Positions 1-40,088 of a stretch of DNA of 40,088 bases are shown here, in pieces. The translations under genes were made by a program, and so were the position numbers. Source of the stretch: a virus. A model generated the notes under the pieces. It saw nothing but the letters and a program-made list of their open reading frames with translations, did not search any database and had not been told where the DNA came from. The DNA lies in IMG/VR virus record IMGVR_UViG_3300044621_000561, positions 1-40,088 of that record; one strand, given 5' to 3'. Numbering within the stretch: position 1 is the first letter of the stretch; each line of letters opens with the position of its first letter.

Positions 1-119
1 GCACTATGAATAATCTCATCAAAGAGGCGTTAGAAATTGCCATCAGTAACTGGGAGTACGACGGAGAATACGACAAAGTAAGCGAGGCAGTAACACTAAT
101 CAAGGAGGCAGAAGGAAAT
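1..119. repeat. Terminal direct repeat, left copy
   Basis: These 119 bases are identical to the last 119 bases of the window. The gene starting at 6 is complete here and truncated in the other copy, and the gene ending at 39978 has its last codons repeated at 1-9. The repeat therefore marks circularity (unit length 39,969 bp) rather than two functional loci. It may be an assembler overlap of a circular or circularly permuted genome, or less likely a true short terminal redundancy. Confidence 0.95.
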
Positions 120-125
120 GAATAA
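6..125 (+). CDS. Small acidic early protein, 39 aa
   Basis: ATG-started ORF of 39 residues beginning MNNLIKEALEIAISNWEYDG and ending in acidic residues. It is one of a chain of overlapping early genes: its ATG overlaps the stop of the zinc-finger gene before it in an ATGA (39975-39978 on the circle), and its stop lies just past the ATG of the next gene (118). A GAGGAGGAGG purine run precedes it at 39961-39970. No family is recognised. The tight coupling argues that it is real. Confidence 0.6.
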   Translation: MNNLIKEALEIAISNWEYDGEYDKVSEAVTLIKEAEGNE

Positions 126-282
126 AGAATACTATCAAGCTAAGGCAGACCTATGTCAGAAGTTGGCTATCCAACAGATGACAGAGGGCAACGCGAAAGA
201 GGCAGGAGATAACCTGATCCGTATGGTGAATGCCCTAAATCAGATTCAACTAATCAACTACAAGGAGGAGAAGGGGCTATGA
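118..282 (+). CDS. Small early protein, 54 aa
   Basis: ORF of 54 residues starting MNKEYYQAKADLCQKLAIQQ, rich in charged residues and predicted mostly helical. A Shine-Dalgarno-like AAGGAGG (102-108) lies just upstream. Its stop overlaps the next ATG in an ATGA arrangement at 279-282, which is typical of translationally coupled phage genes. The function is unknown. Confidence 0.62.
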   Translation: MNKEYYQAKADLCQKLAIQQMTEGNAKEAGDNLIRMVNALNQIQLINYKEEKGL

Positions 283-401
283 AATACACAATAACGCTGG
301 AGGTAGAGAGCAAGACAGATCCAAGAGAGTGGCACTATGGAGATACCTTTATAGTTGATGAGCCATACACAATCAAGAAAGTGGAGGAGAGCAATGCGTA
401 A
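279..401 (+). CDS. Small early protein, 40 aa
   Basis: ORF of 40 residues starting MKYTITLEVESKTDPREWHY, with an alternating hydrophobic pattern that suggests a small beta-strand protein. Strong purine-rich SD sequence (AAGGAGGAGAAGG, 262-274). It overlaps the preceding stop (ATGA) and the next start. No family is recognised. Confidence 0.58.
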   Translation: MKYTITLEVESKTDPREWHYGDTFIVDEPYTIKKVEESNA

Positions 402-597
402 ATGGATAGATAGTAAGCACAAGGAACTGTATCTACTGATCGCGGATACGATTACTGCCATACAAAATGATGACGAGAGCGAGAAGGGTATTGACGCGGT
501 AGTTGATGCCTTAGCTGACGCTTTTGAGGGCTATGACCCTTACTTTGATAGAGTCCAATTCCTAACAGACTGCGAACTAGCGGAGGCGAGCGTATGA
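394..597 (+). CDS. Early protein, 67 aa
   Basis: Start chosen at 394 because GGAGGAG at 382-388 gives a proper ribosome-binding site there. An upstream in-frame ATG at 355 lies inside the previous gene and has none. The product starts MRKWIDSKHKELYLLIADT and is acidic towards the C-terminus, with a helical central segment. It overlaps the next gene by four bases (ATGA). Function unknown. Confidence 0.7.
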   Translation: MRKWIDSKHKELYLLIADTITAIQNDDESEKGIDAVVDALADAFEGYDPYFDRVQFLTDCELAEASV

Positions 598-851
598 AAC
601 TCATCAATTTCTATGAGGTTATGAATTACAAAGGTGACATTGAGTGGGGAGGGGCGAGCGCGAGTGAGGCTATCACCTGGTTCCGCAAGGGCTTCAACAA
701 CTCTATCTTTGTATCGGTATGGAATGAGGAAGATGAGGAAGAGCCTGTCCTAGTCACCGACAAGATAGAAGTGACGAACCTATTGCTCTCCCTGCTGGTG
801 AGTGAGAGGGAGGAGTATTACCCCAAGCCCAAGAAAGAGTGGGCGCGATGA
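594..851 (+). CDS. Early protein, 85 aa
   Basis: Starts MKLINFYEVMNYKGDIEWGG with a GGAGGCGAGCG ribosome site just upstream. The sequence alternates aromatic and acidic residues and has a central segment around residue 30 (SASEAITWFRKGFNNSI) that looks like a helix. It overlaps both neighbours by ATGA. It belongs to the early block of small unknowns, where inhibitors of host or defence functions are often found; that role is only inference. Confidence 0.72.
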   Translation: MKLINFYEVMNYKGDIEWGGASASEAITWFRKGFNNSIFVSVWNEEDEEEPVLVTDKIEVTNLLLSLLVSEREEYYPKPKKEWAR

Positions 852-913
852 TATTCTTAGGCGTAATCCTGGTAACTATCCTTGCCATACCTGCTCATAG
901 TATGGGAGGATAA
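848..913 (+). CDS. Very short hydrophobic peptide, 21 aa
   Basis: ORF of 21 residues (MIFLGVILVTILAIPAHSMGG) that overlaps the preceding stop by ATGA. Nearly the whole peptide is one hydrophobic segment long enough to span a membrane. The stop is followed within five bases by the next ATG. The coupled position supports translation, but the length makes chance possible. It could be a small membrane effector or a leader peptide. Confidence 0.4.
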   Translation: MIFLGVILVTILAIPAHSMGG

Positions 914-918
914 GCTCA

Positions 919-1218
919 ATGAACCTAGATAGACGCAAGGCTAGTGCTGAGAAGCGAGCCGTATGGCTACGCAACTATCAGCGAGCACGAGGGCGAGCTA
1001 TGACACGCCTCGCACAGCAATACCCCGACCAATTCAAGGAGATCTTGGAAGAAGAAAGGCTATCTGATGAGGCTAGCGGCAAAGCGTGGAGTGATATTAC
1101 TGGCGGGAGGGCTAGCACTATGGATAGTGCTGGCTCACCCAGCAGGTCAGTTACATCTACCCAGCAACAAACCAACAGAAATCAGCAGGACGAAGGCTAC
1201 GTGGGAGGAGAAGAATGA
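919..1218 (+). CDS. Basic helical protein, 99 aa
   Basis: Starts MNLDRRKASAEKRAVWLRNY with GGAGG (906-910) nine bases before the ATG. Residues 1-50 are strongly helical and contain a YPDQFKEILEEE segment of a kind I associate with small actinophage proteins (recollection, not searched). From about residue 50 the sequence becomes Ser/Thr/Gln rich and low in complexity, exactly where the transglycosylase gene in another frame begins (1067). The tail is probably constrained by that overlap. Function unknown. Confidence 0.6.
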   Translation: MNLDRRKASAEKRAVWLRNYQRARGRAMTRLAQQYPDQFKEILEEERLSDEASGKAWSDITGGRASTMDSAGSPSRSVTSTQQQTNRNQQDEGYVGGEE

Positions 1219-1492
1219 GAACAGAAAACTGGCAAAGCAATACGCGTGGGTTGCGTTTGGTTGGAGAGGGAGAGAGTGGCTCTGCCTCCACGATTTATGG
1301 ACAAAAGAGTCTAGGTTCGACCACCTTGCGACTAACCAACAGGGAAGTTCAGCTTTTGGAATTGCTCAAATGCTTGGAGAACAGAGTCGAGATCCTAGAG
1401 TCCAAATACTTAGAGGTTTGCGATACATTTCAGAACGTTACGGCTCGCCTTGCCGCGCTCTCTCTTTCCACAATAAACGAAATCATTACTGA
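1067..1492 (+). CDS. Lytic transglycosylase/lysozyme-fold protein with N-terminal membrane anchor, 141 aa
   Basis: The N-terminus has a basic MRLAAKR followed by a hydrophobic stretch (residues 8-25), a signal anchor or signal peptide. Residues 72-141 match the compact SLT-type lysozyme fold of actinobacteria and their phages: LWTKESRFD with the putative catalytic Glu81, then GSSAFGIAQM (93-102), then GLRYISERYGSPC (117-129). The enzyme would cleave peptidoglycan outside the membrane. The gene overlaps the previous one by 152 bases in a different frame. Its place in the early unit, far from holin and endolysin, argues against a classical lysis role. A function in entry, superinfection exclusion or wall remodelling is possible. 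Confidence 0.72.
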   Translation: MRLAAKRGVILLAGGLALWIVLAHPAGQLHLPSNKPTEISRTKATWEEKNENRKLAKQYAWVAFGWRGREWLCLHDLWTKESRFDHLATNQQGSSAFGIAQMLGEQSRDPRVQILRGLRYISERYGSPCRALSFHNKRNHY

Positions 1493-1504
1493 GGAGGAGG
1501 ACAA

Positions 1505-2227
1505 GTGCTAACAGGAGTATCCCTATTCGCAGGTGTCGGCGGCTTTGACTTGGCTATGGAACGCAACGGAGTGAAGGTCGTAGCCACAGTAGAGATAGAC
1601 AAGAAGTGTAATGAGGTACTGGCTAAGCACTTCCCAACAGCTAAACAATTTACAGATGTTCAACAGGTGACAGGAAAGGATTTATTAGATGCTGGATTTG
1701 ACCCAACAAGAGGAATTATTACAGGAGGATTTCCCTGCCAAGACCTCAGCGTCGCTGGTAAGCGTGCTGGTTTGGCTGGCGAAAGAAGCGGGTTATTCTG
1801 GGAGATTGCTAGACTTGTGGAAGAAACGCAAACAGAGTGGTTCGTCCTCGAAAATGTCCCTGGTTTATTATCCTCTAACGGAGGGAAGGACTTTGGAATC
1901 GTTCTCGGGGAGATGGCCAAACTCGGGTATCGTGTCGGATGGCGTGTCCTTGATGCTCAATACTTCGGAGTACCCCAAAGAAGGCGCCGAGTCTTCATCG
2001 TTGGCAACCGTTCTGGAGACGCAGAGCGTATCGGAAAAGTATTATTTGAGCGCAACAGCGTGCGAAGGAATACTACGCAGAGCAAACCGCAGGGGCAAGA
2101 CTCTGCCACCAGCACTACAAGAAGCTTTGGTCAGACAGGTTTCGCAAAATACTCCGAAGGCGTGACGACCCTTACTGCCACCACATACAAGAGGCCTGAA
2201 GATAATGTTGTGGTTCACCAAAAGTAG
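1505..2227 (+). CDS. DNA (cytosine-5) methyltransferase, N-terminal part (frame 1 of a split gene)
   Basis: The GTG start at 1505 has a GAGGAGGAGG ribosome site. The protein carries the SAM-binding start of the C5-methyltransferase fold (SLFAGVGGFDLA, residues 6-17), the catalytic loop GGFPCQDLS with Cys78, the ENV motif (116-118) and QRRRRVF (158-164). It then enters the variable target-recognition region and stops at 2227. The missing motifs IX and X lie in another frame immediately downstream (2205-2711). It would modify phage DNA against restriction. Either the gene is frameshifted and inactive, or a +1 ribosomal shift or two-subunit assembly restores the enzyme. Confidence 0.9.
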   Translation: MLTGVSLFAGVGGFDLAMERNGVKVVATVEIDKKCNEVLAKHFPTAKQFTDVQQVTGKDLLDAGFDPTRGIITGGFPCQDLSVAGKRAGLAGERSGLFWEIARLVEETQTEWFVLENVPGLLSSNGGKDFGIVLGEMAKLGYRVGWRVLDAQYFGVPQRRRRVFIVGNRSGDAERIGKVLFERNSVRRNTTQSKPQGQDSATSTTRSFGQTGFAKYSEGVTTLTATTYKRPEDNVVVHQK

Positions 2228-2711
2228 AAGGGCGCAAAGTGAAACTGACTATGAGACGTGGGTGGAGGGTGATGTTGTGCCTACTCTAAACTCTTTTGAC
2301 AATGGAGATATTAGGACAACAACCATAATTCTATTCGAGGATAACCGCAGAGATGGGGCTAGGTTCTATGACCAGAGTCCTACATTACAGGGATATATGG
2401 GTACAGGAGGAAACAATATGCCAATGGTTCTAATGCGTATGCGTGAGGGCAAACCAGGTGGAGGTAAAGGACCGCTACTATCGGAGGACAGAAGCTTGAC
2501 TATCGCAACTAACAATGATCAAACACTATTTACTGATAGCGCAGTACGCAGGCTTACGCCTGTTGAGTGTGAGAGACTACAAGGTTTCCCTGATAACTGG
2601 ACCGAAGGTCAGTCAGACTCTACAAGATATAAACAAATGGGCAATGCCGTAGCTGTGCCTGTTGTTGATTGGCTTATCGCTGGTATTGTTGATGAAGCAA
2701 TGATAGACTAA
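2205..2711 (+). CDS. DNA (cytosine-5) methyltransferase, C-terminal part (second frame)
   Basis: This frame continues the methyltransferase after the stop at 2227. Residues 115-129 (RRLTPVECERLQGFP) are motif IX and GNAVAVPVV (146-154) is motif X. Residues 10-110 would be the target-recognition region. The two ORFs overlap by 23 bases. The ATG at 2205 has only a weak GAGG upstream. Separate translation would give a two-chain enzyme split in the same region as the natural heterodimer M.AquI. Otherwise this is the rear half of a frameshifted gene. It is the last gene of the rightward early unit. Confidence 0.82.
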   Translation: MLWFTKSRRAQSETDYETWVEGDVVPTLNSFDNGDIRTTTIILFEDNRRDGARFYDQSPTLQGYMGTGGNNMPMVLMRMREGKPGGGKGPLLSEDRSLTIATNNDQTLFTDSAVRRLTPVECERLQGFPDNWTEGQSDSTRYKQMGNAVAVPVVDWLIAGIVDEAMID

Positions 2712-2715
2712 TAGA

Positions 2716-2750
2716 ATTACTGAGATTTTCTTATCCTTTATCTCAGTAAT
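2716..2750. other. Inverted repeat after the methyltransferase gene
   Basis: An 11-base perfect inverted repeat (ATTACTGAGAT, 2716-2726, and ATCTCAGTAAT, 2740-2750) with a 13-base T/C-rich loop. It starts five bases after the stop codon and precedes the terminator by four bases. It has no T tract of its own and may protect the mRNA 3' end or assist termination. Confidence 0.6.
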
Positions 2751-2754
2751 AGAT

Positions 2755-2800
2755 AACCTCGCAGACAGAGAGTGCTAACTGCGGGGTTATTTTATTTCTT
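2755..2800 (+). terminator. Rho-independent terminator of the rightward early unit
   Basis: Ten-base stem AACCTCGCAG (2755-2764) pairing with CTGCGGGGTT (2779-2788), including one G-T pair, a 14-base loop, then a T-rich tail ATTTTATTTCTT. It lies between the convergent methyltransferase and FmdB-like genes, and its tail overlaps the 3' end of the latter. Confidence 0.85.
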
Positions 2801-2971
2801 ATGGTCAGTTGAATAGAACCCTGATCCTCTGAAAGAAACAGGAGGAGAGGACCAGAGTCTATCCATTAGGTTGCCGCAGTCAGCACAAGAGGGGGTGCTA
2901 GCTTCGGCGTGGATTGAACGCTCAACGGAAAGGGTCGTTGAACAGTTCTGACATTTGTATTCGTAGATCAT
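2792..2971 (-). CDS. FmdB-like zinc-ribbon protein, 59 aa
   Basis: Short ORF starting MIYEYKCQNC. It has two CxxC knuckles (C7/C10 and C29/C32) forming a zinc ribbon, then the FmdB-family signature FRGSGFYSTD at residues 47-56. FmdB-type proteins are small putative regulators, and their phage versions are uncharacterised. Its ATG overlaps the stop of the upstream gene (ATGA at 2968-2971), and it is the last gene of the leftward replication unit. Confidence 0.82.
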   Translation of the reverse strand: MIYEYKCQNCSTTLSVERSIHAEASTPSCADCGNLMDRLWSSPPVSFRGSGFYSTDHKK

Positions 2972-3345
2972 AAAGCAAAACCATAGTCTAGGTGGAGGAA
3001 GCCTACAAGTTTCATAATCCTGCGGGTATCAGAGAACTCTGTGGTTGCTGGCATACGTCGCTCTGACCACGCTGGTTCAGGCACACGCGATAAGTCAAAG
3101 GCGTAGATACCCTGCGGAGTGGAGTTGATGTAGTAAGGAGTGCGAGTACCCGCTTGGTTGATAAGCCTGCGATACTTCATCTCTTCAATCAGTAGGTCAG
3201 GGTAGTGCGTATGCCTACACTTCAACTCTATGTAGAGGTTCTTCTCATTGGTGGTACAGTCGAAAGAATCGTAGGCCCCTTCACTCTTTTCTAAGTCGGG
3301 GAAGTGACTAGCCTTGAGATAATCGAAGAGTTCCTGTTCTCTCAT
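2968..3345 (-). CDS. PD-(D/E)XK nuclease-like protein, 125 aa
   Basis: Residues 26-44 read YDSFDCTTNEKNLYIELKC, with an Asp29 followed by a beta-strand Glu40-x-Lys42 that looks like the catalytic core of PD-(D/E)XK nucleases. The rest is not diagnostic. The protein is about the length of a minimal nuclease domain. It is coupled to the sigma-like gene upstream (start and stop share position 3345). A nuclease or Vsr/endonuclease VII-like role is inferred only from that motif. Confidence 0.55.
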   Translation of the reverse strand: MREQELFDYLKASHFPDLEKSEGAYDSFDCTTNEKNLYIELKCRHTHYPDLLIEEMKYRRLINQAGTRTPYYINSTPQGIYAFDLSRVPEPAWSERRMPATTEFSDTRRIMKLVGFLHLDYGFAL

Positions 3346-3977
3346 TAGTTGTATGGACTCTCTCCGCCGAGTAGGTTCTGTAGCCTACGCATAACGTTCT
3401 GGACTTTACGATCGGCAGTAGAAGTAGCACAGCCTAGATAGACACCAAGTTCTTCTAGGGTTGCACTCTCGTGGTATCTCTTGATGAGAATATCTTTATC
3501 AGCTACATCAAGTTTGAGATAAGCCTTCTTGATGTCTATGAGGATAGCCAAAAGGTTTCCACCTTCTGCTGGAGCTGACTGCCTACGTGGTTGTCCATCA
3601 TTGATAAGGTTCTGTGCTGCCTCTAATACTGTGCCATCAACAACGGATGCAATAACGTGTGGCAGTAATTGACCGAGCACTACTGTGTCATAGAAGGACT
3701 CATCTCCTACCTGATAGCCAGACTTCTTAGCCTTCTCCTTGCGAGCATAACGCTCCGCGTGTCTACGCATCTGCCAAGCAATACGCTTCTCGTTGATGAC
3801 CCGTTGGATAGCGTTCTCTTCATTGAGCAAATCTGTAAAGTGATCCGACCTACTCATAGCCCAGGCGTAGCATTCCTGTATCAAATCTTCACGCTCAGTC
3901 CACTGACGATAGCGACGGAAGATACTACCCGCTACGCTTGGAACTAAATCATAGAAGACAGGATGAAGATTAGTCAT
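3345..3977 (-). CDS. Sigma-factor-like regulator, 210 aa
   Basis: The N-terminal part contains REDLIQECYAWAM (residues 29-41), resembling the DLxQE segment of sigma region 2. A basic helical stretch rich in Arg and Lys follows (60-90). The C-terminus (about 150-205) has DKDILIKRYHESATLEELG followed by a helix-turn-helix and VMRRLQNLL, as in sigma-70 region 4. It may redirect host RNA polymerase to phage promoters, perhaps late ones, or be a decayed sigma used as an anti-sigma or adaptor. Its ATG overlaps the preceding stop (ATGACTAA). Confidence 0.7.
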   Translation of the reverse strand: MTNLHPVFYDLVPSVAGSIFRRYRQWTEREDLIQECYAWAMSRSDHFTDLLNEENAIQRVINEKRIAWQMRRHAERYARKEKAKKSGYQVGDESFYDTVVLGQLLPHVIASVVDGTVLEAAQNLINDGQPRRQSAPAEGGNLLAILIDIKKAYLKLDVADKDILIKRYHESATLEELGVYLGCATSTADRKVQNVMRRLQNLLGGESPYN

Positions 3978-4089
3978 TGGCTTGTTTATTCATCTCCTCG
4001 ATATACCTATCAGCCTTCTCTTTCTTCGCCTGCGCTATCTGCTTACGGCGAAGGGCAGCCTTGTACCACGAATGCTTCTCAGTAGCCAC
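3970..4089 (-). CDS. Small basic helical protein, 39 aa
   Basis: GTG-started ORF with AAGGAG six bases upstream. The product (starting MATEKHSWYKAALRRKQIAQ) is Lys/Arg rich and entirely helical. It overlaps the sigma-like gene start by eight bases and the stop of the upstream membrane peptide by 11 bases. The short length and coupling suggest a small DNA- or protein-binding accessory. No family is recognised. Confidence 0.6.
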   Translation of the reverse strand: MATEKHSWYKAALRRKQIAQAKKEKADRYIEEMNKQAND

Positions 4090-4192
4090 GACGCTTCTCC
4101 TTTAGTTTCAGTAAGGACAAAGCAAGTAATGGACCAATAACAAATCCAACAAGCAAACTTAGTAGCACTACTACCAAAGTATTCTCAGTCAT
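4079..4192 (-). CDS. Single-pass membrane peptide, 37 aa
   Basis: Starts MTENTLVVVLLSLLVGFVIG. One hydrophobic helix (residues 5-28) is followed by a basic tail KLKEKRRGY, which predicts N-out/C-in topology. It overlaps the Nmad1 gene stop by eight bases. Such peptides in phage replication units are often of unknown function; membrane tethering or exclusion are possibilities. Confidence 0.6.
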   Translation of the reverse strand: MTENTLVVVLLSLLVGFVIGPLLALSLLKLKEKRRGY

Positions 4193-4598
4193 TAGGTAAC
4201 TCAGGCCACTTGTTCTCAAGGACTAGGATTGCAATAGCAGAATAGTTCAGTAAATCTACAAAGGAATCTCTCAAGGACTCGTTGCTTGGTGCAACTCGTG
4301 AATCAACGAGATGATTGATCCTGGCAATTTTATCGTGCATTCGCACCCGTAATCCGTTGAGTGCTCCACCTGGACTGTGAGCGATATTCTTCGGCCCGTA
4401 ATCTTTGTGTTTACGGATGAGGAGATTGCCTGCCCCGTCGAGTACTCGCCAGACATCTGCGATGAAGTCATCATCTATTTTCGCACGGGCATCGGTTGGC
4501 AGGTTATCGTACCAGCTTTGTAATCTATCGAAACTATTATCATCCCCATATCCATCAATAATCTGGCTGCCTCGTTCAGGTCTTTCTTTGTCACTCAC
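4185..4598 (-). CDS. Nucleotide modification-associated domain 1 (DUF1599-like) protein, 137 aa
   Basis: Residues 60-100 (IRKHKDYGPKNI, then GGALNGLRVRMHDKIARI) and 108-135 (SLRDSFVDLLNYSAIAIL, then NKWPEL) match the Nmad1/DUF1599 pattern, an all-helical domain related to MazG-like folds and proposed to act on modified nucleotides. The GTG start at 4598 has an AGGAGGAG site and overlaps the Toprim gene end. It would act on phage nucleotide pools or DNA modification. The biochemical activity of the family is not established. Confidence 0.75.
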   Translation of the reverse strand: MSDKERPERGSQIIDGYGDDNSFDRLQSWYDNLPTDARAKIDDDFIADVWRVLDGAGNLLIRKHKDYGPKNIAHSPGGALNGLRVRMHDKIARINHLVDSRVAPSNESLRDSFVDLLNYSAIAILVLENKWPELPND

Positions 4599-5239
4599 TT
4601 CACTCCTCCTACTAGGTGGTTTATCGCGTCAGGCCCTTCTGCCAGATACAGTTCATTGATATCCATACCTGGTGGTAATTGTACTATTTGTCCATTTGTT
4701 AGTTCGCCCACGACACGCTTGGCAAACTCAGCTCCAGGATTGGAGCCATCTTCTTTCACATCATTATCTCCGATGACATAGACAGTATCAAAGCCAGTAA
4801 ATAATCGTGCAAAGTGTGGCTTCCACGCAGCCACCCCTGGCACACCCACTGCTGGAATATCACATAGTCCAGATAAGACAACTGCATCTAATTCACCTTC
4901 ACAGATGACGATGCTTGGCGCATCAACTGTCACATCAAAAACATTATAGAGATGAGCCTTCTGTCCCAGCGGGGATCCATACTTAGGCTTACCATCATCT
5001 AATCTTCTAAACTTGAAACCTACACACAAACCTAACACCGTGATGTAAGGTATGGATAGCCAACCCTCATACATCTCGTGTCCGTTGTGAGGTTCTACAA
5101 TAGTTCCTAGCGAGAACTGCTCGGCTACATCCCTAGATATCCCACGTCCTGCGAGGTAACGCTCTGCCTCGTCGCTTAGATTCTCCGCGTACCGCGTTGC
5201 CGCCTCCTGCAAGGATTTCATCTGCTCTTTCGACTGCAT
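4595..5239 (-). CDS. DNA primase, Toprim catalytic part (second frame of a split primase)
   Basis: Residues 13-45 form the helical linker seen after the zinc domain in DnaG-type primases. The Toprim core has the conserved EGELDA (114-119) and the acidic GDND (157-160) that bind catalytic metals. It would synthesise RNA primers at the fork. The zinc-binding half is encoded upstream in a different frame (5133-5510), overlapping by 107 bases. The ATG at 5239 has an AGGG site, so independent translation as a separate chain is feasible. A frameshift fusing both is the alternative. Confidence 0.85.
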   Translation of the reverse strand: MQSKEQMKSLQEAATRYAENLSDEAERYLAGRGISRDVAEQFSLGTIVEPHNGHEMYEGWLSIPYITVLGLCVGFKFRRLDDGKPKYGSPLGQKAHLYNVFDVTVDAPSIVICEGELDAVVLSGLCDIPAVGVPGVAAWKPHFARLFTGFDTVYVIGDNDVKEDGSNPGAEFAKRVVGELTNGQIVQLPPGMDINELYLAEGPDAINHLVGGVK

Positions 5240-5510
5240 CTTTGAACCCTATCCCTTCCTTCTCCATAATAATATCTACTGCTGTGCCACCCTTACCGCA
5301 GGTGTGACAGAAATATAGATTCCCGTAGGTATCTATCACTGCTGACCTGCGACTATCGTCGTGGATGCAGCAGCGAACCGATACGTTACGCCCTTCTTTT
5401 ACTTCTCCTCCATAGAACCTGACGATATCTGCTATGGAGATTGCAGTTGAATCGGTGGTGCCTTTTCGTTTCGTCTTACGAACCACCCTGGTCCAGTCTT
5501 GTGCTGGCAT
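5133..5510 (-). CDS. DNA primase, zinc-binding (CHC2-type) part
   Basis: Residues 24-95 carry the CHC2 zinc finger of phage and bacterial primases: C47-x2-H50 and C68-x2-C71 with YFCHTCGKGG, followed by a helix typical of the domain end. It recognises template during priming. The start at 5510 has AGGAG seven bases upstream. After about residue 100 the sequence becomes Gly/Arg rich and overlaps the Toprim ORF in another frame, so the C-terminal 25 residues may be a frameshift tail rather than a folded region. Confidence 0.82.
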   Translation of the reverse strand: MPAQDWTRVVRKTKRKGTTDSTAISIADIVRFYGGEVKEGRNVSVRCCIHDDSRRSAVIDTYGNLYFCHTCGKGGTAVDIIMEKEGIGFKDAVERADEILAGGGNAVRGESKRRGRALPRRTWDI

Positions 5511-5608
5511 CCGCAGTCTCCTATACAGTTCTTATGAAAGTTCTCTGCAAAGACATACTTCTGATTAGAGTTGTATGTAGCAGCAATCTTACATTCGCTG
5601 CAAATCAT
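5432..5608 (-). CDS. Small Cys-rich putative zinc protein, 58 aa
   Basis: Starts MICSECKIAATYNS, with C3/C6 and a second cluster C28, C32, C34 and H36 (NCIGDCGCQH), a plausible zinc site. It ends PPIQLQSP. It overlaps the primase zinc-domain gene by 79 bases in another frame and the upstream stop by ATGA. The Cys pattern supports a real product; the overlap lowers confidence. Confidence 0.58.
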   Translation of the reverse strand: MICSECKIAATYNSNQKYVFAENFHKNCIGDCGCQHKTGPGWFVRRNEKAPPIQLQSP

Positions 5609-5724
5609 TCTTCGCGCTCTTCTTCCTTCTGCTCTACCTCGGTTGGTTCCTCTGGTAGTTCTACATCTACTGGTTGTGGCTTATTGATTTCACTGCTGGT
5701 GATATCACCCTGTGGTACTGGCAT
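5605..5724 (-). CDS. Small acidic disordered protein, 39 aa
   Basis: Starts MPVPQGDITSSEINKPQPVD and ends in a run of Glu. It is Pro/Glu rich with no predicted structure. AAAGGA seven bases upstream is a good ribosome site. It overlaps the resolvase gene by 20 bases and the next gene by four. It may be an adaptor tail or DNA mimic; the function is unknown. Confidence 0.58.
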   Translation of the reverse strand: MPVPQGDITSSEINKPQPVDVELPEEPTEVEQKEEEREE

Positions 5725-6076
5725 TGTTTGTCCTTTCATTTACCCATTGGTCTAAGTCTTGGATTACCCAAGCCTTCTCGACGCCGTGATTACGACGCTT
5801 GACTATAACGAAAGCCAGAGGTGAAAGATTAAGACCTCTAGCTTTCGCATAGTTCTTTGCTTCTACCTGCGCCTCGTCCCAGAAGGCAGGTAAATCTATC
5901 TTCTTACGGTTCTTACATTCTAAGATGTACGTCTCACCAGCGATGATGGTCACCAGATCGCCTTCATCTTTTGCGCCAGCTTTAGCAAGGCGCTCACAGA
6001 AGTGGCCTAGACTACGCAACCATTTCATTACATCAGTCTCAAACTTAGAACCTTTGGCCTTGTTGTAACTAGACAA
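5705..6076 (-). CDS. Holliday-junction resolvase-like PD-(D/E)XK nuclease, 123 aa
   Basis: The order of motifs fits the Hjc/phage resolvase family: SKFETDVMKWL with Glu13, GAKDEGDL with Asp40, and the strand YILECKNR with Glu53-x-Lys55. It would cut four-way junctions during replication and recombination and trim DNA before packaging. It sits between sugar-nucleotide and primase genes in the replication unit and overlaps the epimerase gene by eight bases. Confidence 0.8.
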   Translation of the reverse strand: MSSYNKAKGSKFETDVMKWLRSLGHFCERLAKAGAKDEGDLVTIIAGETYILECKNRKKIDLPAFWDEAQVEAKNYAKARGLNLSPLAFVIVKRRNHGVEKAWVIQDLDQWVNERTNNASTTG

Positions 6077-6935
6077 TACCCTTCACCGCCATCTCAATAC
6101 CCTCTTCCAAAGTAATCTTTGGTTGATAGAAGGATGTCAGTAAATCGTTATTAGAAACTCTGTGCATACATCCGACAGGTTTATCTGGTCTAGTAACTAT
6201 CTCACCTTTGTATCCAACAGCATCCATACAGAGTTGTGCCAGCTCCACAAAAGATGTAGACCTACCAGTGCCAAGATTGATTGGGCCTAGTGGCGCACCT
6301 TCAATGGCTATCATTACAGCTTCAACAATATCTCTGATGTGAATGAAGTCTCTGGTCTGCGTGCCTGGACCCCAGACCTCAAACGGGTCTGCCTTATCTA
6401 AGGCTCTCTTGACATACATCGGGAATGGGTAACTTAAGTCTTGGTCAGTTCCATATCCGCTGAATGGTCTGAAGATATGCACATTATCTACAAAAGATCC
6501 CAAGTATTCACCAACCAACTTAGCCATACCATAGGTCATATCAGGCATAGACATATGTTCCCAGCAACTCATCGTCTCTTTGAGTTTGACGTGACGCTCT
6601 GCTGTCTGCATTGAGATTGGATAGGCAGCACTGCTTGAGAAGTAGACTACCTTCTTAGGCTTAGTCTTGAGACACCATTGAAAGAATGCAGAGTCAATAC
6701 TGAAGTTATCTGCAACCGCAAGTGGGCGACCCTCGATGGATTCACGCCCACCTACGACGGCTGCAAGGTGGATAACTAAATCTACCTGTCTATCCCAAGA
6801 CTTAAAGAAGCGGCGGCAGTCCTCTCCGCCACCAAACTTATCTACTCCGATGATATTCCAATTTCCATCGTTGAGTTTCTTCCAAAAGTATTTACCTACA
6901 AATCCCTTGTCCCCAGTAATGATTACTTGTTTCAT
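6069..6935 (-). CDS. NAD-dependent nucleotide-sugar epimerase/dehydratase, 288 aa
   Basis: Extended short-chain dehydrogenase fold. Residues 8-14 (GDKGFVG) are the NAD-binding glycine motif, Ser101-102 and Tyr135-x3-Lys139 (YGMAK) the catalytic set, and RDFIHIRDI the substrate-domain motif usual in this family. The length is normal. It would make or interconvert a nucleotide sugar, resembling GDP-fucose synthase or UDP-glucose 4-epimerase types; the substrate cannot be assigned. It is coupled (ATGA) to the glycosyltransferase upstream, suggesting both build one glycan or modified base. Confidence 0.85.
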   Translation of the reverse strand: MKQVIITGDKGFVGKYFWKKLNDGNWNIIGVDKFGGGEDCRRFFKSWDRQVDLVIHLAAVVGGRESIEGRPLAVADNFSIDSAFFQWCLKTKPKKVVYFSSSAAYPISMQTAERHVKLKETMSCWEHMSMPDMTYGMAKLVGEYLGSFVDNVHIFRPFSGYGTDQDLSYPFPMYVKRALDKADPFEVWGPGTQTRDFIHIRDIVEAVMIAIEGAPLGPINLGTGRSTSFVELAQLCMDAVGYKGEIVTRPDKPVGCMHRVSNNDLLTSFYQPKITLEEGIEMAVKGIV

Positions 6936-7600
6936 TTCATCACCGTCGATAAGAACTTGATAGCATCCTCTTTGAGATCGTGTGTGCAGTATTCCCTGAA
7001 GACTTCAGCATCGTGGTTGCCTACCTCTGATGAGTTGACCTCTTCATACTGTGCATCCACCTTAGACTTACCAGCCATATAGTGCATATGTTCTACGATG
7101 ACGTCGGGATGATACTCAAGACAATCTGTTATCTGTCCAAAGAGTTTCCAAAAGTTATCCATATACAAGTGAATCAATCTGCGTGGAGCAAAGAAGCCTA
7201 AGCTCTTGCTGATATTAGTAGACATCATTACCATCGTCGGTAGATTTGCCCCTTGGAACAAGTCATTGGCGTAAGAAATACCGTAACCACGTTCCTTGAT
7301 TCCTTGATACAACAGGCCATCCCAGTTCTCTGTTCTGACAATATGGTCATCGCCCATAAAACTAATCGTCTCGTACTTATCTTGATACTTCTTGACCAAT
7401 AGGTTCAAGGTTCCATTCATACGCAGTCGTGGGTTGACTTCTCTGATAACACCCTCTATCTCTGGGTAGTTATCTGCATCATCCTCATCTAGCCCGATGA
7501 GTAAATCTGATATCTTGCTGTTCTGCTTTAGCGCATCAAAGGCCAACTGCGCTTTATCTGGTCTGCCTCTAGCTGGGATAATTACTAGGTTGGTATTCAT
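6932..7600 (-). CDS. Glycosyltransferase-like protein (GT-A fold), 222 aa
   Basis: The N-terminus (NLVIIPARGRPDKAQLAFDA) and the acidic loops GLDEDDAD (36-43) and FMGDDHIV (81-88) fit a GT-A Rossmann-like fold, with GDDH as a possible metal-binding DxD variant. It is paired in one operon with the epimerase, four-base overlap. The acceptor could be DNA bases, a virion protein or a host surface glycan. Position among replication genes slightly favours DNA or an intracellular target, but this is inference. Confidence 0.7.
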   Translation of the reverse strand: MNTNLVIIPARGRPDKAQLAFDALKQNSKISDLLIGLDEDDADNYPEIEGVIREVNPRLRMNGTLNLLVKKYQDKYETISFMGDDHIVRTENWDGLLYQGIKERGYGISYANDLFQGANLPTMVMMSTNISKSLGFFAPRRLIHLYMDNFWKLFGQITDCLEYHPDVIVEHMHYMAGKSKVDAQYEEVNSSEVGNHDAEVFREYCTHDLKEDAIKFLSTVMK

Positions 7601-8433
7601 TAGTACCTCACTAACGGGTTGTTACGTCTGACCATTCGGCCTATATCATCACAGTCTTCAATGCGACATACTGCATAGTCTACAAACAGCGATACATATT
7701 CTCCAGCATTGGCATACATTGGACCAAAGCGATTCTTGACTGGAGCAACGCGAAGCGTTCCCTCTGATGGGCTATAACCTAAAGTCAAGATCAGACTAGG
7801 CAGTTGCGAGACCTTCCCGTGAATGGCTCTGCGCTGTGGTGGAGTAGTGGTATCTCCATACTCACCCTGCTCAGATACGTGGTGCAATACCATCACACAG
7901 GCTTCAGTCTTACGGGCCATATCGTGTAGCTCCATCATAATCTGACGAAGGCCTGCCCATTCATTGTCGTGTTCGGCAACCACATTCATCAGGTTGTCTA
8001 CCACTATCAACTCTGGGGTAACTCCATAGAGTTCTACATAGGCTTTTACTTCTAGTTCAATATCATCTAACGATGGTGACGAATCAAAGCACCATTGGAT
8101 ATGTGACATATTGCCAAGGTACTGATCGTAATATCGTGGGTTGTTCTGTAGGTTAGTCTCGACGCTGACCTGTCCGTGACCTGACAGCGCCGAGGCAACC
8201 CTTATCATTACCGTTGCAGTATCTGTATCTGCAGAAAAGAACAGTGTTGGAACTTTAGCCCTGATGGCATAAATCAAAGCAAACATAGATTTACCAGCGT
8301 TAGGTGCAGCGGCAACCATACACACTTGACCGCGCCGAAACTTAATTTGCTTCTGGTTCAAATCTTTCCATACATCAGGTAGTGGTGTCGCCTTTGTGGT
8401 GACACTGCTCCAAGCTCGGGACAGCTTAAGCAC
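7600..8433 (-). CDS. RecA/DnaB-fold replicative helicase-like ATPase, 277 aa
   Basis: Walker A is AAPNAGKSM (residues 42-50, Lys48/Ser49), Walker B is ELIVVDNL (141-148), and a VMVLHHVSE segment (180-188) is the sensor strand typical of the RecA/KaiC/DnaB superfamily. No N-terminal primase-binding domain is present, so it is a core-only helicase. It probably unwinds DNA with the split primase. The GTG start overlaps the end of whiB and has GGAG upstream. Confidence 0.82.
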   Translation of the reverse strand: MLKLSRAWSSVTTKATPLPDVWKDLNQKQIKFRRGQVCMVAAAPNAGKSMFALIYAIRAKVPTLFFSADTDTATVMIRVASALSGHGQVSVETNLQNNPRYYDQYLGNMSHIQWCFDSSPSLDDIELEVKAYVELYGVTPELIVVDNLMNVVAEHDNEWAGLRQIMMELHDMARKTEACVMVLHHVSEQGEYGDTTTPPQRRAIHGKVSQLPSLILTLGYSPSEGTLRVAPVKNRFGPMYANAGEYVSLFVDYAVCRIEDCDDIGRMVRRNNPLVRY

Positions 8434-8689
8434 TATTCTCCTCTCGCAGAATTATATTCTGCTTACGTCTAATAACCTTTCGATCTCTTTCAGTAAGGCC
8501 TCCCCAGATACCAAACTTCTCGTATCTGATTCCCCATTCTGCACATTCAGTTTGGTGGATACACCTACCACATATACTTCTAGCGTAAGTTGTATCGAAG
8601 AATAATCCCTGACCAGGTTCGGGGAACCAGGAATCTCCACTTCCCGTTTGTGCACATAGCGGAGCCTCGTATTGACGCGGCTCACGCAT
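8426..8689 (-). CDS. WhiB-family [4Fe-4S] transcriptional regulator, 87 aa
   Basis: Four cysteines in WhiB spacing (C12, C40, C43, C49) bind the iron-sulfur cluster, followed by the GIWGG turn (60-64) and a basic C-terminal helix (ERDRKVIRRK) for DNA or sigma contact. WhiB proteins bind the host primary sigma factor region 4 and redirect transcription; phage copies such as WhiBTM4 block host WhiB and cause superinfection exclusion. This gene is the best host marker here. Confidence 0.93.
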   Translation of the reverse strand: MREPRQYEAPLCAQTGSGDSWFPEPGQGLFFDTTYARSICGRCIHQTECAEWGIRYEKFGIWGGLTERDRKVIRRKQNIILREENSA

Positions 8690-8693
8690 TTAC

Positions 8694-9047
8694 TCACCTG
8701 ACCCAGATTGTTGGGCACTTCTCAGCGATTGGTGTGCCTTTAGCTGATGCACACATATAGCCCTTCCAAGGACCCTTAGCGCCTACTCCTTCTTGGTATC
8801 GCATTGCACCGTGACGACAGGTGTGAGCGCCTGCTGGCGCTGGTGCTGCTGGTGCAGGATTGTGTACGGCAGCAGCAGGTCTAGCGCCTGAGAAAGATTG
8901 ACTAACACTGCCGATAAGCGGTGCGAAGTCTTGTGCTGCAGTAAGAAGCGCCTCTAATTCTTCCTTATTGGCAGCATATAAATTAACGAGTGTTCCATCA
9001 GGTGCTTTGAAGTTCACCTGCAGTTTTGTGTTTTCTGGTGCAGCCAT
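8694..9047 (-). CDS. Protein with C-terminal zinc-binding motif, 117 aa
   Basis: Residues 5-50 form a small alpha/beta region (VNFKAPDGTLVNLYAAN, then a helix), residues 55-75 an Ala/Pro linker, and the C-terminus has C77-x-H79, C99 and C111 spaced like a zinc ribbon. It lies directly next to the Cas4-like exonuclease, with one base between stop and start, so a partner role in DNA end processing or ssDNA binding is possible. No named family is recognised. Confidence 0.65.
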   Translation of the reverse strand: MAAPENTKLQVNFKAPDGTLVNLYAANKEELEALLTAAQDFAPLIGSVSQSFSGARPAAAVHNPAPAAPAPAGAHTCRHGAMRYQEGVGAKGPWKGYMCASAKGTPIAEKCPTIWVR

Positions 9048-9995
9048 TTACTTATCTCCTGTTTTCTTAATCGAAAGCCTTGCGCTTTCTTTTCCTTGCT
9101 TGGTTGGTACAAAGCCCAGTGCTTTCTCCACTGCATCTTTGTCAACCGTATTACTCTGGACTGTAGTCCATTTGACTTCATATCCAGTTGAAGTAACTCC
9201 AGTAATGCCGAGCAATTTATCGCGTAGCTCGTTCTTCTTTGTCTCTAAATCTTTGATCTGCTGGTCTACCTGTGTGTAGTGCAGCGCATCCAGCGATGCT
9301 TCCTCATTCTCTATCTGAGGTAGCTCGTTTTTGATACGTTCTTTTTTTAGACCAACGCATCCCATCTCACCAGAGGCGTCGTAGTATTTGCAATAAAACT
9401 TACAATAGCTCTCATCCCTTTCAGGATTAGGAACTGCGTCCGATGTTTTTATTGCTTCCAACCAAGCGAGCGCCTCTAGCGCGACGGATTCGTCATAGGG
9501 TTCAGAGTGCACTAGAACATCTCTTTCATCCCCATCACGAGGTATGGCTACTAAGTTCACCGTTTGGACCTTCCCCAAGCCAGACTTAGAAATTAGATAA
9601 CCATAGACTTGTACCTGCCAACGTTGTTGTTGTGACGGGAAGTAACTAAGGTTCTTAGCCTTAGTAGTTTTCCAGTCAACAACATCACCTGTCCCAGGAA
9701 TAAAGCAGTCTACGTGAGCTTTCATCCCGCCGTATTCGACAGTCTGCTCCAATAGAACTTCTTTATTGTCAGCAAGTGCATTCTCTATTGCAGCGTGGAT
9801 AGCAGTACCCATAATCGCTGCGAGCTTTAGCTCGTTGTCATTGGTTTCTGGTTGACCATTCAACCGATACCAAACCTTACGACGGCAACCACCAAGTTCT
9901 GATGGGCCTATCTGTACCTGTGTAGATCTGCCACGTTTATTCTCTTTATCGTGCAGAGCTTTGACTAAAAGTTCTTTTATATCCATCGGTGCCAT
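9048..9995 (-). CDS. Cas4/RecB-type PD-(D/E)XK exonuclease, 315 aa
   Basis: It has the Cas4-like arrangement of one N-terminal cysteine (GGCRR, C37) and three C-terminal ones (C198, C202, C213), which hold a [4Fe-4S] cluster. It also has His67, Asp96, the strand GDVVDWK (Asp107, Lys109) and a QVQVYGYL motif near 127-134 that form the nuclease site. It would process DNA ends during recombination-dependent replication. There is no CRISPR array or other Cas gene nearby. The C-terminal 80 residues are an extra helical extension. The start at 9995 lacks a clear ribosome site; 9986 is an alternative. Confidence 0.83.
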   Translation of the reverse strand: MAPMDIKELLVKALHDKENKRGRSTQVQIGPSELGGCRRKVWYRLNGQPETNDNELKLAAIMGTAIHAAIENALADNKEVLLEQTVEYGGMKAHVDCFIPGTGDVVDWKTTKAKNLSYFPSQQQRWQVQVYGYLISKSGLGKVQTVNLVAIPRDGDERDVLVHSEPYDESVALEALAWLEAIKTSDAVPNPERDESYCKFYCKYYDASGEMGCVGLKKERIKNELPQIENEEASLDALHYTQVDQQIKDLETKKNELRDKLLGITGVTSTGYEVKWTTVQSNTVDKDAVEKALGFVPTKQGKESARLSIKKTGDK

Positions 9996-10159
9996 TTCGT
10001 AAAGGTAACATTAAAAAATAAGAAACTCAACTGTAATACTGAAGCCTCTAGTATGTCAGTCTTCCATTCTTTGAGTTGGTAGAAATCAATACCAACTGCA
10101 AAGTTATTGAGATAATAACGATTCACGTGAATAGTCAGTGAACCAAAGTCTTTCTGCAT
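9977..10159 (-). CDS. Hypothetical protein, 60 aa
   Basis: Starts MQKDFGSLTIHVNRYYLNNF after a very strong AAGGAGGGG site and a TAATG overlap with the Ntn-hydrolase gene, so translation is likely. The segment RYYLNNFAVGIDFY is aromatic and beta-like, and the C-terminal third is hydrophobic. It overlaps the exonuclease start by 19 bases. Function unknown. Confidence 0.65.
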   Translation of the reverse strand: MQKDFGSLTIHVNRYYLNNFAVGIDFYQLKEWKTDILEASVLQLSFLFFNVTFTKWHRWI

Positions 10160-10722
10160 TACCCCTCCTTAGATTGAGTGACCAACTGTATGGGCGGGCA
10201 AGTGTTGACGTCAAGGACCGACGCAATCTCAACAGCTCGTCGGGCGTGTCGCTCTACAGTAGATGGTTTGATAGAACCCAGATGAGAATAAAGATAACCA
10301 AGAGCAAACTGACCACCAGACCCGATGCCATAAATCCCGTAGTCCGACTGGATGAACGAGAGGTCACACGCAATGTGGAACGCATTGCCAGCAAACGAAA
10401 TAATGTAGTCGAAGCCTGAGTCTTTTTCTTTGCCCGCTTCATAAGGGTCGTATCCATTCTCTTTGAAAGCCGCGATGATGGACGGCAGTACTCTCTTTCC
10501 CATCCAGAGCACAGGATCTGCGCCTGTATATTTCGGCGGAGTCCAGTTATAGGCAAGGATATCACCAGGTCGTGAATCACCTGTTATACCCAGCAGGTAC
10601 TTCCCGACGTGAATAATCTTCGGAGTGGAAGTACTAACGGTCCGTAGATTATCTTCGGTTATCTGACTGTCTGCCGCAAGGCAGACTCCTTCATCGGTCT
10701 GTACAGCTACTAATGTAGTCAC
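10159..10722 (-). CDS. HslV/20S-proteasome-like Ntn-hydrolase, 187 aa
   Basis: Starts MTTLVAVQTDEGVCLAADSQ. Removal of Met would expose Thr2 as the N-terminal nucleophile, Asp18 aligns with catalytic Asp17, Lys35 is near Lys33, and YGIGSGGQFALG matches the IGSGG loop of HslV and proteasome beta subunits. HslV is about 175 residues, so the length fits a peptidase without propeptide. No unfoldase gene is present, so it may use a host ATPase (Mpa/ARC, ClpX-like) or act alone. The GTG start has no ribosome site and lies six bases after a TAAAAT box, which indicates a leaderless mRNA. It is the first gene of the leftward replication unit. Confidence 0.83.
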   Translation of the reverse strand: MTTLVAVQTDEGVCLAADSQITEDNLRTVSTSTPKIIHVGKYLLGITGDSRPGDILAYNWTPPKYTGADPVLWMGKRVLPSIIAAFKENGYDPYEAGKEKDSGFDYIISFAGNAFHIACDLSFIQSDYGIYGIGSGGQFALGYLYSHLGSIKPSTVERHARRAVEIASVLDVNTCPPIQLVTQSKEG

Positions 10723-10728
10723 AAAAAA

Positions 10729-10734
10729 ATTTTA
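10729..10734 (-). promoter_or_regulatory. -10 box of a leaderless promoter for the replication unit
   Basis: TAAAAT on the minus strand ends six bases before the GTG at 10722-10720, with only T residues between. This is the spacing expected if transcription starts at the start codon. No Shine-Dalgarno sequence is present. The -35 position (about 10752-10757) shows no consensus and falls within the 10748-10765 palindrome. Confidence 0.6.
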
Positions 10735-10747
10735 CATCACATACGGC

Positions 10748-10765
10748 GTGTCGCACCTGCGACAC
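10748..10765. promoter_or_regulatory. 18-bp perfect palindrome, shared operator candidate
   Basis: GTGTCGCA-CC-TGCGACAC, eight-base arms around a two-base centre. It covers the -35 positions of both the leftward TAAAAT promoter and a possible rightward TACAAT promoter (10779-10784), so one protein could control both directions. A hairpin in RNA is the alternative reading. Confidence 0.6.
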
Positions 10766-10778
10766 TCCCATCGGTTTC

Positions 10779-10784
10779 TACAAT
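10779..10784 (+). promoter_or_regulatory. Possible -10 box for the rightward zinc-ribbon gene
   Basis: TACAAT, five of six matches to the -10 consensus, about 64 bases upstream of the GTG at 10848. No good -35; the palindrome lies at the expected place. Transcripts would start near 10791 and carry the two alternative hairpins of the leader. Confidence 0.4.
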
Positions 10785-10813
10785 ATGAGCCGTAGGCGAA
10801 TTACAGAAACGGC

Positions 10814-10842
10814 GGCCCTCACGGGCCGAAGGAAGTGAGGGC
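10814..10842 (+). promoter_or_regulatory. Alternative hairpins masking a ribosome-binding site
   Basis: GCCCTCAC (10815-10822) pairs with GTGAGGGC (10835-10842), which contains the GAGGG ribosome site six bases before the GTG at 10848. The left arm can instead pair GGCCC (10814-10818) with GGGCC (10823-10827), which frees that site. The two structures exclude each other, so translation could be switched by RNA folding. Confidence 0.5.
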
Positions 10843-10847
10843 AGTCT

Positions 10848-11078
10848 GTGCGGCTCCGTCTACTCTTCCTGCGGAAAAATAGTCTACCACCAGTACAAGC
10901 TACTGACCTTAGATCCGTTGGTCCGACGCATCAATGCGTCTGCGGTTGTACAGTTTTTAATACTTATGTCCAATTTGAGGACTATGAAATCTGCTGGTAT
11001 GCCCTAGATGTGCAGTGTGCTAGCTGCGGGAACCTACTGAAGGCACCTTGCCCTATAGATAAGCCAGAGTTAACGTAA
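10848..11078 (+). CDS. Zinc-ribbon protein, 76 aa
   Basis: GTG start with GAGGG upstream. Cysteines at 30, 32 and 34 (CVCGC) and at 57 and 60 (CASCG) form a ribbon around the segment YVQFEDYEICWYALDVQ. Similar single-copy genes, often in their own transcription unit, occur in many actinophages (family recollection, not searched). It is the only rightward gene between the two leftward units, which suggests separate regulation. Function unknown. Confidence 0.75.
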   Translation: MRLRLLFLRKNSLPPVQATDLRSVGPTHQCVCGCTVFNTYVQFEDYEICWYALDVQCASCGNLLKAPCPIDKPELT

Positions 11079-11095
11079 GTAAATGACCCCCGACT

Positions 11096-11183
11096 TGAGG
11101 CGTTTTTAGCCTCAGACCTATATCTTCATACCAACCCCGCCTGAAAGTGTCTCAAATCGCCTTAAAACCACCCTTAAAAGGGT
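11096..11183. other. Small hairpins in the convergent intergenic stretch
   Basis: The spacer 11079-11207 contains TGAGGC/GCCTCA (11096-11114, seven-base loop) after the rightward gene and ACCCTT-AA-AAGGGT (11170-11183). Neither has a clear T tract. The first may weakly end rightward transcription. I see no gene in the stretch. Confidence 0.4.
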
Positions 11184-11207
11184 ATCCTGTAGCTTGTTTT
11201 AGGCAAC

Positions 11208-11245
11208 AAAAAAGAGGCCCCAGTCCCGATTAAGGGACCAGGGCC
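11208..11245 (-). terminator. Rho-independent terminator of the late unit
   Basis: On the minus strand a GC-rich 12-base stem (11234-11245 with 11216-11227, a two-base mismatch pair inside) and a six-base loop are followed by TCTTTTTTG. It stands 24 bases past the stop of the last late gene, the holin-like gene. Confidence 0.85.
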
Positions 11246-11268
11246 GTATTCGCAGCCGAACTACACTA

Positions 11269-11454
11269 CTACTTCTTTCCTCTACCGAACTCCTTGGCTG
11301 ATGGATCTAGCCACTTGAGTACTGGTCCAAGGAAACCAGCAAGTGCTGCTGTTCCTAAAACCTTGAGGTCTGTCTCGCCTGCTAGGTAGAGTGCAATAGC
11401 AGCAGATGCTGCAGCACGGAACCAGGTCAGGGTTACTTGCTTCAATGCGTCCAT
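11269..11454 (-). CDS. Holin-like membrane protein, 61 aa
   Basis: Two hydrophobic segments (about residues 10-26 and 32-49) and a basic tail FGRGKK. The second segment, VLGTAALAGFLGPVLKWL, is typical of small actinophage holins. It directly follows the endolysin gene with a shared base at 11454. It would make the membrane lesion that lets the endolysin out. Confidence 0.7.
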   Translation of the reverse strand: MDALKQVTLTWFRAAASAAIALYLAGETDLKVLGTAALAGFLGPVLKWLDPSAKEFGRGKK

Positions 11455-11927
11455 TAGTTATTCTCCTTTGGACTTGGTTTTTCTTTCTTCGCCTTCGGCC
11501 TGCTCACCTTAGAGATGACCTTGCCTAGAGCCTTGGGTTCTCCCAACCAAGGGAACCAGGGACGGGTATCTCTGGTAAAACCACCTTGCTTGATGGAGAT
11601 ATGCAGATGTTTTTCGTGCTTATTGGCACCTGTATACTTCCTATCACCCTTCTCTTTGGACCAAATACGTCCATTGAAGATGAGGTAGGAAACTCGAACA
11701 TCACTCTTTAACTTCTCATAGATATCAGCACAGTCAATGCCAGATTTAGGATCGTGGGTTAAATCCACTGCCAGACCTGTGTTGTGGTCTGAGTTAGGGC
11801 TTTGTTTGATGTGTGCCGATGAAGGCAATAATCCGTCGGAGGCTTTCTTGCGCTTGGGTGCAAGGGCAGTTGCCTGTCGGAGGACGGCAATCGCAGCAGG
11901 ACTGGCCTGCTTCACAATTTTCTTCAT
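11454..11927 (-). CDS. Endolysin, M15/VanY-type peptidase, 157 aa
   Basis: SDHNTGLAVDL (residues 47-57) gives His48 and Asp55, and KHLHISI (106-112) gives His109, the three zinc ligands of LAS/M15 peptidases. The fold cleaves D-Ala-D-Ala or L-Ala-D-Glu links in peptidoglycan. The C-terminal 35 residues are Lys/Pro rich and may bind the wall. There is no signal peptide, consistent with holin-dependent release. Confidence 0.85.
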   Translation of the reverse strand: MKKIVKQASPAAIAVLRQATALAPKRKKASDGLLPSSAHIKQSPNSDHNTGLAVDLTHDPKSGIDCADIYEKLKSDVRVSYLIFNGRIWSKEKGDRKYTGANKHEKHLHISIKQGGFTRDTRPWFPWLGEPKALGKVISKVSRPKAKKEKPSPKENN

Positions 11928-12131
11928 TCATTTCCTCAATGCTTCCTTGACTAGGTCCATTAGTAAATCTACTTTGTCTTCAAGGTGGTTCACTTTATCT
12001 TTGAGACTTGACCCACCATTGGGCTTGAGTTCGTATAGATAATGTTTGACTAGCCATCTCACACCAGCGGCAAAGCCAGTCACGATGGCAATTATGGATA
12101 CGGCTATTCCAGCCCAATCAGCAGGGGTCAT
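11928..12131 (-). CDS. Membrane protein with coiled-coil tail, 67 aa
   Basis: One transmembrane helix at about residues 6-28 (WAGIAVSIIAIVTGFAAGV), then a coiled coil (SLKDKVNHLEDKVDLLMDLV). GGAGCC precedes the ATG. It is adjacent to the endolysin, so it is likely part of lysis, as a second holin, antiholin or membrane anchor. Confidence 0.7.
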   Translation of the reverse strand: MTPADWAGIAVSIIAIVTGFAAGVRWLVKHYLYELKPNGGSSLKDKVNHLEDKVDLLMDLVKEALRK

Positions 12132-12150
12132 TTACTGGCTCCTTGTAGTG

Positions 12151-14367
12151 TTATACGGTACGGACAGTGACCATCAGCATTCCTCCGAAACCAGAGAAGC
12201 GTTTGTCACTAGGTGTGCGGTTAATAAAATCCATCTCTTCAATCAGTGCGATGAATGTCTCGCCTGTTCTGAAGTCTTCTACTCTGACTGTATCGCCTAG
12301 ATTCTCGATGGCTTCTAACGCTGCCATACGAGCATAGGCTGCTCCGTCATAGCCCACCTCTACTCCGAAGTGGTCTGTCTCGTGGTCATAGCAGAATAAT
12401 GGATATTGGATGAGGCGCTGACGTGGTACAGCAGGCAGAGCCTTGACTTGGTAGCCAGTAAATAGTGGCCCAAGTGTGTTGTCGGTATCATCTCTAGTTA
12501 TAGTAAATTTGAAAGCAAGATACTCGTGAGCACCTGTGGGATATGGAATACCAACCTCTGAAATGGTTGCACCTTGTAGGAAGGATGCAATGTTGTACTC
12601 GACGCCAGTCTCGCTAATGGATTGGATTGATAATCCACCGTTGGTGGAATCAAAGCGTGGATTGAGGAACTTGAACAACTTGTTCTCTAGTGTGTTGTAG
12701 CGGATATAACCAGTCTGGATATAGCCTGTTGAAACTAATCTGTCCTCAGATTCAATATAGACAGAACCATTGCTATCTGTGTAGTTGGTGGTGAAAGCAA
12801 TCCTATCTGTTCCATCAATAAAGGCACAGGCTGTAGTCTCTCTGGTGGTATCACCTGATGCGTAGTAAGTATCATAGGCATAAGGAAATACCAGCGGTGC
12901 TATCTGTGTCGATAGGTCAATGCGAATAGTTCCTGGCTCATCTTCAACACCAGTTGCAGCCCAAGCAAACTTATCTCTGAAGCAGAAGTCATAGACAGGC
13001 TGTGTGTTCTCCCAGATAAGAGGACCATAGGCAAGAGATCCATCATCTGCCACTGCAGCTACACGGATGCCCTTGGTGGTACCGATGAGCATATAACCCA
13101 GATAGTAAGCAATCTTGTAGATACGCTCTCCGCTAGGCATCTCAGCAGCGGTGATAGCGCTGGTTAATGCAGGCATAGCACCTGCAGAAGTAAGCGTAAA
13201 CTTCTGGATGTTGGACTGAGTACCTGAGAATCCAGTGACATAGATAGCAGCACCAGAGGAAGTAATGCTGGTATATGTAAAGTTATCTACTGGATGAGTG
13301 TAGACAGCAGTTGGCAGGGCAGTTGCTGTGGTTGCAATCTCATAGACTTTGTTATTGATACAAGCAACGATACGTTCCTTGGTGAACTCCATTACAGCGT
13401 TAGTAACAACAATGCCAGTAGTGTCAAACATTGGTGTCGCTGCTATTCCAGAGTAGTCAGTCAGCAACTTCTTGTACATAGTTAGTTTGGTAGTACCGCC
13501 AGTAGTTACGTTAGTAACCCAGTAGCAGTAGACTCCATCGTCACACATTGCGTATACCTTGTCATCGGTACCAGCGTTGTAATCTACAAAGTGCTGAACA
13601 ACGCTTGTAACAGTACCAGTGGCAGGCGTAGAGGCTACGTTGGTAGCAGTCTTGGCATAGGTAAAGGTGGTTGTGGTAGGAACCGTTGAAATGGTGTAGG
13701 TACCATTGAAGGTGGCATCTACTCCAGCAACAACTATCTCCATACCTACTGCTAGTCCGTGTGCAGCACTGGTTGTCAGTGTAGCCACGTTAGATGTCAA
13801 AGCCTTATTAGATACAGATGCAGTAATGGTTGGGAAAATCTTATCTATGTCAAAACCATCAAGCATTAGACAGCCATAGAACTCGTTATAGGTAGATGAA
13901 CCAGTGTTGGTTAGTTGTTGCCATTGGATGGAACGCAGGAACTGCTGTGGTCTAAGGTTGGTATTGAGAGCAGCAGTAGTTTCGTGCGTAGCATCTACAT
14001 CAAGAATCAAGGTAGCCTGTCCCTTAGTCCAGACATCTACTCCCTTGGACTCTGTGTACTGAAAGCGTAGCGATTCATCCTGAGCAGGCTCAAAGTACTT
14101 GATGCCTTGGCCTAGATGGAAGGATGACTGACTTCTAAACCACCAACCAGTAAGGGTCTGCTCTCCAGCCTCACGAGTCTGGTCATACTGTTGCTTACGA
14201 TACTGCGCCGTTACACGGCGATAGGGTGACTCATCGCTTGATGCGATAAAGAATGGTTGACCATTGATTGCTAGATCAAAGGCCTCAGCATTAGGTGTAT
14301 AAGAAGCGACATTAGAAGGGTTTGATATGGGTACAGGAATACCCTCGGTGATGTCGAAGTCGACCAT
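12151..14367 (-). CDS. Large tail protein, probable tail nozzle or hub, 738 aa
   Basis: Mostly beta-strand sequence, with an inserted Ig-like/linker domain around residues 178-255 (Thr/Val/Ala rich, AAHGLAVGMEIVVAG) and repeated YCYW/VYE motifs suggesting a propeller-like core. The size and the order next to the 299-residue connector resemble podovirus tail nozzle proteins (T7 gp12-like position). No sequence family is certain. Confidence 0.6.
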   Translation of the reverse strand: MVDFDITEGIPVPISNPSNVASYTPNAEAFDLAINGQPFFIASSDESPYRRVTAQYRKQQYDQTREAGEQTLTGWWFRSQSSFHLGQGIKYFEPAQDESLRFQYTESKGVDVWTKGQATLILDVDATHETTAALNTNLRPQQFLRSIQWQQLTNTGSSTYNEFYGCLMLDGFDIDKIFPTITASVSNKALTSNVATLTTSAAHGLAVGMEIVVAGVDATFNGTYTISTVPTTTTFTYAKTATNVASTPATGTVTSVVQHFVDYNAGTDDKVYAMCDDGVYCYWVTNVTTGGTTKLTMYKKLLTDYSGIAATPMFDTTGIVVTNAVMEFTKERIVACINNKVYEIATTATALPTAVYTHPVDNFTYTSITSSGAAIYVTGFSGTQSNIQKFTLTSAGAMPALTSAITAAEMPSGERIYKIAYYLGYMLIGTTKGIRVAAVADDGSLAYGPLIWENTQPVYDFCFRDKFAWAATGVEDEPGTIRIDLSTQIAPLVFPYAYDTYYASGDTTRETTACAFIDGTDRIAFTTNYTDSNGSVYIESEDRLVSTGYIQTGYIRYNTLENKLFKFLNPRFDSTNGGLSIQSISETGVEYNIASFLQGATISEVGIPYPTGAHEYLAFKFTITRDDTDNTLGPLFTGYQVKALPAVPRQRLIQYPLFCYDHETDHFGVEVGYDGAAYARMAALEAIENLGDTVRVEDFRTGETFIALIEEMDFINRTPSDKRFSGFGGMLMVTVRTV

Positions 14368-14375
14368 TGCTCTCC

Positions 14376-15275
14376 TTATTTGACGGTTCTATTTATGAAA
14401 TCTAATCCAGCCCAGTTGCCGTAGTCATTAAGACTGCGCTCATCTCCAAGGGCTTCAGGTCCTATGCGCTGTGTAGACAGAATGTCATACACCTCAGCCT
14501 TAGACTCAGCGTCTTTGGTTGAGTATTCATTTGGGTAATCTTTCCAGACGTGGCTACGCATATTCTTCTGCCATACTGCAGTATGGTCATAGTAGAGATG
14601 GTAGATATATTGCTTATCTGGTATGTATAAATCAAAGCCGTGAGTAAATGCTCTGGCTGCAATAAGTATCTCTTCGCCCCAGAACATAATCTTTTGGTTG
14701 ACATCCAACTTAGCAAACTCACCAAGAGTAAAGATGAACCCAGCAGATACTGATGTCTGCTTGACCAAGCCTTCGCTTTGTACTGCAAGTTGACTTGGTA
14801 TCAGGCTTGATGCAAACTGGTCAGGCTTTTCTGAAAATGATATGGATGTTACTGACCTATCCCAGTCAGAGTATTCTTCTAGTCTGTCGTTGTAGATATA
14901 TGACGATGGGTATGCAGTTAGAAGTGGCTTCGCCACCCCTTGATCCTGCAGCTTCTTGATGTTATCAATCAAGGCCTCATCCCAGTCAGGATAGAAGCGA
15001 GTATGTGCATCAACCTGTAGGTAGTAATCCTGCCCTGAGTAATGCCTATTGGCTAGGTGTCTAGCTCTGCCTACTCCAATATCCTTCGGAGCTTGAGACT
15101 CGCTCATCCTAAAGTTGGCAACCTTTGGGATAAGTATTTGGAAGTCTTCTTTATAGACCTGATGGATTCCAAAGCAGATAGTATGGTTACCACTGCTTTT
15201 CTTTACTGCATCATATACAGTCTTTGGTAATTCAAAGTCGTGATATGAAGCTATCTGTACAAATATGGAAGCCAT
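14376..15275 (-). CDS. GlcNAc-type glycosyltransferase (PF11397-like), 299 aa
   Basis: The ATG at 15275 forms TAATG with the previous stop; a GTG six bases upstream is less likely. Residues 87-94 (QVDAHTRF) hold the DxH metal site, and FWGEE (198-202) is the second signature of this GT-A family, whose best-known member glycosylates Skp1. In a tail operon it could glycosylate virion proteins, with the Thr-rich neighbour (15478-15819) an obvious acceptor candidate. Confidence 0.8.
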   Translation of the reverse strand: MASIFVQIASYHDFELPKTVYDAVKKSSGNHTICFGIHQVYKEDFQILIPKVANFRMSESQAPKDIGVGRARHLANRHYSGQDYYLQVDAHTRFYPDWDEALIDNIKKLQDQGVAKPLLTAYPSSYIYNDRLEEYSDWDRSVTSISFSEKPDQFASSLIPSQLAVQSEGLVKQTSVSAGFIFTLGEFAKLDVNQKIMFWGEEILIAARAFTHGFDLYIPDKQYIYHLYYDHTAVWQKNMRSHVWKDYPNEYSTKDAESKAEVYDILSTQRIGPEALGDERSLNDYGNWAGLDFINRTVK

Positions 15276-15469
15276 TACCACTTACCTAACGGACAAGTGG
15301 CTGGCTGTAACTTCGTCTTTGCTATCATAAAACATCCGCACTGTCTACATCTGCGACTTATATGTGTAAGTTCTGGACATTCTTCGCATATAGCGAAGCG
15401 TCTATCTGCCTCTTCTTCTGTAGCCCTAGGCATACCATTAAACATATCCCAAGGTTTTACATCAGACAT
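15275..15469 (-). CDS. Zinc-binding small protein, 64 aa
   Basis: C28/C31 (CEEC) and C41/C44/C46 with C59 (CRQCGC, then TCP) form a two-knuckle zinc fold; the C-terminus ends PLGKW. This layout recurs in small phage tail-operon proteins. It is coupled to the glycosyltransferase downstream. Function unknown; possibly a chaperone or enzyme partner. Confidence 0.7.
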   Translation of the reverse strand: MSDVKPWDMFNGMPRATEEEADRRFAICEECPELTHISRRCRQCGCFMIAKTKLQPATCPLGKW

Positions 15470-15477
15470 CTAGACTC

Positions 15478-15819
15478 CTAGCAAGGTGGTGGTGGATAGG
15501 CTGGGTATCCACTAGTTGAACAGCTTGTGCTGCTGTTACAGCTTGAGCTACCACTCAAGTCTACAGTAGATGTAAACCTACCTTGTACATACTCTTCATT
15601 TGATAGATATGTGGTAGAACAATACCAAGTCACAGGTGGAGCCGTAGTAGTTGTGGTTGTGGTGGTTGTAGTAGTTGGAGCCGCTGTCGTAGTAGTGGTT
15701 GTGGTAGGCGCGGCGGTGGTAGTAGTCGTTGTTGTCGTAGTGGTTGTAGTGGTAGTTGTCGTTGTTGTAGTAGGCGACGTAACCCTAGCCTTGAGAACAA
15801 ACGCTAACAGATTTATCAT
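15478..15819 (-). CDS. Poly-threonine, Cys-rich protein, 113 aa
   Basis: Short hydrophobic N-terminus (MINLLAFVLKARVTSP), then threonine runs of 19, 7 and 11 separated by AAP, then a C-terminal domain with five cysteines, many serines and an end YPPPPC. Composition is mucin-like. It overlaps the fibre gene stop (TAATGA). It may be a flexible stalk or decoration protein carrying O-linked sugars added by the neighbouring glycosyltransferases; that is inference. Confidence 0.65.
   Translation of the reverse strand: MINLLAFVLKARVTSPTTTTTTTTTTTTTTTTTTTAAPTTTTTTTAAPTTTTTTTTTTTAPPVTWYCSTTYLSNEEYVQGRFTSTVDLSGSSSCNSSTSCSTSGYPAYPPPPC
15643..15774. repeat. Low-complexity Thr-codon repeat tract
   Basis: About 130 bases of degenerate ACN codons on the minus strand (GTN-like on plus). 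Mixed third bases (ACA, ACT, ACC, ACG) show that the protein tract, not a pure DNA microsatellite, is conserved. Length variation by slippage is likely. Confidence 0.75.
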
Positions 15820-16622
15820 TAGGCCAAGTCTCCAACCAACAAGAATGTGTTGGATGCTGTACAGATTAAGGCAGCGGTTGAATACTGAGCGCGAAGTGAG
15901 ATACCTGGAGTTCCATTGACAGTTACTCCAGCGCCTGCTGTAACGCTTACTGCTCCTGCTCCTAGACGAGCAATGAATACGATATCTCCAGCAGAGAAGA
16001 TTCCTGAGTTCACTGTTACGTTGGCTGTAACAGCGGAGGTGACGGTGACCAACTTAGACTTGTCTGCAGCCACCAAAGTATAGGCAGCAGTTTGAGCGTT
16101 GAAACCTACGCTTGCTACTGGTGTGGTCAGAGTCTTATTGGTGAGAGTTTCAGAGCCAGCCAAGGTAGCAAAGTCGTTATCTGTAAGGGCAGTATTAAAC
16201 TGTGCTGTAGTTCCAGATACGGTATTTGAACCAAGGGCAATAACCTTGTTAGACAAGGTTGCAGTGCCTGCAGCGGTCAGAGCATTATCTACACCAGAGG
16301 TATAGAAGTCTAAGTCATTAGAGGTAAGGACGTGCTTGATGGTTGCACCAGATGAGTGAGTGGTAGCAGCAGTTCCTGCCTGTCCACGAACCAGTCCAGT
16401 AAGGGTAGCTCCTGATGAACCTCGTACGAAAACAATCTCTTCAGAGGCAGTATCTGGATCAATGGCGATAGTGAATTGGTCTACGTTGCCACCAGCAAGG
16501 GTGACTCCACCAAGGAGTGCGGTGACCGCAGCGGTATTGGCTAGGGATAGAGTTGTATCGCCTGCTCCAATAGGAGCACTGAGTAGTTGCTCAATGCTGG
16601 TAGATGAGTATTTTCTGGTCAC
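15819..16622 (-). CDS. Tail fibre or minor tail protein, 267 aa
   Basis: GTG start with AAGGAG seven bases upstream. The sequence is Thr/Ala/Val rich. Residues 1-100 have an SSGATLTGLVRGQAGTAAT segment, followed by the LTNKTLTTPV repeat unit common in phage fibres, then a beta-rich end (TAAYTLVAADKSKLVTV and VTAGAGVTVNG). It probably forms a trimeric fibre or tail decoration. Confidence 0.65.
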   Translation of the reverse strand: MTRKYSSTSIEQLLSAPIGAGDTTLSLANTAAVTALLGGVTLAGGNVDQFTIAIDPDTASEEIVFVRGSSGATLTGLVRGQAGTAATTHSSGATIKHVLTSNDLDFYTSGVDNALTAAGTATLSNKVIALGSNTVSGTTAQFNTALTDNDFATLAGSETLTNKTLTTPVASVGFNAQTAAYTLVAADKSKLVTVTSAVTANVTVNSGIFSAGDIVFIARLGAGAVSVTAGAGVTVNGTPGISLRAQYSTAALICTASNTFLLVGDLA

Positions 16623-16633
16623 TTGCTATCTCC

Positions 16634-17533
16634 TTAGCGACTGTAGTGAACGCGGATTGGGTACTTGTCTGAAAGTTTGAGCGACTCTTCTTGCAGTCTT
16701 TGTTGATAAAGTGCATAGAGGTAACGAGAACTGCTGGTTCCAGCAGTAGATGGGATCTTAGAATCCATCGTGTCTGCCTCTGCAGAGGTAAGGTTGAGTC
16801 GACCTGGGTCAATGAAGGATAGTAAGCGAGCGCAGGTTCCATAGATGACTACATCTTGGCAGGATGCTGGAAGTCCTGTCGTTGCTACAAAGTCATCACC
16901 ATTGTTAACTAGAGGCGTAGGTTCCTTGGTATACCAAACCTGCACGGTTCTACCAGGTTGGATATTTTCATAGATGTTAATGGTGTTGCCTGTTGGGAAT
17001 GCTGTGGTATTTGCAAGGCCATCGCTTCTCCAGCGGTTAACTGGTAGCCACTCAAGGCTTGAACCAGTAGTTTGCCAGGAGGCAAACAGTACGGTTTCAG
17101 CATTAGCAGGTAGAGCATAGGTAGTCTGGCTTGCATTGAATGTAAAGGTAGTTGAGGCTACTCCCCAGAGGTTAGGGTAGAAACTGTTAATGGTATCGTT
17201 GATAGCCTGCTTGATTGACTGGCGTGGGAATGTAGGAGCAAGGAAGATTAAAGCATTCTGTGCGTGGCTGGCTGCAGTAGTTCCTTGATAACCTCTACCG
17301 AATCCACCAGGGATAGCATTCATAGTAGAAGCAGCCTTGTTAAAGTTGTCAATCCAGATCAGCTCGTCATCAATCTCAATCACACCTTTAGCAAGGTTGT
17401 TTGATGAACCAGCAACGATAGCAGTGTCATCGGCATCGATGGCAGTAGCCAAGTAGGTAATGCGGTCCTGGCGCATTGTGTAGCCTTGCAGGTTAGAGCG
17501 CACCTCTGTGACTAAGTCACTGAATGTTGGCAT
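16634..17533 (-). CDS. Head-tail connector / tail tube-like protein, 299 aa
   Basis: Starts MPTFSDLVTEVRSNLQGY after AAGGAGATG. The N-terminal helix, the small beta-domain (IEIDDELIWID), the aromatic middle (WQTTGSSLEWLPV) and the helical end fit adaptor/tail tubular proteins of short-tailed phages. It follows fibre and capsid genes in the usual order. The call rests on pattern and context. Confidence 0.55.
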   Translation of the reverse strand: MPTFSDLVTEVRSNLQGYTMRQDRITYLATAIDADDTAIVAGSSNNLAKGVIEIDDELIWIDNFNKAASTMNAIPGGFGRGYQGTTAASHAQNALIFLAPTFPRQSIKQAINDTINSFYPNLWGVASTTFTFNASQTTYALPANAETVLFASWQTTGSSLEWLPVNRWRSDGLANTTAFPTGNTINIYENIQPGRTVQVWYTKEPTPLVNNGDDFVATTGLPASCQDVVIYGTCARLLSFIDPGRLNLTSAEADTMDSKIPSTAGTSSSRYLYALYQQRLQEESLKLSDKYPIRVHYSR

Positions 17534-18587
17534 TCTTCATCTCCTTGATTTTCTCTCTGTATGACTGCATATTCTGTTTCAAGATTTCATCGTCAGGCGA
17601 TATCTTTAGCGCCTGCTTGCCGTACTCGTAGGCATCCTCATAGAGGCCTAACTTCCACGACGATACTGCTGCTAGGTCATAAGCCATATGGCCCCAGGCC
17701 CAGCCTTCTGATAGGAACTCTGGTCTCTTCTCAGTGATCTGCAAAGCTCGCTTGGCAACTAGGTTGCACTCAGCCCACTGCTGCTTGCGGTAGTAGTGAT
17801 GAGCCAAGGCAAGGACTGATTCCCTAGAGGCAAACTCTTCCATCGCCTTCATCAGCCATTCTTCCTCTAGTTCTGGCTCACATTTGGCAAGCATTCTCAT
17901 AGCAAAACTGCGCTCTGCAGGAAAGACTGATACTTCTAGATACTTCTTGAAGACATCTCTGGCTTCATCTAGATGCTTATGCCCGAAGTATTCTCTGCCA
18001 AGATAGTAAAGGTTTCTAGCATCAGGGTTGGCCTCTACTGCCTTGATGAGCAACTCTAAATAGTTTCTAGGCTTGTCATTATCTGGCAGGTGGTGTGATT
18101 CAAAGTTGTATATCTTGCGAGTCTCAGTACCTTCATAGCATTCCAAGACTTCGTGGATGGGATATATCCATCTCATACGGTTTCTGCGGTGGATACGGAA
18201 CCCATTGAACTCTGTGACAGGATTACCCTTATCGTCCCACGAGGTAATGAAGCGATACTCTGGTCTATCTATGCCCTCTTTGTGAGCCTTCTGCAACTTC
18301 TCATACCAGCCAGGAAGCATAATCTCATCTAGGTCCATAGCCACGCAGTAGTCAGCATCTGCTGGTACTAAGGCTAAGGCAGCATTACGAGCATCATCAA
18401 AGCGCCAAGGGCTTATATGAATCTGATGAACTGTAATGCCAAGGGACTTGGCTATCTCAATGGTGTTATCGGTAGATCCTGTGTCCACAAGGACGTGATA
18501 CTCAGCTTGCTTGGTAGAGCTATACCAACGCTCTACGTGCTTGGCTTCATTCTTTGCTATGGAATAGACTGCGATCTTGGCTCTCAT
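17517..18587 (-). CDS. Family 2 glycosyltransferase with TPR-like helical C-terminus, 356 aa
   Basis: The N-terminal GT2 domain has AKNEAKHVERW (11-21), DTGSTDNT (35-42) and the metal motif DLDE (85-88). From about residue 185 on, repeated helices (EANPDARNLYYLGREYFG, then ARDVFKKYLEV) look like tetratricopeptide repeats. It would transfer a sugar to a protein or surface glycan. It overlaps the connector gene by 17 bases and lies in the tail operon, again suggesting glycosylated virion parts or changes to host surface sugars. Confidence 0.83.
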   Translation of the reverse strand: MRAKIAVYSIAKNEAKHVERWYSSTKQAEYHVLVDTGSTDNTIEIAKSLGITVHQIHISPWRFDDARNAALALVPADADYCVAMDLDEIMLPGWYEKLQKAHKEGIDRPEYRFITSWDDKGNPVTEFNGFRIHRRNRMRWIYPIHEVLECYEGTETRKIYNFESHHLPDNDKPRNYLELLIKAVEANPDARNLYYLGREYFGHKHLDEARDVFKKYLEVSVFPAERSFAMRMLAKCEPELEEEWLMKAMEEFASRESVLALAHHYYRKQQWAECNLVAKRALQITEKRPEFLSEGWAWGHMAYDLAAVSSWKLGLYEDAYEYGKQALKISPDDEILKQNMQSYREKIKEMKNANIQ

Positions 18588-18591
18588 AGCC

Positions 18592-18819
18592 CTAGTCTAA
18601 CTCAGGCTCCTCATCAGGAGTGATTTTGCCAGTCTTATCAATCGTGCCGTTAGGAAACATAGAGTCATCCCATTCGGCTGTAAGAGGGTTGCCATCAAGT
18701 TCTACTGGGTCGCCAAGGATTACTCCGTTGACAACCATACCCTGCTCTAGCCAGACAATGGTTTCAGTCCCATCCTCATTGAGGATGATTTCTGGGTCAA
18801 AAGCGCGAAGAACTCCCAT
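18592..18819 (-). CDS. Acidic small structural-operon protein, 75 aa
   Basis: Starts MGVLRAFDPEIILNEDGTET; acidic (ends EEPELD) and beta-rich. Its start overlaps the stop of the fibre gene (18819). Possibly a fibre chaperone or collar component; no family is recognised. Confidence 0.6.
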   Translation of the reverse strand: MGVLRAFDPEIILNEDGTETIVWLEQGMVVNGVILGDPVELDGNPLTAEWDDSMFPNGTIDKTGKITPDEEPELD

Positions 18820-21179
18820 TATAGGTAGACCTCTCTGTTGGCAAAGTAGTTGGAGATTTGACGAATCTGAGAAGCAGTCAAGGCTTGACGGAATACTGCT
18901 GCTGCAACAAGTTCCGTAGCAGCATAACTGCTGCCGATGCGTCCGAGTTTTAATGTTTCTGTGGTTTCTAATGATGAAGTACTGGTATCTGTCAATGGAG
19001 ATGATGCAGTAGTATTTACATAAACATTTAATAAATCTGTGCTTACATTTCTAACAAAACTACCAGCAGTAAGTCCACCTTTAATTCCAGCATTTATGTT
19101 ACTTATCAAACCTACTGTTCCGTCTTTTATTGCACCTCTTAACGCAGGAGTTGTAATGCTGTAAATGTCGTAACCTCTGTCGGTTCCAGTGGCAAACGAT
19201 GCTGTTTTTGCAATATATGGACTAGAATCCCAATGCCAATCTCTGAACACTGCCAGTACAGTAAATGAATCCGCTGCCCCAAAGTTGAGGAAGTCTGTGG
19301 CGCTGGCAGCAAAGGTATTGGTTGCTCCTGGGTATAGGTAACCAGCGGCTGTGATACCAGCACTGCGGTAGGTGCTACCGCTGCGGTTGATTGTTACAGT
19401 GGCAGCATTGGTTGAAGACTCTGTAAAGGAAGTCTGTAGTAGGCTAGTGATGCTGCTCTCAAAGTTAGCATCGAAGACTACTGTGCCGCCAATGCCGTTT
19501 AATACTTGAGCACGGAAGAACTTACCGCGAGCAGGTGATTGACCCGATGCTTGTGAGCCAACTTCAAGTGGTGCGGTTCCAGCAAAAATACTTGTTACTC
19601 CAGCAACAGTTTGAGTTGCTCCAAGTTGAGTCCAAGTAATTCCATCATCTGAGGTAAAGAACCTTAGGTCATATCCACTTGCACCATTATCTACATCTAA
19701 AGTGACTCTAACCCATTTTGTAGTACCATCTGTAATCACTAATTGATCTGAGAATCTTTGAATAACTGTGGAGCCGTTTGTAGTCCAAACAAAAGTTAAC
19801 TGACCACTTGTGTTAACGCCAAGGTTGTAACTGCGTTGACCTCCTGAAACAACATCCTTAGCAAGGAGAGCAGTTTGAGCACTTGGTGTCCAATCATCCA
19901 ATGCAACCTTTACTCTAATATCGATATCACCTGTGATATCTAAAGCAGCCGCATCTGGTGTGCTTGCAAAGTTAGACGCAATACCAGGCAGATACAGATA
20001 CGTTCCGTTTGCCATATACCTGTTGTTGACTTCCATATAGTCATCAGTACCAAAGAGCCAGGTAGGTTGGGTAACGGCTACAGCCTTACGTCCAGAAGAA
20101 GCACGGTTGATAGTGACGGTCTGACCTGTAAGGGCGGTATATGATGTAGCAGCACCAGTAGTAATTACTGAAGTATCTGCGTTAAGCACCGTAGTACCGT
20201 CAATGCCATTAAGAATCTGGGCGCGGAAATACTTACCAGTAATAAAGAATGATCCGAGTGGAGAGCCGCCCAAAGATACGTTTCCACTTCCAGAATAAAT
20301 ACTTGTAGTAGATGCACCAGTTACGGTTGTGCCTAATTGAGTCCAGGTAGTTCCGTTGTCGGAAAGAAAGAACTTAACCTCATATCCGCCAGCGCCATTG
20401 TCTACGTCAAGTGTTGCTCTTACCCATTTTGCAGTGCCATCAGTTACGCCTGTTGCAACAGTGGATACTGCAAGAAGTGTAGTAGTCCCATCTGCAGACC
20501 ATTGTAAACCTATTAAACCAGTTGTTCCTATTCTCATATTGTAAGAAATACCAGTTGAAGCAGCTTCTCTTTTATCAATGATTGCACCATTACCAGTAGG
20601 TGTCCAGTCGTCTAGAGCGATAAATGCTCTTAGGTCAATGTCGCCAGTAATATCTAGTGCGGATGAATCAGGGATAGATTGTGAGTTACTGTTAGCACCT
20701 GGGTGATACACATAATTGGTGCCAGTATGATCTAGGAACTTAGGGTCATTAGAGTCTGCGGCGGTGCTAGAACCAAGTGTGGTAGGTAGTAGGGAGCCAG
20801 CGGTGCCGAGGTTGGTTATTGTCTGACCAGATGCAGAGGCATCGGTAGCATCTACATAATAGGAGGCTACTCCTGTGAGTAAATCGGTGGTTGGGTAGAC
20901 TTGTCGGAGAGCAGCCGCTGCAGGTAGGCCAGTAGTGCCAGCGATGTAATTACATACACCGTTAAAATCAAGCCAATTCCTTTTATCAAGACCCAACCCT
21001 GCAATCTCATTGAGAATACCTACCGTATCTGTGGAGTAAGGATTGATGTTCTCACGGTTAGCCCATTGCTTGGCAGCGAGTGCCTCATCAACCATATCGA
21101 CTTTATCGCGGTAGGTACCGCCATTAGCCAAACGGTTCAATTCATCGTTGAGCGTAGAGCCAAATTCTCCGAGAGCCAT
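18819..21179 (-). CDS. Large tail fibre with tandem LamG-like domains, 786 aa
   Basis: The N-terminal 100 residues are a helical attachment region. Two near-copies of a concanavalin/LamG-like domain follow at about 158-365 and 397-615, each with ALDITGDID and ALDDWTP and a TKWVR/AKWVRATLDVDNGA strand. A third, diverged one covers 620-786. LamG folds often bind sugars, so this is the best candidate receptor-binding protein. AAGGAG precedes the ATG. The duplicated domains are a likely recombination hot spot. Confidence 0.75.
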   Translation of the reverse strand: MALGEFGSTLNDELNRLANGGTYRDKVDMVDEALAAKQWANRENINPYSTDTVGILNEIAGLGLDKRNWLDFNGVCNYIAGTTGLPAAAALRQVYPTTDLLTGVASYYVDATDASASGQTITNLGTAGSLLPTTLGSSTAADSNDPKFLDHTGTNYVYHPGANSNSQSIPDSSALDITGDIDLRAFIALDDWTPTGNGAIIDKREAASTGISYNMRIGTTGLIGLQWSADGTTTLLAVSTVATGVTDGTAKWVRATLDVDNGAGGYEVKFFLSDNGTTWTQLGTTVTGASTTSIYSGSGNVSLGGSPLGSFFITGKYFRAQILNGIDGTTVLNADTSVITTGAATSYTALTGQTVTINRASSGRKAVAVTQPTWLFGTDDYMEVNNRYMANGTYLYLPGIASNFASTPDAAALDITGDIDIRVKVALDDWTPSAQTALLAKDVVSGGQRSYNLGVNTSGQLTFVWTTNGSTVIQRFSDQLVITDGTTKWVRVTLDVDNGASGYDLRFFTSDDGITWTQLGATQTVAGVTSIFAGTAPLEVGSQASGQSPARGKFFRAQVLNGIGGTVVFDANFESSITSLLQTSFTESSTNAATVTINRSGSTYRSAGITAAGYLYPGATNTFAASATDFLNFGAADSFTVLAVFRDWHWDSSPYIAKTASFATGTDRGYDIYSITTPALRGAIKDGTVGLISNINAGIKGGLTAGSFVRNVSTDLLNVYVNTTASSPLTDTSTSSLETTETLKLGRIGSSYAATELVAAAVFRQALTASQIRQISNYFANREVYL

Positions 21180-21192
21180 TATTTCTCCTTAA

Positions 21193-21351
21193 TTACTTTT
21201 GTTTGCTTGCCCAGCTATTATCAACCAAATTTGGATAAGATCTACCAGCAGCCTTAGCACGTGCTTTTGCTGCAGCCTTCTGCTTATCAGTTAACTTCTT
21301 AGATGTCTTCTTTGGGTTCTTTGTGTCCCAGAAAGCCTTTTTCTTTTTCAT
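21193..21351 (-). CDS. Lys-rich small protein, 52 aa
   Basis: Starts MKKKKAFWDTKNPKKTSKKL and has 15 Lys and 2 Arg in 52 residues, ending PNLVDNSWASKQK. It overlaps the start of the next gene upstream by ATGA. Such basicity fits binding to packaged DNA or RNA. One of nine similar genes in the late unit. Confidence 0.68.
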   Translation of the reverse strand: MKKKKAFWDTKNPKKTSKKLTDKQKAAAKARAKAAGRSYPNLVDNSWASKQK

Positions 21352-21638
21352 TTGCAACTACAATCCCAAGCCCGTAAGGACTTGTTTATTCTAGAGTTTG
21401 GATCCTTTGCCGTTTTAGCAGAGGTGAGTTTGGACTTCATCCCACACATCCTGCCACAGAAGGACTTGCGTCTAGCTGCAGACTTAGGTGAACGTTTCGC
21501 TTCAGCCTTCTTCACTGGTGGCTTGAGGTTCATACCTTGCGCTTTGGCAGATGCTCTGCCTTTAGCGTTGAGTCCACCTTTAGGATTCTTACCCTCTGCG
21601 CGTTGCCAGGCTGCTGTCTTTTTTGCCATAGGTTCCAT
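21348..21638 (-). CDS. Basic Cys-containing protein, 96 aa
   Basis: Residues 11-42 (WQRAEGKNPKGGLNAKGRA, then AKAQGMNLKPPV) and 55-95 (RRKSFCGRMCGMKSKLTSA, DPNSRINKSLRAWDCSC) match a widespread, uncharacterised phage family (DUF6321-like). C61/C65 and C93/C95 may hold zinc. The start may be 21638 or 21629; both have GGA upstream. Likely nucleic-acid binding. Confidence 0.72.
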   Translation of the reverse strand: MEPMAKKTAAWQRAEGKNPKGGLNAKGRASAKAQGMNLKPPVKKAEAKRSPKSAARRKSFCGRMCGMKSKLTSAKTAKDPNSRINKSLRAWDCSCK

Positions 21639-21750
21639 ACTTTCCTAATACCGCACGGACGGTACCGTTCTTGTTGAGACGAACGACCATACCGTCCTTG
21701 ATTTGGACTGAGTTAAAGCCTCTGTGAGTCTTATACTTTCCAGAGGACAT
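21589..21750 (-). CDS. Small basic protein, 53 aa
   Basis: Starts MSSGKYKTHRGFNSVQIKDG. The middle VVRLNKNGTVRAVLGKYG is beta-strand-like, and the end TRRG overlaps the 96-aa gene by 50 bases. Its ATG overlaps the preceding stop (TAATG), which supports translation. Function unknown. Confidence 0.6.
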   Translation of the reverse strand: MSSGKYKTHRGFNSVQIKDGMVVRLNKNGTVRAVLGKYGTYGKKDSSLATRRG

Positions 21751-21926
21751 TACTTCTTCTTGGCCTTACCTGCTGCAGAAAGAGCAATCGCAATAGCCTG
21801 CTTCTTGTTCTTAACAACAGGTGCCTTCTTTGGACCCTTGGGGTCCTTACCTGAATGAAGTTTGCCAGCCTTGTATTCTTTCATTACTTTAGAAATCTTG
21901 GCTTGAGCCTTAGTCTTCTTCTTCAT
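21750..21926 (-). CDS. DUF6496-like Lys-rich protein, 58 aa
   Basis: 20 Lys in 58 residues. The pattern VMKEYKAGKLHSGKDPKGP followed by KNKKQAIAIALSAAGKAKKK is that of DUF6496, a small basic family common in phages and some bacteria. Linked by ATGA and TAATG to its neighbours. Probably DNA binding or a virion component. Confidence 0.78.
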   Translation of the reverse strand: MKKKTKAQAKISKVMKEYKAGKLHSGKDPKGPKKAPVVKNKKQAIAIALSAAGKAKKK

Positions 21927-22078
21927 TTATCTAGATATCTTCCTGGATTCTTGTTCTTGGACTTCAGTGGCTTCTGCTTCATAATGGCAGCATCAAGGGC
22001 GTTGATCTTCTTAGTAGGCATCTTGGCTGGCTTTACTCCAACCTTCTTTGCAGGCTTCTTCATCGCAGGCTTCTTCAT
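21923..22078 (-). CDS. Lys/Pro-rich small protein, 51 aa
   Basis: Begins with a KKPAMKKPAKK repeat like histone H1 or bacterial Hc1-type tails, followed by a helix (INALDAAIMKQ) and a basic end. 16 Lys and 1 Arg. It shares a base with the stop of the gene upstream. Likely to bind DNA. Confidence 0.68.
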   Translation of the reverse strand: MKKPAMKKPAKKVGVKPAKMPTKKINALDAAIMKQKPLKSKNKNPGRYLDK

Positions 22079-22254
22079 TAGTTACGCACCTGCTTTGGTG
22101 CTGGCTTTCCTGGAGCACCAGTCTGCAACTTCTCATAGGTGTCAAAGCGGGTCTGTGATACTGGCTGGGTTACAGGGTATGGCTGGAAGTATTCTTCCTC
22201 GAAGGTCTCTTCGACCTGTCCCTTGCCGTAGGCTTCTGGGTTATTTACTGGCAT
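22078..22254 (-). CDS. Hypothetical protein, 58 aa
   Basis: Start set at 22254 because AAGGAG lies seven bases upstream; a longer in-frame ORF to 22329 has none and would overlap the previous gene. Starts MPVNNPEAYGKGQVEETFEE; acidic middle, Pro/Gln rich, probably disordered. Role unknown, within the virion unit. Confidence 0.65.
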   Translation of the reverse strand: MPVNNPEAYGKGQVEETFEEEYFQPYPVTQPVSQTRFDTYEKLQTGAPGKPAPKQVRN

Positions 22255-22258
22255 TTGT

Positions 22259-22543
22259 TTACTCCTTGAAGGTAAGGTTGATTCCATCAAATGCCTTGCC
22301 TGCATCATTGCTGAGGCGAACAGCGGCATCTATATCAGGTTGTCTTGTACTGCGTGGTTCGATACCCTCTTTGACTGCGGAGAAGTACGAATCCAACTCT
22401 CTATTGTCTTTCTTTATCTTTGCGCTATCCCAGCCTGTACGACTAGGTGCGGTAGATGGGGCAATCATTGGCATATTCTCAGATATGCAGTCGCCGTATG
22501 ATGCGTGGTCTTTTGTCTTACAAGAAGATGTGCAATTACTCAT
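22259..22543 (-). CDS. Hypothetical protein with N-terminal Cys cluster, 94 aa
   Basis: The N-terminus has C4, C8 and C19 (MSNCTSSCKTKDHASYGDC), a possible metal site seen in other uncharacterised phage proteins. The middle KKDNRELDSYFSAVKEGIEP is helical. Its start overlaps the stop of the upstream gene at 22543. Function unknown. Confidence 0.68.
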   Translation of the reverse strand: MSNCTSSCKTKDHASYGDCISENMPMIAPSTAPSRTGWDSAKIKKDNRELDSYFSAVKEGIEPRSTRQPDIDAAVRLSNDAGKAFDGINLTFKE

Positions 22544-22854
22544 TATGGAATCACCGTTAGATAGTCGCTGTAGCCTGCAGCGATAAGGATATCAGCGGTA
22601 GCTTGATCTACTGTGTATTCGTGACCACCTAGAAAGTACTGGTCTGCTGCAGCCAAGTCATCTTGGCTAGGAGTTCTATTCTCTGTCACGGTAGAACCAT
22701 TGATAAGTAGGCTAACGCCTCTACCGATATCTGTAATACGACCAATACCATTGGCATTAGGGCGACCAGCAAGGCGGGCATAAGGAGTGTTTAAGTCTCC
22801 ATCAGGTAGCCACGTCTCGGCTTGCCAAGGTGTCATTAGGTGGTAATCAGCCAT
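22543..22854 (-). CDS. Hypothetical structural protein, 103 aa
   Basis: Starts MADYHLMTPWQAETWLPDGD with AAAGGAG upstream. It is the first gene after the capsid, in the place of a head-completion or head-tail joining protein, and is followed by small basic genes. The end DQATADILIAAGYSDYL is helical. Assignment by position only. Confidence 0.6.
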   Translation of the reverse strand: MADYHLMTPWQAETWLPDGDLNTPYARLAGRPNANGIGRITDIGRGVSLLINGSTVTENRTPSQDDLAAADQYFLGGHEYTVDQATADILIAAGYSDYLTVIP

Positions 22855-22881
22855 TGTTCTCCTTTAGGTGAACTTACAGCG

Positions 22882-22905
22882 AAGGCAGAGGTTTCCCTCT
22901 GCCCC
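22882..22905 (-). terminator. Hairpin with GAAA tetraloop after the capsid gene
   Basis: On the minus strand GGCAGAGG-GAAA-CCTCTGCC (22896-22903 with 22884-22891), extendable by G-T pairs, starts 15 bases past the capsid stop. GAAA is a stable GNRA loop. The following TTCGCTG is only weakly T rich, so partial termination or mRNA 3'-end protection is likely. Confidence 0.6.
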
Positions 22906-22918
22906 ACTGTCAATCAAC

Positions 22919-23848
22919 CTAGTTGATGGATGTAGCAGACTCAATACGATAGAGAGCCGCTTCACGAAGGCGAGCGAAGCCTCCGAAGTAGTACCAACCG
23001 ATGGTGCGGAAACGACGGAGTGTGTCGATTTCTGGACCGATAACGGTGGTGATGTCCTGACCCATTGCTTCAGCAAGGGCTTCACGACCAGCGACAACTG
23101 CCTGGTAAACAGTAACTGTTCCAGTGTTGACAACTGATGGTACGCGAGGTGTTTCAACTACGAATGCACCTTCGATAACGCCAACTGCACCAGCGACGAA
23201 CGGTGTGCGCTCGACATACTTGGTGAGTTCCTGGAAACCGCCAGTGCCTGATTCGGCACGGAGGTCAGCAGACTGACGTGGGTGGAGGTAAGCAGCATAG
23301 AGTTCGCCAATACGAGGCAAAGCCTTGTTTGAGCGAAGTTGTGTTACAGCCTCACGGATATCAGCAACGCTGATGGTCATTGTGGATGTAATGCCGTTAC
23401 GGTTTGTAGCAGTTCCTGCGAAAATCGCATTGGTTCCGCCAGTGAGGACAGATGCTACAACGCTGTCGATTGAGTCAGCAGCATTGTACGCAATGATGTC
23501 TGCAAGAGCAGCATCTACATCGTTGAACGATGTGAGGTTCAACTTCTTGGTTGTTGTTACAGCAGAGCCGTACTCATTGAGAGTAACGGTGACCTGTGAT
23601 GGGTTGCCAAGGGCAGTGGAGGAAACGTCAGATGTTTCAGTCAAGGTGCTTGTAGCAGTGCTTAGGTCTGAATAGATGGAGAATACAACTGACGATCCTG
23701 GCATTGCCTGTTGAACTGGCTTGACGTCAGCAATCGCACGCATTACAGGAATGGAGCGAAGCGCCATACGAACGTACTGATCGTACGCTGTCTGGACGAG
23801 GTTACTGACCGTAGTGGTAGGTGTTAACGTACCAGCGGGTAGTGCCAT
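22919..23848 (-). CDS. Major capsid protein, N4-gp56 family, 309 aa
   Basis: The N-terminus NLVQTAYDQYVRMALRSIP and the segment QAMPGSSVVFSIYSD are as in the N4-gp56 capsid family (HK97 fold). A GNPSQVTVTLNEYGSA strand and helix follow, and the end is RTIGWYYFGGFARLREAALY. Length 309 is typical. AAAGG lies upstream. It self-assembles around the scaffold encoded just upstream. Confidence 0.9.
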   Translation of the reverse strand: MALPAGTLTPTTTVSNLVQTAYDQYVRMALRSIPVMRAIADVKPVQQAMPGSSVVFSIYSDLSTATSTLTETSDVSSTALGNPSQVTVTLNEYGSAVTTTKKLNLTSFNDVDAALADIIAYNAADSIDSVVASVLTGGTNAIFAGTATNRNGITSTMTISVADIREAVTQLRSNKALPRIGELYAAYLHPRQSADLRAESGTGGFQELTKYVERTPFVAGAVGVIEGAFVVETPRVPSVVNTGTVTVYQAVVAGREALAEAMGQDITTVIGPEIDTLRRFRTIGWYYFGGFARLREAALYRIESATSIN

Positions 23849-23879
23849 TTAGGTTTAGCCTTTCGGATAGTTACGGAAG

Positions 23880-24347
23880 TTAGATACCAGACTCACGAAT
23901 GATTGCATCCAAATCTTCACGGCTGTTAGCGTTCATCAAACGACGATAGACATCATCTAGTGGAGCAGGCGCTTGGGCTTGGTCTACTGTCTGAGTCATA
24001 CGCTGATACTGCTGTGCTTGAGCTGGATTTACATTCGGTGCTGCCTGGTTTTGGCCTGCATCAATACCGAATACATCGGCATAGTTTGAAAGCCAGTTTG
24101 ATACAGACTCCTCAGTTGGGTCTATATCCTGTGGGATAAATGAAGCAATCTTCTGATTTACCCCGCGACGTTCGAGGGCGTCCTTAATTGCTCGTTCTCT
24201 TTGTGCTTTAGATAGGGATTCAAACTGACTCTTAAGGTCAGCTAGTTCCTTTTCTTTCTGCTTGTTTGCTTTACGCAGTTGTTTGACGAGATCATTACCC
24301 AAATCGTTAAGATCTGAATCGTCGTCCTCGTAGTCGTAGTTGGACAT
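23880..24347 (-). CDS. Capsid scaffolding protein, 155 aa
   Basis: An acidic start (YDYEDDDSDLNDLG), a long coiled coil (residues 18-60, KQLRKANKQKEKELADLKSQ) and a Gln/Pro-rich linker before a C-terminal helix are the usual make-up of scaffold proteins, which sit directly before the capsid gene. AAAGGGAGAAGG precedes the ATG. Confidence 0.8.
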   Translation of the reverse strand: MSNYDYEDDDSDLNDLGNDLVKQLRKANKQKEKELADLKSQFESLSKAQRERAIKDALERRGVNQKIASFIPQDIDPTEESVSNWLSNYADVFGIDAGQNQAAPNVNPAQAQQYQRMTQTVDQAQAPAPLDDVYRRLMNANSREDLDAIIRESGI

Positions 24348-24385
24348 AGGTCCTTCTCCCTTTGTTAGTTGTTGGTCGCAGACCT

Positions 24386-24463
24386 CATATAGATTCGGGG
24401 ACTCTCTATATGGCTTCTGCTACTGGTCTTGTTATCTCTCTGTCAGGCCAGTGGTTCTGACAG
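24386..24463 (-). promoter_or_regulatory. Two hairpins in the leader of scaffold/capsid
   Basis: The 121-base gap 24348-24468 contains CATATAG/CTATATG (24386-24392 with 24406-24412) and CTGTCAG/CTGACAG (24440-24446 with 24457-24463). I see no gene in it. Sites for RNA processing or an internal promoter ahead of the abundantly needed scaffold and capsid genes are plausible. Confidence 0.45.
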
Positions 24464-24468
24464 CAGGC

Positions 24469-25755
24469 TTAGAATGAGCCAGCGCGTTCGCGGGCTAGTG
24501 CGCCTTGTGCTGCACCTGATGAGCCAGCAAATTGTGCTTGCTCTAGTTCAGATAGTTTACGGCGCTTACGCTCTGCTTCTGCAGAGCCTGTGAGTCCAAA
24601 GACTTCTTGCTCGGCTGTGGCTTGGGTATACTCTCCAAGACCTTGCTTGGCGTAGATATTGCCAAGCATTTGTGCTCTCGGTAGAACTCCTGCTACTGCT
24701 TGGAATCCTTCACGAGCCTGTGCTCCAGTAACTCCAAAGCGAGCAAGTTCTTCTGCTCTAGATAGTCCTGTTGCAAGTCCTTGTCCCATTGCTGCTCCAC
24801 CGATTTCAGCGGCAGTAACCTTACGCTTGATGCTTGTAAGAGCCTTATCTGGGTCTAGAGCATAGGCAAGGATGTCACCATTAGTAATGTCAGGATAGAA
24901 CTCACGTAGGGCTTGAGAAACTTCTGGGTTAGCATTGATAACGCGGTTATAGGCCGTACCAATACGATCTTCAAGCTCTGCTGCGGATACATCTCCAGCA
25001 ATAAACTTCTCGAATCCTTCTTGACGGCCCAGTTCACCACGTGTGTAATAGGACTCTGGTAGGCCATAGTTACGCATAATGCTTTGGTATTGGTCTTCTA
25101 AATCAATATACTCAGCCTCAGATAAAGCACGAAGACCTTTACCTACACGCTGTGCATTAGCAGCAAAACGCTTCTTGTAGGCATCAGTGCCGCGTAGACG
25201 GATTGTAAACTCTGCAGGGGGTAGACCTTCTTCGATAAAACCACGCAGTGGCTCTACAAGAGCACCTAGACCATACTGACTGAATTGTTCAAACAATAGG
25301 TTATAGGCAGACTCACCTGCTGCTCTGCGATTTGCTGCAGCATCTCCAGCAATTCGAGCGTAGAACTCTGCAAGAGTATCTGTTAGGTCGCCATCTTCTT
25401 CATCGCTGCCCTCGTCAACGCCATTAGTTGCTAGAGTTTCAAATGCTGTAGCTCTACCAAACTCAGTTTCAGCAGTAATGGCTGCAGCGGCTGCATCAGC
25501 ATCTAAATCAGCAGTAATCGTTGCTAAGTCAGTAGCGGCAGTGCCTGCCTCTTCTACTGTTTTTTCTGCAGTGCTTAGGGCAATTTCAGTCTTTGGAGTT
25601 TGTGCTGTTATTCTTTTTGTTAGACTGGCTCGTAAGGCCTTGCGTTCTCTATCGGTCATACGCTTTGGGTCTAAAGTAGAACCACTACGGGTTCCAACGC
25701 CTGTCTGGGCTTCACTATCTGCCATCAAGCCTGTAGGTCTAGCATTGATTCTCAT
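24469..25755 (-). CDS. Putative internal virion protein, 428 aa
   Basis: Helical and Ala/Glu/Thr rich. Residues 40-110 are coiled-coil-like (TAEKTVEEAGTAATDLATI), with Gly/Ala-rich repeats at the end (GAAMGQGLATGLSRAEEL, AGSSGAAQGALAR). It follows two other large helical proteins, the place of ejection proteins in podoviruses. Not assigned to a family. Confidence 0.6.
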   Translation of the reverse strand: MRINARPTGLMADSEAQTGVGTRSGSTLDPKRMTDRERKALRASLTKRITAQTPKTEIALSTAEKTVEEAGTAATDLATITADLDADAAAAAITAETEFGRATAFETLATNGVDEGSDEEDGDLTDTLAEFYARIAGDAAANRRAAGESAYNLLFEQFSQYGLGALVEPLRGFIEEGLPPAEFTIRLRGTDAYKKRFAANAQRVGKGLRALSEAEYIDLEDQYQSIMRNYGLPESYYTRGELGRQEGFEKFIAGDVSAAELEDRIGTAYNRVINANPEVSQALREFYPDITNGDILAYALDPDKALTSIKRKVTAAEIGGAAMGQGLATGLSRAEELARFGVTGAQAREGFQAVAGVLPRAQMLGNIYAKQGLGEYTQATAEQEVFGLTGSAEAERKRRKLSELEQAQFAGSSGAAQGALARERAGSF

Positions 25756-25758
25756 TTA

Positions 25759-27252
25759 TTACCCCGTAAATCCGAAGTCACGAAGAATACCCAACGCTGC
25801 GGTTGAGACATCTTCTCTTGCCTGATCTGTGTACTGCCAGCGTGAATCTTTACGAAGAGCACGCTTGAAATCAAAGGTAGTCATTTCTCTATCTGGGCCT
25901 ATAGCACTGCGTAATACTGGGTCATCTAGTTTGATAGATGCTGGGTCCAACTCAAGAGTGGTCGCCATAATTCTTTTATATGGCGCATAGATAACATCAA
26001 GGTCTACACCTTGGTCAATAAGAGCTCCAACCTTATCTGGCAATCCCAATTTAGCAGTCTGACGGATAATGTTCTTAAATGTATCAACATCTTCGCCATC
26101 TTCAATGCGTTTAGCCCAGCCATCTGCTACAGAACCAAAGTCCTTCATCAAGTCAAAGCCATTAGCTGCGGCAGTTTTTGCTAAATCCTGCAGGCTAAGT
26201 TTACGAGTATCGGCTTTACGCTGTGAATACTCAGGCAACTTGCGAATCTTATTAGCTAGGAACTGGTCCTTATCAAGACCGCCAGTGTAAACATTGACAG
26301 TTACGCCACCAATTTTCTTTGGTGTAGCCTTGATAATCGAAGAGGCTTTCTTCTCTTCAGCAATAAGATCAGCGCTATACTTGGCAGATTCTTCAGCGGT
26401 TGGCATACGGCCTAGTTCAGCCTTAAAGATATCCTCAACCTTGGCTGCTGCTTCTAGTGGTGTAGATATATTTTGAGTACCAGTGGCTTTTCCTAGCCCA
26501 CCTCCACCACCTGCTCCCTTGAGAGCAGCGGTTTCGTTAATTTTATCTTGAAGGAATTGAGACCACGATACTTCTTCTCCCCAAGCCAGAGAGCGTGCTT
26601 GATTTGCACCAATAGCTGACTGATACGCAGCGACTAGAGCATCGCTATACACGCCACTAATAGGCCCTTTATAGAAATCAGAAGATGCTAAAAGTTCTGC
26701 TAAATCTTGACGCTCTGCTGCGGACATCGCACGAATAACTCTGGCTGCGCCATTAACCTCGGAGATATAATCACGCACTGCTGTTACTTCTGCTTGGTCG
26801 CCAGGTGTATTGTCCTTAGTCTTAACCTTTGACTTTGGGGCATACTTACCAGTACGGTTAATCCTGTCGTTTAGATCTGCTGCACGAGCCTGAAGGATTG
26901 CACTGTTAGGCTGACTCTGCATAAGAGTCATAACCTCTTCAAGTTCCTGCTTGGCCTTGGCTACTTCTTTACCTGTTGCAGTAGCACGGATGGTCTTTTT
27001 ATTGGTCTGAAAATAGGAACTACGAGCAGTCTCAACGCTAGTAGCATTGCTCTTAGCCTTGTCAAATTCTAACTGTGCAGCAGCAATGCGCTTATCAATA
27101 GCCTCGCGTTGTGCTGGTGAAATACGACCACCAGCAGCAGCAAGGGCTGCCTTCTGCTTATTGAGTTCTGCGCTTGCAGCAGTCAGTTTCTTGCGAGCAG
27201 CTTTTACTGCGGAGTCATCATCTAAGAAACTCTTGAGAGTTACCTCTGCCAT
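25759..27252 (-). CDS. Putative internal virion/ejection protein, 497 aa
   Basis: An N-terminal coiled coil (KKLTAASAELNKQKAALAAA) is followed by a Gly-rich break at about 247-253 and a helical C-terminal half. It is part of a three-gene block of large helical proteins between portal and scaffold. Role inferred from position and composition. Confidence 0.6.
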   Translation of the reverse strand: MAEVTLKSFLDDDSAVKAARKKLTAASAELNKQKAALAAAGGRISPAQREAIDKRIAAAQLEFDKAKSNATSVETARSSYFQTNKKTIRATATGKEVAKAKQELEEVMTLMQSQPNSAILQARAADLNDRINRTGKYAPKSKVKTKDNTPGDQAEVTAVRDYISEVNGAARVIRAMSAAERQDLAELLASSDFYKGPISGVYSDALVAAYQSAIGANQARSLAWGEEVSWSQFLQDKINETAALKGAGGGGGLGKATGTQNISTPLEAAAKVEDIFKAELGRMPTAEESAKYSADLIAEEKKASSIIKATPKKIGGVTVNVYTGGLDKDQFLANKIRKLPEYSQRKADTRKLSLQDLAKTAAANGFDLMKDFGSVADGWAKRIEDGEDVDTFKNIIRQTAKLGLPDKVGALIDQGVDLDVIYAPYKRIMATTLELDPASIKLDDPVLRSAIGPDREMTTFDFKRALRKDSRWQYTDQAREDVSTAALGILRDFGFTG

Positions 27253-27265
27253 CTCTGCCTATCTC

Positions 27266-30200
27266 CTAGTCATCCAGTAATCTGCCGAAGAGCACGTCGT
27301 ATGCTGCTTGGGTATTTTCGTTGTATTTTGCTAATTCCTTGATTGACATAATGGTTCCATCTTTAATGGATTGCATTAGGTCTCTATTTGTTCCAGTCAG
27401 AGCAAAGATTTCTTTCTGGGTCTTATAGTCTGAATATGCCTTGACCATCTGACGCAATACATCTTGAGTGTCTTTGCGGATAGATCCATATGTTGGGTCA
27501 TCTAAGAACTTCTCTAAGTCATCAAGTGCCTGCAGGGTCTTAATGCGTTTCTCAGCCCCTTGGTTAAGTTCTTCTTGAACCAGTGGACGACCTGCAAAGA
27601 AGCGGGACTTCCAGTCATTAAACTGCTGACGAGCAAGGCTGCGTGCAAAGTCTGATGCTGAAAACTTCAAAGTATTTTCATATTCATCGCGCTTCTGGTA
27701 ATAAATCTGCAAATCTGATGAGGTTTGTACCTCACGTAGGTATTCCTCAACGCGCTTATTGGTACGAAGACCCATTGTTGCCATTGTGCGGTAAGCATCA
27801 AATGAGAAGGCACCCTTATGCGGAATCAGGAATGCTGCAGCCTGTGGATAGTCTTTGAACATTGTCTCATTATCTGAGACGAATTTGCCAGACTCTTCGG
27901 CATAACCAAAGAAGGCTACAGTCTTACGTTCAGATTCTGTAACGGTATAAGGCACAGCGTTAGGAAATAGCTCCACCCAACGTTTCATCGCTGCGTCATA
28001 GTCTCCATCATACTGCTCACGAAGAGCGTTGAAAGACTGCTTGAAGTTAGCCTGACCAGCATCTCTGATCCACTCTTGCATATCAGACTTGAGCTGAATT
28101 GAAGGTGAGGCTGGTGCAAAGAATCCAAATACGAAGCGGGTAGCCAGAATTGACAAAGTTGTATTGCGAGCCCTCTCGCGGTAAGCCTCTAGTTCACCAG
28201 GCGAGGGTGGCAAAAGATTACCATCTGTATCATAACGCTTTGGAATACCGTGACCTGCTGCCTCAAGGTAAGTGACAGCCTTACGATATGCAGAAGCATA
28301 CTGACCATTGCGCTCATCTTGGCTCATAGCACTCAGCGCTCTGTTGACGTGAGCAGGCATTAGGCGTGATACCAAGCCTTGGTCTACTGAGTATTCGCCA
28401 AGTGTATAGCGAGCGATTGTATCGCCCATACCTGGCTCAAAGATGTTGGTTAGGTTTTGTATCGCAGTCATCGGGATAGCCGCTGCTGGACCTGAGAATG
28501 TTGGTAGCCACGACTCTGTATTCAGTGATGGCGACAACATCTTAACTGATGCACCAAACTGTACAGGGAATGGAACCTTAAAGTCTTGCGGAATGCCCAG
28601 TGCCGTTAGTGCGCCCTGAACCGCACGATAGCCTGGAGCAAAGTGTGGATACACAAAGTACTTCTCGCCACGATCATCTTCCTGAATCCAACCAGAGTGT
28701 GCTATGCCATCAAATGTGAGGGCTAACTTCTGGATAGCCTCTGGGTTATATCGAACGATACGAGCAAGACGGCGATAGAAATCCTCTTGAGCGCGATAGA
28801 AACGAGCAAAGTTACGGGCAGTAAAGGATGCTTGGCTTCGGATAAGCGGGTTATCAACATATGGAAGTATCTGAGATACTGCACGCTCTTCAACCAACTT
28901 AGCGTATTCACGTTTTGCATTGACAAGAGCTGCTGCTTTTGATTCAGCATCATCAATGCCCTTAGTAAAGTTATCATAGAAGGCTTGCTCAAAGCCTGAC
29001 TTCTTCATCTGCTTACGAATCTTGGTTACTTCGTACAGCGCCATAGGCTGGCGTGATAGACGAGCAGTTGACAGACCAAGCCACACCCAGCCCTTTTGCA
29101 TCAAAGGTGATGTGTAGTTATTGACATCAGCAACAGGAACTAACTCTGGCCCAACTACCGATGCTGGTATAAGGTCAATATCTTCTGGTAGGTCATCAAG
29201 AGTCAACTTGCCTGTAACGGTGTAACGATTTAACTCTGGGTCAAAACTACGAACCTTATTGAGTAGTTCTGTATTGATATCACCGTTGCGACCAGTGACG
29301 ATTGCTCTAGCACGGTTAAGAACAATCTGAGCGTATTCATCAATGGATAAATTCTTACCAGATGATAGACGTGCGTCATCTAAAACTTTTTTATTCTTAG
29401 GGTCTGATAGCCACGCCTTCATAGCATTGACTGCTTCTACAGGCTTGTCAGCATTAGCAAGGGCAATAGAACCTAGTTCGTCATTACCATAGAATGAGAT
29501 ACGTAGCGCCCAAGCAATCATTGATGCTTCGTTGTTTGGCGTTAAGCCAATCTCGGTAAAGCCTCTTGCGCTTGCTGCTTGAGCATACTTGGTCTTTAGA
29601 CCACCAAGGTCTAGGCGTAGTTCTGCTTGCTTGACTCCAAGAGTCTTGGCTAGGTCAAAGGCTGAATCAATATAGTTAGATCCTGCAGCAAAGTTAAAGC
29701 CGCCCTCGGATACGATAGATAGTAAGTTATCTATATCGCCGTACAGTACTTGTTCTGTCAGTAATTCTAAACCTTCGCTGTCTAGTTTAGACAAGCCAGT
29801 CATCTTTGCAAAGCGCTGTACGCGACCTGCTGTCAAAGCCTCAGCCATAATCTTACGAACTTCTTGTTCTACGCCACCTTCAATCTCTTTGCGTAGGCGA
29901 CGTACTCCAGCCTGTGCTCCCTTGACTTTCTTAGCATCAGTGCTGTTCTTTATAATATCGTTGTACTCTGCAATCTTGGCTTTCTTGGCAGAAAGAATAC
30001 CGTCAACCTCTTTGATGCGAGTGGCGTATCCTGCAGATTCGTCCCTATTAACAAAACGCATAATCAAACCAAGAGGTTCTGAGGCAAACTTTTCGCCAGC
30101 AGTTAGTCCTGGCGTTAAGCGCATTGCTGTGTTAAGACGGGTTGATAGATAGCGACCTTTAGCAATACCCCAAGGGCTGTTGCCAATAGCGATATTTACC

Positions 30201-32110
30201 ATCAAGTCTTCAATAGAATTACGCAATGCGTAACGATATCCAGCAAGAGTTAAGAATGACCAAGCATTTGTAACGCTTTCCATATACTTGCTATTAGAAA
30301 CGCCAATAACACGTTGGATAAGACTTGTTCTAGAAGACATACGATCTATGTCTACAAGGCTAGGAGCTGTGACAAAGTTATTCATTTCGCTAGGCAAGAG
30401 ACCGAAGTCAATGTAATCGTCAGTACCAGCAATGCTATATCTAACCTGACCTTTGCCAGTTAAGCGACGGACAACCTTCTGTCCTTCTACTGTCATATTC
30501 ATACCGCGAACATCTGCAATAGTGGCATACAGTCCGTAGTAAAACTCTTTGCGCTTACCTGCTTCTTCAAGTCCAGAGAAAGTCTCAGCCATTAGGCGAG
30601 CCTGACGGGTCGGAACTATAAGTGTTGCTAGTTGATAAATCTTATCTGGTGCATCTGCTGCGGTGACATCAAATGCGTTATCCTTGAATAGTGGTATGCG
30701 GGTAAACTTACGCTTGGCATTATCAATGCGACGGGCAATGTCGTTACTAGAAAAGCGTAAGCGATCCTTGCCCTTAACCTGTAGACCCTTAGCTGCCTCA
30801 ATCAATTTCTTAGGTTCTTCAGTTATAGCCTTATAGATGCCATCTTGAGTTTCAGGTGCACCAAAGAAGTCATCTACTAACTGTGGTCCGATGTCATCTA
30901 GGTTAAATACTCGATTAGCGCCAGTAAGAACTGCGACTCTAGCCTTACGACGATTGTCTAGACGAGGCATAAGGATACGACGGCGAGCAGTTCCTGCATT
31001 CATCATAGTGAATGCGTCATCGCTGTTATAGAAAAAAGCCTTAGCGGAGTTAATATCTTCAATCTCAGCCTTGTTAAATAGATTAACAACTGCTGGACCG
31101 AACTCTGGAGCTAGACGTTCTGCCTGTCTGCGTGCTTTAGCGGCTGCGGTTTTGTCGCCACGCTTGGTAGCATCACGTAAATCTTTTAGATTTTTACCAT
31201 AGTTATCCCAGAACGCTACAGTCTCAGGCTTGGCAAAGTATGTTGCCGCAGTGTCTCCACCTTTACGGGCAGATACCACGATTGCTTCATAAGCATACTT
31301 ATTTACATCATATAAACGCTTTGCTTTACCCAATAAAAGTAATGGATCTGCAACAATACGATAGGCAGCATCTACTGCGCCTGATGTAATCTTGTAGAAA
31401 AAGCCATTCTTGTAGAAATCGCCAGGTATAAAGGCATCTAATACGTTAGCAACTGCGCGACCTGGTGAATACTGTGCAGCATTGACCGCAGAGATAGCAT
31501 CATCTAGTAAGTCTCTGTCTGCTTCCAGTTTCTTAGCGTCAGCGTTTGGTAGGTTCTTAATAGAACGATCTGAAATCTGTAGCCAATACTTCTCTTCATC
31601 AGTTGCAGTAGCCATAAGCTGTGCAACTTCTTGAGCATTACGAGCACCGCGAATCTTTTTAGCAATACCTACAAGATTCTTGCCATACTTTGACTCAGCG
31701 TCAGCAAGGCGTTCCTCGTTAAATACCTTTTGACCGTCTTTTTCTGCACGGTCCCACGCATCAGATAGGTTACGACCTTCTTCTGCAGCAATGATTCCAG
31801 TACGAGCAACGCGAGTAGCAAGGTCTGATAGCGCACCAGCGGCTTCAAATACCTTACCGCCTGTGTAATGCCACGCAGTACCGAGCCAGCCACGATTAGG
31901 CTTCTCTTCTGGAGACTGTTCACCGAACTTATCCTTAAGATCTTGTTGTTCATTAGGTGTAAGTTTGGTGTTATAGGCATCGTTAGCCACAGTTGCTGGG
32001 AGATTAAGAAGCGTCTTATGGGTTTCTAGCGCCTTATTAAGGCGTTCAATCTGCTTCTTTTGCTTATCGGATAACCCAGCAGCAGAGGCTGCTGCATTGA
32101 GGTCAGCCAT
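27266..32110 (-). CDS. Very large internal virion (ejection) protein, 1614 aa
   Basis: The ATG at 32110 is chosen: it overlaps the upstream stop (TGATG) and GAGGTGA lies just upstream; an in-frame TTG one codon earlier is unlikely. The product is long and mostly helical, with no transmembrane anchor or enzyme motif that I can identify. It takes up about 12 percent of the genome. In a short-tailed phage a protein of this size fits one injected with the DNA to form a trans-envelope channel, as T7 gp16 does. A tape-measure role is unlikely because no long-tail genes are visible. Confidence 0.65.
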   Translation of the reverse strand: MADLNAAASAAGLSDKQKKQIERLNKALETHKTLLNLPATVANDAYNTKLTPNEQQDLKDKFGEQSPEEKPNRGWLGTAWHYTGGKVFEAAGALSDLATRVARTGIIAAEEGRNLSDAWDRAEKDGQKVFNEERLADAESKYGKNLVGIAKKIRGARNAQEVAQLMATATDEEKYWLQISDRSIKNLPNADAKKLEADRDLLDDAISAVNAAQYSPGRAVANVLDAFIPGDFYKNGFFYKITSGAVDAAYRIVADPLLLLGKAKRLYDVNKYAYEAIVVSARKGGDTAATYFAKPETVAFWDNYGKNLKDLRDATKRGDKTAAAKARRQAERLAPEFGPAVVNLFNKAEIEDINSAKAFFYNSDDAFTMMNAGTARRRILMPRLDNRRKARVAVLTGANRVFNLDDIGPQLVDDFFGAPETQDGIYKAITEEPKKLIEAAKGLQVKGKDRLRFSSNDIARRIDNAKRKFTRIPLFKDNAFDVTAADAPDKIYQLATLIVPTRQARLMAETFSGLEEAGKRKEFYYGLYATIADVRGMNMTVEGQKVVRRLTGKGQVRYSIAGTDDYIDFGLLPSEMNNFVTAPSLVDIDRMSSRTSLIQRVIGVSNSKYMESVTNAWSFLTLAGYRYALRNSIEDLMVNIAIGNSPWGIAKGRYLSTRLNTAMRLTPGLTAGEKFASEPLGLIMRFVNRDESAGYATRIKEVDGILSAKKAKIAEYNDIIKNSTDAKKVKGAQAGVRRLRKEIEGGVEQEVRKIMAEALTAGRVQRFAKMTGLSKLDSEGLELLTEQVLYGDIDNLLSIVSEGGFNFAAGSNYIDSAFDLAKTLGVKQAELRLDLGGLKTKYAQAASARGFTEIGLTPNNEASMIAWALRISFYGNDELGSIALANADKPVEAVNAMKAWLSDPKNKKVLDDARLSSGKNLSIDEYAQIVLNRARAIVTGRNGDINTELLNKVRSFDPELNRYTVTGKLTLDDLPEDIDLIPASVVGPELVPVADVNNYTSPLMQKGWVWLGLSTARLSRQPMALYEVTKIRKQMKKSGFEQAFYDNFTKGIDDAESKAAALVNAKREYAKLVEERAVSQILPYVDNPLIRSQASFTARNFARFYRAQEDFYRRLARIVRYNPEAIQKLALTFDGIAHSGWIQEDDRGEKYFVYPHFAPGYRAVQGALTALGIPQDFKVPFPVQFGASVKMLSPSLNTESWLPTFSGPAAAIPMTAIQNLTNIFEPGMGDTIARYTLGEYSVDQGLVSRLMPAHVNRALSAMSQDERNGQYASAYRKAVTYLEAAGHGIPKRYDTDGNLLPPSPGELEAYRERARNTTLSILATRFVFGFFAPASPSIQLKSDMQEWIRDAGQANFKQSFNALREQYDGDYDAAMKRWVELFPNAVPYTVTESERKTVAFFGYAEESGKFVSDNETMFKDYPQAAAFLIPHKGAFSFDAYRTMATMGLRTNKRVEEYLREVQTSSDLQIYYQKRDEYENTLKFSASDFARSLARQQFNDWKSRFFAGRPLVQEELNQGAEKRIKTLQALDDLEKFLDDPTYGSIRKDTQDVLRQMVKAYSDYKTQKEIFALTGTNRDLMQSIKDGTIMSIKELAKYNENTQAAYDVLFGRLLDD

Positions 32111-32508
32111 CAATCACCTCTCGCTAGAGCTTCCTGATACAGGATTGTTATTTCACCTGTATTGTCAAAAGGAAGCATTTGTGCTAAAGCATCTGAAGTT
32201 TTTGCTTGTTGGCGTACAGCATTCATACCAAGGACCTCTGGTCCTGGTCCTTCACCGCGTGCAATACCAGCGGTAATAGGTTCATCAGGACGTTCTGTTG
32301 GGGCATACAGTGATGTAATCTGCGAAGGAGCCATACCCATTTCGCTACGAGTCATACCCTTGACATCTGCTGTCTTTGCTAGTGGAGCACCTGCCTTAAT
32401 AGCGGCGGTCTCAACACCTTCTCCATAGGATGATGAAGGAATATCGTCTCTGACAGAGAACTTACCTGGACCTGATACTCCAGCCAAAGGGTTCACTGGT
32501 TCAGCCAT
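32110..32508 (-). CDS. Hypothetical virion-unit protein, 132 aa
   Basis: Starts MAEPVNPLAGVSGPGKFSVR after a strong GGAGGATAACA site. Pro/Gly/Ala rich and likely disordered for the first 90 residues, with a helix at the end (NAVRQQAKTSDALAQML). It overlaps neighbours on both sides. May link portal to ejection proteins. Confidence 0.62.
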   Translation of the reverse strand: MAEPVNPLAGVSGPGKFSVRDDIPSSSYGEGVETAAIKAGAPLAKTADVKGMTRSEMGMAPSQITSLYAPTERPDEPITAGIARGEGPGPEVLGMNAVRQQAKTSDALAQMLPFDNTGEITILYQEALARGD

Positions 32509-32719
32509 TGTTATCCTCCATCGTTTCTAAATCTTGTGCGAACTGTTCCCAAGCCTTATTAACTTGAGCATTTCTAATTGCGTTATATGTGGCTACATCA
32601 AGTATTTCTTCAGCGAATGTGTGAAGTGCTGCCACTAAGTTGTGAAAGAATCCTGCAAATACTACTAAAACGTCAGCGAGACGAACAGAGCGTGGTACAT
32701 AATCAGGATCTTGTTGCAC
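32501..32719 (-). CDS. Small helical protein, 72 aa
   Basis: GTG start. Residues 14-40 (LADVLVVFAGFFHNLVAALH) are hydrophobic and amphipathic, possibly membrane-active; the rest is helical and acidic. It lies just after the Lys-rich gene and overlaps the next start by eight bases. Function unknown. Confidence 0.6.
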   Translation of the reverse strand: MQQDPDYVPRSVRLADVLVVFAGFFHNLVAALHTFAEEILDVATYNAIRNAQVNKAWEQFAQDLETMEDNNG

Positions 32720-32740
32720 GCTCTGTCCTCTCGATTAAAA

Positions 32741-32881
32741 CTACTTCTTCTTGCCTTTACGACCTGCTGGAACGTAAGGGACTACTACTTTGCCTGGTCC
32801 TGCTGGCTTAGAAGTATCCTTCTTTCCCATAAGTGGTTTTGCTGCTACAGCCTTTGCTGGCTTTGCTGCCTTTGGTTTCAT
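32741..32881 (-). CDS. Lys/Ala/Pro-rich histone-like protein, 46 aa
   Basis: Starts MKPKAAKPAKAVAAKPLMGK, with 13 Lys and 1 Arg in 46 residues and KPAK repeats. AAGGAGGTG gives a near-perfect ribosome site. It directly follows the portal gene. Likely binds packaged DNA. Confidence 0.68.
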   Translation of the reverse strand: MKPKAAKPAKAVAAKPLMGKKDTSKPAGPGKVVVPYVPAGRKGKKK

Positions 32882-32893
32882 TGTTGCACCTCC

Positions 32894-34618
32894 TTAGCCT
32901 GCAATAGACGCAAGCAACGTTGCGATATCGGGTCTTCCTTGCGGAACTTGTGGTCCAGCAGCAGGGGCCGCACCCATTTGTTCTGGAGTTGGCTGCGAGG
33001 CAGGAACGGGGGCCATACCTGCCGCTGGAATTTCAGGTTGTGGTTCAGGTGCAAAAGCCTTCTCAACTATCGTTTCGAGTTGGAGACCCTTTTGACGACC
33101 TTGTATGACTGTAGCAATTCTTCCAATAATCTGAGAAGGATCTTGGCCTTGTGCTGCAAGCGCGGGAATTGCTTGTGCATACTGAGCAACAGCAACACGC
33201 AAAGAATCACGCATCTCTTCAATGTCAATACGTTGTTCTTCTTGGGTAACATTTAACTCCATCGGGATTTCACGACGTACATAGTCACGTGATACCAACT
33301 TATCGCTACGCATCTGTAGTAATGCAATGATGGCACGGTTAGGATCCATACCAGACATAATGCCGTAACGGACATCTACGCCATATTCGCCATTGATAGC
33401 GCGACTTGGTACATACTTCAGGTTGAATGGGGTACCATCATCAATACCTTTGATTTCTTTGGTCATACTGCCAAAGACTTTCTCGTCTACCTCAAAGCAC
33501 ATTGATACAAGTTCAGTAAAGAGGCGTGCAAACTGTGCCTGTGCTGCACGGATTTGTGTATCAAAGCCTGCTTGTAGGGCTTGTACACCACGTCCTGTAA
33601 TGACTGATGCTGAGATATCACCGCTGCGGGTCTCTGGATAACGAGCACCCATACGAAGTTCGCGCTCTAGTACGCCAGATTCAGTAAATACACCATTAGG
33701 AAGCTCTAGTGGCACACGACGGATTGCTTGAGGATTAGCAGAACGCATAATCGAATCAGGGCCAAGGGCAAGTTCTTGGACATCCTGCGGAATAGCAATC
33801 GGTGCTTGGATAGATTTCTCTGCTGCTTGAATCTGTAGGACTGCAAAGCGAGCACGAGCGAGTTGAACTGCGAGCACATCATCGAATTGTCCACGTGCTT
33901 CTCCATCAATAGATGGACGAACAGCTACGGATGCTAGGCAACGACCTGTTGGGTTAGGCGTATTGGAAAGAATGAGGTTCTGGCGCTCTGGAAGGAAGAT
34001 TAAATCTTGGTCTTTGTCGTGATAGCGAACCAAAGATAGTAGCGGTGAGCCTTGTGTATAAAGGTTCTTGCCCATAATCTGGTCATAAAACTCAGGGTAT
34101 TGGGCTGCTAACGACTCTGTGTCAGTCTGCACAATCTGTGTTAATGAGATGGTTCTACCAAATCTATCAATTTCTGGGTAAACACCGAAGGGGTTAAGCA
34201 ATCTAATCTTCGGATTGTTGGTCTCATAATCCATCTCAACGATGGCAGGTAGCATTCCGTAGGTGTTAAACCAGTCTGCTCCAGCATACATTTGGATTTG
34301 TAGTTCAGATCCAGAGATGTAGTGACCAGCAATACGGGTTCTGGTATCTGCCGCTTTGCGTGCAGAGTCGGAGACCATATTAGTAGCAGAACAGTTAAAG
34401 GATGGCAGTGGTGCCATTGCCTCTGCTAAGTCTTTTGCAGCTACATCGATAAAGTTAGCAACGAGAGGCTTGGGGTAGTCTTCTGAGAACATTGCAGGAA
34501 ATACTCGCGCAATGTCTCCCTGACGCACGGATAGAACGTCACGCATACGCTGGTCGCGTTTGGCGTACTTAGTCTGAAGGCGTGCTACCTTCGCAATGAC
34601 CTCTTTGGTTGATAACAT
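32894..34618 (-). CDS. Portal protein, 574 aa
   Basis: The helical start with KDLAEAMAPLPSF, the NPFGVYPEIDRFGR segment near residue 145, the long helix with QLARARFAVLQIQAAEK, and a Pro/Gln-rich tail fit a phage portal, as does its place right after terminase. It forms the dodecameric DNA entry ring and the joint to the tail. The last 50 residues (PEPQPEIPAAG onwards) are disordered. Confidence 0.85.
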   Translation of the reverse strand: MLSTKEVIAKVARLQTKYAKRDQRMRDVLSVRQGDIARVFPAMFSEDYPKPLVANFIDVAAKDLAEAMAPLPSFNCSATNMVSDSARKAADTRTRIAGHYISGSELQIQMYAGADWFNTYGMLPAIVEMDYETNNPKIRLLNPFGVYPEIDRFGRTISLTQIVQTDTESLAAQYPEFYDQIMGKNLYTQGSPLLSLVRYHDKDQDLIFLPERQNLILSNTPNPTGRCLASVAVRPSIDGEARGQFDDVLAVQLARARFAVLQIQAAEKSIQAPIAIPQDVQELALGPDSIMRSANPQAIRRVPLELPNGVFTESGVLERELRMGARYPETRSGDISASVITGRGVQALQAGFDTQIRAAQAQFARLFTELVSMCFEVDEKVFGSMTKEIKGIDDGTPFNLKYVPSRAINGEYGVDVRYGIMSGMDPNRAIIALLQMRSDKLVSRDYVRREIPMELNVTQEEQRIDIEEMRDSLRVAVAQYAQAIPALAAQGQDPSQIIGRIATVIQGRQKGLQLETIVEKAFAPEPQPEIPAAGMAPVPASQPTPEQMGAAPAAGPQVPQGRPDIATLLASIAG

Positions 34619-34623
34619 TGTCC

Positions 34624-35019
34624 CTACTTCTTTTTATTAGACTTCTTGGCTAAATCAGTTGAACGCTTTGTAACCTTACGTGATGGTTTATTTGCCTGAC
34701 CAGTAAGCGCTCTGGTTGTCTTGGCCTTTTCAGCCTTTGCCTTTGCACGTTTTGTTACTGATGCTGCGCGAGCAGCGCTGCGCTCTAGTTCTGCAGCACG
34801 TTGCTTCTGCATCAACCTAGCGGCTTTTTGTTCTGCTGAGTTTGCATATCTAGTTCCAATCAAAGGTACTTTTTCAATACCCTTTTTAGGACCACGAGCA
34901 AGATTCATCGCTGCTTCTTCTGTTTCATACTCTGAAAAGTATTTGTCATTAGCATATGCTCTGGCTGTACGAGCCTTATCCTGTACTTGGCGAACTGATT
35001 GCTTCTTTACTTTTGGCAT
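34624..35019 (-). CDS. Lys/Arg/Ala-rich protein, 131 aa
   Basis: Starts MPKVKKQSVRQVQDKARTAR after AAGGAG. Long stretches of Ala/Lys/Arg (residues 60-105) and a fully basic tail (KRSTDLAKKSNKKK) resemble histone-H1-like proteins. It may bind DNA during packaging or be packaged itself. Confidence 0.68.
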   Translation of the reverse strand: MPKVKKQSVRQVQDKARTARAYANDKYFSEYETEEAAMNLARGPKKGIEKVPLIGTRYANSAEQKAARLMQKQRAAELERSAARAASVTKRAKAKAEKAKTTRALTGQANKPSRKVTKRSTDLAKKSNKKK

Positions 35020-35036
35020 AATATCTCCTTAGTTGT

Positions 35037-35183
35037 TTACTTCCACTTCATTCCAGGTCCAGGTTGACCCTGAGCAATAATTCCTGGTGCTATCTGACTT
35101 CTATTCTTTGGGATGTACTGTTTGACTAACTTGTCCATCTTCTTCTGTTCGGCAGATTTGACAGGCTTTGGTTTCTTAATCAT
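35037..35183 (-). CDS. Small basic protein, 48 aa
   Basis: Starts MIKKPKPVKSAEQKKMDKLV and ends GPGMKWK. ATGA overlap with the gene upstream. Basic first half, Gly/Pro/Gln second half. Part of the basic-protein set; function unknown. Confidence 0.62.
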   Translation of the reverse strand: MIKKPKPVKSAEQKKMDKLVKQYIPKNRSQIAPGIIAQGQPGPGMKWK

Positions 35184-35488
35184 CGGTTCTTCGTGCCGAA
35201 CATTCCGCCCATACCGCCACCTGTGCGAATTTTGATTACTCTTTTTGACTTGCCCCTTAGTGTGTCTCCGTCATTTTTGGCTTTTACTGCTTTAGCCTCT
35301 TGACGAGCAGCATTACCACTTGCTGCTTGTTCAGTCTTCCAAGTTTGATACTTGTTGTACTCTTTTTGTGGCTGAGTTTTCTTAGCAACTTCAGGACGCA
35401 CTCTTACATTGCTACGAGGGCTAGCGCTCTTCTTGACTTTCTCTGAAGTTTTGCCTTTAGGCTTTGCGGGTGCTTTCTTCTTTGCCAT
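35180..35488 (-). CDS. Lys-rich protein, 102 aa
   Basis: Start set at 35488, where ATG overlaps the terminase stop (TAATG); the longer in-frame ORF to 35617 lies inside the terminase gene. Starts MAKKKAPAKPKGKTSEKVKK; Lys-rich throughout, with a C-terminal GGGMGGMFGTKNR. Likely a nucleic-acid-binding structural partner. Confidence 0.7.
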   Translation of the reverse strand: MAKKKAPAKPKGKTSEKVKKSASPRSNVRVRPEVAKKTQPQKEYNKYQTWKTEQAASGNAARQEAKAVKAKNDGDTLRGKSKRVIKIRTGGGMGGMFGTKNR

Positions 35489-37347
35489 TACACAAACGTC
35501 CTGTTCTGTTCTGCTAATAGAGTGTCGATGTTGACAACCATACGTTTTCTTTGTTCTGAGCGTGATAAGAATGGGTTTTTCATATGGTGGGTCTGGTGTA
35601 AACCTTGGTTGAGCCACTCACGTGCTCTAATCTCACAGAACCAGAGGGCCATCACCATATCGGTCTTACCTTTAGTCGTCGGAGACCAGGTAATAAGTTG
35701 CTCCATTAACGCTTTGATATTCTCTGTTTGGTCGCTAGGAAGATGGATAAGATTATCTCGATGGTGTTTACCATCAGGCTGCTTCGTTCCAAACAAAGTG
35801 GACATACTGGCAACTCCGAATCCTGAGTCCCATTTGTTGTTTCCTGTGTGGTGTTCACGCAAAATCACACCTTTGGTAGCAAGGAAGGATCTAATTCCCT
35901 CATCTTGGGTAAGGAAGGACTGAAAAGCATTACGTTCAACAATCCATTCGGCAGGATTGTAAAGATTAGTCCAATCGAGTATAAGCGTCCTGATTTGAGC
36001 AGGGGTAGGACGCGATATCTTAGTAGCGTCAACAATGTACCTTTTATGAGAGTGACGATCAACTGCGTAACATACCGCTGCTGTATCTCCGACCATAGCT
36101 GGGTCGAGGCCACAGACGAAACTAAAACCCGTGAGGTCTCTGGGGTGACCAGGATTGCCAGGTACCAGACGTCCTGCTTTTCGCATTCCATCAATAGAAC
36201 CTTTCACACATACTTGGTCAAAGATGGCATCATCAGAAACATCCTGCTGTTGGTAAATCAAAGCCCAGGTACTTGCATCCATTGCTTGACGTTCGTTGTA
36301 TAAATGTGGTCCGTACCAGCGGGGATAGAGACCTTCTTCTGTCTTATGGTCTTCAGTCTGCCCATCAAAGGGTTGGTCTGAGTAAGGCCAGAGGGTAACC
36401 CACTTATCTGGGTCTTCATCTGTCTCAAGTAGAGCTGGCATCGCCAGATATGTCCACGGGACCAAGCCACCTGGATATCTGTCAGGGTTTCGTAGTTCTT
36501 TGTATAAATCTACTGAGGCAACGCGGGTACCGATTACTACCAACTTGCCCGTCGGGTTGAGACGGGAGCGTACATCTTGGGTGAGCCAGCGAATCTGCTT
36601 CTCAAACTCATTAGCGTTCTTTAAGGTAACAGCATCATCGACGATGATCATATCGGCGCGTTTACCGTAAATCTGACCGCCGATACCTACGGCTTCAATG
36701 TTCGGGTCTTTTTCTGATGACTCACGGAGTTCATCACCAAAGACTACGCGGGTGGCTTGCCACGATGCAGACTTAGAGTTAAAGCCGACGCCTGCGGCGT
36801 AAGCGCTCTGCAGGTCTTCATACATCGGGTGGGTAAGTCTTTGCTTGATGGCGTAGAGGAAGTCTGCTGCAAGCTGTTGAGTCTGAGAGACTATCAAAAC
36901 TCTAAAGTTAGGGTTGGAGGCTACCTTCCAAGTTACATAGTCCACAGTGATGGTGATGGACTTGGCGTGGTTCGGTGGGATGTTAATAAGGATACGGTTA
37001 TCAGCGGTACCCTTCTCGTACTTCATAGAGGGGTGGTGCCAGGAAGGGGCTTTAGCCTCTATCACATCCACCAGGTTCTGCTGGTGGGCAAAGGTCTTCT
37101 GGTGGAGATAGCGCTGGCGAAAGCCAGCGAAGTCTAATTCGTGTGCTTCAGTATCTGCAAAGTTCTTGGAACGTAGGCCTAGCCTCGTTCTATCCATCTT
37201 ATCTTTGAAGCCAGGATCTGTACGGCGGTAGTACTCGTAGGACTTCATAGAACGTCCTGCGGAGGCTACCGCTTGTTCTACAGTCATTCCTTCAGCTACT
37301 GCTGTAAGGATGACCCGCTTTGCAATCTCAGCGGTATTCTCAGCCAC
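35488..37347 (-). CDS. Terminase large subunit with N-terminal HTH domain, 619 aa
   Basis: Start set at the GTG 37347, which has GGGAGAG five bases upstream; an upstream in-frame GTG at 37383 has none. In the numbering of that longer form, residues 20-70 hold a helix-turn-helix (VAEGMTVEQAVASAGRS, then DPGFKDKMDRTR) like that of small terminase subunits. The ATPase follows with NIPPNHAKS (135-142) and ADMIIVDD (243-250). The nuclease has CGLDPAMVGDT with Asp427, Glu483 and KTDMVMALW with Asp575. No separate small subunit is seen, so recognition and cutting may be fused. Confidence 0.9.
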   Translation of the reverse strand: MAENTAEIAKRVILTAVAEGMTVEQAVASAGRSMKSYEYYRRTDPGFKDKMDRTRLGLRSKNFADTEAHELDFAGFRQRYLHQKTFAHQQNLVDVIEAKAPSWHHPSMKYEKGTADNRILINIPPNHAKSITITVDYVTWKVASNPNFRVLIVSQTQQLAADFLYAIKQRLTHPMYEDLQSAYAAGVGFNSKSASWQATRVVFGDELRESSEKDPNIEAVGIGGQIYGKRADMIIVDDAVTLKNANEFEKQIRWLTQDVRSRLNPTGKLVVIGTRVASVDLYKELRNPDRYPGGLVPWTYLAMPALLETDEDPDKWVTLWPYSDQPFDGQTEDHKTEEGLYPRWYGPHLYNERQAMDASTWALIYQQQDVSDDAIFDQVCVKGSIDGMRKAGRLVPGNPGHPRDLTGFSFVCGLDPAMVGDTAAVCYAVDRHSHKRYIVDATKISRPTPAQIRTLILDWTNLYNPAEWIVERNAFQSFLTQDEGIRSFLATKGVILREHHTGNNKWDSGFGVASMSTLFGTKQPDGKHHRDNLIHLPSDQTENIKALMEQLITWSPTTKGKTDMVMALWFCEIRAREWLNQGLHQTHHMKNPFLSRSEQRKRMVVNIDTLLAEQNRTFV

Positions 37348-37392
37348 AGTAACTCTCCCATCGGGAGATAGATTTATCCCCACTAAAATGTA

Positions 37393-37547
37393 GCGCCGCT
37401 TGCGCTATCGCTTGTCGCGGCGCAGGCTCTCGCGTTCAGCCTACAGGCCAACGCGAGGTAGGTCTGCTTCCCCCTACACCCTAAAGGGCGTAGCGTGAGC
37501 GCAGCCCACCGTACGGTCGCAAATGCTGGACTGGTGGTCGCATTTGC
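37393..37547. promoter_or_regulatory. Array of inverted repeats in front of terminase
   Basis: Within 155 bases: GCGCCGC/GCGGCGC (37393-37423), CTCGCGTT/AACGCGAG (37429-37457), CTACACCCT-AA-AGGGCGTAG with one mismatch (37474-37493), the palindrome ACCGTACGGT (37508-37517), and GCAAATGC/GCATTTGC (37519-37547) with GGTCGCA repeated directly. I see no gene. Candidates are a late-operon leader, a packaging recognition site or regulator binding. Confidence 0.6.
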
Positions 37548-37564
37548 TCCCTACTGTATATTAG

Positions 37565-37589
37565 GCGGGAAAAAAAAGTCATTTCCCGC
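37565..37589. other. Inverted repeat GCGGGAAA/TTTCCCGC
   Basis: Perfect eight-base arms (37565-37572 and 37582-37589) around an A-rich loop of nine bases. It lies between the terminase-side repeats and the TGTGA-N6-TCACA site. No T tract follows on either strand; it could be a protein-binding dyad. Confidence 0.5.
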
Positions 37590-37613
37590 ATAATGGCAAA
37601 AAATCTTTATAGA

Positions 37614-37629
37614 TGTGACTAACGTCACA
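37614..37629. promoter_or_regulatory. CRP/GlxR-type operator TGTGA-N6-TCACA
   Basis: TGTGActaacgTCACA matches the consensus of CRP-family proteins (GlxR in actinobacteria) at all ten defined bases. It lies between a rightward TATAAT (37640-37645) and a leftward TATAAA (37611-37606), so it could control both. The centre lies about 30 bases upstream of the predicted rightward start, a place suited to repression. Confidence 0.6.
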
Positions 37630-37639
37630 GATATAGCGG

Positions 37640-37645
37640 TATAAT
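37640..37645 (+). promoter_or_regulatory. Perfect -10 box TATAAT
   Basis: Consensus -10 with only a weak TGACTA-like -35 upstream. Start predicted near 37652. No credible ORF follows before 38134, which has its own promoter. The transcript would run through the hairpin TCGAC/GTCGA (37674-37687) and the DnaA-box region, so it may be a non-coding or primer RNA. Confidence 0.55.
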
Positions 37646-37767
37646 ACGGACAATACGGACGAAGCAAAAGGGATCGACTTTAGTCGAGAAATTTTGTGAG
37701 GGAGTACAGTATACGCCGCCGCGCAATTCAACACCCCCGCGTCGTCGTTTCTTGCTGTGCTTATCTC

Positions 37768-37824
37768 GTCTCACATAGTGAGACTGTGGATAAAGCTGTG
37801 GATAACTTTTGATAATAAAGTTAT
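37768..37824. other. Putative replication origin core: two DnaA boxes flanked by inverted repeats
   Basis: Two direct copies of TGTGGATAA (37785-37793 and 37797-37805), the complement of the DnaA box TTATCCACA, lie 12 bases apart. A perfect GTCTCAC-ATA-GTGAGAC dyad (37768-37784) abuts the first box. ATAACTTT/AAAGTTAT (37802-37824) with the AT-rich TGATAAT centre follows and could be the unwinding element. Fits a phage using host DnaA. Confidence 0.65.
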
Positions 37825-37964
37825 GGGCGTGCTACCCCCTCGGCACCCTCGCGCCTCATAATAATTTCTGCCGTTAGATAATAAACCGCCACCGATAGAC
37901 CGATACACGCCACCAATTACACCAGGTGATCACGCCCCTATCTTTCAAGCTCACACCGCTAACC

Positions 37965-38008
37965 CTAAACCTAAAGTAGAGGCTTAGACTTTCAAGGTTT
38001 AGACCTAG
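37965..38008. repeat. Short repeats AGGYTTAGAC near the origin
   Basis: AGGCTTAGAC (37980-37989) and AGGTTTAGAC (37995-38004) are direct repeats exactly 15 bases apart, and CTAAACCT (37965-37972) is the same element inverted. They resemble iterons and are similar to the AGGTTAGACTAGCCT dyads downstream. The rest of 37825-37960 shows nothing I can assign. Confidence 0.5.
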
Positions 38009-38055
38009 CGCGATCTATTACCCCGACACGCCCTAGATTTATTTTCTGCTATCTA

Positions 38056-38083
38056 TTGACAGGTTAGACTAGCCTCGTATATC
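38056..38083 (+). promoter_or_regulatory. Early promoter, TTGACA-16-TATATC
   Basis: Perfect -35 TTGACA (38056-38061), spacer of 16, -10 TATATC (38078-38083). Predicted start near 38090, 44 bases before the first early gene. The spacer consists almost entirely of the AGGTTAGACTAGCCT dyad, so a bound protein would block it. Confidence 0.78.
38061..38075. promoter_or_regulatory. Operator-like dyad AGGTTAGACTAGCCT, copy 1
   Basis: Fifteen-base near-palindrome (six of seven pairs match) between the -35 and -10 of the early promoter. An identical copy occurs at 38675-38689. Repression of early genes by a phage or host protein is the likely meaning. Confidence 0.6.
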
Positions 38084-38092
38084 TTTACACCT

Positions 38093-38113
38093 ATGAGCTA
38101 ATCGGTAGCTCAT
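38093..38113 (+). other. 5'-UTR hairpin of the early mRNA
   Basis: ATGAGCTA (38093-38100) and TAGCTCAT (38106-38113) with a five-base loop, at the very start of the predicted transcript and before the AAAGGA ribosome site (38119-38124). Probably stabilises the mRNA 5' end. Confidence 0.6.
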
Positions 38114-38133
38114 AATTGAAAGGATAAAGTATT

Positions 38134-38475
38134 ATGAAATGGTACGCAGATCCCTCTCACGCCTGGTTAGCTGTATCTCTCAAGCAGTACCCCGACGCTA
38201 TAAATTACTCAACAGGTTTTGGCTATATCTCACCTAGTGGATTCACTGTCTATCTTGAAGAAGACTTAGAGGCTCCCTCATTCTTACGCTCTAAGGGTAT
38301 TGACTCAATGAGCCTACCTGAGAAGATCTACGGGAAGAAGATCGCTCCTCTTACCCGATACGCTAAGGCTCCCCGTATGGCTTATGAGGTATGGATAGAG
38401 GGAGGCTATCGCCTGGTAAGTATTGAGACAGGCGTTACCCTGTATGAACACAAGCGCGAGAGAGTGAGCGCATAA
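38134..38475 (+). CDS. First early protein, 113 aa
   Basis: Starts MKWYADPSHAWLAVSLKQYP. The N-terminal PSHAWLAV followed by a VYLEED segment recurs in phage early proteins of unknown function (as I recall, not searched). AAAGGATAAAG precedes the ATG. The C-terminal YRLVSIETGVTLYEHKRE is strand-rich. As the first gene behind a strong promoter it is a candidate host-takeover or anti-defence factor (inference). Confidence 0.72.
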   Translation: MKWYADPSHAWLAVSLKQYPDAINYSTGFGYISPSGFTVYLEEDLEAPSFLRSKGIDSMSLPEKIYGKKIAPLTRYAKAPRMAYEVWIEGGYRLVSIETGVTLYEHKRERVSA

Positions 38476-38657
38476 TGTCTAAGCCTATGAGCGCGCCCGA
38501 TCTTATTCAATGCCTAGCGGGAGAGCTACTAACAGACCCCGCCCTATTGGTGGAAGCTATCAAGGAAGACGATAGCGCTCTAGCCATAGTGCGCCAATTT
38601 GAAAGAGGGCAGATTAGTTATGAGGAGGTACGCGACGCGGTAAGCGCGATCTGCTAA
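38475..38657 (+). CDS. Early protein, 60 aa
   Basis: TAATG-coupled to the gene before. Starts MSKPMSAPDLIQCLAGELLT; a compact helical protein with a C-terminal SYEEVRDAVSAIC. Function unknown. After its stop transcription enters the second dyad. Confidence 0.66.
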   Translation: MSKPMSAPDLIQCLAGELLTDPALLVEAIKEDDSALAIVRQFERGQISYEEVRDAVSAIC

Positions 38658-38671
38658 TGCTTGCCTTTCCT

Positions 38672-38719
38672 ACTAGGTTAGACTAGCCTAGTGGGGAGGG
38701 GAGGTCTTAGAGTAAGACC
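38672..38719 (+). promoter_or_regulatory. Operator-like dyad copy 2 plus leader hairpin
   Basis: AGGTTAGACTAGCCT (38675-38689) lies within a longer dyad, ACTAGG to CCTAGT (38672-38692). It is followed by GGTCTTA-gag-TAAGACC (38703-38719) and a GAAAGGATAA ribosome site. The order dyad, hairpin, GAAAGGATAA, ATG is the same as before 38134, but no -35 or -10 box is visible here. Confidence 0.55.
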
Positions 38720-38736
38720 CCACGAAAGGATAAGAA

Positions 38737-39066
38737 ATGACGGAGAAGAAAATCACGCGCTCGCTATTTATCGAGGGGCGAGAGTGGCACGATAAGACTT
38801 ACGGAAACACCTATTTTTCCGCCCGTTTATGGGTGGACGGAGGGCAAGTAGCAATTCTCACTTTCCAATATGGCTATGGAGACCAATATCTCTACGAGGC
38901 ACAAAAGAAACTTTTAGAGCTTGGCTACCTACCGCAAGAGGGTAAGAGTAGGGGATTATGGTCTATTGCTGAGGAGCAGGGCTTCGATTTCTACTCATCA
39001 AAGACCGCCACAAAGAAGGCGGATATGTTCAAGAAGTATCCCAACTATGAGGAAAGGGTAGCGTAA
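38737..39066 (+). CDS. Early protein, 109 aa
   Basis: Starts MTEKKITRSLFIEGREWHDK. TYGNTYFSARLWVDG and FQYGYGDQYLYEAQKKLLE form a small alpha/beta unit that I have seen in unassigned phage genes (not searched). AAAGGA lies upstream. The second half is Lys rich. Function unknown. Confidence 0.72.
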   Translation: MTEKKITRSLFIEGREWHDKTYGNTYFSARLWVDGGQVAILTFQYGYGDQYLYEAQKKLLELGYLPQEGKSRGLWSIAEEQGFDFYSSKTATKKADMFKKYPNYEERVA

Positions 39067-39344
39067 TGAAGAGGACAGAAGAAACATCGGGAACCTATTT
39101 ACAGGGCTATATCACAACAACGCGAAAGAAACTAACCGAGGCTTTCGGGGAGCCTATGAAATACGAGGACTCTAAAGTAACGATTGAGTGGGGCGTATTG
39201 TTTGAGGGCGGAGTAGTTGCCACGATTTACGACTGGAAACGCTACGAGCTGGGCGAACCTGATGAAGATGAGGAGATGACCTACAACATCGGAGGACTAT
39301 CGCCCGAGGCGGTAGAAAGAGTGAAGGAGAGGGTGGGCGCGTAA
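39066..39344 (+). CDS. Early protein with TIYDWK motif, 92 aa
   Basis: Starts MKRTEETSGTYLQGYITTTR. AFGEPMKYEDSKVTIEWGV and VATIYDWKRYELGE give a small beta-sheet domain of a phage family of unknown function common in early regions (recollection, not searched). TAATG-coupled on both sides. Acidic overall. Possible role against host defences cannot be shown. Confidence 0.72.
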   Translation: MKRTEETSGTYLQGYITTTRKKLTEAFGEPMKYEDSKVTIEWGVLFEGGVVATIYDWKRYELGEPDEDEEMTYNIGGLSPEAVERVKERVGA

Positions 39345-39457
39345 TGTTTGAGGTCTCAACGAGCTGGACGAATGGGCTAGGGCAAGTGCTGATCTATTGC
39401 CTGGTCATAGGGCTAGGGCTTTACATAATGAGCAAGATAGGGAGAGAGGGCAAGTAA
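39344..39457 (+). CDS. Single-pass membrane peptide, 37 aa
   Basis: Starts MFEVSTSWTNGLGQVLIYCL; hydrophobic residues 12-29, then a short basic tail SKIGREGK. Coupled by TAATG to both neighbours. Another small early membrane protein like those at 848 and 4079. Function unknown. Confidence 0.62.
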   Translation: MFEVSTSWTNGLGQVLIYCLVIGLGLYIMSKIGREGK

Positions 39458-39621
39458 TGATCAGAAACTATGAACTGGAGAAGGTGGAAACCTACGCGAT
39501 TAGAGCGCGTAATATTGACGAGGCTATCGAAATCCTCAACGGGCTGGACAATTCATCAGCGTACCGCGTAGATGTAAGGGTTATCTACGCAAGCGCACCG
39601 ACAGAAGGAGAGGGTAAGTGA
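39457..39621 (+). CDS. Early protein, 54 aa
   Basis: Start set at 39457 by the TAATG coupling to the membrane peptide; an upstream in-frame ATG at 39397 lies within that gene. Starts MIRNYELEKVETYAIRARNI. The pattern AIRARNIDEAIEILNG is that of a small ferredoxin-like alpha/beta fold. Function unknown. Confidence 0.68.
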   Translation: MIRNYELEKVETYAIRARNIDEAIEILNGLDNSSAYRVDVRVIYASAPTEGEGK

Positions 39622-39830
39622 TGAGCGAGTATGAATACGAGGTGACTTTTTATGGGTCACAGTGGAAGGCTTCTGTAATTGTGTATCACGAGACAGATAG
39701 CGAGAAGGGTAGCGTGGAACGAGGCACGATTACTCTATGGGCAGAAGGCGTAGCCGATCAGTTGGGGCTAACGCTTGCCGATTATCACGAGGTGAAAGTA
39801 GAGAAGTTGGGAGAACTAGCCAATGCCTAA
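39621..39830 (+). CDS. Early protein, 69 aa
   Basis: ATG at 39621 (a GTG one codon upstream is the alternative), with AGGAGAGGG upstream. Starts MSEYEYEVTFYGSQWKASVI; beta-rich and acidic. Overlaps the previous stop (TGATG) and the next gene by eight bases. Function unknown. Confidence 0.66.
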   Translation: MSEYEYEVTFYGSQWKASVIVYHETDSEKGSVERGTITLWAEGVADQLGLTLADYHEVKVEKLGELANA

Positions 39831-39978
39831 GTGTGGAGTGTGTGGCTGGTCTTTCTCAGATAGAACGCTAATGAAGCACGCTGAAACCCCGTGTGGGGAG
39901 GAGAGCGAGAAGGCAGGGCGTATGCCGTATGCCCCTGAAATAGATGACCTAATTAGACAAGAGGAGGAGGCACTATGA
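39823..39978 (+). CDS. Zinc-finger protein, 51 aa
   Basis: Starts MPKCGVCGWSFSDRTLMKHA. C4-x2-C7, His19 and Cys24 form a C2HC finger, followed by an acidic tail (RQEEEAL). A small DNA- or protein-binding early factor. Its last codons lie in the terminal repeat, and its stop overlaps the next ATG. Confidence 0.68.
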   Translation: MPKCGVCGWSFSDRTLMKHAETPCGEESEKAGRMPYAPEIDDLIRQEEEAL

Positions 39979-40088
39979 ATAATCTCATCAAAGAGGCGTT
40001 AGAAATTGCCATCAGTAACTGGGAGTACGACGGAGAATACGACAAAGTAAGCGAGGCAGTAACACTAATCAAGGAGGCAGAAGGAAAT
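39970..40088. repeat. Terminal direct repeat, right copy
   Basis: Identical to 1-119. The reading frame from 39975 continues at 120-125 once the ends are joined, so closure of the circle gives intact genes. Confidence 0.95.
39975..40088 (+). CDS. Second, truncated copy of the 39-aa early gene
   Basis: Same sequence as the gene at 6-125, cut by the window end after 38 codons. It is one gene in the circular genome, seen twice because of the repeat. Confidence 0.6.
   Translation, partial: MNNLIKEALEIAISNWEYDGEYDKVSEAVTLIKEAEGN

Follow-up and report, generated by a model that had tools for sequence, protein, structure and literature searches.

The window, by which we mean the whole stretch of 40,088 nucleotides that was analysed, is a virus contig, possibly incomplete. 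It carries on its minus strand a gene for a proteasome-like threonine peptidase, and the surrounding genes and sequence elements are listed in Table 1. The open reading frame is real and its match to the proteasome family is far beyond chance; an ORF check of the plus strand of 10159-10722 revealed no open frame. The initial annotation had described this gene as the first of the replication unit, and this was confirmed: a terminator-like hairpin and about 0.5 kb set the peptidase apart from the upstream lysis-side genes, and the genes of the replication unit come after it. Throughout the window lineage, the peptidase comes first and is followed by the 60-aa protein, the Cas4/RecB nuclease, the gp49-like protein, WhiB and DnaB, in this order. 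Further along the same strand, the primase is split in two overlapping genes (4595-5510), with the zinc-ribbon part in 5133-5510 and the primase-core part in 4595-5239.

Table 1. Genes and sequence elements at the peptidase locus (window coordinates).
Feature	Coordinates	Strand	Remarks
Proteasome-like (Ntn-hydrolase) threonine peptidase gene	10722..10159	minus	stop codon included; 187 aa; GTG start read as Met
60-aa protein gene	9977..10159	minus	no annotation; ATG overlaps peptidase stop by 1 nt (TAATG); family conserved
Cas4/RecB-type exonuclease gene	9048..9995	minus	next annotated gene of the operon
Mycobacteriophage L5 gp49-like protein gene	8694..9047	minus
WhiB-family transcription factor gene	8426..8689	minus	actinobacterial host marker
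DnaB-like replicative helicase gene	7600..8433	minus
76-aa protein gene	10848..11078	plus	divergent; four conserved Cys (CVCGC...CASCG), zinc-ribbon-like
-10-like hexamer TAAAAT	10729..10734	minus	6 nt before GTG; leaderless-type promoter
Perfect palindrome GTGTCGC-N4-GCGACAC, then GCCG	10748..10765		at about -35; conserved across the lineage
GGCTCATATTGTA box	10779..10791	minus	upstream of the palindrome
Terminator-like hairpin	11216..11245	minus	between lysis-side genes and replication operon

Three features of this locus were absent from the initial annotation: the 60-aa gene, the divergent 76-aa gene and a conserved palindromic promoter element. In most loci the start codon of the 60-aa gene overlaps the peptidase stop codon by a few nucleotides, and an extra gene lies between the two in a few loci; because of this overlap, the two proteins are probably translationally coupled. 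The 60-aa family has the consensus ...NWxLGxDYY...ARIxQINLLFFNITITRW..., and neither Pfam nor, at a significant level, PHROG gave a match for the protein. Its structure was predicted, with low confidence (pLDDT 70), to be all-beta, and all PDB matches of this model were non-significant. A role as cofactor or substrate of the peptidase would be plausible for this protein.

The 76-aa gene starts about 125 bp upstream of the peptidase and is conserved at this place under purifying selection, with a dN/dS of about 0.17; a Pfam search with its product gave no match. It is a candidate regulator, and action on the palindrome would be a natural guess. Another gene was found upstream of the peptidase in at least 11 relatives, about 350 bp away and in the opposite orientation. 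Its homologue in the window (65-69% identical) encodes a 125-aa protein at the end of the operon (2968-3345, minus strand), and we consider this gene mobile or rearranged.

Promoter region of the peptidase gene

Judged from the upstream sequences, the pattern in front of the peptidase is that of leaderless transcription. Of 50 distinct relatives, 48 have a TANNNT hexamer at a distance of 5-9 nt from the start codon, compared with a mean of 8 and a maximum of 16 in shuffled sequences, and in 30 of those 50 upstream sequences the distance is exactly 6 nt. A Shine-Dalgarno-like word was found in just 10 of the 50.

The palindrome was initially taken for a 5' hairpin of the RNA. Because the leaderless -10 hexamer just precedes the start codon, it is better read as a DNA site at about -35, probably one recognised by a regulator or a sigma factor. 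Searches of the window against Rfam and for tRNAs were empty. The only exact copy of the palindrome in the window is the one upstream of the peptidase, and degenerate matches were no more frequent than expected by chance; it is therefore not a repeated operator. The spacing between the CTCATATTGTA box and the ACACGCC end of the palindrome is nearly fixed (27 nt in most sequences), and the box is conserved across the lineage.

Fold, catalytic residues and family of the peptidase

The proteasome-type Ntn fold that had been proposed from the sequence was borne out by family profiles and by structure prediction. Pfam PF00227 (Proteasome) matched the protein with 32 bits, compared with a curated cut-off of 22.4 (E 1.2e-7), and PHROG 1040 ('peptidase HslV family') matched residues 1-185 (E 3.7e-23). 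An AlphaFold2 model made from 29 relatives (pLDDT 87.5, pTM 0.85) has the four-layer Ntn fold, with helices at residues 51-58 and 70-88, the latter H2-like. With Foldseek, 1,058 PDB matches reached E<=0.001, the first of them to the betaproteobacterial proteasome homologue BPH and to HslV: the top match was BPH 5ovs_K (E 9e-11, TM 0.76), followed by HslV (TM 0.67-0.71) and then by proteasome beta subunits. Matches to BPH, HslV and the 20S beta subunit all had a probability of 1.00, at an overall identity to the solved members of just 14-24% or so. A profile built from the 29 relatives also ranked the two BPH sequences in the PDB first; the alignments span their full length and match up Thr1, Asp17 and the catalytic Lys.

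The marked residues of the 187-aa protein are Thr2, Asp18, Lys35, Gly48, the IGSGG loop at 133-137 and Asp171. Thr2, Asp18, Lys35 and the loop (I133-G-S-G-G137) occupy the positions given by the initial annotation, with the Thr nucleophile directly after the Met. Among 29 diverse aligned members of the lineage, T2, D18, K35, G48, G134, G137 and D171 are invariant, and T2, D18, K35 and G48 are likewise kept in 54 distinct homologues of the sister group, the E7-type phages. These four residues are the equivalents of Thr1 (or Ser1), Asp17, Lys33 and the oxyanion Gly47 of the proteasome-like family. Neither a non-Ntn fold nor homologues devoid of the Thr/Asp/Lys set, which would both have contradicted the assignment, were found. 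The median dN/dS of the peptidase is about 0.12 (728 pairs of relatives), a sign of strong purifying selection. The protein has no propeptide and begins with MTT; methionine aminopeptidase removes a Met that precedes Thr, which would expose the Thr. Taken at the level of sequence, these features suggest that the protein is probably an active threonine peptidase.

The initial annotation had called the protein HslV/proteasome-like; the proteasome-type family stood, and membership in HslV proper did not. The protein resembles HslV (HslVU, ClpQ) in its MTT start, its IGSGG motif and its fold (TM about 0.7), whereas it reached only 28.3 bits compared with 157.75 for the HslV model TIGR03692, and 29.9 bits compared with 137 for NF003964. 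The closest fold is that of BPH, and the pore loop is also BPH-like: residues 89-105 or so (NGYDPYEAGKEKDSGFD, net acidic) form a long segment, the worst-modelled region of the protein (pLDDT about 62), which aligns with the acidic pore loop of BPH and which E. coli HslV lacks. The loop is very short in HslV, where it is gated by HslU, and long in BPH, for which no unfoldase is known (PMC8665760, PMC5777263). No HslU-type gene, such as accompanies HslV, was found in the phage record, which may be incomplete. In agreement with the initial annotation, a search of this 40-kb record for AAA and AAA_2 unfoldases detected none.

Among solved structures BPH (PDB 5ovs, 5ovt, 5ovu; PMC5777263) is thus closest in fold, and it also gives the best profile match over the full length. 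The two proteins share the Thr/Asp/Lys set, the lack of a propeptide and the long pore loop; like BPH, the peptidase has no dedicated unfoldase within the phage record. They differ in that identity is only about 20-24%, and in that BPH is encoded by a chromosomal bacterial gene tied to stress responses, whereas the window peptidase is viral and lies in a replication operon. In a phylogenetic tree with midpoint root and long branches, BPH fell outside all phage proteins. Standard protease assays detected no activity of BPH itself (PMC5777263).

Proteasome homologues of phages and bacteria, named AAH and PPH, were published in 2021 (Fuchs, Alva and Lupas, PMC8665760). Like them, the window peptidase is a group-I proteasome-like protein of a tailed phage, with no AAA+ partner in the phage record. 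PPH proteins are about 140 aa long and devoid of helix H2, whereas the window peptidase has 187 aa and the H2-like helix 70-88; PPH was therefore set aside. The proteins of AAS21, J2-1, Vibrio and Aeromonas, which were taken as PPH-like for the tree, formed a clade of their own, and those of the window, DSL-LC01 and E7 were grouped at only 86/51. AAH would be the likelier home of the window peptidase. The 2021 survey found no Actinobacteria-specific phage encoding AAH, and no genomic context that would suggest a function (PMC8665760). In a jumbo phage, stand-alone HslV-like genes that lack an HslU companion were noted (PMC7823757), and one gene of a marine phage is annotated as BPH (PMC8953757).

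Distribution and genomic positions

Relatives of the peptidase were confirmed on at least 596 virus contigs, and those of 71-99% identity are abundant. No relative was found by profile-pattern scans with two profiles in 84,980 prokaryote genomes, a method that reaches close relatives only. Relatives from named phages have at most 34% identity; they belong to actinophage DSL-LC01 (where the gene is annotated HslV), to Planktophila phages E7 and F5 and to proteobacterial phages with PPH-like proteins. The homologues of LanE43AprE7/F5 (OX376640/OX376641; PMC10202952) and of Actinomycetia phage DSL-LC01 (OQ999401) have the same catalytic set and 28-34% identity to the window peptidase.

The terminase of the window phage best matches those of the Planktophila phages (45%), then those of Streptomyces phages. 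These matches, together with the WhiB gene and the L5 gp49-like gene, indicate that the host is an actinobacterium. The strain used to isolate E7 and F5 is a cultured 'Ca. Planktophila', of the 'Ca. Nanopelagicales' (PMC10202952); since the window phage is akin to them, this order is the likeliest host order.

The peptidase was found in 52 of 52 further loci anchored on the nuclease and with enough upstream sequence, and in 65 of 65 anchored on the 60-aa gene. All 19 long records (window lineage, E7-type and DSL-LC01 group) have exactly one proteasome-like gene. On these counts, the reading as patchy accessory cargo was rejected, with the reservation that the lineages counted are related and their loci do not represent independent events. 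The peptidase is thus a core gene, which occupies alternative genomic places. Among E7-type phages, each of the 79 loci with upstream sequence places the homologue immediately behind the portal gene. The window phage and E7 are collinear for terminase, portal (48% identity) and the downstream genes; behind the portal, the window phage has two other short ORFs where E7 has the homologue. The DSL-LC01 homologue adjoins a WhiB gene, and further phage homologues adjoin nucleotide-metabolism or PhoH genes.

The region behind the portal also encodes, in the window, a giant protein of 1615 aa (27266-32113, minus strand, TTG start), for which no confident Pfam match was obtained and which has partial homology to the protein at the same position in phage E7.

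Possible role of the peptidase

We favour, with a probability of roughly 0.6, the reading that the enzyme is a phage-borne, BPH-like threonine peptidase that acts independently of an unfoldase on an obligatory substrate at the onset of replication. Translation would probably start on the very first base of the mRNA, which would be leaderless, and a host aminopeptidase would remove the initiator Met and expose the Thr nucleophile; by analogy with the chemistry of the family, Asp17 and Lys34 (mature numbering) would complete the triad. The subunits would probably close into a ring whose pore loop is long and net acidic, and we infer that the ring would work without a dedicated AAA+ unfoldase, as proposed for BPH, and would cleave loosely folded or loop-recognised substrates. 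As the peptidase is a core gene and no cargo, it most likely acts, at replication onset, on a phage protein or else on a host protein whose removal every phage of the lineage requires. However, the E7-type homologue sits in the head module, which is at odds with a replication-specific role.

Because the homologue of the sister group is adjacent to the portal, head maturation is the main rival. As a head-assembly (prohead) protease, the enzyme would serve virion maturation by trimming scaffold, portal-associated or ejected proteins, and its gene would have moved to the replication operon. Prohead proteases are usually encoded around this place behind the portal, the window phage has terminase and portal in common with E7 but other ORFs at that spot, and no recognised prohead protease was found among the scanned head-module proteins of the window. 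The universality of the gene in the lineage also fits virion maturation, by the argument of PMC7824862. However, the window-lineage gene belongs to the replication operon and has a promoter of its own, homologues in other phages have the nucleotide-metabolism or PhoH neighbours mentioned above, and the major capsid protein, from a reading of the sequence, seems to have a separate scaffold-like gene and no N-terminal delta domain. The scaffold-like gene and the operon position speak against head maturation, not decisively, and we consider this explanation rather unlikely.

A wider hypothesis, which we hold only tentatively and regard as unlikely in its entirety, would be that of an obligatory, virus-only protease of freshwater actinophages that needs no unfoldase and has the 60-aa protein as its dedicated activator or adaptor. 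Its gene would have shifted between the portal and the replication operon, and one self-compartmentalising protease would process phage proteins in both lineages. If true, this would be, to our knowledge, the first case of a virus shown to depend on an enzyme of the proteasome family.

The peptidase could also join a host unfoldase (Mpa/ARC, ClpX-type or HslU) and redirect proteolysis to host or defence proteins. Mpa/ARC is common in Actinobacteria, and the proteasome beta-like fold combined with the lack of a detected phage-encoded unfoldase would suit such a partnership. It is nevertheless improbable, as the long pore loop typifies the unfoldase-independent BPH, unlike HslV (PMC8665760, PMC5777263), and Fuchs et al. 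did not find an AAA+ partner that co-occurs with the new homologues (PMC8665760). A specific protein ligase or acyl-transfer enzyme of the connectase type, and no protease, would be compatible with the intact Ntn active site and with the proposal that proteasome-like homologues may be non-proteases (PMC8665760); connectase, however, has no helices H1-H2 and has an S3/S4 insertion, whereas the peptidase model lacks such an insertion and does have helices 51-58 and 70-88, which makes this activity very improbable. The inactive decoy or inhibitor subunit that the initial annotation had offered as an alternative, which would poison a host proteasome or HslV-type ring and with which a small stand-alone gene would agree, is scarcely credible, because the catalytic residues, needless for a decoy, are invariant across the lineage and purifying selection is strong.

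The unfoldase-independent peptidase acting on an obligatory substrate is thus the reading that we retain. Phage copies of the proteasome family were known already, and the window peptidase adds a member to them; in the open-licence literature searched, we found no phage proteasome homologue with a known substrate or function. To this are added a virus-only clade in freshwater actinophages, the standing of its gene as a core gene that takes alternative positions, a small gene coupled to it, and a leaderless promoter element that is conserved; no description of any of these was found in the same literature. The strict operon position, the coupled partner gene and the defined promoter, together with relatives on a cultured host (E7/F5), make the role of a phage proteasome-type protease directly testable.

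Two other peculiarities of the window were observed. A protein rich in long threonine runs (TTTT...APTTTTT) is encoded at 15478-15819 (minus strand), near a GlcNAc-type glycosyltransferase gene (14376-15281). A short ORF at 2205-2711 (plus strand) matches DNA methyltransferase families in their C-terminal part alone and is possibly a truncated or split gene.
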